Shown here: in pieces, positions 1 to 64,000 of the stretch | How the letters are laid out: each line of letters begins with the position of its first letter | How positions within the stretch are numbered: position 1 is the first letter of the stretch | DNA from: Clostridium sp. | Lineage (GTDB): Bacteria; Bacillota; Clostridia; Oscillospirales; Acutalibacteraceae | Direction: 5' to 3' | Assembly: GCA_023663865.1 (NCBI GenBank) | Contig: JAMPGU010000003.1 | Coordinates: forward strand, 62,001 to 126,000 | Length of the DNA: 64,000 bases | Position numbers and translations under genes: made by a program | Notes under the pieces: model-generated | The model's database searches: none | Told to the model about the DNA's origin: nothing | What the model saw: the letters and a program-made list of their open reading frames with translations, nothing else

Positions 1-717
1 GAGCTTTCCTTCACCGGTTCAAACTCTTTCAGAGCAGCAGGCAGCGGTACAAATGGTACGATTTACAGCGAATGTAAGCTGGGCATAAAGGGTCATGGTA
101 CTGCCGATATTGACGGAGGTCCGAACCTCAGCGGTATCTGCTCTACCGAGTCTGTAACAATCAAGAATGCAACGCTGAACATTACAAGCAAGGCAAAGCA
201 GGGTATTTCCTGTGACAGAAAGGTAACTGTAGAAACAGGTGCTACAATCAATATTGACTCAATGGGTGACGGCATTCACTGCAACAAGTTTGAATATGAA
301 GGCGACAGCACAAGCAAAATTACAATTAAGTCTCTGACTGACAGCAATAGTGCAGATGGTATTGATACAAATGACTGGATTATTATTGACGGCGGAAGAC
401 TTGACATAACAGCATTAACTCCGGGTAAGTATGCTCTTAAAGTCAGAAAGATTATTAAGCAAAAGAATGGCGTATTTGCCATCAACGGCGGAACAGTCAC
501 TGCATCGGGTGCAACGAACTCCAGGCCAACAGCCTGCGGACAAAATACTGTTTTGGCAACAGCTGCTAAGCAAGGCCAGTTTACCGTAGGAGATTATAAA
601 TCAGCAGATAAAGCAAAATCCTTTATCTGTACATCAACAAGTGCAAAGACGGCTTCTTTTGCAGGAACATCTAAGGATATAGGATGGTCAGGTAAGCTGG
701 GCACTGTAACCTTTTAA
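1..717 (+). CDS. carbohydrate-binding domain protein (Cthe_2159/DUF4353-like), 5' end missing
   Basis: The reading frame is open from the first base of the window, so the N-terminus lies outside; 238 codons are visible. The sequence is rich in Gly, Asn, Thr and Ser and has short repeated beta-helix-like turns (TVEXGATINI, KGHGTADIDG, IINGGRLDI-type strands). This is the pattern of the Cthe_2159 family of cellulose/polygalacturonate-binding beta-helix proteins. It lies 20 bp before the CotH gene in the same direction and is probably cotranscribed with it. In many Clostridia this family travels with CotH, VTC-domain and DUF4956 genes; the latter two would lie upstream of the window if present. 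The family call is by pattern; binding specificity cannot be read from the sequence. Confidence 0.72.
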   Translation, partial: ELSFTGSNSFRAAGSGTNGTIYSECKLGIKGHGTADIDGGPNLSGICSTESVTIKNATLNITSKAKQGISCDRKVTVETGATINIDSMGDGIHCNKFEYEGDSTSKITIKSLTDSNSADGIDTNDWIIIDGGRLDITALTPGKYALKVRKIIKQKNGVFAINGGTVTASGATNSRPTACGQNTVLATAAKQGQFTVGDYKSADKAKSFICTSTSAKTASFAGTSKDIGWSGKLGTVTF

Positions 718-737
718 TTAAAATAAGGGAGAATATT

Positions 738-3700
738 ATGAACAAATCATTTAAAAAAATGCTGTCGGTGTTTATAGCCTTTGTCATCATTTTGACAACG
801 CTTGCTATATCACCTTTTACAGCCAGTGCTGCCAACGGACCTGTTGAGGTAGAGAAGGACTATATCTCTATCTGGGCAGACCCGCAGAATGTACTGACCC
901 AAAACAATATCAATCTTGCAAGTGCAAATACCCTGGCAACCTTAGGTGGTATTAAGCCGTATAAGAGAAGTCACAGCTCCGGTTCAGGTATTTCATCAGG
1001 TACGGCAAATTACTATTGGTTTTTCCCGTCCAGTGCTGACCTTGATGCGCTGACCCTTTGGTTTGATACCGGCAATACGGTTACAATCAACGGAACACAG
1101 GTGTTCAGCGGACAAGCAACCGGTATATTCAGTGAGCTGAATGCAGGCGGTATATCAAAGGCTTATACCGTTAAAATCAATAACACAAGCTATACTGTAA
1201 CTGCAATCAAGAGCGGTGATGTTGGCACTGTATATATTGATACGGATTCAGGTTCTTTAAGCGATATCATTGGCAGCTCAGACCACAGCGTCTCCGAGGG
1301 CGGTTCCATTATGATTGTGCAGCCTGACGGAAAGGTTGATTACAACGGCATTATGGAAAAGATGAGCGGCCGCGGTAATGGTACTTGGGGCAGCTCACAT
1401 GATAAAAAACCATTTAATATAAAGCTTGCTAAATCCACCTCTTTACTTGGAATGGGTTCAGCTAAAAAGTGGTGCCTCTTAGCAAACGATGTTGATAAAA
1501 GCTTAGTTAAAAATCAGATTACCTATGATTTTGCAGATTATATCGGCGTTAAGTTTCAGCCCCACTGCAAGCCTGTTGATTTATATGTAAATCAGCAGTA
1601 TATTGGCTCCTATCAGCTGTCTGAAAAGGTTGAAATAAAGTCAAACAGAATTAATATCAGTGATGCATATGAAAACCTTGAGATTGCAAATGGTACTACA
1701 GACCCTGCAACAGGTGCAATTATTCCTGCAGATTTAACAGGCACAGCCGTTCAGACTGTTGGCAAAACAACAGGTGGTCTTTTAGGTAAAAACGATTTTA
1801 CAGGACATACTGTAGGTGCTTATAACTATTCTAATCTTACCTCTCCCAGTGATTATTCAGGCGGATATTTGTATGAGCTTGAAATAAGCAACCGCTGGGT
1901 AAACGAAAATGCAGGCTTCTGTGCTTACAACAGACAGGGCTGGGTAATTAAGAGTGCAGATTATGCCAGCGAGGATATGGTTAAGTACAGCTATAATCTC
2001 CTCTATGCTTTGGGTGCATCGGTGTATAATAATGGTATTGTTCCGAGCACAAGTACAACAACGAATTGTTCAAGTTTATCTTATGCAACAGAAAGATCAT
2101 ATGGTTCACGTTCTATAACAAATCCTGCCCCTGATGCGCAGTATCAGGGCAAGAGCTGGAGTGACCTTTTGGATGCTGAGTCCGCGGTTAAATATTACTG
2201 GACACAGGAATTCTTTAAGAATATGGACTCATCCACATCATCAACCTATTTCTATAAGGACAGTGATGCAGTTGACAGCAAGCTGTATGCAGGCCCTGTA
2301 TGGGATATGGATAATTCATTAGGTATAATAGGCGATGGAGAAGCAAAGCGTTGGGGCTTAACCTATTCCAGCCCTGAGGGCTGGTATACAAAGGGCAGCC
2401 GTATCTATCGTTGGAGATCCGATGATTCAACGATGACATATTCTACGGATAAACAGTCTCCTTTGAATTTCTATGCTGCCCTTGCAACAAACTGCACGGA
2501 TTTCTGGACAATGGCAGAAAAGTACTATTACAAATATATTACACCTGCTGTAGATGTTCTTCTTGGTAATACTGTAGATACAACTGGCAAGCTGAACAGC
2601 ATTGCATATTATGTAAATACGGTTAATAAGAGTGCACAGATGGATGCGATTCGTCAGGATACAACCTACAGTGCATCAAGCTATATTACCTCCCTTACAA
2701 ATTGGGTGAACAACCGTCAGACCTGGATTGACAATAATATTACAAAGGTTGATTTAAGCGGAGCAAGCATCGGCGCAATCAACAATCAGTTCTACACAGG
2801 TGACGAGGTAAAGCCGTCCCTGAGTGTAAAGCTCTTTATTTCAGGCACAGGCACAGTTACACTGGAAGAGGGTCTTGATTATTCTCTCTCCTACGAAAAT
2901 AATGTGAATACAGGCAAGGCTACCGTTACTGTAACCGGTATCGGAAAGTATAAGGGTCAGGTCAGCACAACCTTTAACATTGTTGCAGCTGATATAAGAA
3001 ACTGGCCTTTGACTATTGATAATGCTGCTTATAAGGATATGGAAATCACAGCAGCCTTAACAAATGCAGCCGGAAAAGAAGTTAATTCCTCCGTAAGTTA
3101 TCAGTGGTATAAGGATGGTGCTGCAATTAACGGTGCAGCACAGCAGACTTATACAGTTACAGAGGGTGATGCCGGTTCTGTGATTACCTGCGTTGCTACA
3201 GGTGATGGTGTTAACCTTTCAGGCTCTGTAACATCAAATGTATGTAATGTATTTTCAGGAACAAGACCTGAGGGTTATGACAGAACCATTGCCTCCTGGG
3301 ATTATGATTACACCAATGCTTCAGAAGCACTTATAAGTGCTGCAGCACTGGGTACAGGATATTATTATACTGCTACAGATGGCGAAAAGCAGGCAGACTC
3401 AAACCTCTATGCATCTGTGAATGCAGTGGATGATGCAAAAATTAAGTGGTCAGGTACAGCTGATTTGTATACCAATGATACGATAAGTGATCAGGCACCT
3501 GTAATGGGAACCTCCAAGACAGACGGTCTTGGCTGGGGAACATATCCGTATTTTGAAACGGTTGTTTCAACTGCGGGTTATGAGAATATTAAATTCAGTG
3601 CAAAGCTCGGCGGTACAAAGAAGGGACCGCGTGACTGGAAGCTGCAGTACAGTCTGGACGGAAGCACATATACCGATGTAGCAGGAGCAACCTATTCTAT

Positions 3701-5951
3701 TGTAAAGAATAAAACAATGGAAAATGCCTTTAACGAGGTTGTTCTGCCGGAGGCTTGCAATAACCAGCCTGTAGTTTATATCAGAATGGTTGTTGCCAAT
3801 GACATTGCAATCAATGGTACAAATACCATTGTTAACCAGACAAGCGGTGACGCAGCTGTCAATAACATTAAGGTTACCGGTGCATCCCTCTCTGTTGTTA
3901 CAGAGCTTTATGAGCCGACAGTTGCTACCTCAAATGCACTGACAACTATATTTGATGACAACAATGTTGTTATTACGGACAATAACGGCGGTGCAGATGT
4001 TTATTATTCTGTAAACGGCGGTGAAGATACTCTTTACACCGGTGCGTTTAATCCGTTTAATGCAAAGACAGCAAAGATTGGTGACAAGGCTGTTATTACT
4101 GCATATGCAGCATTTAATGATATTAAGAGTAATGATGTAACATATACTGTAACCTTCGCCGGTGTAGATATTAATGAATTCAGTTATGAGACCTATTCAA
4201 CGGATGTAACCTCCGGTGCAGTTCAGTCTACAGGCGGTGTATATGACCAAAGCGGAAAGATGACAGCATATACTGACGGCGTGTCACAATATGTTCCGCA
4301 GTGGAATGCAGATAAAGGTGCATTCCTGGTAGCACCAGATGACGGTGCTAAGTGGAGTGCAAGCTCCGGCTTTACATATCAAATCAGTACTGCCGGATAT
4401 GATAATGTGAACTTTAGTGCAATGGCTTATACAACAAATCAGGGACCAAACAGCATAAGCCTGCAGTACAGCCTTGACGGAAAAACATATAAAAATGTAG
4501 ATACAAATGTAGTACTTCCTGCTAACGGCGTATTAGAGTATGTATTCCTGACAACAGACCTGCCTCAGGAATGTGATGATAAGGCAGTTGTTTATATAAG
4601 ACTTGCGACTACAGAAAATGCTACCGCTTTGGGTGCAACACTGCATAACAATGCGTCAAAGGGTAATTTGTATGTAAACCATGTTGTTGTTGCCGGTGAG
4701 GATAACGGCAGCTACAAGATGCCTTATACCAATAAATCAACAAACTACTTTGGTGCAAACGGTGTCATTAAGTATGTAAGCCCTGACGGACTTGAAATGA
4801 AATATGCTGTAAGAGACAGCAGCAATCAGATTGTTCTTTCAGGTACTTATCCGCAAACAGGAATACAGCTGTCCACAGCCCTCGGCTTTGATAATACAAA
4901 GCAGGAGCCCTATACAGTAACCATTCATGTTGAAGAGGATGAAGATACAAGTATCGACAACATTGCAACCTATTACTATAAGGGTGAAACGGTTGTTAAG
5001 TTTAACTACAATGACACAACTGCACTGTTCAATGATTATGTATCCGGCGACCTGATGTCAGTTACAAATTCAGCCGGTGCAAACAGCGGTAAGCTTGAAA
5101 TGTATCCGAATGGTGCTGACGCAACACCTTTGACTTATACCAATACCTATGGTGTAAGAGTTTCATACAGCACAATCAATGCATTTGCAGCTTCCAAGAA
5201 GCTTGATAATCCGGCAGGAAATGGATATTGGCTGATTACGACAAGCTCTAAGGGCTTCACAAATTTAACCCTGAATGCAGAACAGCTTAGCTCAAATAAG
5301 GGTCCTCGTGATTGGGGTATTGCTTATAGCACAGATGGTACCAACTTTACTTATGTTGACAATTCAAATGCAAGAGCAATCAGCAATGACGCAGCAACCA
5401 AGCCGGTTGAAACCTATGGTAATTTAGCACTTCCAAGTGCTTGCGACAATCAGGATAAGCTTTACCTTATGGTATTTATCAATGGCGGTGAAAGTGTTGA
5501 CGGTACAGAGCTTGAGCTTATTACAAAGGGCAATACCGGTATTAATGGTGTTGAACTGAGCGGTATTCCGGTTACTGAAAATGTTGCGCTTTCCACAGTG
5601 CTTTTGGCAGATACAAATGATAAAGCAAGTAATATTCCGCTTGCAGGTGCACAGGTTTATGCAGGCAGCAAGCTTGTAGCTGTAACCGATGAAAGCGGTA
5701 AGGCACTTGTTCCTGTTCGTGTTGACGGCAAAACAGTAGTTACCTTAAAGGGTGACGGAATTGCGCCTAGGGATGTTGCTTTTGATACGCTGAACAGCAA
5801 AACAGTACCATTGATGGCATACGACGTAAACAATGATGGTTATGTTAATGCCAAGGACTTTGCAATGATTGTAAAGACTCCGTCCTTATCAGGATATAAA
5901 GATGGTTACAAGAACTTTATTAATGTAAAAACAAACGAATATACCTATTAA
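738..5951 (+). CDS. large secreted CotH-family protein with Ig-like and beta-sandwich modules and C-terminal dockerin-like motif
   Basis: The product has 1737 residues. A signal peptide covers about residues 1-31 (ending TASAA). The CotH (spore coat protein H-like, atypical kinase) domain spans about 190-650, with RGNGTW at 212-217, a K-rich NIKL strand, and WDMDNSLG at 522-529 as the likely metal/ATP-binding aspartates. A GKYKG-type beta repeat follows at about 670-750 and an Ig-like domain (YQWYKDG) at about 755-835. Three homologous beta-sandwich modules lie at about 937-1040, 1214-1305 and 1497-1588, sharing GP-RDW, YS-DG and LP-AC-NQ elements. A carboxypeptidase-regulatory-like stretch precedes one dockerin EF-hand loop (DVNNDGYVNAKDF) near 1695. 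The ribosome site AGGGAG is well placed. The protein is probably anchored or docked at the cell surface; its substrate is unknown. Confidence 0.85.
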   Translation: MNKSFKKMLSVFIAFVIILTTLAISPFTASAANGPVEVEKDYISIWADPQNVLTQNNINLASANTLATLGGIKPYKRSHSSGSGISSGTANYYWFFPSSADLDALTLWFDTGNTVTINGTQVFSGQATGIFSELNAGGISKAYTVKINNTSYTVTAIKSGDVGTVYIDTDSGSLSDIIGSSDHSVSEGGSIMIVQPDGKVDYNGIMEKMSGRGNGTWGSSHDKKPFNIKLAKSTSLLGMGSAKKWCLLANDVDKSLVKNQITYDFADYIGVKFQPHCKPVDLYVNQQYIGSYQLSEKVEIKSNRINISDAYENLEIANGTTDPATGAIIPADLTGTAVQTVGKTTGGLLGKNDFTGHTVGAYNYSNLTSPSDYSGGYLYELEISNRWVNENAGFCAYNRQGWVIKSADYASEDMVKYSYNLLYALGASVYNNGIVPSTSTTTNCSSLSYATERSYGSRSITNPAPDAQYQGKSWSDLLDAESAVKYYWTQEFFKNMDSSTSSTYFYKDSDAVDSKLYAGPVWDMDNSLGIIGDGEAKRWGLTYSSPEGWYTKGSRIYRWRSDDSTMTYSTDKQSPLNFYAALATNCTDFWTMAEKYYYKYITPAVDVLLGNTVDTTGKLNSIAYYVNTVNKSAQMDAIRQDTTYSASSYITSLTNWVNNRQTWIDNNITKVDLSGASIGAINNQFYTGDEVKPSLSVKLFISGTGTVTLEEGLDYSLSYENNVNTGKATVTVTGIGKYKGQVSTTFNIVAADIRNWPLTIDNAAYKDMEITAALTNAAGKEVNSSVSYQWYKDGAAINGAAQQTYTVTEGDAGSVITCVATGDGVNLSGSVTSNVCNVFSGTRPEGYDRTIASWDYDYTNASEALISAAALGTGYYYTATDGEKQADSNLYASVNAVDDAKIKWSGTADLYTNDTISDQAPVMGTSKTDGLGWGTYPYFETVVSTAGYENIKFSAKLGGTKKGPRDWKLQYSLDGSTYTDVAGATYSIVKNKTMENAFNEVVLPEACNNQPVVYIRMVVANDIAINGTNTIVNQTSGDAAVNNIKVTGASLSVVTELYEPTVATSNALTTIFDDNNVVITDNNGGADVYYSVNGGEDTLYTGAFNPFNAKTAKIGDKAVITAYAAFNDIKSNDVTYTVTFAGVDINEFSYETYSTDVTSGAVQSTGGVYDQSGKMTAYTDGVSQYVPQWNADKGAFLVAPDDGAKWSASSGFTYQISTAGYDNVNFSAMAYTTNQGPNSISLQYSLDGKTYKNVDTNVVLPANGVLEYVFLTTDLPQECDDKAVVYIRLATTENATALGATLHNNASKGNLYVNHVVVAGEDNGSYKMPYTNKSTNYFGANGVIKYVSPDGLEMKYAVRDSSNQIVLSGTYPQTGIQLSTALGFDNTKQEPYTVTIHVEEDEDTSIDNIATYYYKGETVVKFNYNDTTALFNDYVSGDLMSVTNSAGANSGKLEMYPNGADATPLTYTNTYGVRVSYSTINAFAASKKLDNPAGNGYWLITTSSKGFTNLTLNAEQLSSNKGPRDWGIAYSTDGTNFTYVDNSNARAISNDAATKPVETYGNLALPSACDNQDKLYLMVFINGGESVDGTELELITKGNTGINGVELSGIPVTENVALSTVLLADTNDKASNIPLAGAQVYAGSKLVAVTDESGKALVPVRVDGKTVVTLKGDGIAPRDVAFDTLNSKTVPLMAYDVNNDGYVNAKDFAMIVKTPSLSGYKDGYKNFINVKTNEYTY

Positions 5952-5998
5952 CTTTCAACATATTTTGAAAGCGGATTGACCTTTAAGGAGAGGGTTTT

Positions 5999-7159
5999 AT
6001 GAAGAAACGAGTTATTTCACTGGTATTAGCGTCTGCTATTATTCTGTCTTCGATTGCCCTCTCCTTTTACGCATATGCCAGCTCCCGTCAACTGACGCTG
6101 AATGTTAAATCTACTGCCGTTATAAATGGTGCAAATGATTTAGAGTGGTTTTATTATACCCCTGATGAGTCAGGCTTATATTCCTTGCTGTCCTATAATA
6201 CGCCTAAAAGTCAGGCTTATCTGTTTGTAATGGAAGAGGACAAGGATACCCATATCAGACAAATGGTTAATCTAGCATATTCCAACAGTGATCCCAACTG
6301 GGAGAAGAATGGCCACGGGAATCTGCAGTTTTGCTTGACTTATCATTTGGATGCAGGTGTTACATATTATTATGCTGTTGGCTGGTATATGGCTGAAAGC
6401 CGTGTGGATGGCTCAACAACAGTCATGCTCAGATGTGATGCCTATGATTCAAATGCAATTGAGAGTATTGATTTCAGCTGTCCTGCAGAGCTGGATGTGT
6501 ATATGAACGGCGCGTGGGAAAATGATGCGAAGGGAAATGAATATTTCAAATATAATTTATCCAGACTGACCTCCAACAGCGTGGTAACCGTTCATTATTC
6601 TAACGGAACCTCCTCTACTGTATACGGTAAAAATGAGGTGGATGGATACCGAATAAGCTATATTGATAATCAGTACGAAAAGCATTGGTACCCCGAGAAT
6701 GACCCGAATTACAACGGAAATATATTCACTGTAAAGATACTGGATAAAACGGCAAGCTGCAGTATTAAGGTATCTTCAAGCTCCAGATATTTGGTTAAGG
6801 GCGTAATCCATAATACCATTGGTGAGCCTGTGGATAATGCGACAATCAGTAACAATGGGCAAAAGCTGGCAGTTACAGATATCAACGGTCAATTTTCATT
6901 TTATATGATTAGCGGTGCGCACACCTTCAATATTTCTACTGCAAGCTCTATTGACAGGGATGTGCTGATGACGATTTCAGCATCTGCTGACAATAATGAT
7001 TTTACGGATAGTCCCTTTGTTTTGTGCAATTGTGATTACGTAAAGGACGGTTATGTTAATGCAAAGGATTTTGCGTATATCTTGAAGAATAAAATTGATG
7101 CGCAGGATGAGTATAAAGCATCCATAAACTTTAACAGGGACAGCTATAACAATTTGTAA
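5999..7159 (+). CDS. secreted protein with carboxypeptidase-regulatory-like domain and dockerin-like C-terminus
   Basis: The product has 386 residues. A signal peptide lies at about 1-28 (MKKR start, hydrophobic core, YAYAS). The middle region (30-260) is not recognised; it contains Tyr-rich beta strands resembling a pre-peptidase or glycan-binding fold. A carboxypeptidase D regulatory-like beta domain lies at about 262-320 (KGVIHNTIGEPVDNATIS). The C-terminus repeats the module of the upstream CotH protein: DYVKDGYVNAKDFAYILK, then a short tail with SINF. The shared end suggests both are delivered to the same cell-surface partner. The ribosome site AAGGAGAGG precedes ATG, and the gene follows the CotH gene by 47 bp, so one operon is likely. 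A strong terminator follows. Confidence 0.75.
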   Translation: MKKRVISLVLASAIILSSIALSFYAYASSRQLTLNVKSTAVINGANDLEWFYYTPDESGLYSLLSYNTPKSQAYLFVMEEDKDTHIRQMVNLAYSNSDPNWEKNGHGNLQFCLTYHLDAGVTYYYAVGWYMAESRVDGSTTVMLRCDAYDSNAIESIDFSCPAELDVYMNGAWENDAKGNEYFKYNLSRLTSNSVVTVHYSNGTSSTVYGKNEVDGYRISYIDNQYEKHWYPENDPNYNGNIFTVKILDKTASCSIKVSSSSRYLVKGVIHNTIGEPVDNATISNNGQKLAVTDINGQFSFYMISGAHTFNISTASSIDRDVLMTISASADNNDFTDSPFVLCNCDYVKDGYVNAKDFAYILKNKIDAQDEYKASINFNRDSYNNL

Positions 7160-7177
7160 AAGCAATAGGATAAATAA

Positions 7178-7216
7178 AAAATCTCTGTATGGCTTCAAAT
7201 ACCATACAGAGATTTT
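7178..7216. terminator. bidirectional intrinsic terminator between dockerin-like gene and pqqD
   Basis: A perfect 15-bp stem (7178-7192 with 7202-7216) has a 9-nt loop. The stem is flanked by A-runs on one side and T-runs on the other, so it can stop transcription from both convergent genes. Confidence 0.9.
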
Positions 7217-7222
7217 GTTTTG

Positions 7223-7489
7223 TTACATATCCATTAAATTGTTTTCATTCAGCATATTTATAAAGTTTTCTATATCCTTTTTTGCAGTGGCAGCGTCAAT
7301 ATCATATTCGTCGGTTACCAGTGCTACTGCCTCATCCATTGTAATGTCCTTGGTGAAGCAGTCCCAAAAGAAAGCACCGCTTTCATTCAGGGTAATCATT
7401 CCGTTAAACTCTTTTGCTTTACTTCCCACAGGAACGACAATGTGTGAGCCGGCTATTTCCCTTTTTGCAAAACCTTTTTTTATTTTCAT
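7223..7489 (-). CDS. lone PqqD-family peptide-binding protein (RiPP recognition element fold)
   Basis: The product has 88 residues with the PqqD pattern: a beta-strand N-terminus (REIAGSHIVVPVG), the NGMITLNESGAFFWD strand-turn-helix, and two helices ending in a hydrophobic FINMLNENNLMD segment. In characterised pathways PqqD-like proteins bind leader peptides and present them to radical SAM or other modifying enzymes. No radical SAM gene, precursor peptide or transporter is adjacent here. The ribosome site AGGAGGC fixes the start. The gene is monocistronic, converges on the dockerin operon and has its own promoter. Confidence 0.82.
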   Translation of the reverse strand: MKIKKGFAKREIAGSHIVVPVGSKAKEFNGMITLNESGAFFWDCFTKDITMDEAVALVTDEYDIDAATAKKDIENFINMLNENNLMDM

Positions 7490-7522
7490 AAAAGCCTCCT
7501 ATACTATTGCTCTCTGATATTT

Positions 7523-7551
7523 AGTATATCAAATATTTTCTTTATTAGCAA
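7523..7551 (-). promoter_or_regulatory. promoter of the pqqD-like gene
   Basis: On the minus strand TTGCTA (7551-7546) and TATACT (7528-7523) are separated by 17 bp, a good SigA-type arrangement upstream of the AGGAGGC ribosome site. Confidence 0.65.
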
Positions 7552-7601
7552 TATATACAAAATAAAAGTGCTAAAATCAGCCAATTTTTTCGTATTTGCT
7601 C

Positions 7602-7630
7602 TTGAAGATATAGTATAAATTGGGTATAAT
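7602..7630 (+). promoter_or_regulatory. promoter of the scaffold/GGGtGRT operon
   Basis: TTGAAG and TATAAT are separated by 17 bp, with a TGGG extension just before the -10. The untranslated leader of about 75 nt is AT-rich and shows no obvious riboswitch. Confidence 0.7.
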
Positions 7631-7712
7631 ATTTTTAATAATTTAAGTAATTATTATTTTAGGCTGTTATATGTATTTGTAATCGGCTTAAAAAATGGAA
7701 GGAGTAATTCAA

Positions 7713-8405
7713 ATGACTTATTCACATGAAGTTGAAACAATGTGTCCTGTAGCTCAGGGCGTTGCTCACGGTGCTGCTCCAATCCCAGAGGAAGCAAAGT
7801 GGGTAAAGGCAAAAGAAATTAAGGATATTTCCGGCTTCACACATGGTATTGGCTGGTGTGCTCCGCAGCAGGGTACCTGTAAGCTTAGCCTTAACATCAA
7901 AGAGGGCGTTATTCAGGAAGCTCTTGTTGAGACTGTTGGCTGCTCAGGTATGACGCATTCAGCTGCTATGGCTGCAGAAATTCTGCCGGGCAGAACAATT
8001 CTTGAGGCTCTTAATACTGACCTTGTTTGTGACGCTATCAATACCGCTATGAGAGAGCTGTTTTTACAGATTGTTTATGGACGTTCACAGAGTGCTTTCT
8101 CTGATGATGGTCTTACAATCGGTGCCGGCCTTGAGGATCTTGGTAAGGGTCTTCGTTCACAGGTTGGTACTATGTATGGTACACTTGCAAAGGGTCCTCG
8201 TTATCTTGAAATGACAGATGGATATGTAACAGGTATTGCACTTGATGAAGACAATGAGATTATCGGCTACAAGTTTGTAAACTTTGGTAAGATGATGGAC
8301 TTCATTAAGGCCGGTGATGATGCTAATACAGCATTTGAGAAGGCTCAGGGCCAGTATGGCAGAGTTAACGATGCTGTTAAGATTATCGACCCAAGAAAAG
8401 AATAA
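7713..8405 (+). CDS. NifU/IscU-like iron-sulfur scaffold-type protein paired with GGGtGRT protein
   Basis: The product has 230 residues. The start is set at ATG 7713 because GGAAGGAG lies 8 bp upstream; an in-frame ATG at 7695 would put that ribosome site inside the gene. Cysteines at 11, 49, 56, 77 and 106 include the VGCSGMTHSAA stretch, which resembles the cluster-binding loop of NifU-type scaffolds. The rest of the protein is longer than IscU and has a DDG/GLEDLGKGLRSQ middle part. The next gene follows after 16 bp, and the pair is recurrent in anaerobic Firmicutes. Codon use (GGT, GCT, CTT, CGT) resembles that of the highly expressed pckG here, suggesting an abundant protein. The exact cofactor and client are unknown. 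Confidence 0.75.
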   Translation: MTYSHEVETMCPVAQGVAHGAAPIPEEAKWVKAKEIKDISGFTHGIGWCAPQQGTCKLSLNIKEGVIQEALVETVGCSGMTHSAAMAAEILPGRTILEALNTDLVCDAINTAMRELFLQIVYGRSQSAFSDDGLTIGAGLEDLGKGLRSQVGTMYGTLAKGPRYLEMTDGYVTGIALDEDNEIIGYKFVNFGKMMDFIKAGDDANTAFEKAQGQYGRVNDAVKIIDPRKE

Positions 8406-8421
8406 TAAGGAGGAAAGTACA

Positions 8422-9420
8422 ATGGCTTTATTTGAATCATATGAGAGAAGAGAAAAGCAAATTCTTGAAGTTCTCGCTAAATACGATATTAAATCAATTG
8501 AAGAGTGCAGAGAAATCTGCAAAGCTAAGGGCTTTGATCCTTATACAATCGTTGAGGGTATTCAGCCAATCTGCTTTGAAAATGCAAAGTGGGCTTATAC
8601 AGTAGGCTGCGCTATTGCTCTTAAAAAGGGTGTAACAAATGCTGCTGATGCTGCTGCCGCTATTGGTGAGGGTCTGCAGTCATTCTGTATTCCGGGTTCT
8701 GTTGCTGATCAGCGTAAGGTTGGTCTTGGTCACGGTAATCTTGGTAAAATGCTCCTTGAGGAGGAGACAGAGTGCTTCGCATTCCTTGCAGGTCACGAAT
8801 CATTCGCAGCTGCTGAGGGTGCTATCGGTATTGCAGAAAAGGCAAACAAGGTAAGAAAGCAGCCACTTAGAGTTATTCTTAACGGTCTTGGTAAGGATGC
8901 TGCTCAGATTATCGCTAGAATTAACGGTTTCACATATGTAGAGACTGAGATGGATTATTATACCGGCGAGGTTAAGGAAGTATTCCGTAAGGCATATTCA
9001 GACGGTCTTCGCTCAAAGGTTAATTGCTACGGCGCAAACGATGTAACAGAAGGCGTTGCAATTATGTGGAAAGAGGGCGTTGACGTTTCTATCACAGGTA
9101 ACTCAACAAACCCAACTCGTTTCCAGCATCCTGTAGCAGGCACATACAAGAAGGAATGTGTTGAAAAGGGTAAGAAGTATTTCTCAGTTGCATCAGGCGG
9201 TGGTACAGGTCGTACACTTCATCCTGATAATATGGCAGCAGGTCCTGCTTCTTATGGTATGACAGATACAATGGGCAGAATGCATAGTGATGCACAGTTT
9301 GCCGGCTCTTCATCCGTACCTGCTCACGTAGAAATGATGGGTCTTATCGGTATGGGTAACAACCCGATGGTTGGCGCAACAGTAGCTTGTGCTGTAGCAG
9401 TCGAGGAAGCTGTAAAATAA
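8422..9420 (+). CDS. GGGtGRT family protein (function unknown)
   Basis: The product has 332 residues. ATG 8422 is chosen because AAGGAGG lies 8 bp upstream; the frame extends further up but without a ribosome site and would overlap the scaffold gene. The diagnostic SGGGTGRT motif is at 258-265, and Gly-rich segments (GLGHGNLGKM, LNGLGKD) look like phosphate or cofactor loops. Conserved-looking Cys residues occur at 51, 63, 89 and 118. The family is named for the motif, and I know of no assigned enzyme activity. Strict operon pairing with a NifU-like scaffold suggests an iron-sulfur-linked or radical-chemistry role, which is inference. Codon bias indicates high expression. The last nine or so codons are duplicated downstream (see the repeat entries). 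Confidence 0.88.
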   Translation: MALFESYERREKQILEVLAKYDIKSIEECREICKAKGFDPYTIVEGIQPICFENAKWAYTVGCAIALKKGVTNAADAAAAIGEGLQSFCIPGSVADQRKVGLGHGNLGKMLLEEETECFAFLAGHESFAAAEGAIGIAEKANKVRKQPLRVILNGLGKDAAQIIARINGFTYVETEMDYYTGEVKEVFRKAYSDGLRSKVNCYGANDVTEGVAIMWKEGVDVSITGNSTNPTRFQHPVAGTYKKECVEKGKKYFSVASGGGTGRTLHPDNMAAGPASYGMTDTMGRMHSDAQFAGSSSVPAHVEMMGLIGMGNNPMVGATVACAVAVEEAVK

Positions 9421-9514
9421 GATAATTTAAAATAGAACCGAGATGTTGGCTGTTGCGCCAACACGAGTGTCCAAAAGTAAGGGCATCCCAAGCGGGATGT
9501 CCTTTGATTTTGGT
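9391..9514. repeat. direct repeat copy 1: 3' end of GGGtGRT gene plus terminator
   Basis: This 124-bp segment contains the last codons of the GGGtGRT gene, a GTTGGC/GCCAAC hairpin and a GGGCATCCC/GGGATGTCC terminator hairpin with TTTGATTTT. It is repeated 213 bp downstream with only a few substitutions. Confidence 0.9.
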
Positions 9515-9537
9515 AGAAAAGGTCCGGTGGACCTTTT
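9481..9537 (+). terminator. double terminator after the GGGtGRT gene
   Basis: Two hairpins lie in a row. The first is GGGCATCCC-AAGC-GGGATGTCC followed by TTTGATTTT; the second is AAAAGGTCC-GGT-GGACCTTTT. The second has no counterpart in the downstream repeat copy. Confidence 0.75.
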
Positions 9538-9603
9538 CGCAACTGAGTGAGGTCACACAATTGGCGCATTGAGCAGGAATGTGAGGTTGGTGACAGTAAT
9601 TAA

Positions 9604-9727
9604 GCTGTTGCCGTTGAGGAAGCTGTAAAATAAGATAATTTAAAATAGAATCGAGATGTTGGCTGTTGCGCCAACACGAGTGTCCAAAAGCAAGGGCATC
9701 CCAAGCGGGATGCCCTTTGATTTTGGT
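9604..9727. repeat. direct repeat copy 2, orphan
   Basis: This is the second copy of 9391-9514, including a noncoding echo of the codons for VEEAVK and their stop. Its terminator stem GGGCATCCC/GGGATGCCC is perfect where copy 1 has a G-U pair. It now sits at the 3' side of the convergent ParE-like toxin gene and may terminate it as well. Confidence 0.88.
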
Positions 9728-9737
9728 GAATAATTTA

Positions 9738-10049
9738 TTATTTGATTTGTTTATCCATATTCCTTTTAGCATATATAACACGCATTATTGTTACAGTTTT
9801 TGTATCTTCATCAATCGTATAAAACATCATATAATTTTTAACAATAATTCGTCGGTATTCTTTTTCCAGCGATTTTATGGGCGTATACACATTATTTGAA
9901 TAGGGAAAGACACATATATTTTCTGCAGATGCTATAAGGTTTTCTGCTAGTTTTAATGCTGCCACAGGATTTTTAAGTTCATCGGAAATGTATTTTGCAA
10001 TTTCAAGCATATCATTTTTGGCAGTCGGCAGAAATTCAAGTTTATACAT
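9738..10049 (-). CDS. RelE/ParE-family toxin
   Basis: The product has 103 residues with the compact ParE/RelE pattern: N-terminal YKLEFLPTAKNDMLEIAKYI, a central PYSNN segment, and the C-terminal RRIIVKNYMMFYTIDEDTKTVTIMRVIYAKRN strand-turn-strand. Proteins of this family either cut mRNA at the ribosome or poison gyrase; the sequence does not decide between them. It follows the Phd-like antitoxin with a 3-bp gap, as usual for cotranslated type II modules. Confidence 0.9.
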   Translation of the reverse strand: MYKLEFLPTAKNDMLEIAKYISDELKNPVAALKLAENLIASAENICVFPYSNNVYTPIKSLEKEYRRIIVKNYMMFYTIDEDTKTVTIMRVIYAKRNMDKQIK

Positions 10050-10052
10050 TAT

Positions 10053-10313
10053 TTATAGCACTTTAAGCTCTGAAAGAACATCCTTTGCTGAAAATCTTTT
10101 ATCAGTCAGCTGTGCTTCTTTTTCGGCAGCCAGTAATTTGAAGTAGACTTCACTTTCAAATTGCAAATTCTCGTATGCTTCCATACTGAGCACAACCATA
10201 TCGCCAAAACCATTTTTAGTTAAAAAAACAGGCTTTGATGTTTCATGCACTTGCTTTGATATTTCTGCAAAATTGTTTCTTAAATCAGATACAGGTCTGA
10301 TTGAATTATTCAT
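10053..10313 (-). CDS. Phd/YefM-family antitoxin
   Basis: The product has 86 residues from ATG 10313, chosen because AAGGAG lies about 9 bp upstream; a longer frame to 10343 lacks a ribosome site. The N-terminus (IRPVSDLRNNFAEISKQVHETSKPVFLTKNG) is the Phd/YefM DNA-binding fold, and GDMVVLSMEAYENL follows as in the family. The C-terminal third would be the toxin-binding tail. It overlaps no other gene and is expressed from the palindromic promoter just upstream, so autoregulation is expected. Confidence 0.92.
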   Translation of the reverse strand: MNNSIRPVSDLRNNFAEISKQVHETSKPVFLTKNGFGDMVVLSMEAYENLQFESEVYFKLLAAEKEAQLTDKRFSAKDVLSELKVL

Positions 10314-10332
10314 TACATCATCTCCTTGATAG

Positions 10333-10362
10333 TATTTTAGCATAATTATGCTAAAATATCAA
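10333..10362 (-). promoter_or_regulatory. toxin-antitoxin promoter with 26-bp palindromic operator
   Basis: On the minus strand TTGATA (10362-10357) and TAAAAT (10339-10334) are 17 bp apart. A perfect 26-bp palindrome (10333-10358, half site TATTTTAGCATAA) fills the spacer and overlaps the -10, which is an ideal repressor site for the Phd-type antitoxin. Confidence 0.8.
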
Positions 10363-10416
10363 CAGCAATAAATTTTGCAAAACGCAGTTGAATTTTTATG
10401 AATAGATTATTTATGT

Positions 10417-10444
10417 TTGATTTATTGTTTAAATGGTATATAAT
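10417..10444 (+). promoter_or_regulatory. promoter of the phospholipase C-like gene
   Basis: TTGATT and TATAAT are separated by 16 bp, 20 bp before the gene start. Confidence 0.6.
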
Positions 10445-10464
10445 TATATTGAAGAGGTGAGAGG

Positions 10465-11103
10465 ATGGCATTTTGGTCGGTGCATTTTTTAATAAGTGAT
10501 TGGTTTATAAAAAGGCTTGATAATCTTGATGTGGAATATTTTGTGATTGGCAACATTGCGCCTGATTGCTCACCGGCTTGTAACGGAGGGTATTATCCGC
10601 CGAGCGAGGTTACGCACGTAACGCACAATGGTAACAACAAGAGCAATTGCGATTATCAATTTATTTACGACAATTACATTGCAAATGCGAGAGAGAATAA
10701 GGCGCGTTCCTTTTGGATCGGCTATTATGTGCATTTGTTTACGGATGTGCTTTGGTCGAGGCAGTTGTATTACGCTAAAAAGGCAGAGCAGAAAACTGCT
10801 GAACAGGAAAAATATTTTAAGAAGAAAATAAGAGAAGAGTGGAGCAATTTTGACCAAATACTGATTAGAGAAAAGCCGTCGGAATCCTTTGAAATTTTCA
10901 AACAATTACCGGGCTTTGATGAAGCTTATCCCGATTTTTATAAGGATAATGAAATTGCAAGGCAGCAGTATAATATTATTCATCATCGCTACTGCGGCGA
11001 GAAGCCAGCGGCTATGGAATATGAATTTACGGATGCAGAAGAAATTTATGCGTTTATCAAAACTGCACCCGAAATCATTTATAAAAGGTTAATGGAAATT
11101 TAA
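10465..11103 (+). CDS. zinc-dependent phospholipase C-like protein
   Basis: The product has 212 residues. His and Asp spacing fits the Zn-dependent PLC/S1-nuclease-like fold: HFLISDWF near the start, GNIAPDCS, THVTHNGN, and GYYVHLFTDVLW, which together could supply the metal ligands. There is no signal peptide, unlike secreted phospholipases, so it belongs to the cytosolic branch of the family whose substrate is unknown. The ribosome site GAGAGG lies close to ATG. It is monocistronic, with its own promoter and terminator. Confidence 0.7.
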   Translation: MAFWSVHFLISDWFIKRLDNLDVEYFVIGNIAPDCSPACNGGYYPPSEVTHVTHNGNNKSNCDYQFIYDNYIANARENKARSFWIGYYVHLFTDVLWSRQLYYAKKAEQKTAEQEKYFKKKIREEWSNFDQILIREKPSESFEIFKQLPGFDEAYPDFYKDNEIARQQYNIIHHRYCGEKPAAMEYEFTDAEEIYAFIKTAPEIIYKRLMEI

Positions 11104-11112
11104 TATTGATAG

Positions 11113-11150
11113 AAAAGCACACAAGGTGACAAGCCTTCGTGTGCTTTTTT
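11113..11150 (+). terminator. intrinsic terminator
   Basis: The stem AAAAGCACACAAGG pairs with CCTTCGTGTGCTTTT around a short loop and is followed by a T-run. Confidence 0.85.
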
Positions 11151-11180
11151 TACGAAATTATTAGTTGAAAAGGTTATGGT

Positions 11181-11885
11181 TTAATTTTGTTCTAAACCCA
11201 GCAATTCAAAAACCTTTGTGCATAAGCAATAGTAATTTGCGGATGAGGCAAAATGATAACCAATATAATAGGGTATAAGAAGCTTATTATCTGTTATAGC
11301 AACGCTTAGCATTGAGCTGGCACGATTCACGTATCCGTCAGCAGGAATTTCCAGCATTTTTTCCAAAGCGTCGGTATTACCGCTAACGAATGCTATATTT
11401 ATAACATTACGTTTTGAAATATTATAAATAGAGTCTGTTGAATGAACAGAGTATTTTTTATTGAAGCCTTTGTTAATGCTTTTCCTTTTGCGATAATATT
11501 CTTTTTTGTTAAAGTTATCAGTAACGTAGAGTAAAACCCGATAATTCTTTCCTTTTTTATCAAATGAATACAAAAAACAATTGCTGTCAGTGGAATAAGT
11601 TTTTTTAGAAGAAGCTTCCAGTCGTCTTTTTACATCCTCCAAAGAGATATTATCTAAATCAAACTCATACCTTTTTTCTATTCCGAAGTTATATTTTCTA
11701 CGAAAAATGAAGATTAATCCGGAGAACAAAAGAAAGAACAGTAAGCAAATCAGCAGTAATTTATAATACTTTGCAACAAGAAGCACGAGTGAAATACCAA
11801 TCAGCATAATGCATAGTATAAAGCATACCAATGATATGTTATCTGTAATCATCTGCATTTTTATTTTTTTAATAAATCTTTGCAT
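11181..11885 (-). CDS. unidentified membrane protein with two N-terminal transmembrane segments
   Basis: The product has 234 residues and I do not recognise the family. Two adjacent hydrophobic segments at about 17-37 and 42-61 form a hairpin, followed by a basic stop (FRRKYNFG). About 170 soluble residues follow, with alternating charged and aromatic strands and a Lys/Arg-rich stretch (KKEYYRKRKSINKG). The end is Cys-containing (YYCLCTKVFELLG). With this topology the soluble domain is probably cytoplasmic. The gene stands alone between a terminator and the MIF-like gene. Confidence 0.55.
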   Translation of the reverse strand: MQRFIKKIKMQMITDNISLVCFILCIMLIGISLVLLVAKYYKLLLICLLFFLLFSGLIFIFRRKYNFGIEKRYEFDLDNISLEDVKRRLEASSKKTYSTDSNCFLYSFDKKGKNYRVLLYVTDNFNKKEYYRKRKSINKGFNKKYSVHSTDSIYNISKRNVINIAFVSGNTDALEKMLEIPADGYVNRASSMLSVAITDNKLLIPYYIGYHFASSANYYCLCTKVFELLGLEQN

Positions 11886-11941
11886 ATGGACTGTCTTCTT
11901 TCAGGGGTCTATTTTGTACAATAGTAATCTAAGAGAATATG

Positions 11942-12280
11942 TTAAAAATTAAAGTTATTATATCCCCAATGGTTGATTTCGGTATATTTTACATAGGTTC
12001 TTTCGGGAGAAACCTTCAGATATTTCTCGCTGATTGCGCAAATACGTTTTGTTAAATCGTCATACGCATTGTCTTCTGCTTTGCCGAAAATATCAATCTC
12101 AAACATTGCACAAGGCTCGTCTGTACCTTTGAAATACATATTTTTATTGCCCTCAAGCTCAATCATAAGCCATCCTTCGGTTTTTCCCGGGATTGCAGTG
12201 ATTGCCTGACCTAATTCTGATTTTATAGCGGTTTTCATTTCGTCGATATTTTGATTGGTTTTTACCTGAATAAAAGGCAT
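11942..12280 (-). CDS. MIF/tautomerase-family protein
   Basis: The product has 112 residues. The start is taken at ATG 12280 rather than 12289: AGGAG is 9 bp from 12280 and touches 12289, and only this start gives Met-Pro, whose Pro becomes the catalytic N-terminal proline of MIF and 4-oxalocrotonate tautomerases. The family pattern is visible: MPFIQVKTN strand, IPGKTEGWLMIE with the active-site Lys, and the C-terminal INHWGYNNFNF resembling the MIF trimer tail. Expected activity is phenylpyruvate-type keto-enol tautomerisation; the physiological substrate is unknown. It may be the last gene of the minus-strand glycosidase cluster. Confidence 0.85.
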   Translation of the reverse strand: MPFIQVKTNQNIDEMKTAIKSELGQAITAIPGKTEGWLMIELEGNKNMYFKGTDEPCAMFEIDIFGKAEDNAYDDLTKRICAISEKYLKVSPERTYVKYTEINHWGYNNFNF

Positions 12281-12352
12281 AATAATCATCTCCTGAATAT
12301 TTATATTAAATGATTTTGCTGTGTTTTGGCAGATTGGAATTACAATCCTGCT

Positions 12353-13843
12353 TTAATTTTCGATTGCAATTCCTCTTATCTTTCTCTGTTCAGCCAGCTC
12401 TGTTTCAATTCTTTCTTTCTCCTTACCGCTGATTTTGTAGAAGAACATTGGTATTGCACAAAGAAGAAGGCTGATGCCAGGAACGATAGATACGAGAGAG
12501 AACATAGCAAAGCGCTGATTCATAGCCAAATCTGTTGCGGCCATAATTACATCGGAGCTCAGCATCTTCTCAGGCTCTAATCCGATACACATATACATTA
12601 CAACAATTCCCGAAGTTGCAAGGGCATTGCCAAGCTTGTTTACAAAGCCCTGACAGGCAGAGCCGAGCGCATTGTCTCTAAAGCCGGTTTTAAGCTCCAT
12701 ATAGTCAAGGCAGTCACAAATCATTGCATAGCTGACAACATTGAGGACGCCAAGCGGTATACAGGATATTACAATAAATGGAATGCAGATATAAAGATTC
12801 ATTGTAAACCAGCCGATAAGCGTTGTGAATATGCTGGCAGCAAAGCCTGCAAGACAGGTGGTAATTACAATTTTTTTATAATCGAATTTCTTCATCAAAA
12901 GCGGCATAAACAGCATTGCGCCAAACATACCGACGATAGCACAAGCCTGGAAAATTGTTTTAACAGTGGACACGCTGGCCTCGATAGCAGCAACTCTTGC
13001 AGTGTCGGACATACCCTCAAGAGGCTCGCCTATGTAAAATGTATATCGTGCAACGTGAACAGCTGCAGCCTGCACCATATATCTTCCGCTGGACAGCACG
13101 CCCATAAGAATAACCAGCATAAGCGGCTTGCATTTGAATATGCGGGAAAGTCTAGACGGTTCACCCTTAATAGGCTTTACATCCGGAATAACTACTCTCT
13201 CTTTAACGTGAAAATATGTGTTTGAATACAGTACAAGTCCGATTGCAACGGTAATGATTGCCATTATCAGATACTTTGTTTTGTTGTATTCCAGTCCGTC
13301 TGATGCGCCGAGAATTCTCGGTAAAATAAGTCCTATCACCAAGAACAGCACCTCGGGAACAGCAGAGCCGATTCCGTTTAAGATTCTGCTAAAGGATATG
13401 GCAGAGCTTCGCTCCTCTGCATTGGGCGTCATTACATTAGGCAGGCTCCAGAAAGGAACGTCAGCCATTGTATAAAGCATACCCCAAAGTACATATACAA
13501 CTGCTGAAAAAATCATCAGCGGCCCCTTGTTCAGATTCGGGCTCAGATACATTAAAATGGTCAAAACACCAATGGGTATGGAGGCGTAGATTATGTAAGG
13601 ACGCATTTTACCGCGCTTTGTGGTGCGTCGGTCAACGATCATACCCATCATAGGATCGTTTATGGCATCCCACAGCCTTGCAAACAGCATAAGGAAAAGT
13701 ACAAACATAGGTGCCAGCTGAAGCACATTCAGATAATAGTCGCTGATGTAGCTTGACATCATAGCGTAAATCATACCCTGTCCCAGTGCACCGATACTGA
13801 ATGCCCATTTTTCTTTGTTGGGAATATAGCTTGTCTGATTCAT
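12353..13843 (-). CDS. GPH-family sugar:cation symporter (MFS_2)
   Basis: The product has 496 residues with about 12 transmembrane segments. Family marks are SIGALGQGMIYAMMSSYISDYYL at the start, ARLWDAINDPMMGMIVDRRTTKRGKMRPYI (the GPH-typical D-x-x-N-D-P loop with basic residues) and DVPFWSLPNVMT. Members such as MelB, XynB and UidB import melibiose, xylosides or glucuronides with Na+ or H+. Its position after a cytosolic clan GH-D glycosidase suggests that it brings in the alpha-galactoside-like substrate of that enzyme; this is inference from context. AAGAGGGG precedes ATG. Confidence 0.88.
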   Translation of the reverse strand: MNQTSYIPNKEKWAFSIGALGQGMIYAMMSSYISDYYLNVLQLAPMFVLFLMLFARLWDAINDPMMGMIVDRRTTKRGKMRPYIIYASIPIGVLTILMYLSPNLNKGPLMIFSAVVYVLWGMLYTMADVPFWSLPNVMTPNAEERSSAISFSRILNGIGSAVPEVLFLVIGLILPRILGASDGLEYNKTKYLIMAIITVAIGLVLYSNTYFHVKERVVIPDVKPIKGEPSRLSRIFKCKPLMLVILMGVLSSGRYMVQAAAVHVARYTFYIGEPLEGMSDTARVAAIEASVSTVKTIFQACAIVGMFGAMLFMPLLMKKFDYKKIVITTCLAGFAASIFTTLIGWFTMNLYICIPFIVISCIPLGVLNVVSYAMICDCLDYMELKTGFRDNALGSACQGFVNKLGNALATSGIVVMYMCIGLEPEKMLSSDVIMAATDLAMNQRFAMFSLVSIVPGISLLLCAIPMFFYKISGKEKERIETELAEQRKIRGIAIEN

Positions 13844-13875
13844 AATGTTACCCCTCTTAATATTGATAATTGATG

Positions 13876-14709
13876 TTATTCAATTTTACTGAATTCCGGA
13901 GAAAATTTAAATTTAACCTTGCCTATGATTTTGCTTTTATGAACAAATTTATGATCCCAGTATCTGGAGTCCCAGCTGGTATTTCTGTTGTCACCCATCA
14001 TAAAGTAGCTGTCTGCAGGTACTTCATATGGACCGAAATCACCCTCAGGCTTGCAGTTGGTAACAAAGCTGTCATCAAGCTGAATGGTTTCACCGTCCGT
14101 CCTTGTAACATATACAATGCCGTTTATAACCTGAACCGTTTCACCGGGCAGACCTATAATACGCTTAACAAAGTACTGCTCCTCATTGTCGGGATATCTG
14201 AATATAACAATGTCATATCTTTCAGGATCATTTGAGATATAGGTTAGACGGCTTGCCAGAATTTTATCCCCCTCCTCAATGGTATTCAGCATGGAACCTG
14301 TTGGTACAACAGCAACGGCAAATATAAGGGTTTTTAAAATAATGGCAACGATAACAGCAGATACAACAGGAATGAAGAAGTCAATCGTTTCACGAAGCTT
14401 GCTTTTTTGCTTTTTTTCATCGGTGCTGTTCTGCTCATCCTCATTCGGATTATCCTGATTTTCGGAAGGGTCAGCCTCAGATGTGCTTGAGGCTGGGACT
14501 GTGCCGTCTGCTTCCGTATCTATAGTATAGGTTACGATATCTGCTTTGTCCTCGGGTGCATCGCTGTCTATACGCTCCACCTCTTTGGTAGGATTTTTAA
14601 CATCGTTAATTTTTACCTCTGTGTCAAATAGAATTGCACCGCATCCGACACATTCATACCAATCGTCTTTTTTTATTAATGCGTCACATCCGCATTTTTT
14701 GCATTTCAT
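13876..14709 (-). CDS. signal peptidase I with N-terminal zinc ribbon
   Basis: The product has 277 residues. It begins with a zinc ribbon (Cys 3, 6, 20, 23), continues with an acidic, Ser/Glu/Asp-rich linker (about 35-100), then one transmembrane segment (about 113-134) and the S26A catalytic domain. Catalytic Ser139 sits in PTGSM and Lys182 in YFVKRIIGLPGE; the GDNRN box is near 246. The catalytic half is highly similar to the neighbouring 201-residue paralog, so the pair arose by duplication, after which this copy gained or kept the cytosolic ribbon. It would cleave secretory signal peptides outside the membrane. The ribbon has no known role in this family. Confidence 0.9.
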   Translation of the reverse strand: MKCKKCGCDALIKKDDWYECVGCGAILFDTEVKINDVKNPTKEVERIDSDAPEDKADIVTYTIDTEADGTVPASSTSEADPSENQDNPNEDEQNSTDEKKQKSKLRETIDFFIPVVSAVIVAIILKTLIFAVAVVPTGSMLNTIEEGDKILASRLTYISNDPERYDIVIFRYPDNEEQYFVKRIIGLPGETVQVINGIVYVTRTDGETIQLDDSFVTNCKPEGDFGPYEVPADSYFMMGDNRNTSWDSRYWDHKFVHKSKIIGKVKFKFSPEFSKIE

Positions 14710-14779
14710 ATAATATCTTCTTTCTGTAATAGATATGCTTGGGAATAACTGTTGCTTATATATTAGATAATCGACACAG

Positions 14780-15385
14780 TTACTCTATTTTACTGAATCC
14801 CGGATAGTATTTAAATAATACCTTTCCCAGAATTTTATCCTTTTGCACATATTTATTTGTCCAGAAACGTGAGTCATCACTGTGATTTCTGTTGTCGCCC
14901 ATAACAAAATAGCTGTCTGCCGGTACCTCGTATGGTCCGTAATCTCCCACTGCCGGCAAATCATTTGTAACAAAGCTGTCGTCAAGCTGAATGGTTTCGC
15001 CTGTTGTTTTTGTTACATAAACAATGCCTTCAACGACCTGCACGGTTTCCCCCGGAAGTCCCACAATTCTTTTTACAAAATACGTTTTCTTATCCTTAGG
15101 GAAATTCGGGTCAATCTGCCAGTCAGGGTATTCGAATATGATAACATCATAGCGCTCCGGGTCATCCTTGATATATGCCAGTCTGCTTGCAATAACCCTA
15201 TCCTTCATCTGGATGGTGTTCAGCATTGAGCCTGTTGGTACAACTGCATTGGCGAATACCAGAAATTTCAGAAGTGATGCAATCACAACAGCAATCACAA
15301 TTGGTGTAAAAAAGCTGATTATATCCTTTTTCTTATTGCTGCTTTTTTCAGCAGTCGTATTTATTGATGGTTCATTTGTGTTCAT
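14780..15385 (-). CDS. lepB: signal peptidase I
   Basis: The product has 201 residues, the usual length of a Gram-positive SipS-type enzyme. A Lys-rich N-terminus precedes one transmembrane segment (about 24-46). Ser53 in PTGSM and Lys105 in YFVKRIVGLPGE form the catalytic dyad, and GDNRNHSDDSR is the C-terminal box. The start ATG lies one base after the stop of the upstream glycosidase, with AGAAGGAT inside that gene as ribosome site, so translation is coupled. A second, zinc-ribbon copy follows 70 bp downstream. Confidence 0.93.
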   Translation of the reverse strand: MNTNEPSINTTAEKSSNKKKDIISFFTPIVIAVVIASLLKFLVFANAVVPTGSMLNTIQMKDRVIASRLAYIKDDPERYDVIIFEYPDWQIDPNFPKDKKTYFVKRIVGLPGETVQVVEGIVYVTKTTGETIQLDDSFVTNDLPAVGDYGPYEVPADSYFVMGDNRNHSDDSRFWTNKYVQKDKILGKVLFKYYPGFSKIE

Positions 15386-15386
15386 A

Positions 15387-17732
15387 TTATTTTATCCTTC
15401 TCTTTCCGGATGCTATAAACATATTTTTTAGTGAAATGATTTCATTGTATGGAGCTGCTTTGCTTTCGGCATTGAATTCGGCAGCGTCACTGAAAAATTC
15501 CGTGTTGATTTCGCCCTTTGCCTTTTTATCATATCCGGAGCAGTTCAGTGCTTTGTCAATATAGATTTTAACCATTTTGTTTTTCTCACGAACAATGGTG
15601 ATTTTATGCTCTTTATCGTTAATCTGCTTTGTTGATGTAACTTTAAGCGTGTCGCACTTCACATTCAGATATCCGTTTTCGACATAAACCGATACGTCTT
15701 CATTTTCGCATATTGCATTGTTTTCTTCACCGCTGTTATATTTAAAGCTGATGGTAAATTCCCTTGTTGCTTCAATGAAATCATAGCGTCTGTCCGCCTT
15801 GCCGAACTGTAAAATTTTAACCTCAAAGGGCTTTAGGGTTAAATCAATTTTGTCGCCGTAGGAATAGCTGTCAAAATTCTCTGCTGCACCCTCGTTGTAT
15901 ACGTTGTAGCGGTTAACATTTTTTAAATCCTCGGGGCATCCCATAAGCTTATTCAAGGTTAAGGTCAGCGGTGCTTTTTCATCCGTAGGATTTCGCAGTG
16001 CAATAATTCCGTCGCCCTGCTCGTTCCAGCTGAAATATCCGTAAACGTTATTGTCCTCAGGATTACCGCCTATAAAGCTGGCATGCTCTAATATGTCAAA
16101 ATTGCTTTTCTGCCACTGCAGTACCTTTGAAAGTATACGCCACTTGGTTTTGTTCATCATAGTATAGCTTAGATGAAGCTCGTTGAGCGCCTGACCTCTG
16201 CAGGCATTGAAATATAAGTACTTTTCAAATTCCTCGTCGGTATAATTTACCTTTGCCTGTGTGCCGTAAATCGGCTCATGGTTATATATATATTTGTTAG
16301 GTACCTGCAAGGCTCTGGTGCATAAAAAGTTAAAATATCTGCTGTCACGGTAGGTGGTTTCCCTGTCCATCTGTGACTGATGCTCCTGATTGTTTGCAAA
16401 GCCGATATCGTTGCTGTTTTGCAGCCAAATGCTGTTTACATATTGCAGCCACCAAGGAGACGGATTGACATAACAGGTCATATTAATCCATATGTCCTTG
16501 CCCTCTGCCTCACGCTGCTGACGGATGCTTTTTAAAATATCAATCCAGCCTTCCCACATCTCGGTGTAGTAATACATATCATTTTCACCGCCAACAATGT
16601 GATTATGCTTTGGATTTATACAGGGTTTGAGGCAGAAGCCGTCAAGCTTCCAATAGTTGATATCAAATTCCTTTGTAGTATCAAGAAGGAATTTTTTAAC
16701 ATTTTTCTGATAGGTTTGATCGGCTATACAGATATCCTTAGACTGTGCATTGTATGCGCCCAGTCCGTTCTTCTCCATTCTCTTTGCAAAGCCTGCCTGA
16801 TAATTATAGCCTCCGCGTGGACCAAGCCACAGTCCGAAGGAGGAGCCGATGCTGTTTGCAAAATGAACGGCATCCTCCAGCTTGTTCGGGAATTTTTTGT
16901 TAAAGCTCCAAAAGGCAGATTTATAGTCATTCCACCCGTCGTCAATAACATATGCATCAATGGGAGGAACACCGTTTGCAGAAAGCTGCTTCTCTATTTC
17001 AAAGAAGGATTTTTGAATGTTATCTGCATCTATATTCAGCATATGGTCATACCAGCTGTTATATTGCAGACGAAAATCTGTTTTTACGGCAATGCTGTTA
17101 ATATATTCAAAAAATGCATTTTGAACATCAATCATTGTATTGTTTTTTGCACCGCCCACAACAGTAACAGGGCAGTGAAATTCTCCGTCAATATGTTTGC
17201 CGAGATAGTATTTTATCTGTCCGACACCAAAAACAATGGAGTTAAAGGTAACAGGAAATTCACAGCCGAAGAAAAGGCTGTCAATATAAAAAGGCTGACC
17301 AAGGGCTGAATGAAAGCCGTCAAGCTGAGGGCCCTCAACCTCTGTAGGCACACAAAAATGCGTTTTGGAATTAATGATTCCGATATGCTCCAGAAGAATA
17401 TAATCTATTGTTTTTGTATCATTTTGAACAAAGCTGATTTGCTTTTTGAGCGTGTTGCCGTCTTCACCGGGCCAGAAGCTGAGTGTGACGGTAACGCCCT
17501 CACATTCTTCAAAGGTGAAAGAAAGCTTGCGGTTTTCTTCTTTATGCCCGGTAACCTTTAATCCCTTTGAAGTGAATTCTGTTCCGTCAGTAAAGTGAAA
17601 CAAAAATTCCACACTGTTGCCGTCAGGAATAAAATCCATTTTGGACAAGGTATTTCTGATTTGTGAGGCATAAAGATTGTCCTCATATATTTTGAATTCT
17701 CGTTGTAAAATTCTGCTTTCCAATCTGAACAT
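15387..17732 (-). CDS. clan GH-D glycoside hydrolase (alpha-galactosidase-like, GH36-type)
   Basis: The product has 781 residues with no signal peptide, so it is probably cytosolic. An N-terminal beta-sandwich (about 1-220) precedes a TIM barrel with AYVIDDGW at 260-267 and YWKLDGF at 360-366. The Asp of KLD is the expected nucleophile, by analogy with GH27/GH36, and NSNDIGF near 440 may carry the acid/base. After about 600 comes a beta domain and then a GH32-like or lectin-like C-terminal sandwich (REFTISFKYNS onward). These marks place it in clan GH-D, but the exact family (GH36, raffinose synthase-like or a related one) and the substrate are open. The GPH symporter downstream fits uptake of an alpha-linked oligosaccharide. 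Ribosome site GAGGGG. Confidence 0.75.
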   Translation of the reverse strand: MFRLESRILQREFKIYEDNLYASQIRNTLSKMDFIPDGNSVEFLFHFTDGTEFTSKGLKVTGHKEENRKLSFTFEECEGVTVTLSFWPGEDGNTLKKQISFVQNDTKTIDYILLEHIGIINSKTHFCVPTEVEGPQLDGFHSALGQPFYIDSLFFGCEFPVTFNSIVFGVGQIKYYLGKHIDGEFHCPVTVVGGAKNNTMIDVQNAFFEYINSIAVKTDFRLQYNSWYDHMLNIDADNIQKSFFEIEKQLSANGVPPIDAYVIDDGWNDYKSAFWSFNKKFPNKLEDAVHFANSIGSSFGLWLGPRGGYNYQAGFAKRMEKNGLGAYNAQSKDICIADQTYQKNVKKFLLDTTKEFDINYWKLDGFCLKPCINPKHNHIVGGENDMYYYTEMWEGWIDILKSIRQQREAEGKDIWINMTCYVNPSPWWLQYVNSIWLQNSNDIGFANNQEHQSQMDRETTYRDSRYFNFLCTRALQVPNKYIYNHEPIYGTQAKVNYTDEEFEKYLYFNACRGQALNELHLSYTMMNKTKWRILSKVLQWQKSNFDILEHASFIGGNPEDNNVYGYFSWNEQGDGIIALRNPTDEKAPLTLTLNKLMGCPEDLKNVNRYNVYNEGAAENFDSYSYGDKIDLTLKPFEVKILQFGKADRRYDFIEATREFTISFKYNSGEENNAICENEDVSVYVENGYLNVKCDTLKVTSTKQINDKEHKITIVREKNKMVKIYIDKALNCSGYDKKAKGEINTEFFSDAAEFNAESKAAPYNEIISLKNMFIASGKRRIK

Positions 17733-17753
17733 AGCTTACCCCTCGTTGTGCTT

Positions 17754-18008
17754 TTAAAATTCTTCCTTAATTTGCTCCAGAGCTTTGGAGAGCTGATCAG
17801 GGCAGGATGTACCTCTGCCGTTGCAGTCAATACCCCTGAGGGAAGCAATAACCTCGTCTATGGTTTTACCCTTGGCAAGGGCGGAAATGCCCTGCAGGTT
17901 GCCATTGCATCCGCCGAGAAATTTTATATCATTAATGGTTTCGTCATCGTTAATATCAATGGTAATCTGCATAGAGCAGACACCGTGCGGTCTGTAGGTA
18001 TAAGTCAT
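17754..18008 (-). CDS. TSCPD-domain protein (TIGR03905-like)
   Basis: The product has 84 residues. It shows the pattern of small TSCPD proteins: HGVCSMQITIDINDDETIND, FLGGCNGNLQGI, and RGTSCPDQLSKAL near the end. In larger proteins this domain sits at the C-terminus of class II ribonucleotide reductases; the stand-alone version has no assigned function. The conserved Cys residues suggest metal or redox chemistry. It is the first gene of the minus-strand cluster, 21 bp before the glycosidase, with AAGGAG at its start. Confidence 0.85.
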   Translation of the reverse strand: MTYTYRPHGVCSMQITIDINDDETINDIKFLGGCNGNLQGISALAKGKTIDEVIASLRGIDCNGRGTSCPDQLSKALEQIKEEF

Positions 18009-18044
18009 AATTTTTCTCCTTATAAATTAAGAACATTTATATAT

Positions 18045-18073
18045 ATTATACATATTATTATTGCCTAATGCAA
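18045..18073 (-). promoter_or_regulatory. promoter of the TSCPD-glycosidase cluster
   Basis: On the minus strand TTGCAT (18073-18068) and TATAAT (18050-18045) are separated by 17 bp. Confidence 0.68.
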
Positions 18074-18120
18074 TAAATTATTAGTGAGGAAAAAATATTT
18101 AATTTTATCTTTATTAATTA

Positions 18121-18149
18121 TTGAATTACCAAATACGTTGTGATATTAT
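18121..18149 (+). promoter_or_regulatory. promoter of the iolG-iolD-iolE genes
   Basis: TTGAAT and TATTAT are separated by 17 bp. Just downstream lies the short palindrome AAGCT-AA-AGCTT (about 18160-18171), a possible regulator site. Confidence 0.5.
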
Positions 18150-18198
18150 TTAAATTGATAAGCTAAAGCTTAATGAATATATTTTGAGAGGTAAAATT

Positions 18199-19212
18199 AT
18201 GGAAAAAATTAAGGTAGGCATAATTGGTGCCGGTCGTATCGGTCAGGTACATGCAAAATCAATTACATACCATATTCCGCAGGCAGAAATCGTTGCCATT
18301 TCCGACATTTATGTTGATGGTGCAAAAAAGGTAGCCGAGGAGCTTGGTATTCCAAATTATTATGAGGATTATCACGAGATTTTAAACAATCCTGAAATTC
18401 AGGCTGTTCTTGTTTGCTCCTCAACAGATACACATGCTGATATTGCTATTGATGCTGCTAAGGCAGGCAAGCATATCTTCTGTGAAAAGCCGGTTGACTT
18501 AACAATTGCAAAAATCAAGGCTGTTATTGATGCAGTTAATGAAGCAGGTGTAAAGCTTCAGATCGGCTTTAATCGTCGTTATGACCATAACTTTGCTGCA
18601 ATCAAGGACCTTGCAAACAAGGGTAAGATTGGTGAGCTTCAGACAATCAAAATCACATCACGTGACCCTGAGCCACCCCCGATTTCTTACGTTAAGGTAT
18701 CCGGCGGTATCTTCCTTGATATGACAGTGCATGATTTTGATATGGCTCGTTTCATCGGCGGTGAGGTAGAAGAGGTTTATGCAAATGCTGCTGTAACTGT
18801 TGATCCTGCTATCGGTGAGGCAGGCGATGTTGACACAGCGCTTGTTGCACTTAAATTTAAGAGCGGTGCTATTGGTGTTATCGACAATTGCCGTAAGGCA
18901 GCTTACGGATACGATCAGAGACTTGAAGTATTCGGTAAGAAGGGTCAGGCAAGTGCAGCAAATGATACACCTACTCACGTTGAATTTATGGACGAAAACG
19001 GTGCTGTAACAGATAAGCCGCTGTATTTCTTCCTTGAGAGATATATGCAGTCTTTTACAGACGAGATGACAGAGTTTATAGACTGCGTTGTAAATGATAA
19101 GGAAACCAAGACTACAGTTTATGATGGCTTAGAGGCACTTCGTCTCGGCCTTGCAGCAAAGAAATCTGTTGCAGAAAACAGACCGGTTAAACTTTCAGAA
19201 ATTGAGGCTTAA
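18199..19212 (+). CDS. iolG: inositol 2-dehydrogenase
   Basis: The product has 337 residues and belongs to the Gfo/Idh/MocA family. It oxidises myo-inositol to scyllo-inosose with NAD+. The N-terminal Rossmann motif is GIIGAGRIGQVHA, the family CEKPVD motif with the catalytic Lys lies near 95, and the HDFDMARF helix follows later. ATG 18199 is used because GAGAGG lies 8 bp upstream. It leads a three-gene run with iolD 2 bp downstream, so it is probably cotranscribed and translationally coupled. Confidence 0.9.
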   Translation: MEKIKVGIIGAGRIGQVHAKSITYHIPQAEIVAISDIYVDGAKKVAEELGIPNYYEDYHEILNNPEIQAVLVCSSTDTHADIAIDAAKAGKHIFCEKPVDLTIAKIKAVIDAVNEAGVKLQIGFNRRYDHNFAAIKDLANKGKIGELQTIKITSRDPEPPPISYVKVSGGIFLDMTVHDFDMARFIGGEVEEVYANAAVTVDPAIGEAGDVDTALVALKFKSGAIGVIDNCRKAAYGYDQRLEVFGKKGQASAANDTPTHVEFMDENGAVTDKPLYFFLERYMQSFTDEMTEFIDCVVNDKETKTTVYDGLEALRLGLAAKKSVAENRPVKLSEIEA

Positions 19213-19214
19213 TT

Positions 19215-21068
19215 ATGAATCGTACAAGACTTACAATGTCACAGGCGCTTGTTAAGTTCCTTGACAATCAGTATATTGAATGTGACGGCGTTGAAACAAA
19301 ATTTGTTGAGGGTATCTTCGGTATCTTCGGCCATGGTTGTGTTGTCGGCGTTGGTCAGGCTCTTGAGCAGGGCGGACACAGCTTAAAGTTTTATCAGGGA
19401 AAAAATGAGCAGAATATGGCTCTTGCTGCTGTAGCTTATGCAAAGCAGATGGACAGAAAGGCAATTATTCCTTGTGTGTCCTCTATTGGCCCCGGTGCTA
19501 CAAATATGGTAACCGCCTGCGGCTGTGCAACTGCCAACAGAATTCCGCTGCTGGTACTTCCCGGAGACACTTTTGCATGCCGTCAGCCTGATCCTGTTTT
19601 ACAGCAGGCAGAATTTTTTGACAATTACGGCAGAACAGTAACAGATGCATTTAAGGGTGTGTGTCATTATTTTGACAGAATTTCCAGACCTGAGCAGCTT
19701 ATGACAGCTTGTCTTAATGCGATGCGTGTGCTGACTGATCCTGCTGATACAGGTGCAGTATGTCTGGCAATGCCTCAGGATGTTGAGGGTGAGGCATATG
19801 ATTATCCTGACCATTTCCTTGCTAAAAGAGTATGGCATATGGACAGACGTCCTATTTCTGCATCTCAGCTTGAAAGAGCAACAGCTGCAGTTAAGCAGGC
19901 AAAGAAGCCAATCATTGTTTGCGGCGGCGGTGTAAGATACAGCGGCGCAGAGAACGAGCTGCTTAAATTTGCAGAGAAATATAACATTCCGATTACAGAG
20001 ACCCAGGCAGGTAAGGGTGTTATCGACTGGAAGCATCCGTTAAATCTTGGCGGTATCGGCGTAACCGGCGGCAAGGCTGCGAACATTGTTGCAAGAGATG
20101 CGGATTTGGTGATTGGTGTTGGTACACGCTTCAGTGATTTTACAACATCTTCAAAGTGGCTGTTTAATGAAAACAGAAAGGTTCTCGGTATCAACATTTG
20201 TCCGTTTGATGCCTTCAAGATGGACGCAGAGGCAATTATTGCCGATGCTAAAGAGGCGGTTGCAGCTCTTATTACCTCATGCGATGGTTACAAGAGCGAA
20301 TATACCGATGAAATTGAAAAGGCTAAGACCGAATGGGATGCTATTGTTGACGAATATTATTCAACAGAGCTTGAGGGCGGACTCAATCAGACACTTGCCC
20401 TTGGTATCATTAATGAATTTATGGAAGACGATGCAATTGCCCTTGGTTCAGCAGGTTCACTTCCCGGTGATATGCAGAGATTGTTCAGACCTAAGGACAG
20501 AGGCACATATCATATGGAATACGGATATTCCAATATGGGCTATGAGGTCAATGGTGCTTTAGGTGCTAAGCTGGCAAAGCCGGAGTCACAGGTTTATACC
20601 TTCTGCGGTGACGGTTCCTTCCTTATGGGTCACAGCGAGCTTTATACTGCTTTGCAGGAGGGACTTAAAATTAATGTCTGCCTGTTTGATAATATGGGCT
20701 GGGGCTGTATTGAAAATCTGCAGAATAATCAGGGTACAGATACCTTTGGCACAGTATTCAGAGCAAGAAATCCTGTTACAGGTATGCTTGACGGTGCAGA
20801 GATTGATCCTGATTTCGCAAAGATTGCAGAGGGCTATGGCTGTAAAGCATATACCTGCAGAACATCTGACGAGCTTCGTGCCGCACTTGCTGACGCACAG
20901 AAGCAGACAGTTTCCTGTCTGTTTGATATAAAGGTACTGCCAAAGACAATGACACCGGGCTTTGAATCCTGGTGGAGAGTCGGTGTTGCAGAGGTTTCGG
21001 AAAGTGAAACTGTAGCTAAGGCATATGATGATATGCAGGCTCATATTAAGCAGACCTTTGATTATTAA
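19215..21068 (+). CDS. iolD: 3D-trihydroxycyclohexane-1,2-dione hydrolase
   Basis: The product has 617 residues and is a thiamine-diphosphate enzyme of the acetolactate-synthase fold that opens the ring of the inositol breakdown product. The N-terminal pyrimidine-binding part contains GIFGHGCVVGVG and the Glu-bearing YQGKNEQNMA; the central domain has KPIIVCGGGV; the C-terminal diphosphate motif is GDGSFLMGHSEL, with the metal-binding DNMGWGCIENLQ. The length is slightly shorter than the Bacillus enzyme. It sits between iolG and iolE, which supports the call over acetolactate synthase. Confidence 0.92.
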   Translation: MNRTRLTMSQALVKFLDNQYIECDGVETKFVEGIFGIFGHGCVVGVGQALEQGGHSLKFYQGKNEQNMALAAVAYAKQMDRKAIIPCVSSIGPGATNMVTACGCATANRIPLLVLPGDTFACRQPDPVLQQAEFFDNYGRTVTDAFKGVCHYFDRISRPEQLMTACLNAMRVLTDPADTGAVCLAMPQDVEGEAYDYPDHFLAKRVWHMDRRPISASQLERATAAVKQAKKPIIVCGGGVRYSGAENELLKFAEKYNIPITETQAGKGVIDWKHPLNLGGIGVTGGKAANIVARDADLVIGVGTRFSDFTTSSKWLFNENRKVLGINICPFDAFKMDAEAIIADAKEAVAALITSCDGYKSEYTDEIEKAKTEWDAIVDEYYSTELEGGLNQTLALGIINEFMEDDAIALGSAGSLPGDMQRLFRPKDRGTYHMEYGYSNMGYEVNGALGAKLAKPESQVYTFCGDGSFLMGHSELYTALQEGLKINVCLFDNMGWGCIENLQNNQGTDTFGTVFRARNPVTGMLDGAEIDPDFAKIAEGYGCKAYTCRTSDELRAALADAQKQTVSCLFDIKVLPKTMTPGFESWWRVGVAEVSESETVAKAYDDMQAHIKQTFDY

Positions 21069-21138
21069 ATTGTGGCTTGTCCGAAAACAAAATTCATCAA
21101 TTTAACTGTTAAATTATATTTTGAAAGGTAAAATAAAA

Positions 21139-22038
21139 ATGCTGGATTCAAATAAAGTAAAATTAGCAATTGCGCCAATCGGCTGGACAAATGATGATAT
21201 GCCTGACCTTGGTGCAGAAAATACATTTGAGCAGTGTATAAGTGAAATGGCACTTGCAGGCTTTAAGGGTTCTGAAATCGGCAACAAGTATCCTGCTGAT
21301 CCTGACGTATTAAAGCCATATCTTGATATCAGAGGACTTCAGATTTGTAATGCTTGGTTCTCATCCTTCTTAACCTCTAAGCCTTACGAGGAGACAATTG
21401 AGGCATTTAAGGCACATTGTGATAAGCTCTGCAAGCTGGGTGCTAAGGTTATCGGTGCATCAGAGCAGGGTAATTCCATTCAGGGCTGTCTTGATAAGTC
21501 TATCCTTGATGAAAAGCCATACTATACTGACGAAGAGTGGGCAGTGGTAGCAAAGGGCTTTAACGAAATGGGTGCTTATGCGAAGAGCAAGGGTATGTAT
21601 TTCACTGTTCATCATCATATGGGTACAGGTGTGCAGACTGTTGAGGAAATTGATAAATTAATGGAGCTTACAGATCCTGATTTGGTTTATCTTCTTTTCG
21701 ATTCAGGTCATTTAACCTTTGCCGGTATTGATCCTGTCCCTGTATTAAAGAAGTATGTAAACAGAATTAAGCACGTTCACTTAAAGGACGTTCGCCTTGA
21801 TGTTTATAATAATCAGGTTGTTCCTAATCATATGTCCTTCCTTGACGCAGTAAGAGCAGGTGTGTTCACTGTTCCGGGTGACGGCGATGTTGATTTCAAG
21901 CCAATTTTTGATATACTGGCTGAGAATGATTACGAAGGCTGGGTAGTTGTTGAGGCTGAGCAGGACCCTGCTAAGGCAAATCCATTTGAGTATGCAGTAA
22001 AGGCAAGAAAGTATATTGCAGAAAAAGCAGGATTATAA
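21139..22038 (+). CDS. iolE: myo-inosose-2 dehydratase
   Basis: The product has 299 residues and is a sugar-isomerase-like TIM barrel that dehydrates scyllo-inosose. The family N-terminus ([18 protein letters not shown]) is clear; metal ligands are expected in [15 protein letters not shown] and HVHLKDVR, and VVVEAEQDP closes the barrel. ATG 21139 is preferred over an in-frame TTG at 21121 because GAAAGG lies between them. Genes iolB, iolC, iolJ and iolA are not next to it, so the rest of the pathway must lie elsewhere or be replaced. Confidence 0.92.
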
Positions 22039-22088
22039 AGCCAAGATACTATAACACTTAAAATTATTGTGTTTCATTAAAACATTAC

Positions 22089-22119
22089 AAGGGGCTCCTT
22101 TTTGTCTAGGATGCCCCTT
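22089..22119 (+). terminator. terminator after iolE
   Basis: AAGGGGC-TCCT pairs with AGGAT-GCCCCTT with one bulge. The T-run behind it is short. Confidence 0.7.
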
Positions 22120-22266
22120 AATTTATTTTGAATTTTGCTAATTAAGCAAATACATAATTAGAAACATCGAGGCTGTAATGATATTTGTATGTTGTGACAG
22201 CTCTTATACATTGAAATATATAGAATTGTTCTATAATGATTTTATAATTAACCTGTGAGGAAACAA

Positions 22267-23148
22267 ATGAAAGCCGGAATGTCAACGAATAAAAAGCATA
22301 AAGAAATGGTATCTCCACAAAAAGAGGATAAAGTTTTTTGGATAATAATGATATTTTTTATTGCTGTTTCTGTTATTGCACAAATACCGAGTGTTCAGGA
22401 AAATAATATTATTTTCGGTATTTTTATTCTGTTACGAAATTTGATTTTTACTTTTACTGTAATTGGCTATTCTTTCTTTTGTAATAAGCCAAACAGAGTA
22501 AAAGGTTTTGGAATATTTGTATCGGCAGCTTCAATTCTGTTTTTTTGGATAAGAGATTTTGTAGCAAAGAAGACGGAGATAAATATTCTTACTATAATCA
22601 TAATTATATCTTTAATTTATTCATTTTTTCTTTTTATAAAGTATAGTATAAAAAGCAAGGTAATGATTGGAATATCGGTGTATTATAGTTTAATATATCT
22701 GCTGATAGCTCGCAGTATGACTTTTGTCAATGATGATAATAAAGCGCTATATGTTGTGATTGGTATTATATCAATATTGTTTACTGCAATATCCATATAT
22801 CTTGTTAAAAAGAATGATAATTTTAAATATATGGAATTAAGCGAAAAAATTGCATTACCGTTTTTAGTATTCATTCTGAGTGCTGTATTCCTTTTTTCAG
22901 GTTATACAAATTTAAACTGTTCATTAGAAAAAAACGCTCCTGTTACCAAGACCTATACTATAGTTGATAAGAAATATATTCACAGCAGAGGTGCTGATGA
23001 ATATAATTTTTGCTTTAATATAGATAACAGCGAGATATGTGTTGAGGTTTTATCAAGTGATTATAATTCATATGAAATTGGTGATAAGTATTCAATAAAG
23101 TATTCTAATGGCTTTTTTAACGATCCGTATTATTATGCATTTGAATAG
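22267..23148 (+). CDS. unidentified polytopic membrane protein
   Basis: The product has 293 residues; the family is not recognised. About seven hydrophobic segments fill residues 20-215. A soluble tail of about 75 residues follows (LEKNAPVTKTYTIVDKKYIHSRGADEYNF onward) and looks like a small extracytoplasmic beta domain. ATG 22267 is chosen because GAGGA lies 5 bp upstream; a GTG at 22255 is possible. AT-rich codons (ATA, TTT, AAA) differ from the neighbouring iol genes and may indicate transfer. It is monocistronic, with a strong terminator. Confidence 0.6.
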   Translation: MKAGMSTNKKHKEMVSPQKEDKVFWIIMIFFIAVSVIAQIPSVQENNIIFGIFILLRNLIFTFTVIGYSFFCNKPNRVKGFGIFVSAASILFFWIRDFVAKKTEINILTIIIIISLIYSFFLFIKYSIKSKVMIGISVYYSLIYLLIARSMTFVNDDNKALYVVIGIISILFTAISIYLVKKNDNFKYMELSEKIALPFLVFILSAVFLFSGYTNLNCSLEKNAPVTKTYTIVDKKYIHSRGADEYNFCFNIDNSEICVEVLSSDYNSYEIGDKYSIKYSNGFFNDPYYYAFE

Positions 23149-23160
23149 ATACTTAATAAT

Positions 23161-23194
23161 AAAAGCGATGTTTGCTTTGGCAAACATCGCTTTT
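23161..23194. terminator. strong intrinsic terminator
   Basis: AAAAGCGATGTTTGC-TTTG-GCAAACATCGCTTTT is a perfect 15-bp stem followed by T residues. It can serve the plus-strand membrane gene and the convergent 31-codon gene. Confidence 0.92.
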
Positions 23195-23229
23195 TTCTTG
23201 TATAGTATAAATAATATTCAACTGAAGCA

Positions 23230-23325
23230 TCATTGTATTATTGATGCAATTCCTATACCAAGGCCGCTGACAGCCATTAAAGCAGCTAATATAATAGCTG
23301 TTATCTTTACAAATCCTCTGTTCAT
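23230..23325 (-). CDS. 31-residue hydrophobic peptide downstream of phosphosugar mutase
   Basis: This short frame encodes Met-Asn-Arg-Gly at the start, one hydrophobic helix (about residues 6-30: two Ile/Ala/Leu-rich stretches joined by AVSGLGIG) and a final Gln. Its ribosome site TAGGAGAAG is near optimal and overlaps the stop codon of the upstream mutase gene, 9 bp before its ATG, so translational coupling is likely. A strong terminator follows within 40 bp. A single-span membrane peptide is expected; no function is known to me. The precise spacing argues against a chance frame. Confidence 0.6.
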   Translation of the reverse strand: MNRGFVKITAIILAALMAVSGLGIGIASIIQ

Positions 23326-23334
23326 ATTCTTCTC

Positions 23335-25050
23335 CTATTTCATTAAGTTGTTTGCTTCATCAATCAGCTTGTCAGCAATTGCCTGAGCAGAGGCTTTGTC
23401 CTTGCCTACAGCAGTGATGTATGCCTTGATTTTCGGCTCTGTGCCTGACGGTCTTACGATAATTTTGTTGCCATCCGTCAATGTGTATGCAAGCACATTT
23501 GATTTTGGAAGCTCAATTACGGATGTGCTTTGATCGGAAGTGTTTGTTGATGTAGATGTTTTATAGTCATCAATCTTGGTAACCGTCATTCCTGCGAATT
23601 CTGCAGGCTTGCTCTCTCTGAGGCCGTCCATAATGCCTGCCATTTTATCCATACCGGCTGCACCCTCAAAGGTATAGCTTTCAACGATATTGAGGTAATA
23701 ACCAAATTCGTCATAAAGGCTATCCATTACCTGCGCAAGGCTCATACCCTTTGATTTATAGTATGCTGCCATTTCACAGATAAGCATAGATGCAACAACT
23801 GCATCCTTATCTCTTGCGTGGGTTCCTGCAAGGTAGCCGTAGCTTTCTTCAAAGCCCATAACAAATTCATCCGCCTTGCCCTGTGCTTCAAGCTCCGTAA
23901 TGACCTCGCCGATATATTTAAATCCGGTTAAAAGATTTTTGAAGGAGCAGTTGTATTTTTTAGCAATAACCTCAGCCAAATCTGTTGATACAAAGGACTT
24001 AACCGCAATGCTTTCAGAGGTTAATGTACCCTTTTCTGCCTTTTGTGACAGAAGATAGTTGAGCATCATTGCGCCAACCTCGTTACCTGTCATCAGCTTG
24101 TATCCGCCGTTTCCATCCTGTACCGCAATTCCGACTCTGTCACAGTCAGGGTCAGTAGCAAGGAGCAAATCAGGCTGAATATCCGCAGCCATTTTAAGTG
24201 CACATTCAAAGGACTGTCTGATTTCAGGATTTGGGAAAGGACAGGTAGGGAAGTTTCCGTCAGGATTTTCCTGCTCAGGAACAACATAAACCTCTTTTAC
24301 CCCGATTCTGTCAAGAATCATTCTGACAGGCTTATTTCCTGTTCCGTTAAGTGGTGTATAAATAACCTTCAGATTAGAAGCCTTTACAATGTCAGGATTT
24401 ACACACTGCTTTTGTACCTCGTCAAGAAAAGCGTTTATTACCTCTTCACCCATATATTCAATAAGACCATCAGCCTTTGCCTGCTCGAAGTCCATTGTTT
24501 TGATACCGGTAAAGTAATCTACCTTCTGAATAAAGTCATAGGTTTCAGCGGCTTCCTCGTCAGTCATCTGATAGCCGTTTGAATTATAGCATTTATAACC
24601 ATTATACTTTGCAGGATTGTGTGAAGCGGTCAAAATGATACCGCTGGAGGTTTTGAAATGACGAATTGCGAAAGACAGGCAGGGTGTAGGCTCTAACTCC
24701 TCGTAAAGATAAACCTTAACATGATTGGCAGCCAGTACCTTAGCCGCTTCAATAGAAAAGTATTCGGATTTAATTCTTGAGTCGTAGCCGATTGCAACGG
24801 ATGGATTTTCAAAATGCTTGTTGAGAAAATCAGCCAGTCCCTGTGTTGCCTGACAAACAGTGTAATAATTCATTCTGTTTGTGCCGGCACCGATTACACC
24901 GCGCAGTCCGGCTGTACCAAATTCAAGACAGCGGTAAAATCTGTCTAAAATTTCCTCTTCGCTGCCCTTAATTTTTTCCAGCTCAGCGGTGAGGTCCGGG
25001 TCGATAACAGCCTTTTCAAGCCATTCGCTGTAGAGTGCATTGATATCCAT
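23335..25050 (-). CDS. pgcA: phospho-sugar mutase (alpha-phosphoglucomutase/phosphomannomutase)
   Basis: The product has 571 residues, typical for the Firmicute PgcA type. The active-site serine loop is ILTASHNPAKYNGYK, the Mg-binding loop DPDCDRVG, the sugar-binding loop FEESYGYL, and the phosphate-binding C-terminal motif RPSGTEPKIK. It interconverts glucose 1- and 6-phosphate (possibly mannose phosphates as well) for cell-envelope glycans and glycogen. AAAGGATG precedes ATG. The short hydrophobic peptide gene directly follows in the same transcript. Confidence 0.93.
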   Translation of the reverse strand: MDINALYSEWLEKAVIDPDLTAELEKIKGSEEEILDRFYRCLEFGTAGLRGVIGAGTNRMNYYTVCQATQGLADFLNKHFENPSVAIGYDSRIKSEYFSIEAAKVLAANHVKVYLYEELEPTPCLSFAIRHFKTSSGIILTASHNPAKYNGYKCYNSNGYQMTDEEAAETYDFIQKVDYFTGIKTMDFEQAKADGLIEYMGEEVINAFLDEVQKQCVNPDIVKASNLKVIYTPLNGTGNKPVRMILDRIGVKEVYVVPEQENPDGNFPTCPFPNPEIRQSFECALKMAADIQPDLLLATDPDCDRVGIAVQDGNGGYKLMTGNEVGAMMLNYLLSQKAEKGTLTSESIAVKSFVSTDLAEVIAKKYNCSFKNLLTGFKYIGEVITELEAQGKADEFVMGFEESYGYLAGTHARDKDAVVASMLICEMAAYYKSKGMSLAQVMDSLYDEFGYYLNIVESYTFEGAAGMDKMAGIMDGLRESKPAEFAGMTVTKIDDYKTSTSTNTSDQSTSVIELPKSNVLAYTLTDGNKIIVRPSGTEPKIKAYITAVGKDKASAQAIADKLIDEANNLMK

Positions 25051-25150
25051 ATGAACACATCCTTTAAATAATTTATGATTTGTATATGATGATTAATAGT
25101 ATTATATAATCAATTACATTATAACCTTATTTTAAACCGAATAAAATGTA

Positions 25151-25179
25151 TTGTCAATATTTACAATAGCTGGTATAAT
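25151..25179 (+). promoter_or_regulatory. promoter of the comM-like gene
   Basis: TTGTCA and TATAAT are separated by 17 bp, with an extended TGG directly before the -10. Confidence 0.78.
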
Positions 25180-25225
25180 ATTTTTGACAGCTTGCAACAG
25201 CAATGCAGAAGATTTGGTGATGAAA

Positions 25226-26758
25226 ATGTATTCAAAGGTAAATAGTTTAGGCATATTTGGTCTTGATGCTTTCGGGGTAACGGTAGAATGTGATTTGAGT
25301 CAGGGGCTTCCCCGATTTGATTTGGTAGGTCTGCCGGATGCTGTGGTGAGAGAAAGCAGGGAACGCGTAAGGGCGTCTATAAAAAATTGTCACCTTAACT
25401 TTCCGGTGTCAAGGATAACGGTTAACATTGCCCCTGCGGATATAAAAAAGGAAGGCTCATTATATGATCTTCCTGTGTTTATATCCATACTAAAGGCAAG
25501 CAATCAGCTGAATGGCAGTACTGACGGCTATGGCTTTATCGGCGAGCTGAGTCTTGATGGAGAAATACGAGGTGTCAATGGTATTTTGCCAATGATTGTC
25601 AAGGCCAGCACCTTAGGCTTGAAGGCAGTGTTTGTACCAAAGTCAAATGAGCTGGAGGGCAGTGTAATTGATGATGTTGATGTTTTGCCTGTAAAAAATG
25701 TGTTTGAGGTTATGCAACATATTTCAGGGGAAAAGAAAATTGTGCCCTGCTATAATCCTGATTTCAGCCAAAGTACAACGGAATACACCATAGATTTTGC
25801 AGATGTTAAGGGTCAAAATGAAGCTAAGCGTGCGTTGGAAATTGCAGCAGCAGGCGGTCACAATTGTATTATGATTGGTCCTCCCGGGGCAGGTAAATCC
25901 ATGCTGGCAAAAAGACTGCCTACCATACTGCCTGAAATGAGCTTTGAAGAAAAGCTGGAAACCACAAATATATATTCTATTGCAGGTAAGATACCCGAAA
26001 ATACTGCAATTATCAATGAACGTCCATTCAGAGCTCCGCATCATACGATATCAGCGAATGCACTTGCCGGCGGCGGTGCAACGGTGCATCCCGGTGAAAT
26101 AAGTCTTGCCCACAATGGGGTTATGTTTATGGACGAGTTCCCTGAATTTGACAGACGTGCCAAGGAGTCTTTGCGGCAGCCGATAGAGGATGGCGTAGTC
26201 AATATTTCCCGCACGTCAGGCTCTGTTACTTATCCCTCAAATATTATGCTGATTGCAGCGATGAATCCCTGTCCCTGCGGATATTATGGTCACCCTACAA
26301 GATTATGCAGCTGTACGGATGCTGCGAAAAAAAGATATATGGACAAAATTTCAGGACCGATACTTGATAGAATTGATATTCATATTGAGGTGTCTCCTGT
26401 TGAATACGAACAGCTTTCTGCCAAAGGGCAGGAGGAATGCTCTGCGGATATTAAGCGAAGAGTGGATAAGGCTCGGGAAGTCCAGCGAAAACGATTCAAG
26501 GGTACGGATGTCACCTGCAATGCGAAAATGACACCGCAGATGACAAAGGATTTTTGTGTTCTCAGCTATGAGGCGAATGCCTTGCTGAAGATGAGCTTTG
26601 AGCGCTTAGGTCTTTCTGCCAGAGCATATGACAAAATTCTGAGAATTGCGAGAACCATTGCAGATTTGGAAGATAGTGAAAATATTGATGCGACACATAT
26701 TGCAGAGGCATTGCAGTATAGATCGCTGGATAGAAAATATTGGAATCATGAGGTGTAA
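25226..26758 (+). CDS. YifB/ComM family Mg chelatase-like AAA+ ATPase
   Basis: The product has 510 residues, the standard family length. The N-terminal lon-protease-like domain begins MYSKVNSLGIFGLDAF and contains PRFDLVGLPDAVVRESRERV. The AAA+ core has Walker A GPPGAGKSML, Walker B VMFMDEF and the Cys-rich NPCPCGYYGHPTRLCSC loop typical of YifB. ComM homologs act as branch-migration helicases in natural transformation. ATG 25226 matches the family N-terminus; ATG 25220 is an alternative. Frames extending further up run through the promoter and are excluded. The LUD gene follows 2 bp later. Confidence 0.92.
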   Translation: MYSKVNSLGIFGLDAFGVTVECDLSQGLPRFDLVGLPDAVVRESRERVRASIKNCHLNFPVSRITVNIAPADIKKEGSLYDLPVFISILKASNQLNGSTDGYGFIGELSLDGEIRGVNGILPMIVKASTLGLKAVFVPKSNELEGSVIDDVDVLPVKNVFEVMQHISGEKKIVPCYNPDFSQSTTEYTIDFADVKGQNEAKRALEIAAAGGHNCIMIGPPGAGKSMLAKRLPTILPEMSFEEKLETTNIYSIAGKIPENTAIINERPFRAPHHTISANALAGGGATVHPGEISLAHNGVMFMDEFPEFDRRAKESLRQPIEDGVVNISRTSGSVTYPSNIMLIAAMNPCPCGYYGHPTRLCSCTDAAKKRYMDKISGPILDRIDIHIEVSPVEYEQLSAKGQEECSADIKRRVDKAREVQRKRFKGTDVTCNAKMTPQMTKDFCVLSYEANALLKMSFERLGLSARAYDKILRIARTIADLEDSENIDATHIAEALQYRSLDRKYWNHEV

Positions 26759-26760
26759 TT

Positions 26761-27399
26761 ATGGATATAAAAAAGACAATGGAAAACCTTGAAAAAAATA
26801 ACATTAAGCCCTATTTTGTAGAAACCAAGGAGGAGGTTGTTCCTCTTATCAAAACCTTAGTTAACAAGGGTGAAAGTGTATCAAACGGCGGTTCTGTAAC
26901 CCTTGCTGAGGCAGGTGTTATGGATTTGCTCAAATCCGGTGACTATGACTTTATTGACAGATCAGGCCTTGAGGGTGAAGCACTTAGGCAGTCCTATATC
27001 CGTGCCTTTGGATGCGACACTTATTTTTGTTCATCAAATGCGGTTACCGAAAACGGAGAGCTTTATAATGTTGACGGCAATTCAAACAGAGTAGCTTGTA
27101 TCGTCTATGGACCTCGGCAGGTGATTATGGTTGTTGGTGTGAATAAAATTGTCGCTGATATTGACGAAGCAATCAAAAGAGTTAAGGAAAAGGCAGCTTC
27201 GCCGAATACAAACAGATTGAATTTGGCAACCCCTTGCAAAAAAAGCGGAAGATGCATTTCGCTGTCGCAGGATAATTCGTTTATATGTGATGGCTGTAAG
27301 GGTGATACAAGAATTTGCTGTAATTATGTTATTTCCGCTCACCAGCGTCACAAGGACAGAATAAAGGTTATCATTGTAAATGAAAACCTTGGATATTAA
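26761..27399 (+). CDS. LUD-domain (lactate-utilisation-type) protein
   Basis: The product has 212 residues with the LUD/DUF162 fold of LutC/YkgG: SNGGSVTLAEAGVMDLL, GCDTYFCSSNAVTENGELYNVDGNSNRVA and GPRQVIMVVGVNKIV. A C-terminal cysteine cluster (TPCKKSGRC, CDGCKGDTRICC) may bind a metal or iron-sulfur cluster. LutA and LutB are absent, so the classic lactate oxidation complex is not encoded here; small solo LUD proteins of unknown role are common in Clostridia. It is probably cotranscribed with the comM-like gene. Confidence 0.85.
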   Translation: MDIKKTMENLEKNNIKPYFVETKEEVVPLIKTLVNKGESVSNGGSVTLAEAGVMDLLKSGDYDFIDRSGLEGEALRQSYIRAFGCDTYFCSSNAVTENGELYNVDGNSNRVACIVYGPRQVIMVVGVNKIVADIDEAIKRVKEKAASPNTNRLNLATPCKKSGRCISLSQDNSFICDGCKGDTRICCNYVISAHQRHKDRIKVIIVNENLGY

Positions 27400-27460
27400 A
27401 GACGTCGATAAAGTGGGCTGTTTCGTAGCGAGTAGGATTACTTGCGAATAGAGGAGTTCA

Positions 27461-27496
27461 AAAAAAGGCTTAACCATTGAGGTTAAGCCTTTTTTT
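27461..27496. terminator. bidirectional terminator between LUD gene and nanE
   Basis: AAAAAAGGCTTAACC-ATTGA-GGTTAAGCCTTTTTT forms a perfect stem of about 15 bp, with A- and T-runs on both sides. Confidence 0.92.
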
Positions 27497-27507
27497 TGTG
27501 TAGAAAT

Positions 27508-28194
27508 TTATTTTATTGCATCAACAAAGTGCTTGGTAATATCTCTGGGACGGGTAATCGCTGTGCCTACAACGGCTGCATGCACGCCGATATCTATTGC
27601 TTTTTTCAGCTCCTCCGGCACCCATATACCACCCTCGGCAATAATCGGTCGGTCCAGCTCGGTAACATATCTTTCCATCAGCTTGAAATCAGGCAGCGGC
27701 GTTCCTTTGGTATAGGGTGTATATCCTGCCATCGTTGTGCCGATTAAGTCAAAGCCAAGTGCCTGTGCCTTTTTACCCTCTTCAAAACAGCTGGTGTCAG
27801 CCATAAACAGCTGATTGGGGTATTTTGCTCTTACCTCTGTGAAAAATTCTTCAAGTGTAACACCGTTAGGATGCAGTCTGTCTGTTGCATCCAGCGCGAT
27901 AATATCACATCCGATTTCTGTGAGTGCATCTACCTCAGCCATGGTGGGGGTGATATAAACATCACTGTCCGCATATTCCTGCTTTATTATACCGATAACA
28001 GGCAGGTCAACCCTTTCTTTTATTGCTTTGATATCAACTACAGTATTGGCTCTGATTCCGACAGCACCTCCAAGATATGCAGCCCAAGCCATTTTAGACA
28101 TAATATAGCTATCGTAAAGCGGTTCGCTTGCCAGTGCCTGACAGGAAACGATAAGTCCGCCCTTGATTTTTTCTAATATTTCTTTATTGTTCAT
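27508..28194 (-). CDS. nanE: N-acetylmannosamine-6-phosphate 2-epimerase
   Basis: The product has 228 residues and a (beta/alpha)8 fold. It turns ManNAc-6-phosphate into GlcNAc-6-phosphate in sialic acid breakdown. Family marks are GLIVSCQALASEPLY, GGAVGIRAN, IGIIKQEY, DIIALDAT and IIAEGGIWVPEE near the end. ATG 28194 follows AGAGGTGAC; the upstream in-frame extension crosses the promoter. It is divergent from nanA with a 64-bp shared control region. Confidence 0.93.
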   Translation of the reverse strand: MNNKEILEKIKGGLIVSCQALASEPLYDSYIMSKMAWAAYLGGAVGIRANTVVDIKAIKERVDLPVIGIIKQEYADSDVYITPTMAEVDALTEIGCDIIALDATDRLHPNGVTLEEFFTEVRAKYPNQLFMADTSCFEEGKKAQALGFDLIGTTMAGYTPYTKGTPLPDFKLMERYVTELDRPIIAEGGIWVPEELKKAIDIGVHAAVVGTAITRPRDITKHFVDAIK

Positions 28195-28210
28195 TTTGTC
28201 ACCTCTTGCC

Positions 28211-28242
28211 TTGAGTATATCACTTGTCTGTGTTATAATCAA
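28211..28242. promoter_or_regulatory. overlapping face-to-face promoters of nanA and nanE
   Basis: Plus strand: TTGAGT (28211-28216), 17 bp, TATAAT (28234-28239), for nanA. Minus strand: TTGATT (28242-28237), 16 bp, TATACT (28220-28215), for nanE. The -35 of each promoter overlaps the -10 of the other, so one bound polymerase or regulator should block both. Confidence 0.8.
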
Positions 28243-28258
28243 GACAGAGGTGATATTT

Positions 28259-29158
28259 ATGGCAGATTTAAATAAGTTTCGCGGTGTATTCTGTGCGCTG
28301 AATGCAATTTATGACAGCAACGATAATATTGATTTGGAAAAAATGCAGGAGCTTGTACGTATCTATAAGGAACGGGGTGTAAAGGGTGTTTATGCCTGCG
28401 GTTCAACAGGAGAGGGCTTTTTGCTTTCAACGGAGGAGAGAAAGCAGGTGGCGCAGGCTGTAAAAGAAGCAAGCGGTGATGATTTTACCGTTATTGTGCA
28501 TGTTGGATGTGCTTCTACAAAGGAGAGTATTGCGCTTGCCAAGCATTGTGAGGAAATCGGCGTTGATGCAATAAGTGCTGTGCCAAGCGTGTATTATCAT
28601 TTGCCGGAGGCAAGTGTAAAAATGCACTGGGATGCAATCATTGATTCTACGGATTTGCCGTTTATTATATATAATATTCCACAGCTGACCGGCTTTAATC
28701 TGAGTCCTCAGCTGCTTGGTGAAATGGCAAAAAATCCAAAGGTAATCGGTGTAAAGAATTCTGCTGAGCCGGTATATCTTATGGAGAGATACAGACAGGC
28801 AGCAGGTGATGATTTTATTATATTTAACGGCAGCGATGAGCAGTTTGTCGGCGGCAGACTGATGGGTGCGGATGCCGGTATCGGCGGTACATACGGCTGT
28901 ATGCCTGAGCTTTTTGTTGCGCTTGATAAATGGATTAATAATAATGAGCTTGAAAAGGCAAAGGCATTGCAGTTTAAAATCAATGACTGTATTTTTGATT
29001 TGCTTAAATGCAACTCTCTTTACGGTGCAGCCAAGCAGGTGATGACCCTTAGATTTGGAATAGAGTGCGGTGACCCCCGCAGTCCGTTCCTGCCGGTGGA
29101 TAAGGATACTGCAAAGCCGATTGCAGATAAAATTAATAAGTATGTAAGTGAATTGTAA
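28259..29158 (+). CDS. nanA: N-acetylneuraminate lyase
   Basis: The product has 299 residues of the DapA/NanA aldolase family. It splits sialic acid into ManNAc and pyruvate. The substrate loop GSTGEG, the catalytic Tyr in YNIPQLTG and the Schiff-base Lys in IGVKNSAEP are visible. Pairing with nanE decides for NanA over dihydrodipicolinate synthase. ATG 28259 follows AGAGGTGAT and lies 20 bp from the -10, so the leader is very short. No nanK or transporter is adjacent. Confidence 0.92.
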   Translation: MADLNKFRGVFCALNAIYDSNDNIDLEKMQELVRIYKERGVKGVYACGSTGEGFLLSTEERKQVAQAVKEASGDDFTVIVHVGCASTKESIALAKHCEEIGVDAISAVPSVYYHLPEASVKMHWDAIIDSTDLPFIIYNIPQLTGFNLSPQLLGEMAKNPKVIGVKNSAEPVYLMERYRQAAGDDFIIFNGSDEQFVGGRLMGADAGIGGTYGCMPELFVALDKWINNNELEKAKALQFKINDCIFDLLKCNSLYGAAKQVMTLRFGIECGDPRSPFLPVDKDTAKPIADKINKYVSEL

Positions 29159-29162
29159 AAGA

Positions 29163-29192
29163 AAAAGGCGTGTTCAAACTGAACACGCCTTT
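29163..29192. terminator. terminator between nanA and ferredoxin gene
   Basis: AAAGGCGTGTTC-AAACT-GAACACGCCTTT is a perfect 12-bp stem usable in both directions. Confidence 0.88.
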
Positions 29193-29204
29193 AAACCTAT
29201 AAAA

Positions 29205-29375
29205 TTAGTCCTGTGCAGGAGCACCAACAGGGCAAACACTCTCACATGCACCACACTCGATACATGTTGCAGCGTCGATAACAAACTTACCGTCACCCTC
29301 TGAAATAGCACTTACAGGACATTCAGCAGCACAAGCGCCGCATGAAATACAATCTTCTGAAATTGCGTATGCCAT
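29205..29375 (-). CDS. 2[4Fe-4S] ferredoxin
   Basis: The product has 56 residues: two CxxCxxCxxxCP motifs (Cys 9, 12, 15, 19 and Cys 38, 41, 44, 48) with pseudo-twofold symmetry, the classic clostridial ferredoxin. It carries low-potential electrons for pyruvate:ferredoxin oxidoreductase, hydrogenase and similar enzymes in the cytosol. AGGAGGTG gives a very strong ribosome site, and the codons are those of highly expressed genes. It has its own promoter and terminator. Confidence 0.97.
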   Translation of the reverse strand: MAYAISEDCISCGACAAECPVSAISEGDGKFVIDAATCIECGACESVCPVGAPAQD

Positions 29376-29414
29376 TATAGATACACCTCCTACTTAATCA
29401 AACTTACTAGCTTT

Positions 29415-29443
29415 ACTATACCAGTATACATCAAAAAAATCAA
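29415..29443 (-). promoter_or_regulatory. ferredoxin promoter
   Basis: On the minus strand TTGATT (29443-29438) and TATAGT (29420-29415) are separated by 17 bp, with TGG directly before the -10. Confidence 0.78.
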
Positions 29444-29503
29444 GTAATTTTTGCAATAATTTTTTAATTATGCCGGTAAGCCTTATTGCTTGAGGAATTG
29501 TAT

Positions 29504-30313
29504 TTATTTTACGATACGCACCTCTGATCTGTTTACACAAACCGGCAGTCCCTCAGGAGAGTTATCAAGCTGTACTTTTAACTGACCGGTGAGAATGGAT
29601 ACATCAACTACAGTACCTCTGCCCTCTCTGCAGTCTACCTTAGCACCCTTTCTTGGTGTGATTTTGTTCAGGTATTCATAGGAGTTTTGCTCATATTTGA
29701 GACAGCACATCAGTCTGCCGCAGGTACCGCTGATCTTGACAGGGTTTAAGGACAAGCCCTGATCCTTTGCCATTTTGATGGACACGGAATGAAAATCATC
29801 CAGAAAGGTAGAGCAGCAGAATGGTCTGCCGCAAATTCCGAGACCGCCCAAAAGCCTGCTTTCGTCACGAACACCGATTTGTCTGAGCTCAATTCTTGTA
29901 TGAAAGTGATTAGCCAGATCCTTTACAAGCTCTCTGAAATCCACTCTTCCATCAGCTGTAAAATAAAATATGATTTTTGTTCTGTCAAAGGAATATTCTG
30001 CATTTGTTAAATGCATTTCCAAACCATGGTTTAAAATCTTTTCTTCGCATGCAGCCAAAGCCTCTTCCTCATAGACCTTGTTTTGCTCGATAATATCCAA
30101 ATCCGCTTTTGTAGCAATACGCTTAACAGGTCTTAATGGTAAAACCACATCCTCGTCTGCAACCTCTCTGATTTCAGACTGGGCAGTTCCGCATTCTGTA
30201 CCATTCGCTGTTTCTACAATAAGCATCTGACCCTTGTGTAAATCAAGACCCTTCGGGTCAAAATAATAGGTCTTGCCTGCGTCCCTGAAACGAACGCCAA
30301 CAACCTTTGTCAT
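29504..30313 (-). CDS. ricT: PSP1-domain protein RicT/YaaT
   Basis: The product has 269 residues. The PSP1 pattern is clear: VVGVRFRDAGKTYYFDP, VDFRELVKDLANHFHTRIELRQIGVRDE, then Cys-rich GICGRPFCC and GTCGRLMCCLKYE, which hold iron-sulfur clusters in the Bacillus RicA/F/T complex. That complex controls mRNA maturation, sporulation and biofilm formation. ATG 30313 follows CGGAGGA. It is downstream of holB in a conserved Firmicute gene order (darA, holB, ricT). Confidence 0.93.
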   Translation of the reverse strand: MTKVVGVRFRDAGKTYYFDPKGLDLHKGQMLIVETANGTECGTAQSEIREVADEDVVLPLRPVKRIATKADLDIIEQNKVYEEEALAACEEKILNHGLEMHLTNAEYSFDRTKIIFYFTADGRVDFRELVKDLANHFHTRIELRQIGVRDESRLLGGLGICGRPFCCSTFLDDFHSVSIKMAKDQGLSLNPVKISGTCGRLMCCLKYEQNSYEYLNKITPRKGAKVDCREGRGTVVDVSILTGQLKVQLDNSPEGLPVCVNRSEVRIVK

Positions 30314-30361
30314 ATGTATCCTCCGTAAAACCGATGAACCTTGCCGTCGGTGTATCATTCT

Positions 30362-31345
30362 TTATCTGCCGATAGCCTGCCTGAGACTATAGCATATTTT
30401 TGTAATCAGCAGTGAATTGTTTGCATTTTTCATTGCCATTTCTTTTAGTGTATCACAAATGCCGATTAAGTCAATAAGTTTTTGTCTGGTAATTTTTCCT
30501 TTCAGCAGTCTTGCGGTTTCGTTTTGTCCGCTGATTAACTGCGCATCAGGCTTGTATACCAGTGCATCTCTGAATATATTTTTCAAAAAATCCATTGCAT
30601 TGATAATCGTCTGTCGGTCCTTTTGAAAGGCGGAGCAGGCCGTCAGCAATGCATATTCATTTTCGTTTACCAGTGCGTTGCAAATTTTTACGCAAAGCTC
30701 TGTCAGCTCTCCCATTTTGCCGTCCTTTAGGCTGTCAATCGTTTTGCCTATATTGCCGTTAAAGGTTTCGAGCAAAGCCTTGGTTTTATTCGTATCTATG
30801 TTATCAAAATGGTTTGAAATATATTTGATACCCTCGTTGATATCAACACCCTCGAGGCTGATAACTACACTTCGGGACAATACGGTTTCCAAAAGCATAC
30901 TTTTGGATTTTGCAGTTAAAATAAACACAACATAGTGAGGAGGCTCCTCCAATACTTTCAGCAAAGCATTCTGTGCAGAAACGCTCATCGCGTCAGCATT
31001 GCCTAAGATATATACCTTGTGTTCGGCCTCGTTAGGCTGCATATAAGCATCATTTACAACCTGTCTTATAACATCGACATGAAAGGAATTTGCACCTCCG
31101 GAGGCACTATGTTCAAATATATCCGGATGTATAGAGCTCAGTGCCTTGCGGCATTGACTGCATTCCATACAGGGCTTTTCTTCATTTCTGCAAACAAGTG
31201 CCGCCGCAATGAAATGTGCCAGTGTCCGCTTGCCCAGTCCCTGTTCTCCCTCAATAACAATGGCATGAGGAAAACGCTTGGCGTCAATCAGACAGCCAAG
31301 CTGTTCAAGCACTCTTTTATTTCCGGCAAAATCAATGTTTTTCAT
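30362..31345 (-). CDS. holB: DNA polymerase III delta' subunit
   Basis: The product has 327 residues. It is an AAA+ clamp-loader subunit: GEQGLGKRTLA is the Walker-A region, CMECSQC with an upstream Cys forms the zinc site, and NALLKVLEEPP is the sensor/SRC-type segment. ATG 31345 lies one base after the darA stop, so the two are translationally coupled; a 9-codon longer frame would overlap darA. It loads the sliding clamp at the replication fork. Confidence 0.9.
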   Translation of the reverse strand: MKNIDFAGNKRVLEQLGCLIDAKRFPHAIVIEGEQGLGKRTLAHFIAAALVCRNEEKPCMECSQCRKALSSIHPDIFEHSASGGANSFHVDVIRQVVNDAYMQPNEAEHKVYILGNADAMSVSAQNALLKVLEEPPHYVVFILTAKSKSMLLETVLSRSVVISLEGVDINEGIKYISNHFDNIDTNKTKALLETFNGNIGKTIDSLKDGKMGELTELCVKICNALVNENEYALLTACSAFQKDRQTIINAMDFLKNIFRDALVYKPDAQLISGQNETARLLKGKITRQKLIDLIGICDTLKEMAMKNANNSLLITKICYSLRQAIGR

Positions 31346-31346
31346 A

Positions 31347-31670
31347 TTACAGCTTTCTGAAATCCTCAACATTAATTACAAAAGCAACTGCGCCGTATTC
31401 CTCCACATCAACAGGCTTTTTCAGCAGTGAGCCCTCAATGGTGCTTTCCACACCGGCTTTTTTCAGTACACGCTTTGTAATATTATTTTCAATAATTTCA
31501 AACAAGGTGTCTACCTTATTATCTTCAACACCAAACAGTATTGTGGTTTGGCCGCTTTCTAAAAACTGACCCTTTGTAGATATATTTGTTGAAAAAAATC
31601 CATCTGCACTTGTAGCAGAAATTACATTTGTTAAATCCTTGTTGGAAACAATAGCGATAACCAATTTCAT
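31347..31670 (-). CDS. darA: cyclic-di-AMP receptor DarA (PII-like)
   Basis: The product has 107 residues of the PstA/DarA family: KLVIAIVSNKDLTNVISA, then FLESGQTTILFGVEDNKVD and EYGAVAFVINVEDF at the end. The family binds cyclic-di-AMP in a PII-like trimer. ATG 31670 follows AAGGGTGAT. The position ahead of holB matches Bacillus and most Clostridia, which supports the assignment. Confidence 0.92.
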   Translation of the reverse strand: MKLVIAIVSNKDLTNVISATSADGFFSTNISTKGQFLESGQTTILFGVEDNKVDTLFEIIENNITKRVLKKAGVESTIEGSLLKKPVDVEEYGAVAFVINVEDFRKL

Positions 31671-31789
31671 TAATATCACCCTTAAATTTATTTTTACAGA
31701 TTTAATAGATTACAGTCTAATTATAATTCAAAACAGGCAGCAGTTCAATGAATGGCGGTTTTATTTTAAATAAAGTTTACAAATAAGTA

Positions 31790-32722
31790 TTATTGTAAAA
31801 CGCTTGCCAGTGCAACAATTACCGGCATTGTAAGTATGGATAGTACGGATGATTGGGCAGCCAGCTCAGAGCCCAGTGCAGGGTCGTTATCATATTTTGC
31901 AGCATACATTGCGGTATTCGTAGCTGCCGGAGCAGATGCAGAAATTGTCATTGCAACAAGCAGAGGTCCGCGAACTTGGCAAATATAAAACAGCCCCAGC
32001 ATACAAAGCGGTATAATCACCAATCTAAGCAGGGATACAAAATAGATTTCCTTTTTGGCAAACATATTTTTAAAGCTGGAGTTTGCCAGAAATGTGCCGA
32101 AAACAATCATTGCAAGGGGAGAATTACAATTGCCCACTACTTCCATAGGATATTCGATAAAATACGGAATATCCAGCTGCAGGAAGAAAAGTGGCAGTCC
32201 GATGATTACAGACATACTTCCGGGATTGAAGATAAGCTTTTTAAAATTAAGCTTCGCAGTATGCCCGGAAATTTCATATATTCCATAGGTGAATGCAACC
32301 ATATTGAATACAGCTACGTAAACAGAGCAATAGAAGATACCCTCTGCACCGATTACACTTTTTGCCAAAGGAAGAGCAAGAAAGGCTGCATTAGACAGAA
32401 TGGAGGCGTAGTGATATATACCGCGCTCCTTCAACGACTTTTTCCTGAATGTGAGCGTCGATATTAATGCGCCGAAAATATGCGTAGCAAAGGCACAGAT
32501 AAAGGCAATCAGAATGCCCTTAACATGCTCCTGCGTATATTCCATTGTCATAAAGGTATGTATAATTGCAATGGGAAGTATTACGTTAAAAAGCAGGTCT
32601 ATAAGCCGTTTTGCATCGGCTTGTTTAAATAAGCCGATTTTGTCTGTTATAAATCCCAGTGAGGAAATCAGGTACAGGATAAGAACCTGCAGAGCTATGG
32701 TTTTTAAATTATCAAAAAACAA
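31790..32722 (-). CDS. AEC-family transporter
   Basis: The product has 310 residues with about ten transmembrane segments and the auxin-efflux-carrier pattern: LLFNVILPIAIIHTFM near 45-60, a central hydrophilic loop, and the C-terminal SELAAQSSVLSILTMPV. Members move malate, malonate or other organic acids or auxin-like compounds. It follows an unidentified membrane gene by 2 bp and lies downstream of citrate synthase, which makes an organic acid plausible but not shown. Confidence 0.85.
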   Translation of the reverse strand: MFFDNLKTIALQVLILYLISSLGFITDKIGLFKQADAKRLIDLLFNVILPIAIIHTFMTMEYTQEHVKGILIAFICAFATHIFGALISTLTFRKKSLKERGIYHYASILSNAAFLALPLAKSVIGAEGIFYCSVYVAVFNMVAFTYGIYEISGHTAKLNFKKLIFNPGSMSVIIGLPLFFLQLDIPYFIEYPMEVVGNCNSPLAMIVFGTFLANSSFKNMFAKKEIYFVSLLRLVIIPLCMLGLFYICQVRGPLLVAMTISASAPAATNTAMYAAKYDNDPALGSELAAQSSVLSILTMPVIVALASVLQ

Positions 32723-32724
32723 AT

Positions 32725-33558
32725 CTATTCTCCAATTTCAGGCTTTAATGCCTTATTTAGTAAAACCAGTGCAAACACGCCAATGGCAATATAGGTTATG
32801 CAGGAATAATTCACTGCCATGAAGGCTTCTTTGCCGATAATAAATAAGCTGATAAGCTTAGGCAGAGCCACGATGACAGACATCGTTATTGTCATAACAG
32901 CGGAAAAAACAAAGGTCCTTCCGGTGTCATTACCGTGTTTGTCTATCAATGAAATATAGCTGAAGAAAAATATCAGCATAAATACCAAGAGTAAAAATTC
33001 AAGACAAATTTCAATATTAATTGTAATGTCAACAATTTTCACCATAATGATAACGAGCTTTGCAATACCCCAAATAATCGGCGAAAAGTGAAGAAGTGTA
33101 AAATTTCGGAAGTCATAGTTACTGCCCTTTGCCGTTAGTGCAAAGGTAACAAAATAAAAGCAGTTTATTAACGAAAACAATGCAGATAACCCTAATGGAA
33201 TGATATATGCATATTCAATGTAAGAAGCACTGCTGATGTAATTGAAGCAGTTTATGCATTGATGCAAAAAATCAATAAAGAAGGCTGCGCATAAAAAGGA
33301 TGAAGCAAAATAGCTGCTTTTATTTGCAGTGTTAAAATTAAATATATTGCCTGTGGCTTTTATTTTAAATGCATAAATTGCGGTTAATATCAGTTCACCG
33401 AAAAACATACCGTATATGAAGATTGGGATACTGCTTTTGACCGCAATATCTCCGTAATGGTCTGTATATTTAAGTAATTGAAAAAAGCGCAAAACACAAG
33501 AAGCAATTACCATTAAGACCAATAAGTATACAGGTATTTTTGCTCTCGTCTTTTGCAC
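32725..33558 (-). CDS. unidentified polytopic membrane protein
   Basis: The product has 277 residues; the family is not recognised. About seven to eight hydrophobic segments alternate with short loops, and an RTFVFSAVMTITMSVIVALPKLISLF region lies near the end. There is no signal-transduction or transport motif I can name. Two base pairs separate it from the AEC transporter and 71 bp from citrate synthase upstream, so it may belong to that transcript. Confidence 0.6.
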   Translation of the reverse strand: MQKTRAKIPVYLLVLMVIASCVLRFFQLLKYTDHYGDIAVKSSIPIFIYGMFFGELILTAIYAFKIKATGNIFNFNTANKSSYFASSFLCAAFFIDFLHQCINCFNYISSASYIEYAYIIPLGLSALFSLINCFYFVTFALTAKGSNYDFRNFTLLHFSPIIWGIAKLVIIMVKIVDITINIEICLEFLLLVFMLIFFFSYISLIDKHGNDTGRTFVFSAVMTITMSVIVALPKLISLFIIGKEAFMAVNYSCITYIAIGVFALVLLNKALKPEIGE

Positions 33559-33629
33559 CTAATTCTCTCCTTTAAAGCGAAATATGTTCGCCGGCTATAA
33601 CGATTTTTAGTGTCACCACCAATTTAATT

Positions 33630-35003
33630 TTACTCTTCTCTTAAAGAAATACCCATAAATTCTCTTGGACGGCTGACACTTTTGTATGCAGGGCGAATAA
33701 TTTTTCCGCTGGAGGTAAGCTCCTCTAATCTGTGCGCACTCCAGCCGGCAATTCTTGCTATAGCGAAAAGCGGTGTGTATAAATCCTCAGGAATACCCAG
33801 AACCTTGTATACAAGACCTGAATACAAATCAACATTTGCACACATTGGCTTTTCAATACCCTTTATATCAGAAAATACCTGAGGTGTCAGCAGCTCAATA
33901 TTTTCCAAGGTTTTAAATTCTTTTTCAAATCCTTTTTCATAAGCCAGCTTTCTGGCATTTTCTTTAAGGATAACGGCTCTCGGATCACTTAGTGTATATA
34001 CAGCGTGACCCATACCGTAAATCAGTCCTGAACCGTCACCTGCCTCACCCTTCATAATCTTAACAAGATAGTCCTTAATCTGTGCAGGATTTGTAGGGTC
34101 TGAAACATTCGCAATAATCTCGTTCATCTGATTTGCTACTCTTATATTGGCACCGCCGTGACGGGGACCTTTAAGCGAACCGAAACCGGCTGTAATCGCT
34201 GAATATGTATCCGTGCCGCTGGAGGTAAGCACTCTTGTTGAGAAAGTGGAATTGTTACCACCGCCGTGATCAGCGTGCAGCATCAGGCATATGTCAAGGA
34301 GACGTGCCTCTTCTCTGGTGAAGCTTTTGTCTGCTCTCAGCTGATACAATATACATTCTGCTGTTGAATGCTCCTTTTTGATTGGATGAAGGAACATGGT
34401 TTTGTTATAAAAATTCCTGCGCTTAACCTGATATGCACTGTTCATTATCGTCGGCATCTGCGCAATCAGCTGAAGTGACTGACGAAGAACGTTAGGAATG
34501 GAAATATCATCCGGGTTTTCATCATAGGAATAAAGCACCATAACGCAGCGTGCCATTTTGTTCATAATATCCTTTGATGCGTGCTTCATAATCATATCTT
34601 CTACGAAATTTTCCGGAAGCTCTCTGCACTCTGCAAGCACCTCTCTGAGACCCACAAGCTGGCTTGCTGTGGGAAGCTCACCGAATAATAACAGCCATAC
34701 AACCTCTTCAAAGCCGAAACGGTCCTCTTTTATAGTGCTGTTTACAATATCGTTAATGTCATATCCTCGGTAGGATAATTTACCATCCTTAGCAACACGC
34801 TCGCCGTCCAGGATATAGTAGCCCTCAACAGAGCATATACGAGTGAGCCCCGCCATAACACCGGTGCCGTCACTGTTTCGCAGTCCTCTTTTAACATGAT
34901 ATTTTTCATAGTCACTCGGTTTGATGGAGTTATTTTTATCAAGCTCACCGCATAAGCTTGAAAGGGCATCCATCGAAATAGGGGAAATATAATTTGATGA
35001 CAT
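33630..35003 (-). CDS. gltA: citrate synthase
   Basis: The product has 457 residues. Catalytic segments are LMLHADHGGGNNSTF (first His), GLIYGMGHAVYTLSDPRA (second His) and the later VDLYSGLVYKVLGIP (Asp). An N-terminal extension of about 60 residues, with KLSYRGYDINDIV after it, matches the longer citrate/methylcitrate synthases of Clostridia. It condenses oxaloacetate and acetyl-CoA, probably for glutamate synthesis in an incomplete TCA cycle. AAAGGAG precedes ATG. Confidence 0.92.
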   Translation of the reverse strand: MSSNYISPISMDALSSLCGELDKNNSIKPSDYEKYHVKRGLRNSDGTGVMAGLTRICSVEGYYILDGERVAKDGKLSYRGYDINDIVNSTIKEDRFGFEEVVWLLLFGELPTASQLVGLREVLAECRELPENFVEDMIMKHASKDIMNKMARCVMVLYSYDENPDDISIPNVLRQSLQLIAQMPTIMNSAYQVKRRNFYNKTMFLHPIKKEHSTAECILYQLRADKSFTREEARLLDICLMLHADHGGGNNSTFSTRVLTSSGTDTYSAITAGFGSLKGPRHGGANIRVANQMNEIIANVSDPTNPAQIKDYLVKIMKGEAGDGSGLIYGMGHAVYTLSDPRAVILKENARKLAYEKGFEKEFKTLENIELLTPQVFSDIKGIEKPMCANVDLYSGLVYKVLGIPEDLYTPLFAIARIAGWSAHRLEELTSSGKIIRPAYKSVSRPREFMGISLREE

Positions 35004-35122
35004 AATTTTCTCCTTTCATAAAATAGTTTGTAATAATAAAGAATATAGAATTCATACAATTAGTATAATAATAACCAACTTATTATACATCTAATTTAAT
35101 TTAAAGTCAAGGAGATGAGAGC

Positions 35123-35275
35123 TTGAGAAGAGCGCTGATTATATACGCTGTGTTTTTCGCACTGACGCTGGCAATTCCTGCCCTTGTATGTTTTTCGTCC
35201 GGTGAAAAAAGTAATAACAGTGAGCTTGTAAATATATTTTCCGGCAGTGTCAGTCTAATTGCGTATTATCACTAA
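35123..35275 (+). pseudogene. short frame resembling the N-terminus of SpoIID, truncated
   Basis: A TTG start follows AAGGAGATGAG with good spacing. The 50 encoded residues are a Met-Arg-Arg-Ala-Leu start, a hydrophobic segment ending IPALVCFSSGE, and SNNSELVNIFSG. This resembles the membrane anchor and first linker of SpoIID-type proteins, but the catalytic part is absent. The frame stops inside the 3' end of the oppositely oriented gerC gene. It may be a spoIID remnant cut by arrival of the ger operon, or simply a small membrane peptide. I favour a remnant, weakly. Confidence 0.35.
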
Positions 35276-36386
35276 TCTTTTTTAATTTTACCTTTGCTTC
35301 CCCTGAAAAGGTGACGGATTTAAAATAGCTGTCCCAGTCGTCTGATAAAAGCTCGTAGGATTTCGGACTGTCCTTCGCCAGATATTCCCCGACCCTTATG
35401 CTGTCACTGTTGTGAGACTGACAGGCAACAAACGCCTTTTGGCATAGAGAAAGCATTTTTTCCTCTGCCATTTTACAGATTTTATCTAAATCCTCTTTGC
35501 CAAGCGTATTCACAACACCCTTTTCTATCTCGTTAATAATCAGGCTGCCGCAGATATTTGTGTCAAACTGCACGCCGCCATTCACAATGGATACGGCTTT
35601 TTTTGCTTTGGCAGAGGATATTTCGACACCGATTTTACCCAGCTTTTCATCCTCAAGCTCAATGATGCAGTTTTTGACCTTGCCGGTCATCAGCATAAAG
35701 CCCAGAGTCTCATCCTCGTTAAGAATGTAGGACAGCTTGTCATTGTTGAATACGGCAATTCCCTTTAGCTCTACAGTGTCCTTATCCTCCCGTTCCTTAA
35801 TTACGGGGATATATACATCCGTGGTTTTGTCGTTATAGGCATTCAGAAGCTCTTTGGTTTTCACACAAATGGTGTGACCGTTTTTCTGTCCGTTGTTGAT
35901 TAGATATACTATATTTTCTACAGGCACGTGAGAATCGTTTTCTGTGTTTTCCAGTACGGTTGATGCCTTGCCGTCGGCCATACAAACTGCAACATCAGCA
36001 CGGGAATCAGAGGAACGCAGAAAGTAGTCAAGCTTTTTCTGAAAATCCGTTTCGCAAACCTCTTTGCTGAAAACAATGATTTTATTATGACCGAAGAATA
36101 ATTCCTTTGACATAGCCATGGTTAAATTATCAACAGCGTCTACAATTGTGCTGCCCTCTCCGGTTGTATTGATTGTCATATTGCCTATAGGCTTTTCCGC
36201 ACCTGAGGAGGTATTGGAGTTAAGGCTTTGCACAGTCAGCTTAACCTGATCGTCCTCATTGTCAATGCCTATGCCCTCAATTACAGCTAAATCCTTTAAG
36301 TTTGTCTGATTCATACAGCCTGAAAAAAGGGTGCAAAGCAGTACAATGCAAACGAGTATTTTAAAACTTTTCAATGAGCTCATCAC
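35250..36386 (-). CDS. germinant receptor C subunit (Ger(x)C lipoprotein)
   Basis: The product has 378 residues. A lipoprotein signal with LFSGC puts the lipidated Cys at 24. Family marks are DLAVIEGIGIDNEDD, a central FGHNKIIVFSKEVCE segment, DYFLRSSDSRADVAVCM and a C-terminal Lys-rich domain. It sits on the outer face of the inner spore membrane as part of a GerA-type receptor that senses small-molecule germinants. It overlaps the end of the gerB gene by about 25 bp. The start may be GTG 36386 or ATG 36383. Confidence 0.9.
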   Translation of the reverse strand: MMSSLKSFKILVCIVLLCTLFSGCMNQTNLKDLAVIEGIGIDNEDDQVKLTVQSLNSNTSSGAEKPIGNMTINTTGEGSTIVDAVDNLTMAMSKELFFGHNKIIVFSKEVCETDFQKKLDYFLRSSDSRADVAVCMADGKASTVLENTENDSHVPVENIVYLINNGQKNGHTICVKTKELLNAYNDKTTDVYIPVIKEREDKDTVELKGIAVFNNDKLSYILNEDETLGFMLMTGKVKNCIIELEDEKLGKIGVEISSAKAKKAVSIVNGGVQFDTNICGSLIINEIEKGVVNTLGKEDLDKICKMAEEKMLSLCQKAFVACQSHNSDSIRVGEYLAKDSPKSYELLSDDWDSYFKSVTFSGEAKVKLKKISDNTQLD

Positions 36387-37410
36387 CTAAATTTCTTTTC
36401 TTAAATATCAATGTCAGCAGTGGTATGATTACGCAGGTTATCAGGTATGGTACTGCAAAAACAGCTAAAGTCATACTTCCCACCTCTGTAAATTCGGACA
36501 GCACTAATGCAACAGCCAGGGAAAGCACGGATGAGACGATGCATTTTGTGCGGTTTTTAAATTTCTTAATAGATGTGGAGGCACAGTAAATGAGAAGCAC
36601 GGACTTAACAAATACGCCAAAAATCCACAGAGAAATATGCAGTGCGTCAAATCTTTCAAACAGACCGATTTTTGACAGCTGAAACAAGGTGTAAATCGGG
36701 AAGGTTTGCAGGGATGCTGCATCACCCATTGTGGCATTGACAAAGAGTATGAGCATAAATATTGTGAAGAAGGAGGTGATTACCGAAAACACAAAGGGCT
36801 TTACGGCAGAGCCGTTTACTCTTTTTCCCAGACTCAGAAATATGGCGATTTCCGTTGAGCTGGAGGTAGTGTACAGTATATTTTTCAGTATGGTTGTATT
36901 GTCATTGGTTATTACAGGGTACAGATTGACCTCGTTATAATTTTTCAGATTAAAGACAATTCCCACAATAATCGTTATTACAATCAGGAGAAATGCAAAG
37001 GCTGAAAATCTGCTGAGTCCCTCAATACCAAGCATAGAAGCATAGCAGACACACAGCACAATAATAACGGAGAAAATCCAGGAGGAGGCTTCCGGATTTA
37101 ATATAGAGGATGCGAAGTATGAAAATCTGCTGATGTTAACGCCTGCCAGGTAAATAAAATATATAGCATAAAAAAGATTTACACCCTTAACATCAAAGGG
37201 GCTTTTATTATTTTTATAGCACCATATTGCAGGCAGACTTAACAGCAAATTCAGTCCCATTGCGGCAATAATGCTAATCAGCATATCTGTTTTAATTATG
37301 CTGGAGGTAACAGACTGAATGTTGGTAAGGCTGACAATAAGCCTGCTGATATATAATAGAAAAAATATACTAACCGGAGCAATTTTATTTCTTTTTGTAT
37401 TTGTCAACAT
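36361..37410 (-). CDS. germinant receptor B subunit (GerAB-type permease)
   Basis: The product has 349 residues with ten predicted membrane segments and belongs to the amino acid/polyamine permease superfamily, spore germination branch. N-terminal KIAPVSIFFLLYISRLIVSLTN and the loop VITNDNTTILKN fit the family. It is the probable germinant-binding subunit. GAGAGGTG lies 3 bp before ATG 37410, which overlaps the gerA end by 26 bp; the three ger genes are therefore translated as a chain. Confidence 0.9.
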   Translation of the reverse strand: MLTNTKRNKIAPVSIFFLLYISRLIVSLTNIQSVTSSIIKTDMLISIIAAMGLNLLLSLPAIWCYKNNKSPFDVKGVNLFYAIYFIYLAGVNISRFSYFASSILNPEASSWIFSVIIVLCVCYASMLGIEGLSRFSAFAFLLIVITIIVGIVFNLKNYNEVNLYPVITNDNTTILKNILYTTSSSTEIAIFLSLGKRVNGSAVKPFVFSVITSFFTIFMLILFVNATMGDAASLQTFPIYTLFQLSKIGLFERFDALHISLWIFGVFVKSVLLIYCASTSIKKFKNRTKCIVSSVLSLAVALVLSEFTEVGSMTLAVFAVPYLITCVIIPLLTLIFKKRNLGDELIEKF

Positions 37411-38851
37411 TTGCACCTCTCAGTTCATTTACTCTGACTCTTCGCTGGGACAGCTTTTTCCATGTTTCACGGTAGAAGATATCTCCGATGGAATGCTTGT
37501 CAAGGGGAGATATTGGAGAGGAATGGGGTATGCCAAAGGGGTTAAGACTGCATATATTGACAAATACTACACCAGCACCCAGCACAATGCCGTACATTCC
37601 TGTAAGACCGCCGATTATGATAAATAAAAATCTCAGCACAGACACACTCTCATACAGCGGATATACTACATAGGAGGAAATAGCGGTAGCCGCAATTACA
37701 ACCAGCATCGGTGCGCCGATAAGTCCTGCGGTAACCGTGGTTTCACCTATAATAATACCGCCTATGATGGATACTGCATGTCCTATGGATTTCGGCAGTC
37801 TGAGTCCTGCTTCCCTCATAATTTCATACAAAATCAAAATCATAATCGCTTCTGTCATTAAGGAAAAGGGTGTGTTTATTTCCTCTGCTGCAATGGTAAA
37901 CAGCAGACTTGTGGGCATCAGCTCCTGATGAAATGTGCCTATGGCAACATATAATCCCGGCAGAAATACCGAAAGAATAAAGCTGAAATATTTTAATATT
38001 CTTATAAAACCGGAATAAAACGGAGGATTGTCATAATCATCAACAGACTGAAAGCTGTCACTGAATAAATACGGTACATAAATTACAAAGGGTGACCCCT
38101 CCACCATAACAAGAACTCTGCCCTCCAGCAGCTTCGACACTGCTACGTCAGGTCTTTCCGTGTTTCCCACGCAGGAAAAAAAGGATTTTATATCCGTATC
38201 AATAAACGGGACAAGCTCACCGTAATCTATAACTGTGTTGAAGTTGGCAGATTTCAGCCTTTGCTCAACATCCTTTACCAATTCGCTGTCTGCTCGGTCA
38301 TCCACATATGCAATGACAACAGGTGTGTTTGCTGCAGAGCCAAGCTTGATTTGCTTGAATTTAAGATGATGGGTTTTCAGCCTTTTTCTGATGAGTGCCT
38401 TGTTGTCGTTGAGTGCTTCTATAAAGCATTCCTTGGCGCCCTTAACGTTGCTTTCGTTTTCAGGATTGTCAATGCTTCGTTTGCTCCAGCCCTGAATACC
38501 GAAAACCAGTGCCTTGTTCACACCATCAAGAATGAATATGCAAAAACCGCTCATTAAAAAATAATAGCAGTCCTCAAAGGTTGTGGCTTCGTTCATTTCA
38601 AGCGAGTTTACAACCTTCAGCTTTATTGTATCTAAAAGCTCTGTGTTATTTTTCGCCTCTATCTTTTTATCCAGTATGGGAGACATAATCATCTGTGACA
38701 GCTGGAGGGAGTCAATCAAACCATCCATAACACAGAAAAATCCTTTCTGTCCGCAGATTTCTGCCTCTCTCAGCAAAAAGTCAGAGCAGTCCTTAAAGTC
38801 ATCCTCAAATTTTTTCTTGTTCAAATCATAAATCGGATATAACGTATCCAT
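37385..38851 (-). CDS. germinant receptor A subunit (GerA)
   Basis: The product has 488 residues. The N-terminal cytoplasmic half includes GQKGFFCVMDGLID and the family motif LEGRVLVMVEGSPFVIYVPYLFSDSFQ; the C-terminal half has about five membrane segments with ISSYVVYPLYESVS and LNPFGIPHSSPIS near the end. ATG 38851 follows GGTGAT; the longer frame has no ribosome site. It is first in the operon and divergent from yetF. Forespore (SigG) control is expected for this family, but I could not identify a convincing SigG promoter. Confidence 0.92.
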   Translation of the reverse strand: MDTLYPIYDLNKKKFEDDFKDCSDFLLREAEICGQKGFFCVMDGLIDSLQLSQMIMSPILDKKIEAKNNTELLDTIKLKVVNSLEMNEATTFEDCYYFLMSGFCIFILDGVNKALVFGIQGWSKRSIDNPENESNVKGAKECFIEALNDNKALIRKRLKTHHLKFKQIKLGSAANTPVVIAYVDDRADSELVKDVEQRLKSANFNTVIDYGELVPFIDTDIKSFFSCVGNTERPDVAVSKLLEGRVLVMVEGSPFVIYVPYLFSDSFQSVDDYDNPPFYSGFIRILKYFSFILSVFLPGLYVAIGTFHQELMPTSLLFTIAAEEINTPFSLMTEAIMILILYEIMREAGLRLPKSIGHAVSIIGGIIIGETTVTAGLIGAPMLVVIAATAISSYVVYPLYESVSVLRFLFIIIGGLTGMYGIVLGAGVVFVNICSLNPFGIPHSSPISPLDKHSIGDIFYRETWKKLSQRRVRVNELRGANVDKYKKK

Positions 38852-38976
38852 AAAATCACCATTGTTAATTTTTGCAGGATTATGCTTTTTATTCATATAG
38901 TTTCGGATTTTGTGCGGTTTTGTCTGATGTGTCGGATAATGCTTGCAGATTTTGGTATAATAGAATTGGTGATAAA

Positions 38977-39648
38977 ATGACGATTAATTTTATAAGGGCG
39001 TTTATTATTTATGTATTTGTAATTATAGCCGTAAGAATTATGGGTAAACGGCAGGTTGGTGAGCTGAAGCCCCACGAGCTGGTTATCACAATACTGCTCA
39101 GTGCGGTGGCACTGATTCCTTTGGAGGAAAATTCAATGCCCCTTGCCAACTGTCTTGTTCCGATACTTCTGTTTATCAGTATGGAAATTATTACAAGCGT
39201 AATATCTATGAAGAGCCTGTGGTTCAGAAATCTGCTTCAAGGCAAGCCGATATTTATTATCAGAAAGGGCAAGCTGGATCAAAGCAAATTAAAGGAAATG
39301 CGTTTTACGATTGATGATGTTGTTGATGCATTAAGACAAAAGGATATTTTTGACATCAGTGAGGTTGAGGATGCCATTATTGAAACAAACGGCAGTATCT
39401 CGGTATTGCCTAAGGCAGAGCATCAGCCGTTAACGCCTGCGGATGTGAATTTATCTGTGGAGGAGAAGGGTATGCCCATTACGATTGTTATGGACGGTAA
39501 GCCGATGAATGAATATTTTAATGAGTATAAAATCAAGGACAGTGAAATTGAGGTGGTGCTTCAAAGCGTGAATACAGATGTAAAAAAAATTATGCTGCTG
39601 ACCATGGATGATAATGGCAATACCTATTTGATAAACAAGGAGATTTAG
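38977..39648 (+). CDS. YetF/DUF421 membrane protein
   Basis: The product has 223 residues: three transmembrane segments in the first 90 residues, then the cytoplasmic YetF domain. RIMGKRQVGELKPHELVITILLSA, GKPIFIIRKGKL, LRQKDIFDISEVEDAIIETNG and PVSVLPKA-like SISVLPKAE are diagnostic. Its role is unknown; relatives occur in spore-formers. ATG 38977 follows GGTGAT and lies 15 bp from an extended -10 (TTGGTATAAT at 38952-38961). The DUF4363 gene follows after 8 bp, a common pairing. Confidence 0.9.
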   Translation: MTINFIRAFIIYVFVIIAVRIMGKRQVGELKPHELVITILLSAVALIPLEENSMPLANCLVPILLFISMEIITSVISMKSLWFRNLLQGKPIFIIRKGKLDQSKLKEMRFTIDDVVDALRQKDIFDISEVEDAIIETNGSISVLPKAEHQPLTPADVNLSVEEKGMPITIVMDGKPMNEYFNEYKIKDSEIEVVLQSVNTDVKKIMLLTMDDNGNTYLINKEI

Positions 39649-39656
39649 ACCATAGA

Positions 39657-40034
39657 ATGAAAAAGTTATATATTGCAATTGTGTTTTTGGCTGTGGCAAT
39701 CGGCTTGTGTGTTTTTGAGCAGTATACTGTGGAAAGAACCTACGAGCAGGCAACAGAATATATTGACAGTGCGCTGAAGGGTCTTGACGATAAGGATTAT
39801 GAGCAGGTGCAGGATAAGTGCCGGCAGCTGTCAGACTACTGGGAAGAGCAGTATCCCTTTATGACCGCTATGATTGACCACGGCTCGCTGGATGATACAA
39901 GTGTTACAATAAACTCCCTGAACGATTATGCACAAAGCAAAAGTGACGAACTGGAATCCCAGCTCGTCACTGTCAAAAATCAGATTAAATCTATTCGTGA
40001 TAATCAAAAGGTAACCTTTGGTAACGTATTCTAA
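39657..40034 (+). CDS. DUF4363 protein
   Basis: The product has 125 residues. A signal anchor (KKLYIAIVFLAVAIGLCVFEQ) precedes a helical hairpin domain rich in Glu, Gln and Asp, with the LSDYWEEQYPFMTAMIDH segment typical of the family. It usually follows a yetF gene, as here, so the two probably act together in the cell or spore membrane. It ends convergently on the small membrane gene, overlapping by 4 bp. Confidence 0.85.
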   Translation: MKKLYIAIVFLAVAIGLCVFEQYTVERTYEQATEYIDSALKGLDDKDYEQVQDKCRQLSDYWEEQYPFMTAMIDHGSLDDTSVTINSLNDYAQSKSDELESQLVTVKNQIKSIRDNQKVTFGNVF

Positions 40035-40423
40035 ACAATATCCGTAATCTCTTTAATGATAATTCTGCCTATTCTTCTGTTGAAAAAATACTGCAGTATC
40101 CATATTGCAGCAGGCAAAAGATAAGTTATGATGCTGATTGGTGCAGGCAGCTTTGCTTGAATAACGGCAAAGGTTGCGATTGTCCAAAAAAATAAAGTGA
40201 TGAATACGGATAGGAGTATCATAATTGCGCCCGAAAAAATATTCACTTCAAGCTGTGTCTCGCTTACTTTAATAAGATTTATTATTGGGTTTGCAATTAC
40301 TGTAAATACGCCGTTGTACCGCACATTAAGTCCCGATATGCTGTCCTTGCAGGTGAACATTTGATGTGATTTCAGCTTGTCAAAAAGCTCGTCTGTGTTG
40401 TTAACTTCAATGATTTGTTTCAT
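40031..40423 (-). CDS. small membrane protein of the ATP-grasp cluster
   Basis: The product has 130 residues; the family is not recognised. About 55 soluble residues (MKQIIEVNNTDELFDKLKS) are followed by two transmembrane segments (about 61-88 and 93-113) and a basic tail (FNRRIGRIIIKE). Its ATG overlaps the stop of the upstream ATP-grasp gene by 4 bp, so it is translated with it. A membrane partner or product carrier for the two ligases is conceivable. Confidence 0.65.
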   Translation of the reverse strand: MKQIIEVNNTDELFDKLKSHQMFTCKDSISGLNVRYNGVFTVIANPIINLIKVSETQLEVNIFSGAIMILLSVFITLFFWTIATFAVIQAKLPAPISIITYLLPAAIWILQYFFNRRIGRIIIKEITDIV

Positions 40424-41145
40424 AGCTTCAGCTCTTTTTTTATGTAGTCACAGTATTGCGATAATATATCAATATCTGTTTTTTCGTATACCATTCTGGC
40501 GCCTACCGTATCCTCAATTTCGTTGAATACAAGACGTCCTTGATGAAAGATAAAATCAATGCCGATGTAGTCATAAGGAATTAAATCGGCAATGCATTTT
40601 ACGAAATTGATTTCATCAGCCGACAGGGTGTACGGAATTGCACTTCCGCCAAGGCAGAAGTTGGAGCGAAAGTCCGTTTCGCTTTTTCGTAATATGGATG
40701 TAATGATTTTTCCGCCAATCAGCCATACTCTAAGGTCCTGCCCCGGTGTGTCGCAGGGCTGTTGGTATACATAACCATTCTCAAATTTTTCAGGCTCGCG
40801 GATCATAAAGACCTCGCTGCCGCCGTGACCGTTAGATTTCTTCTTTACAGCAGGAACGCCTGTGTAGTTTATCGGCAGAATTTCAATGCCGTTACTGCTC
40901 ATAAATTCATAGCATTTCTGTTTATCGTTTGCAAGCCTCGACAGCTGTGACGGGTTGAACACGCGTACGCCCTGCTGTTCATAGTATTCGCCGATTTTAT
41001 AGTTATTTGTGCGGTTTATAACATAGTCAGCAGCACCGCGGTAGGTTTCGTCCACCAGCTGTATATCCAGATTTGCTTTGAATTTGTTTATTGCAAATTC
41101 GTTTCTGCGTGCTTCCTCTTCTGTGTAAATCAAAATACCGCGCAT
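40420..41145 (-). CDS. RimK-like ATP-grasp ligase, copy 2
   Basis: The product has 241 residues. The ATP-grasp core is visible: LANDKQKCYEFM, then a Gly-rich KKKSNGHGGSEVF loop, YVYQQPCDTPGQDLRVWLIGGK, SDFRSNF-like TDFRSNFCLGGSAIPY, YDYIGIDFIF and FNEIEDTVGARM (metal-binding Glu/Asn region). The enzyme is expected to couple a carboxylate to an amine using ATP. It resembles the gene upstream, which it overlaps by 16 bp. The substrate is unknown. Confidence 0.82.
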   Translation of the reverse strand: MRGILIYTEEEARRNEFAINKFKANLDIQLVDETYRGAADYVINRTNNYKIGEYYEQQGVRVFNPSQLSRLANDKQKCYEFMSSNGIEILPINYTGVPAVKKKSNGHGGSEVFMIREPEKFENGYVYQQPCDTPGQDLRVWLIGGKIITSILRKSETDFRSNFCLGGSAIPYTLSADEINFVKCIADLIPYDYIGIDFIFHQGRLVFNEIEDTVGARMVYEKTDIDILSQYCDYIKKELKL

Positions 41146-41969
41146 TGCAGTTTCCTCATTATTTCTTCAAATATAAGCGGTGCAATATCAATGCCCGAGG
41201 TCTTCATTATATTAATAATATGGGCGTTTGAATTCACTTCACAAACCATACCGTTGTCAAGTATATCCACACCGCCGAAGCTAAGCCCCAGCTTCTGACA
41301 GGCAGTGACAGCGGTGTTTATTTCGTCGGCTGTGGGCGTATAAGGCGTCATCGTTCCGCCGTTTGTAACGTTAGAACGAAAATCATTGTCATTATGTCTT
41401 TTTACAGCACTGACACATTTGCCACCGACAATTTCTATTCGTGTATCACTGCCGGGGTTGACATCAATAAATTCCTGCAAAATAAATGGCTTTATGCTTA
41501 TGTGTGACATAATTTCAGCCCTGCTTTGACAGAGATATACCTGCTCACCAAAGGAGCCGAAGCATTCCTTAAATACAAGGGGCAGACCCAAAATTTCAAT
41601 TGCCTTATCAACAAAGCTGCCCATATCCGCTTCAAAATATGTTTTTGGTGCAATCAGCGTTTTTGGTTGAGGCACAGTGCCCAGCAGCTCAATATAGGTT
41701 CTTGCCTTATCGTCGCATTTCTCTATGGCGTCTGCACTGTTGAATACGGGAATGCCGCTTGCCTCCATACGTCTGGCAAGGTTAATATCCTTGTCCCAAA
41801 ACAGTACAAAATCTGTATTTATATCTTCATATGCCAGCTGTAAATTGGTTTTTTGTACCAGATTTATATCCATTTTTTTTGCGGCAGATATCAGATGCGT
41901 ATGTAATTTGTTGTATTTATCACTAACTAAAAAATGATTTATAAGTAAAATTCCGTTCATAATAACCAT
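41130..41969 (-). CDS. RimK-like ATP-grasp ligase, copy 1
   Basis: The product has 279 residues. ATP-grasp signatures are VFNSADAIEKCDDKARTY, LPLVFKECFGSFGEQVYL, FILQEFIDVNPGSDTRIEIVGGK, NDFRSNVTNGGTMTPY, GVDILDNGMVCEVNSNAH. The RSNVxxGG and EVNSN blocks are typical of RimK/LysX/glutathione-synthetase-like ligases that add amino acids to carboxylates. It heads a three-gene overlapping unit. The start could be ATG 41969 (GGATGG upstream) or ATG 41960. Confidence 0.85.
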   Translation of the reverse strand: MVIMNGILLINHFLVSDKYNKLHTHLISAAKKMDINLVQKTNLQLAYEDINTDFVLFWDKDINLARRMEASGIPVFNSADAIEKCDDKARTYIELLGTVPQPKTLIAPKTYFEADMGSFVDKAIEILGLPLVFKECFGSFGEQVYLCQSRAEIMSHISIKPFILQEFIDVNPGSDTRIEIVGGKCVSAVKRHNDNDFRSNVTNGGTMTPYTPTADEINTAVTACQKLGLSFGGVDILDNGMVCEVNSNAHIINIMKTSGIDIAPLIFEEIMRKLQCAVF

Positions 41970-42046
41970 ATTGTACCATCCGCACTTGCAATTTTCAATC
42001 TAATAGTATAAAATATCTATATTAATTTGTAAGGAAGGGAAGAATT

Positions 42047-43222
42047 ATGACAGAGTATAAGCTGAAATATGGTTGCAATCCAAATCAAAATCCGGCCAAA
42101 ATTCATATGGACGGAAAGGAATTGCCTTTTGAAATATTAAATGGTGCTGCAGGATATATTAATTTGCTTGACGCATTTAATTCCTGGCAGCTTGTAAAGG
42201 AGCTTAAAGCGGCTACAGGGCTTCCAAGTGCTGCATCCTTTAAGCATGTATCACCTGCAGGTGCTGCCGTTGCACAGCCTTTAAGCGATATAGACCGCAA
42301 GGTATGTATGGTGCCTGAGGATTTAGAGCTTTCTCCAATCGCACAGGCATACGTAAGAGCAAGAAGCTGTGACAGACAGTCCTCTTTCGGTGATTTCGCA
42401 GCGCTTTCCGACGTTTGTGATGCTTCTGTTGCACAGTTTCTTGTTAAAGAGGTTAGCGACGGAATTATTGCTCCCGGTTATACCGACGAGGCATTGGAAA
42501 TCCTGAAAGCAAAGAGAAGAGGCAACTATCTTGTTATCAAGATTGACGAGAGCTATGAGCCTGAAGAGATGGAAACCAAGCAGGTATTTGGTATTAAGTT
42601 TGAGCAAAAGCGCAATGACGCAAAGCTTACTATGGACTTGTTTAACGATATGCCTACTAAGGTTAAGGATATTCCTGAAATTGCAAAGATTGACTTGCTT
42701 ATTTCAATGATTACATTAAAATATACACAGTCCAATTCTGTTGTTTATGCCCAGGGCGGACAGACTCTCGGTGTTGGTGCAGGCCAGCAGAGCCGTATTC
42801 TTTGCACACGTATGGCAGGTAATAAGGCAGATATGCTTTGGCTCAGAAGAAATGAGAAGGTGCTGTCACTTCCGTTTATTGACGGAATCAGAAAGTGCGA
42901 TGCAGATAATGCGATTGACCTTTATATTTCTGATGATTATGAGGAGCTTTTGAAGGACGGCGTATGGCAGAGATACTTTACAGAATGTCCTGCTCCGTTT
43001 ACAGCTGAGGAAAAGGCAGCTTGGCATGAAAAGATGGATAACGTTGCTCTTGGCTCAGATGCATTCTTCCCATTTGAGGATAATATTGAAAGAGCAGTTA
43101 AATCCGGTGTTAAGTACATTGCACAGCCGGGTGGCTCTGTAAGGGATGAGAATGTTATTGAATGCTGTGATAAATTCGGTATCGCAATGACAATGACAGG
43201 AATCAGACTTTTCCATCATTAA
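42047..43222 (+). CDS. stand-alone AICAR transformylase (phosphoribosylaminoimidazolecarboxamide formyltransferase)
   Basis: The product has 391 residues corresponding to the C-terminal half of bifunctional PurH. Family motifs are LKYGCNPNQNPAKI, LNGAAGYINLLDAFNSWQLV, SFKHVSPAGAAVA (catalytic Lys-His), ARSCDRQSSFGDFAALS and GGQTLGVGAGQQSRILC, ending with QPGGSVRDENVIECCD. It transfers formyl from 10-formyl-THF to AICAR in purine synthesis. The IMP cyclohydrolase half is absent, so that step must be encoded elsewhere. AAGGAAGGG precedes ATG. Confidence 0.93.
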   Translation: MTEYKLKYGCNPNQNPAKIHMDGKELPFEILNGAAGYINLLDAFNSWQLVKELKAATGLPSAASFKHVSPAGAAVAQPLSDIDRKVCMVPEDLELSPIAQAYVRARSCDRQSSFGDFAALSDVCDASVAQFLVKEVSDGIIAPGYTDEALEILKAKRRGNYLVIKIDESYEPEEMETKQVFGIKFEQKRNDAKLTMDLFNDMPTKVKDIPEIAKIDLLISMITLKYTQSNSVVYAQGGQTLGVGAGQQSRILCTRMAGNKADMLWLRRNEKVLSLPFIDGIRKCDADNAIDLYISDDYEELLKDGVWQRYFTECPAPFTAEEKAAWHEKMDNVALGSDAFFPFEDNIERAVKSGVKYIAQPGGSVRDENVIECCDKFGIAMTMTGIRLFHH

Positions 43223-43237
43223 TTCAATAGAGCAATG

Positions 43238-43272
43238 AAACGCTGCAGAAGCATCAGACCTCTGCAGCGTTT
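43238..43272 (+). terminator. hairpin after AICAR transformylase
   Basis: AAACGCTGCAGA pairs perfectly with TCTGCAGCGTTT around an 11-nt loop. The downstream T-run is weak, so termination may be partial. Confidence 0.65.
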
Positions 43273-43294
43273 GATGTTTCTGTCTTTGAATTGA

Positions 43295-43332
43295 AAATGT
43301 GAATATGATTTGCAAATGTGAATGTGATTTGC
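43295..43332. repeat. two tandem 19-bp repeats upstream of exoA
   Basis: AAATGTGAATATGATTTGC (43295-43313) is followed directly by AAATGTGAATGTGATTTGC (43314-43332), with one mismatch. The repeats lie about 50 bp before the exoA start and could be a regulator site or a slippage product. Confidence 0.7.
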
Positions 43333-43379
43333 ATATGCAGTGCTTTTTTAAAATAATAAAACCGGCTGAGGTGACAGTT

Positions 43380-44135
43380 ATGAAAATGATATCCTGGAAT
43401 GTTAACGGGCTTCGTGCTTGTATGAACAAAAACTTTATGGAATTTTTTGACAAGGCGGATGCAGATATATTTTGCCTGCAGGAAACAAAGCTGCAGGAAG
43501 GGCAGATTGATTTTGCGCCCGACGGTTACCATTGCTATTGGAATTATGCTGAAAAAAAGGGATATTCAGGCACGGCTGTTTTCTCAAAGAAAAAGCCTTT
43601 GAATGTAAGCTATGCTATGGGTATAGACGAGCATGACCATGAGGGCAGGCTGATAACCCTTGAATTTGAGGACTTCTATTTTATAACGGTGTATGTCCCC
43701 AATTCTCAGCGTGAGCTGAAAAGGCTTGACTATCGTATGCAGTGGGAGGAGGATTTCAGAGCCTATATTCTTTCTCTTGAGCAGGTTAAGCCTGTCATAT
43801 TCTGCGGTGATTTAAATGTTGCACATAAAGAAATAGATTTGAAAAATCCAAAAACAAACCATAAAAATGCCGGCTTCACGGACGAAGAAAGGGGCAAGCT
43901 GTCTGCTTTGCTGGAATGCGGTTTTACCGATACCTTCAGATATTTTTATCCCGATGCTGAGGGTGTGTACAGCTGGTGGTCCTATATGTTTAAGGCGAGA
44001 GAAAAGAATGCAGGCTGGAGAATTGATTATTTCATCACTTCAAAAGCGCTGGATGATAAGCTTGCCGATGCTAAAATTCATACCGATGTTTTAGGCTCGG
44101 ACCATTGCCCGATTGAGCTGGATATTAATTTATAA
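43380..44135 (+). CDS. exoA: exodeoxyribonuclease III
   Basis: The product has 251 residues of the exonuclease III/AP-endonuclease family. Active-site segments are [12 protein letters not shown] (Asn), [11 protein letters not shown] (Glu), [23 protein letters not shown] (Asp/Asn) and [12 protein letters not shown] (Asp-His). It repairs abasic sites in DNA. ATG 43380 follows GAGGTGAC; the 27-codon upstream extension runs through tandem repeats and is excluded. An RlmA-like gene follows 11 bp later. Confidence 0.93.
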
Positions 44136-44146
44136 CGAGGTAACCT

Positions 44147-44926
44147 ATGTCTGTTCTTATTTGCCCTGTGTGCAAGGAAAAACTGAATCAAGATAATAAT
44201 GCACTGAAATGTGAGAATAACCACTCCTTTGATATTGCAAAGGAGGGCTATGTCAATTTGCTCCTTGGCTCAAAAAGCGGTGACAAAACAGGTGACAGCA
44301 AGGACTCGGCGCGCGCCCGTCATACCTTTCTTGCAAAGGGGTATTACAGCTGTCTGCGTGATTATATGGCCTCTAAGCTGAAAGGCACAGTGCTTGATAT
44401 CTGCTGCGGAGAGGGATATTATGACAGCTATAGCGGAGAGCTTTATGGCTTTGATATCAGTAAGGAAATGGTGCGTATTGCCTCAAAAAGCAACAAAAGC
44501 AATCATTATTTTGTGGCAAATTTATCTGATATTCCTATTGAGAACGAAAGCATTGATACGGCTATGCATTTGTTTGCACCCTTTAACGATAGAGAATTTG
44601 CACGTGTGCTGAAAAAGGACGGCGTTTTATACAGCGTGGTCGGCGGTGAAAACCATTTGTGGGAAATGAAACAGCTTGTTTATGCATCTCCTTATAAGAA
44701 TGATGAAAAGGCGCCCGAAACACAGTGCTTGAAGCTGGTGTCAAAAACAAAGGTCAGTGACAGGGTGACGATGAACGGCGAGGATTTAAAAACACTGTTT
44801 TCCATGACGCCTTATTTTTACAGAACCAGTCCGTCAGATAAGGCAAAGCTGGATACGGTTGAAAGTCTGGATTTGACAGTGGAGTTTGTGGTGCTGGAAT
44901 ACAGACGTGCAGATTATGACAGCTGA
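44147..44926 (+). CDS. RlmA-type 23S rRNA guanine-N1 methyltransferase
   Basis: The product has 259 residues. The N-terminal zinc finger (LICPVCKEKL and CENNHSFD) and KEGYVNLLLGSKSGDKTGDSK, RHTFLAKGYYSCL match RlmA(I/II). The SAM domain begins VLDICCGEGYYDS, followed by YGFDISKEMVRIAS. It should methylate G745/G748 of 23S rRNA in the ribosomal exit tunnel; which position cannot be read here. Relatives can give tylosin-type macrolide resistance. Confidence 0.87.
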   Translation: MSVLICPVCKEKLNQDNNALKCENNHSFDIAKEGYVNLLLGSKSGDKTGDSKDSARARHTFLAKGYYSCLRDYMASKLKGTVLDICCGEGYYDSYSGELYGFDISKEMVRIASKSNKSNHYFVANLSDIPIENESIDTAMHLFAPFNDREFARVLKKDGVLYSVVGGENHLWEMKQLVYASPYKNDEKAPETQCLKLVSKTKVSDRVTMNGEDLKTLFSMTPYFYRTSPSDKAKLDTVESLDLTVEFVVLEYRRADYDS

Positions 44927-44954
44927 TACAGCTTGAAGGAAAAGGAAACTACAT

Positions 44955-45134
44955 ATGGATAATCTTTGTGAAAAATGTTGGTATAATGAATACGACGAAG
45001 AGCTGCAGGAGGACTTCTGCTCCCTTGTTTTGGATGAAGATGAATATGTCAGATTAATAAGCGATAAGGGCAAAACCTGCCGTTACTTCCGTCCTGACGG
45101 AAATGAATACGATATCGTCCGTAAACAAAATTGA
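44955..45134 (+). CDS. small Cys-rich DUF6472-like protein
   Basis: The product has 59 residues. It begins MDNLCEKCWYNEYDEE, then LDEDEYVRLISD, TCRYFRPDGNEYDIVRKQN. The pattern of a CxxC pair, an acidic LDEDE, a single Cys and a final RPGDEY-type basic tail fits the DUF6472 family of Clostridia, whose function is unknown. Four Cys suggest a zinc knuckle. AAGGAAAC precedes ATG and it follows the rlmA-like gene by 28 bp. Confidence 0.8.
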   Translation: MDNLCEKCWYNEYDEELQEDFCSLVLDEDEYVRLISDKGKTCRYFRPDGNEYDIVRKQN

Positions 45135-45146
45135 TTTGCGTAAATT

Positions 45147-45182
45147 AAAATGAGCAAGAGAAATTTTTTCTTGCTCATTTTA
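45147..45182. terminator. intrinsic terminator
   Basis: AAAATGAGCAAGA pairs with TCTTGCTCATTTT, with T-rich flanks. It serves the exoA-rlmA-DUF6472 genes and probably the convergent regulator gene. Confidence 0.9.
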
Positions 45183-45204
45183 TTTGTAATGCAGTTGCAG
45201 TGCT

Positions 45205-45447
45205 TTATTTAATTTCCTGTTCCAAATTATCAAACAGCTGTGAATCAAAAAATTCTTTAATGGTAATATCAATCCCATCACATATTTTCTTTATCGTAGA
45301 TATAGTCGGACTGTTATTTCTGCCGCTGGTAATATTGTTCAGCGTTGACTGTGTTATTCCGCTTATTGTTGCTAATTTGTTTACAGTGATATGATTTAAT
45401 TCACAAAGCTCAAGAATTCTTTCTTTTACAGCAGTTCCGATTGTCAA
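45205..45447 (-). CDS. XRE-family helix-turn-helix regulator
   Basis: The product has 80 residues. The HTH is LATISGITQSTLNNITSGRNNSPTISTIKKI, followed by the family-typical CDGIDITIKEFFDS. A TTG start at 45447 is chosen because GAGGAG lies 8 bp upstream; a longer frame lacks a ribosome site. It follows a second small XRE gene by about 40 bp, so the two are probably one transcript. Its target is unknown. Confidence 0.85.
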   Translation of the reverse strand: MTIGTAVKERILELCELNHITVNKLATISGITQSTLNNITSGRNNSPTISTIKKICDGIDITIKEFFDSQLFDNLEQEIK

Positions 45448-45488
45448 AAAATCAACTCCTCTTATATTTGAGTTATAACGCAAAAGAG

Positions 45489-45692
45489 TTAATCATCTGT
45501 TATCTCAAACAAATCATTCGGTGAACAGTTAAACAAATTGCACATAATTTCGATATTTTCATATCGGATGGATTTTGTTTCGTTGCTCACCATTTTATTG
45601 AAATTCTGATAGCTCATACCCAGCTGCTTATACAGCCAATATTTTGTTCTGCCCTGTTCCTTTAAAATATCTAATGCGCGAAGTCTAATCAT
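45489..45692 (-). CDS. small XRE-family helix-turn-helix protein
   Basis: The product has 67 residues. It is almost entirely one HTH: KYWLYKQLGMSYQNFNKMVSNETKSIRYENIEIMCNLFNCSPNDLFEI. ATG 45692 follows GAGGTG. Upstream (45715-45800) lie several short AT-rich inverted repeats such as TAATGCATTA and related TAATG/CATTA boxes, which could be its operator. Members of this group often autoregulate and control mobile elements or toxin modules, but neither is directly adjacent. Confidence 0.85.
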   Translation of the reverse strand: MIRLRALDILKEQGRTKYWLYKQLGMSYQNFNKMVSNETKSIRYENIEIMCNLFNCSPNDLFEITDD

Positions 45693-45827
45693 TAATAACA
45701 CCTCATTACCTAATGTTTCAATTAGATAATATATTATTCTGGGGGTTGATAGATAGACTAATGCATTACATAATGAATACGTTAGACATTGTTAAGATTA
45801 TGTGATTAATGAAATTTTTAATGAATA

Positions 45828-46022
45828 TCAGCTTTCGTCGATTTCACAATTATCTATAGCAAAATCGAGCATAATATTAATCAATTCATTTCTGGTACGC
45901 TGGGTTTTGCTTGCCAGCTGGTCGAGTTTGTCGGCGGTATCCGCCTTAATTCTTATGGAGAAGGTCTTGTGATTGTCATCACCTTTTAACGGCTTCTTTT
46001 GTATAACCAGCTTATTGTCCAT
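45828..46022 (-). CDS. ribbon-helix-helix (Arc/CopG-type) DNA-binding protein
   Basis: The product has 64 residues. After a basic N-terminus comes KTFSIRIKADTADKLDQLASKTQRTRNELINIMLDFAIDNCE, a beta strand plus two helices as in CopG/Arc repressors. GAGGTGATT precedes ATG. No toxin gene is adjacent, so it is more likely a solo regulator. Its start lies 27 bp from the promoter of the divergent small RNA, which it could regulate. Confidence 0.85.
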   Translation of the reverse strand: MDNKLVIQKKPLKGDDNHKTFSIRIKADTADKLDQLASKTQRTRNELINIMLDFAIDNCEIDES

Positions 46023-46048
46023 ATAATCACCTCATCATAATTATAGTA

Positions 46049-46077
46049 TTGACAATAAACGAATTATATGTTATGAT
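46049..46077 (+). promoter_or_regulatory. consensus promoter of the small RNA
   Basis: TTGACA and TATGAT are separated by exactly 17 bp, among the best -35 elements in the window. No open reading frame follows for about 390 bp. Confidence 0.8.
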
Positions 46078-46083
46078 TTATAA

Positions 46084-46340
46084 CATAGTATATGTTAATT
46101 ATGCTGATGGATAGGTCATTATTTTCTTGGACAGTGCAGCTACAGCCTTACTCGATTTGTAATAAGTACTGCATTCCTCCAAACAAATTATGATACAAAA
46201 ACCGATGGGCTTTGGCTGTTTTCCTATCGTCATACGGTGCTGAGACTTAGATATAGCAGACCTATGTTGAAACAGTTATTACAAATTCTACCTTTTTAAC
46301 GAAAATACCCTTGTGCGTTTTAGCCTGGGGTATTTTTGTT
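46084..46340 (+). ncRNA. probable structured small RNA, about 255 nt, family not identified
   Basis: The interval has a consensus promoter, no plausible coding frame and a terminator, which together define an RNA gene. Internal complementary segments include ACATAG/CTATGT (46083-46088 with 46262-46267), ATAGGTC/GACCTAT (46111-46117 with 46259-46265), ATTTGTAATAA/TTATTACAAAT (46155-46165 with 46276-46286), ACAGCC/GGCTGT (46142-46147 with 46214-46219) and CGATGGG/CCTATCG (46203-46229, one G-U pair). Some of these cross or exclude each other, so either a pseudoknot or alternative folds exist. I see no hallmarks of SRP RNA, tmRNA, RNase P or T-box. A 6S-like RNA is possible from size and long-range pairing, but the evidence is not sufficient. 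Confidence 0.65.
46301..46338 (+). terminator. terminator of the small RNA
   Basis: AAAATACCC pairs with GGGGTATTTT around a 14-nt inner region and is followed by TTGTTTT. Confidence 0.8.
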
Positions 46341-46372
46341 TTATAAAGCATTGAAATACCGGGATATTGTTT

Positions 46373-46408
46373 TAGCTGAGATGCCGTTGGAGCACCTCAG
46401 CTTTTTTG
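46373..46408 (+). terminator. second terminator hairpin before polA
   Basis: AGCTGAG-A-TGC pairs with GCA-C-CTCAGCT around a short loop, with a TTTTTT run behind it. It insulates polA from upstream transcription. Confidence 0.8.
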
Positions 46409-46437
46409 TTGTAAAGATATATAAAATATGGTATAAT
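46409..46437 (+). promoter_or_regulatory. polA promoter
   Basis: TTGTAA and TATAAT are separated by 17 bp, with TGG directly before the -10. It starts right behind the second terminator. Confidence 0.75.
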
Positions 46438-46466
46438 ATTAACAATTATTTATTTGGAGCAGTGTT

Positions 46467-49070
46467 ATGAAATTATTAGTTCTCGATGGTAACAGTATTG
46501 TGAATCGTGCCTTTTACGGCATTAAGCTTTTAACCACAAAAAAGGGTGAATATACAAATGCGGTTTACGGTTTTCTTACAATTTTGCTGAAGTTAAAGGA
46601 TATATGCAATCCGGATGCTGTAGCGGTAGCCTTTGATGTTCACGCGCCCACTTTTAGGCACAGCATGTATGATGCGTACAAGGCAGGCCGTCACGGTATG
46701 CCCGACGAGCTTCGTGCGCAGATGCCTGTGTTAAAGGAACTGTTAAAAAGTCTCGGCATAAAAACCTTAGAGCAGGAAGGCTGGGAGGCAGACGATATTC
46801 TCGGCACTCTTGCAGAAATTTGCCGAAAAAACGGTGACGAATGCTTTATTGCCACGGGAGACAGAGACTCTCTGCAGCTGGCGCACGGCGGTGTTAAGGT
46901 TCTGCTCGCCCGCACAAGGATGGGTCAGGCAGTTACGGATATTTATGATGAAGCTGCCATTATGGAAGAATATGGTGTTACCCCTGCCGAGCTGATTCAG
47001 GTTAAGGCATTGCAGGGTGACAGCAGTGATAATATTCCGGGTGTTGCCGGCGTTGGTGCGAAGACGGCACTTGATTTAATTCAGCGTTTTCATAACATTG
47101 ATTATATTTACGATCATCTTGACGAGCTTGAAATTAAGCCGGGTGTCAGAACGAAGCTGGCGAAGGATAAGGATAAGGCATATTTATCCCTTGACCTTGG
47201 TACAATTCGCACAGATGCCCCTGTAGATACAGCGGTTCAGGAATATGTCAACACTCCTGCGGATAATCAGTCTGCCGTGTCCCAGTTTGTAAGACTTGAG
47301 CTTTTTTCACTAATTCCAAGATTTAATCTTGACCCAAACAACGCCGTAGCAGAGGAGACGGCAGAGGCGGAAAAGCCAAGAGAAATCAGCCGATTAACCT
47401 GTGTGGACGCCGACTATCTTTTGGATAGAGTACGCGGCAAGGACACCTATTTTTATCCTGTAATCATTGACGGCAGTATCACGGATTTATATTTTTCCTT
47501 CGGTGATGAAATCATTGTTATGCCAAGTGAAACCCCGGAGTATTCCTATTTTGTACGCAATTTCTTTGCAGATAAGGATACGAAAAAGTACAGCTATAAC
47601 ACAAAAGAGCTGCATCGCCTTGCCTGCAAATATGGTGTTGAGCTGGAAAATGTGTGCGGAGACCTTATGCTTTCTGCATACCTGCTCAGACCCAGTGACA
47701 ATAATTATGACTTAGAGCATTTGTGCTTGGAATACGGCGTAAAGGTGCCGGAATTTTTAAACACCTTGGGGGAGAAGGATATGACCGTATCCCTTGCTGC
47801 TGCTGTTAAACCCTTGTTTGATAAAATGAACAAGCTGGTAGAGGATGCAGAGGAGACGGCACTTTTAACAGATATTGAGCTTCCGCTGTCAGCCGTTCTT
47901 GCAAAAATGGAATATGCCGGCTTTGAGGTAGACAGAGACGGTATTGCACAATTCGGCAAAATGCTGGGCGAAAGAATTAACGAGCTGACAACGGGTATTT
48001 ACGACAGTGTTGGCTATGAATTTAATATCAATTCACCCAAACAGCTGGGTGTGGCACTTTTTGAGGATTTAAAGCTGCCCTGCAAAAAGAAAACGAAAAC
48101 AGGCTACTCCACAAATGCCGAGGTGCTGGAGAGCTTAATCCATGAGCATCCTTGCATTTCACAGATTTTGGAATACCGCTCTATGTCAAAGCTGAAGTCC
48201 ACATATTGTGACGGACTTCTAAAGGTGATTGAGGAGGACGGACGTATTCACACGCGCTTCAATCAGGTTGAAACAAGAACAGGCAGAATCAGCTCTCTTG
48301 AGCCGAATCTGCAGAATATTCCTATCCGCACCGAGCTTGGCAGACAGATGCGTAAATTCTTTGTTGCCGGTGAGGGAAAAAAGCTGGTTGACGTGGACTA
48401 CAGTCAGATTGAGCTGCGTGTTCTCAGTGACTTGGCAAATGACGAAACCATGATAAATGCATTTAATAACGGCGATGATATTCACACAATCACTGCCTCT
48501 CAGGTATTTAATATGCCGATTGAAATGGTAACAAAGCAGATGCGCAGCAGTGCAAAAGCCGTTAACTTTGGTATCGTATATGGCATAGGTGCATTCTCCT
48601 TAGCAAAGGATATTGGTGTTACAAATAAAGAAGCGAAGCAGTATATTGACAATTATCTTTCCACCTACAGCGGTGTGGACGCATATATGAAGCGTATGAT
48701 TGATATTGCCAAGGACAAGGGCTACAGTGAAACCTTGTTCCACAGAAAGCGTTATCTGCCCGAGCTTGCATCCTCTAATCATATGATGTGTGCCTTTGGC
48801 GAGCGTGTGGCAAGAAATATGCCGATTCAGGGTACAGCCGCAGATATTATCAAAATTGCGATGGTAAAGGTTGATAAAAGACTTCGCGATGAAAATATGA
48901 AAGCCCACCTCATATTGCAGGTGCACGATGAGCTGATTGTTGAAGCACCGCAGGAGGAGGCAGAAAAAGCGTTGCAAATTGTTACAGAGGAAATGGAAAA
49001 TGCCTGCAAAATGAAGGTTTTGTTAAGAGCAGACGGTGCAATCGGTGACACTTGGTTTGACGCACATTAA
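46467..49070 (+). CDS. polA: DNA polymerase I
   Basis: The product has 867 residues. The 5'-3' exonuclease domain covers about 1-290 (LLVLDGNSIVNRAFYG, ATGDRDSLQL, GDSSDNIPGVAGVGAKTA). The middle domain (about 300-470) lacks the DxE exonuclease motif, so it has no proofreading activity, as in many Gram-positives. The polymerase has motif A DYSQIELR, motif B QMRSSAKAVNFGIVYG and motif C VHDELI. It fills gaps and removes RNA primers in replication and repair. TTGGAGC serves as ribosome site. Confidence 0.96.
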   Translation: MKLLVLDGNSIVNRAFYGIKLLTTKKGEYTNAVYGFLTILLKLKDICNPDAVAVAFDVHAPTFRHSMYDAYKAGRHGMPDELRAQMPVLKELLKSLGIKTLEQEGWEADDILGTLAEICRKNGDECFIATGDRDSLQLAHGGVKVLLARTRMGQAVTDIYDEAAIMEEYGVTPAELIQVKALQGDSSDNIPGVAGVGAKTALDLIQRFHNIDYIYDHLDELEIKPGVRTKLAKDKDKAYLSLDLGTIRTDAPVDTAVQEYVNTPADNQSAVSQFVRLELFSLIPRFNLDPNNAVAEETAEAEKPREISRLTCVDADYLLDRVRGKDTYFYPVIIDGSITDLYFSFGDEIIVMPSETPEYSYFVRNFFADKDTKKYSYNTKELHRLACKYGVELENVCGDLMLSAYLLRPSDNNYDLEHLCLEYGVKVPEFLNTLGEKDMTVSLAAAVKPLFDKMNKLVEDAEETALLTDIELPLSAVLAKMEYAGFEVDRDGIAQFGKMLGERINELTTGIYDSVGYEFNINSPKQLGVALFEDLKLPCKKKTKTGYSTNAEVLESLIHEHPCISQILEYRSMSKLKSTYCDGLLKVIEEDGRIHTRFNQVETRTGRISSLEPNLQNIPIRTELGRQMRKFFVAGEGKKLVDVDYSQIELRVLSDLANDETMINAFNNGDDIHTITASQVFNMPIEMVTKQMRSSAKAVNFGIVYGIGAFSLAKDIGVTNKEAKQYIDNYLSTYSGVDAYMKRMIDIAKDKGYSETLFHRKRYLPELASSNHMMCAFGERVARNMPIQGTAADIIKIAMVKVDKRLRDENMKAHLILQVHDELIVEAPQEEAEKALQIVTEEMENACKMKVLLRADGAIGDTWFDAH

Positions 49071-49086
49071 TGAAATGTATTATTAA

Positions 49087-49172
49087 TAATGAAAAATGAA
49101 TAATTAAGGGTCTTGCAGACGGCAATTATATAATGGCTGTGCGTAGCACCCTCAATTTTTCATTATTCATTC
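49087..49172. repeat. imperfect inverted-repeat element (MITE-like) between polA and rimI
   Basis: A 25-base arm (49087-49111, TAATGAAAAATGAATAATTA...) is complementary with four mismatches to 49148-49172. The arms enclose about 36 bp that carry no coding frame. Such AT-rich fold-back elements are typical dispersed repeats of gut Clostridia; copy number outside the window is unknown. Confidence 0.6.
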
Positions 49173-49188
49173 TTCACTTTTCACTATT

Positions 49189-49211
49189 ATTGTTTATCGC
49201 AGATAAACAAT
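49189..49211. repeat. perfect hairpin 5' of rimI
   Basis: ATTGTTTATC-GCA-GATAAACAAT forms a perfect 10-bp stem 22 bp before rimI. It has no T-run and is more likely a leader structure than a terminator. Confidence 0.6.
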
Positions 49212-49232
49212 ATACAATACACGGAAATATAT

Positions 49233-49679
49233 ATGAACATTAAAATTATTAAAGCAAAAAAAGAGAATACAGCTGATATTTTCCGGATAGAGCAAGCCTG
49301 CTTTGCAACACCGTGGACAGAGCGGAGCATAAGTGACTCTATAGAAAATGACAGCAATTATTTTAATATTGCCTATGCTGACGGTCAGCCTGCAGGCTAT
49401 ATGAGTATGCAGCTGGCAGCAGGTGAGGGAGACATAATGCGTGTTGCGGTTCTGCCGAGCTATAGGCGGTTGGGTATTGGCAAGGCACTGCTTGATACGT
49501 GCTTTTCATCCAATCCTCTTGATGCGGTTTTTCTTGATGTGCGGGAGCATAACACGCCTGCAATCAGGCTTTATGAATTTTTCGGCTTTGAGCGTGTTGG
49601 CCTTCGCAAAAACTACTACACCAACCCAACCGAAAATGCAGTGATTATGACAAAGAAAATGAAGGAACAGAGCGAATGA
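49233..49679 (+). CDS. rimI: ribosomal-protein/TsaD-linked N-acetyltransferase RimI
   Basis: The product has 148 residues of the GNAT fold. The acetyl-CoA loop is RVAVLPSYRRLGIGKALLD, followed by VFLDVREHNTPAIRLYEFFGFERVGLRKNYY, the RimI signature. Early residues IEQACFATPWTERSI match the family. In many bacteria rimI lies between tsaB and tsaD; here tsaB is not visible upstream and two unrelated genes separate it from tsaD. The target may be S18 or another N-terminus. Confidence 0.88.
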   Translation: MNIKIIKAKKENTADIFRIEQACFATPWTERSISDSIENDSNYFNIAYADGQPAGYMSMQLAAGEGDIMRVAVLPSYRRLGIGKALLDTCFSSNPLDAVFLDVREHNTPAIRLYEFFGFERVGLRKNYYTNPTENAVIMTKKMKEQSE

Positions 49680-49706
49680 TAAGACTCTATATCAGGAGGT
49701 GAAAAT

Positions 49707-51059
49707 ATGGCTAAAGAAAAGATGACGAATCTTCAAAGACGAAATTTTGATTTTGTAAAAAAATATCTGCGTGAGCAGGTTGCGGCAAGGCGTATTGCTG
49801 ATTTCGTGAGCTTTGAGGAGAAAAAGGACGAGGAGACCGACACAGGTTACACCCTGAACAGTATGGTTGACTGCGGCGGATATAAAGCCCTGCTTATCTA
49901 CGATGCTATGGATAGCAAATTGGTTGATGTGACATTTGAAATCGTATATGAAAACTGCGAGCATCATTTTTCGATAGATGATATTTTCAACCTTTTTGAT
50001 GTTATGGATTTTAAAGCGTACTGCTATTTTGACTGCTTTGATCAGGCAAGCGTTAAAAGAGCCGTTGACAATATACTTGATGTTATTCAAAAATATCACT
50101 ATGAACTGAAAAAAGCCGGTGAAGCGGATAACCTGAAAAGGCTTTGCGAAATGTTTGAGGAGGATCAGAAAATTGCGGATTCTGCTTCAGTAAAGCTGCG
50201 GGATATTTTGCGTGAGGTAAAATTAAGGGAAAGGCTGACTAAAACAAAGAGTGACAAGGACAGAGCGAAGCTGATTAAAGAGCTTGAAAAGCGTGAAAAA
50301 AAGGGCTTGCTGATTACGGCAGACAAGCGCTATCTTGCGTACTTGAGGGCAGGTTATGAAATTGAGGCAGACGTGGATGTAACCGACAGATACGAAAAGC
50401 TTTACTGGAAATATTCGCGGACTGTATATGGTGTGATTTTTTTGATATCCATTGCACTTACACTGGCTGTTTACCTTATCAATCATATGCTTGTGTTTAA
50501 GGGCTGTATGGTTTATACACCCACCTATACTTATATATTCTTGGCTGTATCTGCAGTTTTTTTGTGGTATACGGTTTCTGCTTTTTTCGCAAGAAAAATA
50601 ATCGTAAAGCTATGCCCCGAAGAAGCGAAGGAGTATGTAAAAATAAAAATTGAAAATAATTACGACGAGAACAAAATAAAAAGATTCGGACAAAAGACAG
50701 CCGGTCCGGTTTGCGGTATGTTTGCATTTCTTATTTTTATTGCTTTTGCTGTATCAAACATTGGTTTTTCCGATGACTGTGTCATTGTGAATCACTCCTT
50801 AGGATTAAGCGAAGCTGTGGAATATGAGGCTGTTACCGTATATAGGGTAGAGCAATATTACGACAGCGATAGTGAGCAGTATACAGATTATGAACATCCG
50901 TATTATGAACTCATTTACGGAGACAGCTGTGTTCCTGTCGGCAAAATAAAGGATGCGGAATTTAACAGCAAGCTCCTTGCTCTGCTTGAAGCTCACGATG
51001 TAAATATTGCATCTGTTCAAAATGAAGATGCACTGAGTGAAAAATATACTATGCAGTAA
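49707..51059 (+). CDS. unidentified membrane protein, paralog 1 of a tandem pair
   Basis: The product has 450 residues; the family is not recognised. An N-terminal soluble domain of about 230 residues (NLQRRNFDFVKKYLREQV..., IDDIFNLFDVMDF) precedes two adjacent transmembrane segments (about 233-252 and 273-293), a Lys-rich cytosolic link, a third segment (about 330-350) and about 95 extracytoplasmic residues rich in Tyr and acidic residues. AGGAGGTG gives a strong start. The next gene has the same architecture and overlaps its stop codon (TAATG), so the pair is cotranslated and probably forms a heteromer. Confidence 0.7.
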   Translation: MAKEKMTNLQRRNFDFVKKYLREQVAARRIADFVSFEEKKDEETDTGYTLNSMVDCGGYKALLIYDAMDSKLVDVTFEIVYENCEHHFSIDDIFNLFDVMDFKAYCYFDCFDQASVKRAVDNILDVIQKYHYELKKAGEADNLKRLCEMFEEDQKIADSASVKLRDILREVKLRERLTKTKSDKDRAKLIKELEKREKKGLLITADKRYLAYLRAGYEIEADVDVTDRYEKLYWKYSRTVYGVIFLISIALTLAVYLINHMLVFKGCMVYTPTYTYIFLAVSAVFLWYTVSAFFARKIIVKLCPEEAKEYVKIKIENNYDENKIKRFGQKTAGPVCGMFAFLIFIAFAVSNIGFSDDCVIVNHSLGLSEAVEYEAVTVYRVEQYYDSDSEQYTDYEHPYYELIYGDSCVPVGKIKDAEFNSKLLALLEAHDVNIASVQNEDALSEKYTMQ

Positions 51060-52474
51060 TGAAGATGGATAAGAATATGAAAAAGAAGAATGAAATTAAG
51101 CTGGACGACAATCAAAAAAGATTGATAGCAACAATGAAGCGTTTTTTGAATGAATATGTTTCAAGAAGTGTTTTTGCCAAAAGTGCCGTGTACAGCGATG
51201 TTTGTACGGATGACGGAGAATATATTTTCTTCTCAATGATAGATTATGGCAAATTTAAGGCAAAGGTATTATACAGTCCAATGTCTTTTCTTGCGGCAGA
51301 TTATGTTGATGTGAAATTCATTTACAATGATTGCGAATATGAGTACGGTATCTATGATATATTCAATTTGTTTGATATAAATGATTTTGAGCAATATTAT
51401 TTTGAGAACTGCAATACAAATGAGGAAATGAAGCTTTCATTAAATAACATTGTCAAGGTGATTGAAAGATATATTTCCGATATAGAGCACGCTGCAAATG
51501 AAAATAATTTTCAGCAGCTGAAAATGAATTTTGAGCAGGATTTAACTGCCGTTAACGGTGATGATTCCTGGAAAACAGAGACAGACGATATAATGCGGTT
51601 TGATTGGAGTCAGCCGATTTGTACACTTTCAGCAGATCTAGACGCAAAGAATCTTTTGAAAAAACTCCGGAAGCGAAACAGCAAGGGCGAGCTGGATACC
51701 ATTTATGAAAAGCGTTTGCTGGCTTATCTTGAAAACGGAAATACCCTTGAACTGCAAAGCAGTAAGGAAAAGAAAAATTTTGAAAAGCAGTATGGAAAAG
51801 CAGGCTTTATTATAAATTTTGTTATTGTTGTTATTTGCTTTGCTGCCGCAATTGCAGTCGCGGTTGTCGCACACAACGTTATATATAAGGGTGCGTACAT
51901 TCCGAAAAGCGTTTTACCTATTGCAGACAAGCCAATTTCAATGAACTTTAGAAGAATTGAAATGTGCCTGTTTTCAGGCTTCAGTCTGAGTGTCGGCATT
52001 ATTTTGCTTGTAAAGAAAGCCATTTTGCTGAAAATTATGCCTGAAAATAATCAAAAGCGTGCGGCTGAAAAATATGAGAGTGAAAAGACGGAATTTGTGG
52101 GCTCGCATAAAAAGGCGGCAATTATTGGTGCAGGTATAATATTTATCATAATTGCTTTTGCTGCATCGTATATGGCAGCTGCGGATGATATTGGATTTTT
52201 TGATGGTTATGCTCGTTTTTGCAACGAAAGAAACCTGATGGTTTATACGGTAAATTATGATGATGCTGTATTGTACAAGGTCAAGGGCTATATGGATAAT
52301 TCCAATTCAGTCGTTGCGTATGACAGTCATGCTTACGCCCTTGGCGATAAAAACGGGCATTATTATGAGCTTGGAGCTATCAGTGAAAATGGAACTACAG
52401 AAGAAAAAATACAGGACATCATTGATAATTACAATATTGAAGTGATTGAAATTGAAACAACAAATGATATATAA
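51059..52474 (+). CDS. unidentified membrane protein, paralog 2 of a tandem pair
   Basis: The product has 471 residues. It is homologous to the preceding protein over its full length: the shared block YDIFNLFDINDF, followed by the NNIVKVIERY helix, then two transmembrane segments (about 255-275 and 297-320), a third near 357-377 and an extracytoplasmic C-terminal domain. Sequence divergence is high, so the duplication is old. Its start overlaps the upstream stop; internal ATGs at codons 3 and 7 are alternatives. tsaD follows 12 bp later on the same strand. Confidence 0.7.
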   Translation: MKMDKNMKKKNEIKLDDNQKRLIATMKRFLNEYVSRSVFAKSAVYSDVCTDDGEYIFFSMIDYGKFKAKVLYSPMSFLAADYVDVKFIYNDCEYEYGIYDIFNLFDINDFEQYYFENCNTNEEMKLSLNNIVKVIERYISDIEHAANENNFQQLKMNFEQDLTAVNGDDSWKTETDDIMRFDWSQPICTLSADLDAKNLLKKLRKRNSKGELDTIYEKRLLAYLENGNTLELQSSKEKKNFEKQYGKAGFIINFVIVVICFAAAIAVAVVAHNVIYKGAYIPKSVLPIADKPISMNFRRIEMCLFSGFSLSVGIILLVKKAILLKIMPENNQKRAAEKYESEKTEFVGSHKKAAIIGAGIIFIIIAFAASYMAAADDIGFFDGYARFCNERNLMVYTVNYDDAVLYKVKGYMDNSNSVVAYDSHAYALGDKNGHYYELGAISENGTTEEKIQDIIDNYNIEVIEIETTNDI

Positions 52475-52486
52475 GGAATACGAATT

Positions 52487-53512
52487 ATGAAGATACTTGG
52501 AATTGAGTCCAGCTGTGATGAAACTGCCTGTGCAGTTGTGGAGGATGGACGAAATGTTTTGTCAAATGTAATCGCAACCTCTTTAGAGGAGCATAAGCTA
52601 TACGGCGGCGTAGTGCCTGAGATTGCGTCGCGCCGTCATGCCGAGAGCATAAGTGCAGTGGTTGAGGAGGCACTTGATGCTGCCGGCTGTACCATGGAGG
52701 ATATAGATGCAGTTGCAGTTACATATGCTCCCGGGCTTATCGGTGCATTGCTGGTGGGTGTTAATTTTGCAAAGGGTCTTGCCCTGGCAACCAATACGCC
52801 GTTAGTGCCGGTGCATCATATCCGGGGTCATATTGCATCAAACTATATTTCAAGTGATGCTGCGCCGCCGTTTCTCTGCTTGATTGTCAGCGGCGGACAT
52901 TCGCATATCGTTGCCGTTAACAGCTATACGGATTTTGAAATTATAGGCAAAACCCGTGATGATGCAGCAGGTGAAGCACTGGATAAGGCCGGCAGAACAA
53001 TGGGGCTTGCCTATCCCGGCGGTGTAAGTATAGATAAAATCAGCGGTACAGGTGATGAAAATAAATACACCTTCCCTAAGCCGAGGGTGACAGGCAGTCC
53101 ATATGATTTTTCTTTCAGCGGACTGAAAACGGCAGTTATTAATACCGTTCATAATGCACAGCAAAAGGGTGAGGATATCGACATACCGAGCCTTGCAGCG
53201 TCCTTTCAAAAGAGTGTGGTTAACTGCCTGATTACAAATTTGGAAAAGGTAGCAGTGGAAAAAGGCTATAATAAAATTGTAATCGCCGGCGGTGTTTCCG
53301 CCAATTCTAAATTAAGGGCTGAGGCAGAGAAAATGTGCAGTGCGCATAATTGGAAACTTTATTTGCCTGAGCTGAGGTATTGCGGTGATAATGCTGCTAT
53401 GATTGCATCTCAGGGTTACTATGAGTTTATACAGAACAATACCGCTGACGAAAGTTTAAATGCATATGCCACAATGCCTATTGATAAAAGCTACAAAAGT
53501 AATTTGCTATAG
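52487..53512 (+). CDS. tsaD: tRNA t6A synthase subunit TsaD
   Basis: The product has 341 residues of the Kae1/TsaD family. It transfers threonylcarbamoyl to A37 of ANN-decoding tRNAs together with TsaB and TsaE. The N-terminus is ILGIESSCDETACAVVEDG; metal ligands are in PVHHIRGHIASNY; GLAYPGGVSIDKIS and IAGGVSANSKLR bind the nucleotide; RYCGDNAAMIASQGYYE closes the site. AAGGAAT precedes ATG. The TsaB and TsaE genes are not in the window. Confidence 0.95.
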   Translation: MKILGIESSCDETACAVVEDGRNVLSNVIATSLEEHKLYGGVVPEIASRRHAESISAVVEEALDAAGCTMEDIDAVAVTYAPGLIGALLVGVNFAKGLALATNTPLVPVHHIRGHIASNYISSDAAPPFLCLIVSGGHSHIVAVNSYTDFEIIGKTRDDAAGEALDKAGRTMGLAYPGGVSIDKISGTGDENKYTFPKPRVTGSPYDFSFSGLKTAVINTVHNAQQKGEDIDIPSLAASFQKSVVNCLITNLEKVAVEKGYNKIVIAGGVSANSKLRAEAEKMCSAHNWKLYLPELRYCGDNAAMIASQGYYEFIQNNTADESLNAYATMPIDKSYKSNLL

Positions 53513-53554
53513 TTCATTTTATTGTAGCATTTTAATGAATTTTATTTTGTACTA

Positions 53555-53582
53555 TTGAAATTTTACTATTATTTGGTATAAT
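53555..53582 (+). promoter_or_regulatory. pckG promoter with downstream inverted repeat
   Basis: TTGAAA and TATAAT are separated by 16 bp, with TTGG directly before the -10. An inverted repeat AAATTATC-GTGA-GATAGTTT follows at about 53591-53611, near the expected transcription start, and may be an operator for carbon regulation. Confidence 0.68.
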
Positions 53583-53651
53583 CTATATGTGAAATTATCG
53601 TGAGATAGTTTTATTTATTACATTGCAAACTATATAAAGGAGAATAAAGTA

Positions 53652-55433
53652 ATGGAGACAAATCTTACAACTAATAAATCATTACTTGCTTGGCTTGACG
53701 AAAAGGTTGAGCTTCTCAAGCCATCCAACATTGTTTGGATTGATGGCTCTAAGGAGCAGATTGATGCTCTGAAGGCTGAGGCAGTAGAGACAGGCGAAAT
53801 GATTAAGCTTAACGAAGAGCTTCTTCCAGACTGCTATCTTCACAGAACAGCAGAGAACGACGTTGCTCGTGTAGAGGACAGAACTCTTATCTGTTCTAAG
53901 AATGAGAAGGACGCAGGTCCTACAAACCACTGGATGGATCCACAGGAATGCTACAAAATGCTTTATGACATTGCGGCTGGTTCATATGAAGGCAGAACAA
54001 TGTACATTATTCCATATTCAATGGGTCCTGTTGGCTCACCGCTTTCAAAGATTGGTATTGAGATTACAGATTCTATTTACGTAGTTCTCAATATGAATAT
54101 TATGACAAGAGTCGGCAAGGCTGTACTTGACTGCCTTGGTGACAGCGATGACTGGGTACGCGGTATGCACTGCAAGTGCGATGTTGATCCTGAGAAGAGA
54201 TGGATTTGCCAGTTCCCTGAGGATAACACCATTATTTCTGTTAACTCTGCTTACGGCGGAAACGTACTTCTTGGTAAAAAGTGCTTTGCACTTCGTATCG
54301 CTTCTTATCTTGGTAAGAACGAGGGCTGGCAGGCTGAGCATATGCTTATCCTCGGTCTTCAGAAGCCGGACGGAGAGACAAAGTATATCTGTGCTGCATT
54401 CCCATCAGCTTGCGGTAAAACAAACCTTGCTATGCTTATTCCACCTGAGGGATATCAGAAGAAGGGCTATAAGGTATGGTGTGTTGGTGATGATATTTCC
54501 TGGATTAAGAAGGGTCCGGACGGACGTCTTTATGCTATCAACCCTGAGAATGGTTTCTTCGGTGTTGCTCCGGGTACAAATATGAAGTCAAATCCAAACG
54601 CATTGAAGTCTACAATGCAGGGCACAATCTTCACAAACGTTTGTCATAATCTTGACAATAATACTGTTTGGTGGGAGGACCTCGACAAGAATCCGCCTAC
54701 AAATGCAATCGACTGGAAGGGCAATCCTTGGAATGGCGCAGAGAGCGACAGCAAGGGCGCACATCCAAACTCAAGATTTACATCTCCTGCAAAGAACTGT
54801 CCTTGTATTTCAAGCGAGTTCGAAAATCCACAGGGTGTTCCGATTTCTGCTTTTGTATTCGGCGGCAGACGTGCTAAGCTGACTCCGCTTGTATATCAGT
54901 CAAAGAGCTGGAACAACGGTGTATTTGTTGGTTCTATTATGGGTTCAGAGACAACTGCTGCAGCAACAGGTGCAGTTGGTGTTGTTCGCCGTGACCCAAT
55001 GGCTATGCTTCCTTTCTGCGGTTACAACATGGGTGACTACTGGAAGCACTGGATTGAGATTGGTGAAACTCTTGATCCTGATAAGGCTCCAAAAATCTTT
55101 AATGTAAACTGGTTCCGTAAGGATGACGAGGGTCACTTCTTATGGCCTGGCTTTGGTGATAACCTTCGTGTACTTGATTGGATTATCGACCGTTGTGATG
55201 ACAAGGTTGACGCTCAGGAGACAGCTATTGGTTATCTTCCATATGCTAAGGACATTAACCTTGAGGGTCTCGATATGACAGAAGAGGATCTTGAAAAGAT
55301 TCTTGATGTTGATAAGGCTGCTTGGGAAGAAGAGCTTAAAGGCGTTGAAGAGCTTTATGCTAAGTTTGACGATACTCTTCCTGAAGAGCTTTCACAAGAG
55401 CTTGCAAGAGTTAAGGCTGACCTTAATAAATAA
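53652..55433 (+). CDS. pckG: phosphoenolpyruvate carboxykinase (GTP)
   Basis: The product has 593 residues. The kinase-1 loop AAFPSACGKTNLAML and the reactive Cys in it, the metal region VGDDISWIKKG, and FGGRRAKLTPLVY are those of the GTP-dependent enzyme, not the ATP-type PckA common in Clostridia. It interconverts oxaloacetate and PEP with GTP/GDP in the cytosol; in rumen and gut anaerobes it often works towards oxaloacetate. Strong AAAGGAG and codon bias like the ferredoxin gene indicate abundant expression. It is monocistronic. Confidence 0.95.
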   Translation: METNLTTNKSLLAWLDEKVELLKPSNIVWIDGSKEQIDALKAEAVETGEMIKLNEELLPDCYLHRTAENDVARVEDRTLICSKNEKDAGPTNHWMDPQECYKMLYDIAAGSYEGRTMYIIPYSMGPVGSPLSKIGIEITDSIYVVLNMNIMTRVGKAVLDCLGDSDDWVRGMHCKCDVDPEKRWICQFPEDNTIISVNSAYGGNVLLGKKCFALRIASYLGKNEGWQAEHMLILGLQKPDGETKYICAAFPSACGKTNLAMLIPPEGYQKKGYKVWCVGDDISWIKKGPDGRLYAINPENGFFGVAPGTNMKSNPNALKSTMQGTIFTNVCHNLDNNTVWWEDLDKNPPTNAIDWKGNPWNGAESDSKGAHPNSRFTSPAKNCPCISSEFENPQGVPISAFVFGGRRAKLTPLVYQSKSWNNGVFVGSIMGSETTAAATGAVGVVRRDPMAMLPFCGYNMGDYWKHWIEIGETLDPDKAPKIFNVNWFRKDDEGHFLWPGFGDNLRVLDWIIDRCDDKVDAQETAIGYLPYAKDINLEGLDMTEEDLEKILDVDKAAWEEELKGVEELYAKFDDTLPEELSQELARVKADLNK

Positions 55434-55449
55434 TTGTAATAAAAATATA

Positions 55450-55485
55450 AAGAGTTGCTTCTGTTGAAGAGGCAACTCTTTTTTT
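55450..55485. terminator. terminator after pckG
   Basis: AAAGAGTTGC pairs with GCAACTCTTT, with an inner TTC/GAA pairing, followed by seven T. The sortase-like gene converges on it. Confidence 0.9.
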
Positions 55486-55496
55486 GATGAATATAT

Positions 55497-56654
55497 TTAT
55501 TCGTAATCCTTAATCGTCTTTTTTACAGTGGTCTCATTACCCTGCTTATCGGTTATCTTGATTTCAGGATACCAATGACCTGAAAATCTATATGGGTTTG
55601 TTTTGTCCAGTTCGTCATACTCGGACTGGGTGAGACGCAGCTTGGCTTTATCTTCCGCAGTCAAAGTGGTGTCAATCTGATCCACCAGCTTGCATACGAT
55701 GATAAATCTATAATCCTTTTTGTAATCTGTAGGGCAGGATATAGTCAGAAGCAAATCCTGACGTGTCAGCTTTCCGCCGCTGACATCGTATCTTATACGC
55801 GTGTTCATTCTGTCTAAAAACTGGTCTGCACTGCGCTGGGTCATTTGCTCTGTTACGTTGTAAGGGAATATATAGCCGCCGTCGTCTTTGGCTTTGGTAT
55901 TTGTATAAAAGGCACCGACTACCTGGAAGGTGTAATCGTTAAACAAATCAGAAAAATGAATTTCCTTATTTGCGTTGTTATATGCCTCTGCTGTGCTGTA
56001 ATATTGCTCCAGCTCCTGTGTATCCATATACACAACATAGTTATAACGGCTTGCACCGTCAGTAATGGGTGCAGTATCCTTCTCAGACAGAGCAAGCTCT
56101 TCGCCCAGTGCATTTATTTTTATATATCCTGACAAATTCGGGTTTTCACCATAGTCATCGCAGTATTGCTCCAAGATTCCCACAGGGAAATTGACATCAG
56201 GGTATTTTTCCTGATACGGCTTCAAATAGGCAGTTTTCGCGTTGGATACAGCTGAAATGCTTATCAATATGGCAGCAGCTGCTAAAATAATAGCAATCAG
56301 CGGAATGTAGAATTTTTTACTGCATACAATCTTTTTAACCGTTTTGGCAGTTTTTTTTCGCTTCTCTTTAGCCGCTGCTTTCGCTTGTGCTTTTTCTTCC
56401 GACGTTTTCTTGGGCGCCTTTTTCTTTTTTTGTTTTGAAGCGGTTTCTTTTTTACTACTGTCTGCCTGCTCGTTTTCTGAGGTTATGGCATTGTCGGTGT
56501 GTTCCCGAGGCGGTTCCGGTTTAGAAAAGTCTATAAGAGTTCTGTTAGGCTTAGGAGGCTCTATAGGCTGAATTTCATTTCTTTCTTTAGCCTTCCTTTG
56601 CGCTCTGTATTCCTCTAATAGCTTTTCAATATCATCATTATTATTGTTGCTCAT
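55497..56654 (-). CDS. class B sortase-like membrane protein lacking the catalytic histidine
   Basis: The product has 385 residues. A disordered, Lys-rich cytosolic N-terminus (1-115) precedes one transmembrane segment (about 117-135) and an extracellular domain. That domain follows class B sortase order: ENPNLSGYIKI (171-180, the substrate/N-P-D-x-x-G-W-I-like start), YNYVVYMD (204-211), YTFQVVGAFYTN (241-252), YIFPYN (261-266), and LLLTISCP (301-308) with Cys307, then Arg316 in YRFIIVC. The normal YGHN histidine position reads YMDT, so His is replaced by Asp. It is probably a non-catalytic relative. Its ATG overlaps the stop of thiI (TAATG). The family call is mine from pattern alignment. 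Confidence 0.55.
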   Translation of the reverse strand: MSNNNNDDIEKLLEEYRAQRKAKERNEIQPIEPPKPNRTLIDFSKPEPPREHTDNAITSENEQADSSKKETASKQKKKKAPKKTSEEKAQAKAAAKEKRKKTAKTVKKIVCSKKFYIPLIAIILAAAAILISISAVSNAKTAYLKPYQEKYPDVNFPVGILEQYCDDYGENPNLSGYIKINALGEELALSEKDTAPITDGASRYNYVVYMDTQELEQYYSTAEAYNNANKEIHFSDLFNDYTFQVVGAFYTNTKAKDDGGYIFPYNVTEQMTQRSADQFLDRMNTRIRYDVSGGKLTRQDLLLTISCPTDYKKDYRFIIVCKLVDQIDTTLTAEDKAKLRLTQSEYDELDKTNPYRFSGHWYPEIKITDKQGNETTVKKTIKDYE

Positions 56655-57823
56655 TATCTGATAATCACCTTTTTGGCATTTTCTATAGCGTCATTGATAA
56701 GCGCTTCAAGATTTTCAATATGACTTTCTGCTTTAAGCACATCGTCAAGGTGCGGCTTGGTTTTAGGGTGCTTAGGTGTGAATACGGTGCAGCAGTCCTC
56801 ATATGGCTGAATAGAGGTTTCAAAGGTATCAATTTTTCTTGATACAGCAATGATTTCCTCCTTGTCCATACCAATACATGGTCTGAACACCGGCATAGTT
56901 ACAGCACAGTCTGTACAGCCCAGGGCGTACATCGTCTGGCTTGCAACTTGACCTACGCTTTCACCTGTAATCAGTGCTGAACAGTTTTGCTCCTTTGCCA
57001 TACGTTCACTAATCATCATCATAATTCTTCTCATAATGATCGTGAAATATTCCTCAGGGCAAAGGTCACGTATTGCCTCCTGAATTTTTGTAAAGGGTAC
57101 TACATAGGTTGTGATGACACCTGCATATTTTGCAACTTTTTTAAGCAGCTCCATCACCTTCATTTCAGCAAGCTCAGATGTGTATGGAGGGGATGCAAAG
57201 TGTATTGCACAAAGCTCAATTCCTCTCTTTGCCATCATATATGCTGCAACAGGTGAGTCGATGCCTCCGCTTATCAGTATTCCTGCTCTGCCGCTTGTGC
57301 CGGTAGGCATACCGCCGGCACCTTTAATATTATTTCCGCGTACAAAGGCATACTTATCTCTTACCTCAACGGTTACAATGACATCGGGATTGTGAACATC
57401 AACTTTAAGGTGATTAAACTTCGAAAGTAAAAATCCACCCAGCTCTCTGCATATTTCAGGAGATTTCATAGGAAATTTCTTGTCACTGCGCTTTGCCTCA
57501 ACCTTAAAGGTTTTGGCGTCCTCAAGCTGTTCCTCAAGGTAGCTGACAGCCGTAGCCTTGATATCTTCAAAATCCTTTTCACATACGCAGGCACGTGAAA
57601 GTGCTGCTATGCCAAAAACCTTTGAAATACGCTGTACAGCGTCATCCAGATCCACCTCATCAATGGGGTCAACCATAATGGTTGACTGGCTTTTTGTGAA
57701 TTCAAAGCTGCCTAAATCTCGAATTCTTCCCTTAATATTTTTAATGAGTTTATCCTCAAAGGAATTTCTGTTAAGTCCCTTTAACGCAAGCTCACCGTTT
57801 TTTACAAGTATAATTTCTTTCAT
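56654..57823 (-). CDS. thiI: tRNA 4-thiouridine synthase
   Basis: The product has 389 residues. An N-terminal ferredoxin-like and THUMP domain (about 1-165, KGLNRNSFEDKLIKNIKGRI) precedes the PP-loop pyrophosphatase SGGIDSPVAAYMM (about 195). There is no C-terminal rhodanese domain, as in Bacillus, so sulfur must come directly from the cysteine desulfurase encoded 10 bp upstream. It makes s4U8 in tRNA and may feed thiazole synthesis. Confidence 0.93.
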   Translation of the reverse strand: MKEIILVKNGELALKGLNRNSFEDKLIKNIKGRIRDLGSFEFTKSQSTIMVDPIDEVDLDDAVQRISKVFGIAALSRACVCEKDFEDIKATAVSYLEEQLEDAKTFKVEAKRSDKKFPMKSPEICRELGGFLLSKFNHLKVDVHNPDVIVTVEVRDKYAFVRGNNIKGAGGMPTGTSGRAGILISGGIDSPVAAYMMAKRGIELCAIHFASPPYTSELAEMKVMELLKKVAKYAGVITTYVVPFTKIQEAIRDLCPEEYFTIIMRRIMMMISERMAKEQNCSALITGESVGQVASQTMYALGCTDCAVTMPVFRPCIGMDKEEIIAVSRKIDTFETSIQPYEDCCTVFTPKHPKTKPHLDDVLKAESHIENLEALINDAIENAKKVIIR

Positions 57824-57833
57824 TTGTCTGTTC

Positions 57834-58979
57834 CTATCCGGGATGCTTTTCTATCAAATCTTCAAGTGCACTTACCAGTGCATCCACATCCTCTTTTGTA
57901 TTATTTTTGGAAAAGCTTATTCTTATGCTTTTATCCAGTATTTCGTTACTTAGCTGCATGGCACTCAGCACATGGCTCTTCTTTCCCTTGGCACAGGCAG
58001 ATCCGTTGCTGACATATATGTCGTAATTTGACGACAGCTCCTGCAGTATGGTTTGACTGCGCATAAAGGTTGGTACATAAATATTGATGATGTAGGGCGA
58101 TGCGTTATCACCGCTGTTGAAGGTTATTCCCTCAATGGTGCTGAGCCTTGATTTTGCATAGGCATTAAGGTCAAGAATTTTATTCTTCTGTGCCGGTGAC
58201 AGGTCTATCTCGCTTACAGCGGCGGCAAAGCCTGCAATTAACGGCGCACTTTCTGTTCCGGGACGAAGCTTGCGCTCCTGCTCTCCGCCGAAAACTCTTG
58301 CAAAATTTTGATTGGTCAGATTTGCGGACTTGTTGATGTATAATGCACCGATGCCTTTAGGTCCGTGAATTTTATGGGCAGAAATGGTTAATAAATCTGC
58401 ACCCAGCTTTTTTGCGTTGATATTGATTTTTCCATAAGCCTGAACGCAGTCGATATGTATAAGCGCAGGTGAATTTGCCCGCTTAACTGCTCTGCTGATT
58501 TTGTCAACAGGCATAACAGAGCCAACCTCGTTATTAATATACATCATTGAAACAAGAATGGTTTTATCATCAATGGCGTCGTATAGCTGTTTTTCGCTTA
58601 TGTTTCCATACATATCGGGCTGGAGATAGGTTACCTCATAGCCCTGCTTTTCAAGCTCCTGAATGGATTGCAGAACACTTTCGTGCTCTATGGCTGTGGT
58701 TACGATTTTATTTCCGCTTCGTTTTCTTGCCTTGACCGCACCGAATACAGCCAGATTATTTGCCTCAGTTCCGCCGGAGGTAAAAACGATTTCCTCTCTG
58801 TCTGCGCCAATGCTTTCAGCTATCGCAGTCCTTGCGAGTATAACCTCTTTCATAGCATGAATGCCGAGATTATGCAGGCTAGATGGATTGCCCCAATTTT
58901 CTGTAAGCATACGGTTTACAGCGTCAACGCATTTTTTGCAGGGCTTTGTTGTGGCAGAATTGTCTAAATATGTCATCAT
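57834..58979 (-). CDS. cysteine desulfurase (NifS/IscS-like)
   Basis: The product has 381 residues of a PLP enzyme. TYLDNSATTKP begins it; HKIHGPKGIGALY carries the PLP lysine; GSACAKGKKSHVL holds the catalytic Cys. It mobilises sulfur from cysteine as persulfide; the next gene is thiI, its likely acceptor (NifZ/ThiI pairing as in Bacillus). ATG overlaps the stop codon of the HAD-NUDIX gene (ATGATG with TGA), so expression is coupled. Confidence 0.93.
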   Translation of the reverse strand: MMTYLDNSATTKPCKKCVDAVNRMLTENWGNPSSLHNLGIHAMKEVILARTAIAESIGADREEIVFTSGGTEANNLAVFGAVKARKRSGNKIVTTAIEHESVLQSIQELEKQGYEVTYLQPDMYGNISEKQLYDAIDDKTILVSMMYINNEVGSVMPVDKISRAVKRANSPALIHIDCVQAYGKININAKKLGADLLTISAHKIHGPKGIGALYINKSANLTNQNFARVFGGEQERKLRPGTESAPLIAGFAAAVSEIDLSPAQKNKILDLNAYAKSRLSTIEGITFNSGDNASPYIINIYVPTFMRSQTILQELSSNYDIYVSNGSACAKGKKSHVLSAMQLSNEILDKSIRISFSKNNTKEDVDALVSALEDLIEKHPG

Positions 58980-60154
58980 AAGTTCATAAGTTCCTTTAGC
59001 TTCAGGATGCCTACAATTGTTTTTGCATCCTTAATTTCACCGCTCATTATTTTGCGTACGCAGACCTCCAGCGGCATTTTGATTACATCCAGATACTCGT
59101 CATCATCAAGATGCTGTTCGCCATAGGTTAACCCCTTGGCATAAAATAATCTTATAATCTCACTGCAGTAGCCGGGGGTAGGATAAATTTCACCAAGGGA
59201 TTCAAAGATTTCTGCAGCAGCACCGCATTCCTCGCTGAATTCTCTGATTCCTGCTTCTCTCGGGTCCTCTCCTCGTTCCAGCTTGCCGGCAGGGATTTCA
59301 TATATGGTTTCTCTGTATGGATATCTGAACTGCCTTACAAGCAGGATTTCATTATCATCCGTAATGCCGACAACCGCAACACCGCCCGGATGGTCAACAA
59401 CCTCACGGTTAGCCTCTGTGCCGTCAATAAGCGTTATTTTGTCTTGATGAACCGTTATGATATTGCCGTTGAATATTCCCTGCACTTCCTCTGTCTGCTC
59501 AAAAAAGCCAAGTGCAATAGACTCTATATCGTCAACCTTTTCGGCAATAAATTTTGCGCCCGCCTCGATAAATTCAAACCGATTGCCGTAGCCCCATAAT
59601 ACGCCTACGCTGTCAATGATATTTGCCTTTGCGCCGTCAATATCATATTTTCTGTCGCCAATCATAAGGGTTTCGTTTCCCTGACAGCCAAGCGCATTCT
59701 GACATCTTGTAATTATGCTTGATTTTGGTTCACAGTCAGCCGAAAAGCTGACACCGCAAATGGAGTCGAAGTATTTTTTTACATTGAATTTTTCTAAAAG
59801 CTCTTCCACATATTCCTGTGGCTTTGAGGAGGCTATACCCAGCTTGATGCCACTTTGCTTCAGACGTGCCAAAAGCTCCTTTATGCCGGAATACAGCTGG
59901 CTTTCATATAATCCGATATTGGTATATCTTTCACGGAATTTTTTTACAAGCTCCTCTGCCTGTGCTGCATCAGCGCCATATTCCTCCTGAAATGTAACAA
60001 GCAGGGGCGGACCGATAAAGCAGGTAAGCTGGTGATAGTCCTCAGGTGTGCTGTAGCCAAAGGCATCCAGTGCATATTTTGCACATTTTAAGATGCCTTC
60101 GCCGGTATCGCATATCGTACCATCAAAATCAAAAATAGCGGCATTATATCTCAT
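58976..60154 (-). CDS. HAD phosphatase-NUDIX hydrolase fusion
   Basis: The product has 392 residues. The first half (about 1-215) is a phosphoglycolate-phosphatase-like HAD domain: DFDGT with Asp9 and Asp11, a cap region, IASSKPQ, and MIGDRKYDIDGA near 164-174. The second half (about 225-392) is an ADP-ribose-pyrophosphatase-type NUDIX domain; the box runs from Gly290 through REFSEE at 304-309. The NUDIX half could split ADP-ribose or NADH-like compounds and the HAD half could remove the phosphate from the product, a plausible two-step scavenging enzyme; this is inference. Both starts and stops overlap neighbours (TAATG, TGATG). Confidence 0.9.
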   Translation of the reverse strand: MRYNAAIFDFDGTICDTGEGILKCAKYALDAFGYSTPEDYHQLTCFIGPPLLVTFQEEYGADAAQAEELVKKFRERYTNIGLYESQLYSGIKELLARLKQSGIKLGIASSKPQEYVEELLEKFNVKKYFDSICGVSFSADCEPKSSIITRCQNALGCQGNETLMIGDRKYDIDGAKANIIDSVGVLWGYGNRFEFIEAGAKFIAEKVDDIESIALGFFEQTEEVQGIFNGNIITVHQDKITLIDGTEANREVVDHPGGVAVVGITDDNEILLVRQFRYPYRETIYEIPAGKLERGEDPREAGIREFSEECGAAAEIFESLGEIYPTPGYCSEIIRLFYAKGLTYGEQHLDDDEYLDVIKMPLEVCVRKIMSGEIKDAKTIVGILKLKELMNL

Positions 60155-60540
60155 TACTTATTAACCCTCTTCATAAATTTATCTTTTAAAACGACAAATC
60201 GTTCAATTTCTCCTTTGCCGATAATATTTCCGTTATTATCCTTGGCACTTACAGAGAAAATGAGCTTCCTGCCATCAACCTCTTCCAGTATGGCAGAGGC
60301 AGTGATTACAGTGCCGATACCGCTTGCCTTATCATGGGTTACAGATATTTTTGTACCGACTGTCGTTTCATTCTCCTCAAGCAAGGGGGATACCGCATAG
60401 CAGGTTGCTTCCTCCATAAGCGCAATCATCATAGGCGTTGCAAATACCTGCAGGGAACCTGATTTTACGGCAGAGGCACAGTTGGTGTTATTTACCATTG
60501 CAACGGCCTCTCCTTTTAGAGCTGATATAAATTCCTTCAT
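60154..60540 (-). CDS. FlK-like hotdog-fold thioesterase
   Basis: The product has 128 residues. The hotdog pattern shows SLQVFATPMMIALMEEATCYAV with the conserved Glu, VGTKISVTHDKASGIG with the His, and a C-terminal strand FVVLKDKFM. Relatives include the fluoroacetyl-CoA thioesterase FlK, but most clostridial members act on unknown acyl-CoAs. ATG 60540 follows CAGGTGAT. It leads the operon with the HAD-NUDIX, desulfurase, ThiI and sortase-like genes. Confidence 0.85.
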   Translation of the reverse strand: MKEFISALKGEAVAMVNNTNCASAVKSGSLQVFATPMMIALMEEATCYAVSPLLEENETTVGTKISVTHDKASGIGTVITASAILEEVDGRKLIFSVSAKDNNGNIIGKGEIERFVVLKDKFMKRVNK

Positions 60541-60592
60541 AACATCACCTGAATAAATTCTCAACATTTGTTCTATTATTCATATTCAGTCT

Positions 60593-60621
60593 ATTATATC
60601 ATATTTTTTTATTATATACAA
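60593..60621 (-). promoter_or_regulatory. promoter of the thioesterase-to-sortase-like operon
   Basis: On the minus strand TTGTAT (60621-60616) and TATAAT (60598-60593) are separated by 17 bp. Confidence 0.68.
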
Positions 60622-60679
60622 CATAAAAGAGTTGTGGTACAATATAGTATAATATAGGTAATGAATAGGGGCTGGTGGC

Positions 60680-61438
60680 TTGACGGAAAAAAGAAAAAGA
60701 ATTCATATGCTTGATGAAATTCGGGGCTTTGCAATTCTCTGTATGATTGTGCATCATACATTTTTGGATATAGGTGATTTGCTTGGTCTCAGTTGGGGAT
60801 ATAAAGTGTTTGATGCCCTGTGTCTGGTGCAGCCGATTTTTTGGGCTATATTTATTGTGATATCAGGTATTTGCACAAGGCTGTCACGCAATGCTGCCAA
60901 AAGGGGACTGCTGGTGTTGATTTGTGCAGGAATTATCACCCTTGCCACAGCTGTTATAATGCCCTTGTTTCAGTTTCAGGGAGCAGAAATATATTTCGGC
61001 ATTCTCCACTGTCTGGGTATTTGTATGATTATTACGGGGCTGTTCATGCCGATTATAAAAAAAATAGATTACAGAATCGGTGCAGTCCTTGCCTTGATAT
61101 TCTTCTTTTTCCTCTACGGCATTGACGGAGGAACGCTTTGCTTTGGTTTGATTAAGTTGCCGCAAAGTTTATATCAGTATGATCTTTTAGCACCCTTGGG
61201 ACTCCATTCAGCCACTTTTTATAGTGCAGATTATTTCCCGATTTTGCCATGGATATTTATGTTTTTGTTCGGTGCCTTTGTTGGTAAAAATGCTGCAGAG
61301 GATAAGCTGCCGTCTGCAATGTATAAAAAACGCAGCAGCTTTCTGAGCTTTGTGGGCAGAAACAGCCTTTGGGTGTATCTGGGACATCAGCCTGTAATAT
61401 ACGGAATTTTATTTATAATTGCCTTAATTGCATTATAA
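60680..61438 (+). CDS. DUF1624/HGSNAT-like membrane acyltransferase
   Basis: The product has 252 residues with seven to eight transmembrane segments. RIHMLDEIRGFAILCMIVHHTFLDIGDL carries the conserved Asp-x-x-Arg-Gly and His-His marks of the heparan-alpha-glucosaminide acetyltransferase-like/DUF1624 family. FLFGAFVGKN and GRNSLWVYLGHQPVIYG at the end also fit it. It may acylate an envelope glycan; the substrate is unknown. A TTG start preceded by GGTGG is used, since no ATG is in frame before codon 10. Confidence 0.85.
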   Translation: MTEKRKRIHMLDEIRGFAILCMIVHHTFLDIGDLLGLSWGYKVFDALCLVQPIFWAIFIVISGICTRLSRNAAKRGLLVLICAGIITLATAVIMPLFQFQGAEIYFGILHCLGICMIITGLFMPIIKKIDYRIGAVLALIFFFFLYGIDGGTLCFGLIKLPQSLYQYDLLAPLGLHSATFYSADYFPILPWIFMFLFGAFVGKNAAEDKLPSAMYKKRSSFLSFVGRNSLWVYLGHQPVIYGILFIIALIAL

Positions 61439-61452
61439 TAAAAGAACAAAAT

Positions 61453-61488
61453 AAAACGCATCTCATATGATAAAGAGGTGCGTTTTAT
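61453..61488 (+). terminator. terminator after the DUF1624 gene
   Basis: AAAACGCATCTC pairs with GAGGTGCGTTTT with one G-T pair, followed by ATTTTT. Confidence 0.85.
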
Positions 61489-61570
61489 TTTTCAACAGTT
61501 AGCGATAGTGGATAGTTGCACTATTCTATAAAATAGCTTTCGCCGTATCTGTTGTGATATAGGGCAGTGG

Positions 61571-61897
61571 CTATTGCAGCTTTAGCCACTGCTCATTTGC
61601 TGTTTTTACGGTGTACAGACAATAGCTCAGATATTTATTTGCGATATCCTTTGCAACCTTTATATGTCTGCATACTGTGGGCTGTGACAGCTTCAGCTCC
61701 CGTGCAATCTCCGGCTGGGTCTTACCCTGCATATAAAATAGCTTCAGGCACTGGCGCTGCTTGGCAGTCAGTTCGTTTTCTATAATAATCGGCAGTGTTT
61801 TTGATATTGCCTTTAAGGTGATTTTTTGTTCGTCAAAATCGTCCTCAAATATAGTATCGTTATGGGGCGCCATATATTCTTCTACAAAATTAATCAT
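61571..61897 (-). CDS. sigma-70 region 4-like DNA-binding protein
   Basis: The product has 108 residues. About half of it is a region 4-type HTH: LTAKQRQCLKLFYMQGKTQPEIARELKLSQPTVCRHIKVAKDIA. Region 2, needed for -10 recognition, is absent, so it is an HTH regulator rather than a full sigma factor. Such proteins are common on conjugative elements and prophages of Firmicutes. Its ATG lies one base after the stop of a 29-codon frame, which suggests coupled translation within the small cassette. Confidence 0.82.
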   Translation of the reverse strand: MINFVEEYMAPHNDTIFEDDFDEQKITLKAISKTLPIIIENELTAKQRQCLKLFYMQGKTQPEIARELKLSQPTVCRHIKVAKDIANKYLSYCLYTVKTANEQWLKLQ

Positions 61898-61898
61898 T

Positions 61899-61988
61899 TT
61901 AATTCACATAGCCTTTCCGGCTACAAATAATTAAATCACGACATTTCCCTGTTGTAGCCGGACAAGGCGTGATGTGATTTACAGCCAT
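61899..61988 (-). CDS. possible 29-residue Cys-containing peptide
   Basis: The frame encodes MAVNHITPCPATTGKC followed by RDLIICSRKGYVN, with Cys at 9, 16 and 22. AAAGGA lies about 11 bp before the ATG, and the stop lies one base before the next gene's ATG, which supports real translation. The same DNA holds crossing complementary pairs (CCGGCTACAA/TTGTAGCCGG and TAAATCAC/GTGATTTA), so the region could instead act as a structured leader of the sigma-like gene. I do not recognise the peptide. Confidence 0.4.
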   Translation of the reverse strand: MAVNHITPCPATTGKCRDLIICSRKGYVN

Positions 61989-62047
61989 TTCAAAATTATG
62001 TCCTTTGCAAATTTTGATGGTAATATAATTTGTTTTGTGTGATTTTT

Positions 62048-62254
62048 TTACAAATCCTCCTCGTAATAGTGGGAAAGCAAAGAGGAAACTCTTTTGCATT
62101 CACAAGCCATTTCGTAATATGTTCGTATTCTTCTTCTGAGCAAGGCAAGATCATTTCCGGTATATATGCAAAGCAATGGTTTGAGCCCGTCCATTTTTGC
62201 ACATAAAATCCTGTATTGCTTATTGTATTCGCAAGCCAATTCGTTAATTGTCAT
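62048..62254 (-). CDS. small unidentified protein of the LexA-box cassette
   Basis: The product has 68 residues: MTINELACEYNKQYRILCAKMDGLKPLL, a short basic RRRIRTYYEM helix and SSLLSHYYEEDL. It is probably all-helical; Cys and Tyr are frequent. ATG 62254 follows GAAGGGC. It has no family I can name; similar small helical proteins precede sigma-like genes on integrative elements. It is the first gene after a promoter with a LexA-type box. Confidence 0.6.
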   Translation of the reverse strand: MTINELACEYNKQYRILCAKMDGLKPLLCIYTGNDLALLRRRIRTYYEMACECKRVSSLLSHYYEEDL

Positions 62255-62533
62255 TTGCTGCCCTTCTTTCAAATTGAATTACTGAGTGGACAACTATTAT
62301 CTTATACGAACATTTGTTCATAGTCAATTTGCTCTATAGGAATAGTACAAAAATTCAGACTTAACAAATATTGTTTCCGTAAACTGTGATAAAAATGTGT
62401 TACCTTTTTTGAAAGAATAATATTTATTTGAAGTCCTATATTAACTGTGCATTTAACCAAGAAATTCGAACCATAAACGGACACAATTTACCGATTACAT
62501 ACGAATCCTATATAGCTGTATAAACACCATAAC
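62255..62533. other. AT-rich intergenic stretch with one promoter and no supported gene
   Basis: Apart from the LexA-box promoter at 62299-62327, I see no convincing coding frame, RNA or repeat between the cassette and the Fic terminator. A 60-codon minus-strand frame here lacks a ribosome site. Confidence 0.5.
62299..62327 (-). promoter_or_regulatory. cassette promoter with LexA/DinR-type box in the spacer
   Basis: On the minus strand TTGACT (62327-62322) and TAAGAT (62304-62299) are 17 bp apart. The spacer holds CGAACATTTGTTCA as read on the plus strand (62307-62320), which matches the Bacillus LexA consensus CGAACRNRYGTTYC at 12 of 14 positions. LexA bound there would block polymerase. 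Confidence 0.6.
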
Positions 62534-62566
62534 AAAAGCGTTGAGGTTTTGAAATCTCAACGCTTT
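62534..62566. terminator. terminator of the fic gene
   Basis: AAAGCGTTGAG pairs perfectly with CTCAACGCTTT around a 10-nt loop, 4 bp after the fic stop codon. Confidence 0.85.
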
Positions 62567-62569
62567 CTT

Positions 62570-63733
62570 CTAATTCTTCTTTACACTGTATAAGGTTTTA
62601 TTTTTCATCTTCTGTGCATTTAATAAATCTAAATCCGTAAACTTCAAAACAAAACTGCGCACAGTTGCAAATGCAGCATCGCCAAAGTCCTTTTCAAGCT
62701 GTTTTGTTGTGAAAGTATCACCCGCATAAGCCGATAGAACAAAACTCCAAAGTTTTGCTTCTTTCTCTGTTATTTTGCCTGCTGCAAGTGCAGAATTGTA
62801 TATTTCAAGTGTATCTGTTTGGATTGCATCATCTGTCATTTTTTCGTAGACATTCTGAATAAAATACAACAAGAATGGTGTTATATCTATTATCCCTGAC
62901 AAGTTATAATTATCTTCAATTAAGGTGTAAGCATCATAATACTTTTTTCTGCTTTTTTCAATATAACTTGAAAACGGAACAAACAGTGTTGACTCATATC
63001 CTTTCTGAATCAAAAACCACATATGGATAAGACGAGCTATTCGACCGTTTCCGTCAAAATACGGGTGCAGATACGCAATATAAAAATGAAGTATTGTCGC
63101 TTTTAATAAGTCGTTTATTCTATCCTTTTCATTTGCAAATGCAACAAAAGATTTCATATATTCAGGTAGTTTTTTATAGTCAATACCATTATGTTCAATT
63201 CCTTGCCCCATAACAAAAACTTCATCGTGACGATAATAATTACCCTGCTTCAATTTATCCTCATCATCAAGAAAATTACCAATCGTCATCATATATAATT
63301 TATAAATATTTTCTTCTGTGATTTGATTGTTTTTATCGCTGATAAATTCAAACCCCTGTTTTAAACCAAAGATTCTGTTTTCTTCCTCGTCCTTTGGTGC
63401 AAAGCCTTTCATAATTTTGCGCACACTATCTCTGCTGAAGTCAATACTTTCAATAGCAGATGTTGCAATAATTTCTTTCTCCAAAGCCTTTGTGCCATAA
63501 GCAGAGTTTTGGGCTGTATATAACAACTTCACAGCATCTAAATTTACACCTGTGCAGGAATTTAGATAAACTAAATTATCACCTTTAAAATCATTTATAG
63601 GCAACAGATTATAATATGAAGATTTCAGCACAGAGATAAAATCATCAAAATCATCTGGATATTTATATTTTAACTTTTTCAGATTTATTATATGCTTATC
63701 CGAAAGCATTTTAGAAAACTTTATTGCATCCAC
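62570..63733 (-). CDS. Fic-domain protein, class II (self-inhibited)
   Basis: The product has 387 residues. The core motif HPYFDGNGRIAR lies at 223-234, with catalytic His223, so AMP transfer or a related modification of a target protein is expected. An N-terminal TSAIES at 91-96 matches the (S/T)xxxE(G/N) inhibitory helix except for the last residue; Glu95 would block ATP until relieved. A C-terminal winged-helix-like region (about 320-385, TFTTKQLEKDFGDAAFATVRSF) fits the common Fic-HTH architecture and may bind its own promoter. GTG start with GGAG upstream. No separate antitoxin is encoded. Confidence 0.92.
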   Translation of the reverse strand: MDAIKFSKMLSDKHIINLKKLKYKYPDDFDDFISVLKSSYYNLLPINDFKGDNLVYLNSCTGVNLDAVKLLYTAQNSAYGTKALEKEIIATSAIESIDFSRDSVRKIMKGFAPKDEEENRIFGLKQGFEFISDKNNQITEENIYKLYMMTIGNFLDDEDKLKQGNYYRHDEVFVMGQGIEHNGIDYKKLPEYMKSFVAFANEKDRINDLLKATILHFYIAYLHPYFDGNGRIARLIHMWFLIQKGYESTLFVPFSSYIEKSRKKYYDAYTLIEDNYNLSGIIDITPFLLYFIQNVYEKMTDDAIQTDTLEIYNSALAAGKITEKEAKLWSFVLSAYAGDTFTTKQLEKDFGDAAFATVRSFVLKFTDLDLLNAQKMKNKTLYSVKKN

Positions 63734-63747
63734 TTTTATATCTCCAC

Positions 63748-63772
63748 TGATACCAATTGATACTATTTGATA
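63748..63772. repeat. three TGATA boxes with exact 10-bp period
   Basis: TGATA occurs at 63748, 63758 and 63768, one helical turn apart, just downstream of the fic -10 and before its ribosome site. This is a likely operator array for the HTH part of the Fic protein or another repressor. Confidence 0.65.
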
Positions 63773-63774
63773 TC

Positions 63775-63803
63775 ATTATAATCACAATTCAATTTATTGT
63801 CAA
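63775..63803 (-). promoter_or_regulatory. consensus fic promoter
   Basis: On the minus strand TTGACA (63803-63798) and TATAAT (63780-63775) are separated by exactly 17 bp, a perfect SigA consensus. Such a strong promoter next to an operator array suggests tight repression. Confidence 0.85.
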
Positions 63804-64000
63804 TGATTAATTTTCACCAATTATTCAATAAACTTTAAAATCTAAAACATTCTTGTTCACAAAAAGTATAGCAAATATGTATTTATAGTAAGTTTTACCA
63901 ATAAATAAGAAAATAAGCGATGCTTATGCGCATAATTTTATTTGATTTGACAAAATATATAAAAAATTTCATCAATTGGCTTGACATACTGTGCAATATT
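63804..64000. other. AT-rich end of window without a gene
   Basis: There is no coding frame. The 12-bp palindrome TTATGCGCATAA lies at 63924-63935, and two TTGACA elements near 63955 and 63982 may be -35 boxes of promoters whose genes lie beyond the window. Confidence 0.45.

Follow-up and report, generated by a model that had tools for sequence, protein, structure and literature searches.

The RHH gene, the promoter and polA

The DNA analysed here is a 64,000-nucleotide stretch of a Clostridium sp. genome, referred to below as the window. Between a gene for a small ribbon-helix-helix (RHH) protein and polA, it carries an interval (46049-46340) that an earlier note, made from the sequence alone, had described as a structured small RNA. 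The features of this locus are the following.

45828..46022, minus strand: 64-aa ribbon-helix-helix (CopG/Arc-like) regulator, predicted to repress the shared intergenic region locally (Pfam RHH_1, PHROG 5118)
46049..46077, plus strand: sigma-70-type promoter TTGACA-17-TATGAT with an extended -10, its position and sequence kept in relatives
46067..46087, no strand: palindromic operator TATGTTATGATTTATAACATA overlapping the -10, the predicted RHH site (19/19 against the family consensus)
46084..46340, plus strand: predicted transcript ending in a terminator, about 255 nt long, its body without a usable coding frame, relatives or a significant fold
46092..46098, no strand: third operator half-site ATGTTAA (half-sites 12 bp apart)
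46155-46165 and 46276-46286 (stretch 46155..46286), no strand: 11-bp perfect inverted repeat ATTTGTAATAA / TTATTACAAAT, assessed with shuffles
46299..46340, plus strand: intrinsic terminator AACGAAAATACCC...GGGTATTTTTGTT (-19.2 kcal/mol, z -5.4)
46374..46408, plus strand: second terminator-like hairpin AGCTGAG...CTCAGCT with a T run, immediately preceding the polA promoter (weak fold, z -1.65)
46409..46437, plus strand: polA promoter TTGTAA-17-TATAAT, its core shared by the polA-upstream regions of many genus members
46467..49070, plus strand: polA (DNA polymerase I), present in 59/60 sampled genus genomes

In all likelihood, the interval is transcribed as a unit of its own. The consensus promoter that had been read here (TTGACA, 17 bp, TATGAT) is indeed found at 46049 to 46077, with 11 of 12 consensus matches as well as the extended TG, and it is conserved in relatives. 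The intrinsic terminator held up equally well, as none of 300 shuffled sequences folds as stably as the hairpin at 46299-46340. In addition, the divergent gene for a DNA-binding protein that had been placed close to the -35 is the RHH gene, the start ATG of which (46022) lies 26 nt away.

On the opposite side, the sequence ahead of polA varies across the genus, and hairpins comparable to the one at 46374..46408 occur in some relatives. Comparison of homologous polA-upstream regions, which had been proposed as a check, revealed that the element is absent from the relatives' polA loci, and a covariance model of it has no match at any of the 15 such loci searched with it. In a close relative (G023), a short hydrophobic ORF, MEQYVFIILILIFATGYILVIKKK, accompanied by convergent repeats, is located upstream of polA (L007, about 1081-1210), an arrangement that recalls type I toxin-antitoxin units.

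The operator-promoter and its cargo in relatives

The 64-aa protein matches Pfam RHH_1 above the gathering score (1.5e-5) and PHROG 5118 (2.1e-10). Loci with RHH homologs number 148 in contigs representing one genome per species, of which the best 80 were retained for comparison (L085-L164), and their hosts, where the records carry titles, are gut and rumen Clostridia/Oscillospiraceae. The identity of the RHH protein to the top-ranked loci in other genomes is 61-74% over about 60 aa. In viral contigs, neither the RHH profile nor the exact operator pattern found a match.

Two adjacent genes of the Cro/C1-type HTH class lie downstream of the RHH gene on the same strand (45205-45701). A type II toxin-antitoxin system with the RHH protein as the antitoxin was considered and rejected, because the same-strand followers of the RHH gene are these two HTH genes and not a toxin. 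Similar HTH genes are also found near the RHH genes of L108 and L125. Past the RHH gene, away from the promoter, comes a DUF6472 gene (44955-45134). It is a module neighbour conserved in two species, as G025 (L037) has it in the corresponding place; there, a long secreted protein forms the divergent cargo, and polA lies on a separate contig.

Across gut Clostridia, RHH homologs share a palindromic family operator, TATGTTATNATTNATAACATA, in their intergenic regions, where it lies over the divergent -10. The site in the window is placed about 50 bp from the RHH start, overlaps the divergent -10 and scores 19/19, and 72 of the 81 RHH intergenic regions reach at least 14/19; the maximum among 2000 shuffles of the region in the window is 16, attained by 2 of them. 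In the 80 genus genomes, every exact operator site is located next to an RHH homolog, with a single one in this genome, and the regulation therefore looks local. Owing to the third half-site at 46092..46098, the 5' end of the predicted transcript is partly operator DNA. The widespread RHH repressor with its near-invariant operator-promoter is seen at L037 (G025), L038 (G061), L039 (G034), L040 (G004) and L085-L164.

An intact operator (at least 16/19) is present in 68 relatives, and in 59 of them it is followed, at a median distance of 27 nt, by an ORF preceded by a ribosome-binding site. A cargo ORF was defined as one of at least 40 aa that has a ribosome-binding site and lies within 180 nt, a rule set after the loci had been viewed, so that these counts are approximate; L099, for example, is counted as lacking an ORF and has a 438-codon frame slightly further downstream. 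The 59 cargo proteins fall into 38 BLAST clusters, and many of them are secreted or zinc-ribbon proteins: by simple pattern rules, 39 display an N-terminal hydrophobic stretch, a lipobox-like motif or paired CxxC. Their Pfam matches are scattered, including zinc ribbons, Cu_amine_oxidN1, DUF6591, YpsA, NPCBM, LRR_5 and others.

The window is one of about ten intact-operator loci without a cargo ORF, and no protein gene with a ribosome-binding site follows the divergent promoter in its slot. Gene-less slots recur, since about nine other relatives with an intact operator have no such ORF, and some of these slots run directly into terminators or convergent genes. A noncoding-looking stretch, GGGACATGAGGTAGGAGGATGGCGACAAAC..., is common to the cargo slots of L125 and L126, on the cargo side of the RHH gene, and may be a repeat element or a shared RNA.

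The body between promoter and terminator

The absence of a coding frame from the about 255 bp that follow the promoter, as claimed earlier, was confirmed to the extent that no frame combines a start with a ribosome-binding site. The longest forward ATG/GTG/TTG frame (33 aa, 46092-46193) lacks a ribosome-binding site, and none precedes any ATG in the interval. No start lies upstream of a 63-codon stop-free frame (46108-46296), the chance probability of which is about 0.04 according to shuffles; its codon score of -0.08 is noncoding, as compared to a mean of 0.20 and a 5th percentile of 0.02 for genes. The frames of the interval have no match in Pfam, NCBIfam or PHROG, and the matches in the genus are weak, low-identity stretches only.

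Searches for relatives of the body were carried out at several levels. With the Rfam covariance models, there are no matches in the window at the gathering score, and a relaxed search gave chance-level matches only. Such a search had been proposed earlier, with 6S, raiA, Clostridiales-1 and others as examples, and the hallmarks of SRP RNA, tmRNA, RNase P and T-box had been stated to be missing; no Rfam family matches the interval. The 6S gene of this genome is probably at G000:C60:48635-48825 (L084), a full-length candidate below threshold (29.4 bits, E 3.5e-4), and the interval was rejected as a 6S RNA in favour of this better, albeit sub-threshold, candidate.

At the DNA level, the body has no relatives in 80 genus genomes, in phages or in plasmids, nor, by BLAST only, among 394 sampled genomes of the order and 391 of the class, sets that overlap with each other and with the genus set. 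Two short matches (33 and 25 nt, E about 6e-4) were taken as chance, given that hundreds of genomes were searched. The exact pattern of a 32-nt stretch of the RNA has no match in viral contigs. A single-sequence covariance model with the predicted fold recovered only itself across the 80 genomes, and the same model likewise found only itself when run on 96 sources, made up of 80 RHH loci, 15 polA loci and the window. The body is known from a single sequence, taken from a single genome of the species, and the genus, order and class sets yielded no homologs in which covarying pairs could be counted.

The folding of the body does not bear out a structured small RNA, as it folds like shuffled sequence in addition to having no detectable relative. 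The full interval has a z of -2.6 to -2.7 against shuffles, which is due to the terminator; once this is removed, an ordinary fold is left, with z -0.64 for 46084-46298 (74 of 300 shuffles are as good) and z -0.90 for 46100-46298. As to the crossing complementary segments that had been emphasized before, the 11-bp inverted repeat is rarer than chance with P about 0.003 in shuffles, an optimistic value because the repeat was picked after several measures had been viewed; the other long complementary segments and helices occur near the chance count, and the crossing helices are marginal at most. In the minimum-energy fold, the first arm of the repeat lies around a hairpin loop and the second arm is mostly unpaired. 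Forcing the repeat as a nested helix costs 12 kcal/mol, whereas in a pseudoknot freeing the arms costs 4.5 and the duplex yields -7.7, before any pseudoknot penalty. The best pseudoknot gain is matched or exceeded by 11/300 shuffles, and the total energy by 23/300. A transposon-like reading of the repeat was set aside, as it has no other copy in the genome and no target-site duplication is apparent by eye.

Interpretation and relation to known systems

The RHH gene, which the earlier note took for a bystander, is instead the key to the locus, with the promoter being part of the RHH module. The promoter and the divergent RHH gene would constitute a single local repressor/operator/promoter module, in which the RHH protein is predicted to bind the palindrome over the divergent -10 and thereby to repress the divergent promoter. 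The protein may also repress its own promoter, as only about 60 bp separate the two divergent genes, and hence the module is probably autoregulated. The module itself is well supported by the sequence, and we infer repression and autoregulation from how the parts are arranged and from what is generally known of RHH repressors. In most relatives, the module promoter drives a variable protein gene; here, the slot contains noncoding DNA, about 200 bp in length, ahead of the intrinsic terminator, the cargo presumably having been lost or decayed. The promoter-operator would persist because it is situated inside the control region of the RHH gene itself, and the 255-nt transcript would be a by-product without a function of its own as a structured RNA.

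On balance, we favour, with moderate confidence, a local RHH repressor/promoter module with an empty or decayed cargo slot, the about 255-nt terminated transcript of which is a by-product and not a structured RNA; the transcript of this RHH-gene-associated promoter is short and probably meaningless. Several observations count against an emptied slot: no remains of an earlier protein gene could be recognised in it, the intrinsic terminator has stayed intact, as a functional transcript would need, and the inverted repeat exceeds chance expectation. Moreover, fast-evolving small RNAs can be without relatives across species. A functional small RNA is less probable, the positive evidence for it being limited to the promoter, the terminator and one inverted repeat. 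In its general form, this alternative assumes a genuine species-specific small RNA, base-pairing, structured or pseudoknotted, that is transcribed from the RHH-repressed promoter and ends at 46299-46340. It would agree with a consensus promoter and a strong terminator with no coding frame between them, and with a perfect 11-bp repeat (P about 0.003) that keeps its second arm largely free of the minimum-energy fold. However, the body fold is unexceptional (z -0.6 to -0.9), 11 of 300 shuffles equal the pseudoknot gain, no relative turned up in the 80 genus genomes, the order and class samples or Rfam, and in most relatives it is protein genes that this promoter drives, which makes such an RNA rather unlikely. 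That a species-specific, possibly pseudoknotted small RNA occupies the RHH cargo slot and is regulated there by a local repressor of its own is unlikely.

A small or decayed protein gene, with the 63-codon frame (46108-46296) or the 33-aa ORF (46092-46193) encoding the cargo now or in the past, would suit a slot that is normally filled by a protein gene, and the longer, stop-free frame (P about 0.04) ends just before the terminator. This reading is nevertheless quite improbable: the long frame has no start codon at its head, ribosome-binding sites are missing before every ATG, the codon score is that of noncoding DNA, and the database comparison offers no Pfam, NCBIfam or PHROG match next to weak, low-identity genus matches. 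If the interval were a polA leader with a regulatory role, such as a riboswitch or attenuator, its position upstream of polA on the same strand would fit, but the interval's own terminator, the second terminator-like hairpin and then the conserved polA promoter intervene, and the polA loci of relatives do not have the element, so that a leader function is very improbable.

The RHH module, the preferred reading, accounts for the presence of a perfect promoter before noncoding DNA. The small RHH repressor, its near-invariant operator-promoter and dozens of unrelated, often secreted cargo genes form a clear regulatory module in uncultured gut and rumen Clostridia, one that can be regarded as portable and local. 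A search of open papers gave no description of such an RHH operator-promoter cargo module among the titles and abstracts that matched, which is weak evidence. The structured-RNA claim adds little by itself, and the locus advises caution, in that a promoter, the lack of an ORF and a terminator are insufficient for calling a structured RNA.

Among known systems, the structured RNAs of Rfam including 6S (RF00013) resemble the interval as noncoding units from promoter to terminator, with 6S being of similar length, but the window has no gathering-score or relaxed-search match to them. Candidate structured RNAs from intergenic regions of gut bacteria (for example PMC8040213, PMC11109978) rest on comparative alignments with covariation; these candidates are also intergenic and have no coding frame, whereas the interval stands as one sequence that lacks both relatives and a significant fold. 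Autoregulated RHH repressors (CopG/Arc-like, relatives of phrog_5118) differ from the present case in that here no toxin partner or replication gene is adjacent, RHH binding is predicted, and the cargo of the divergent promoter changes among most relatives, with no coding cargo in the window. They share with it a small RHH protein, a palindromic operator over the -10, a short divergent intergenic region and one local site in the genome.
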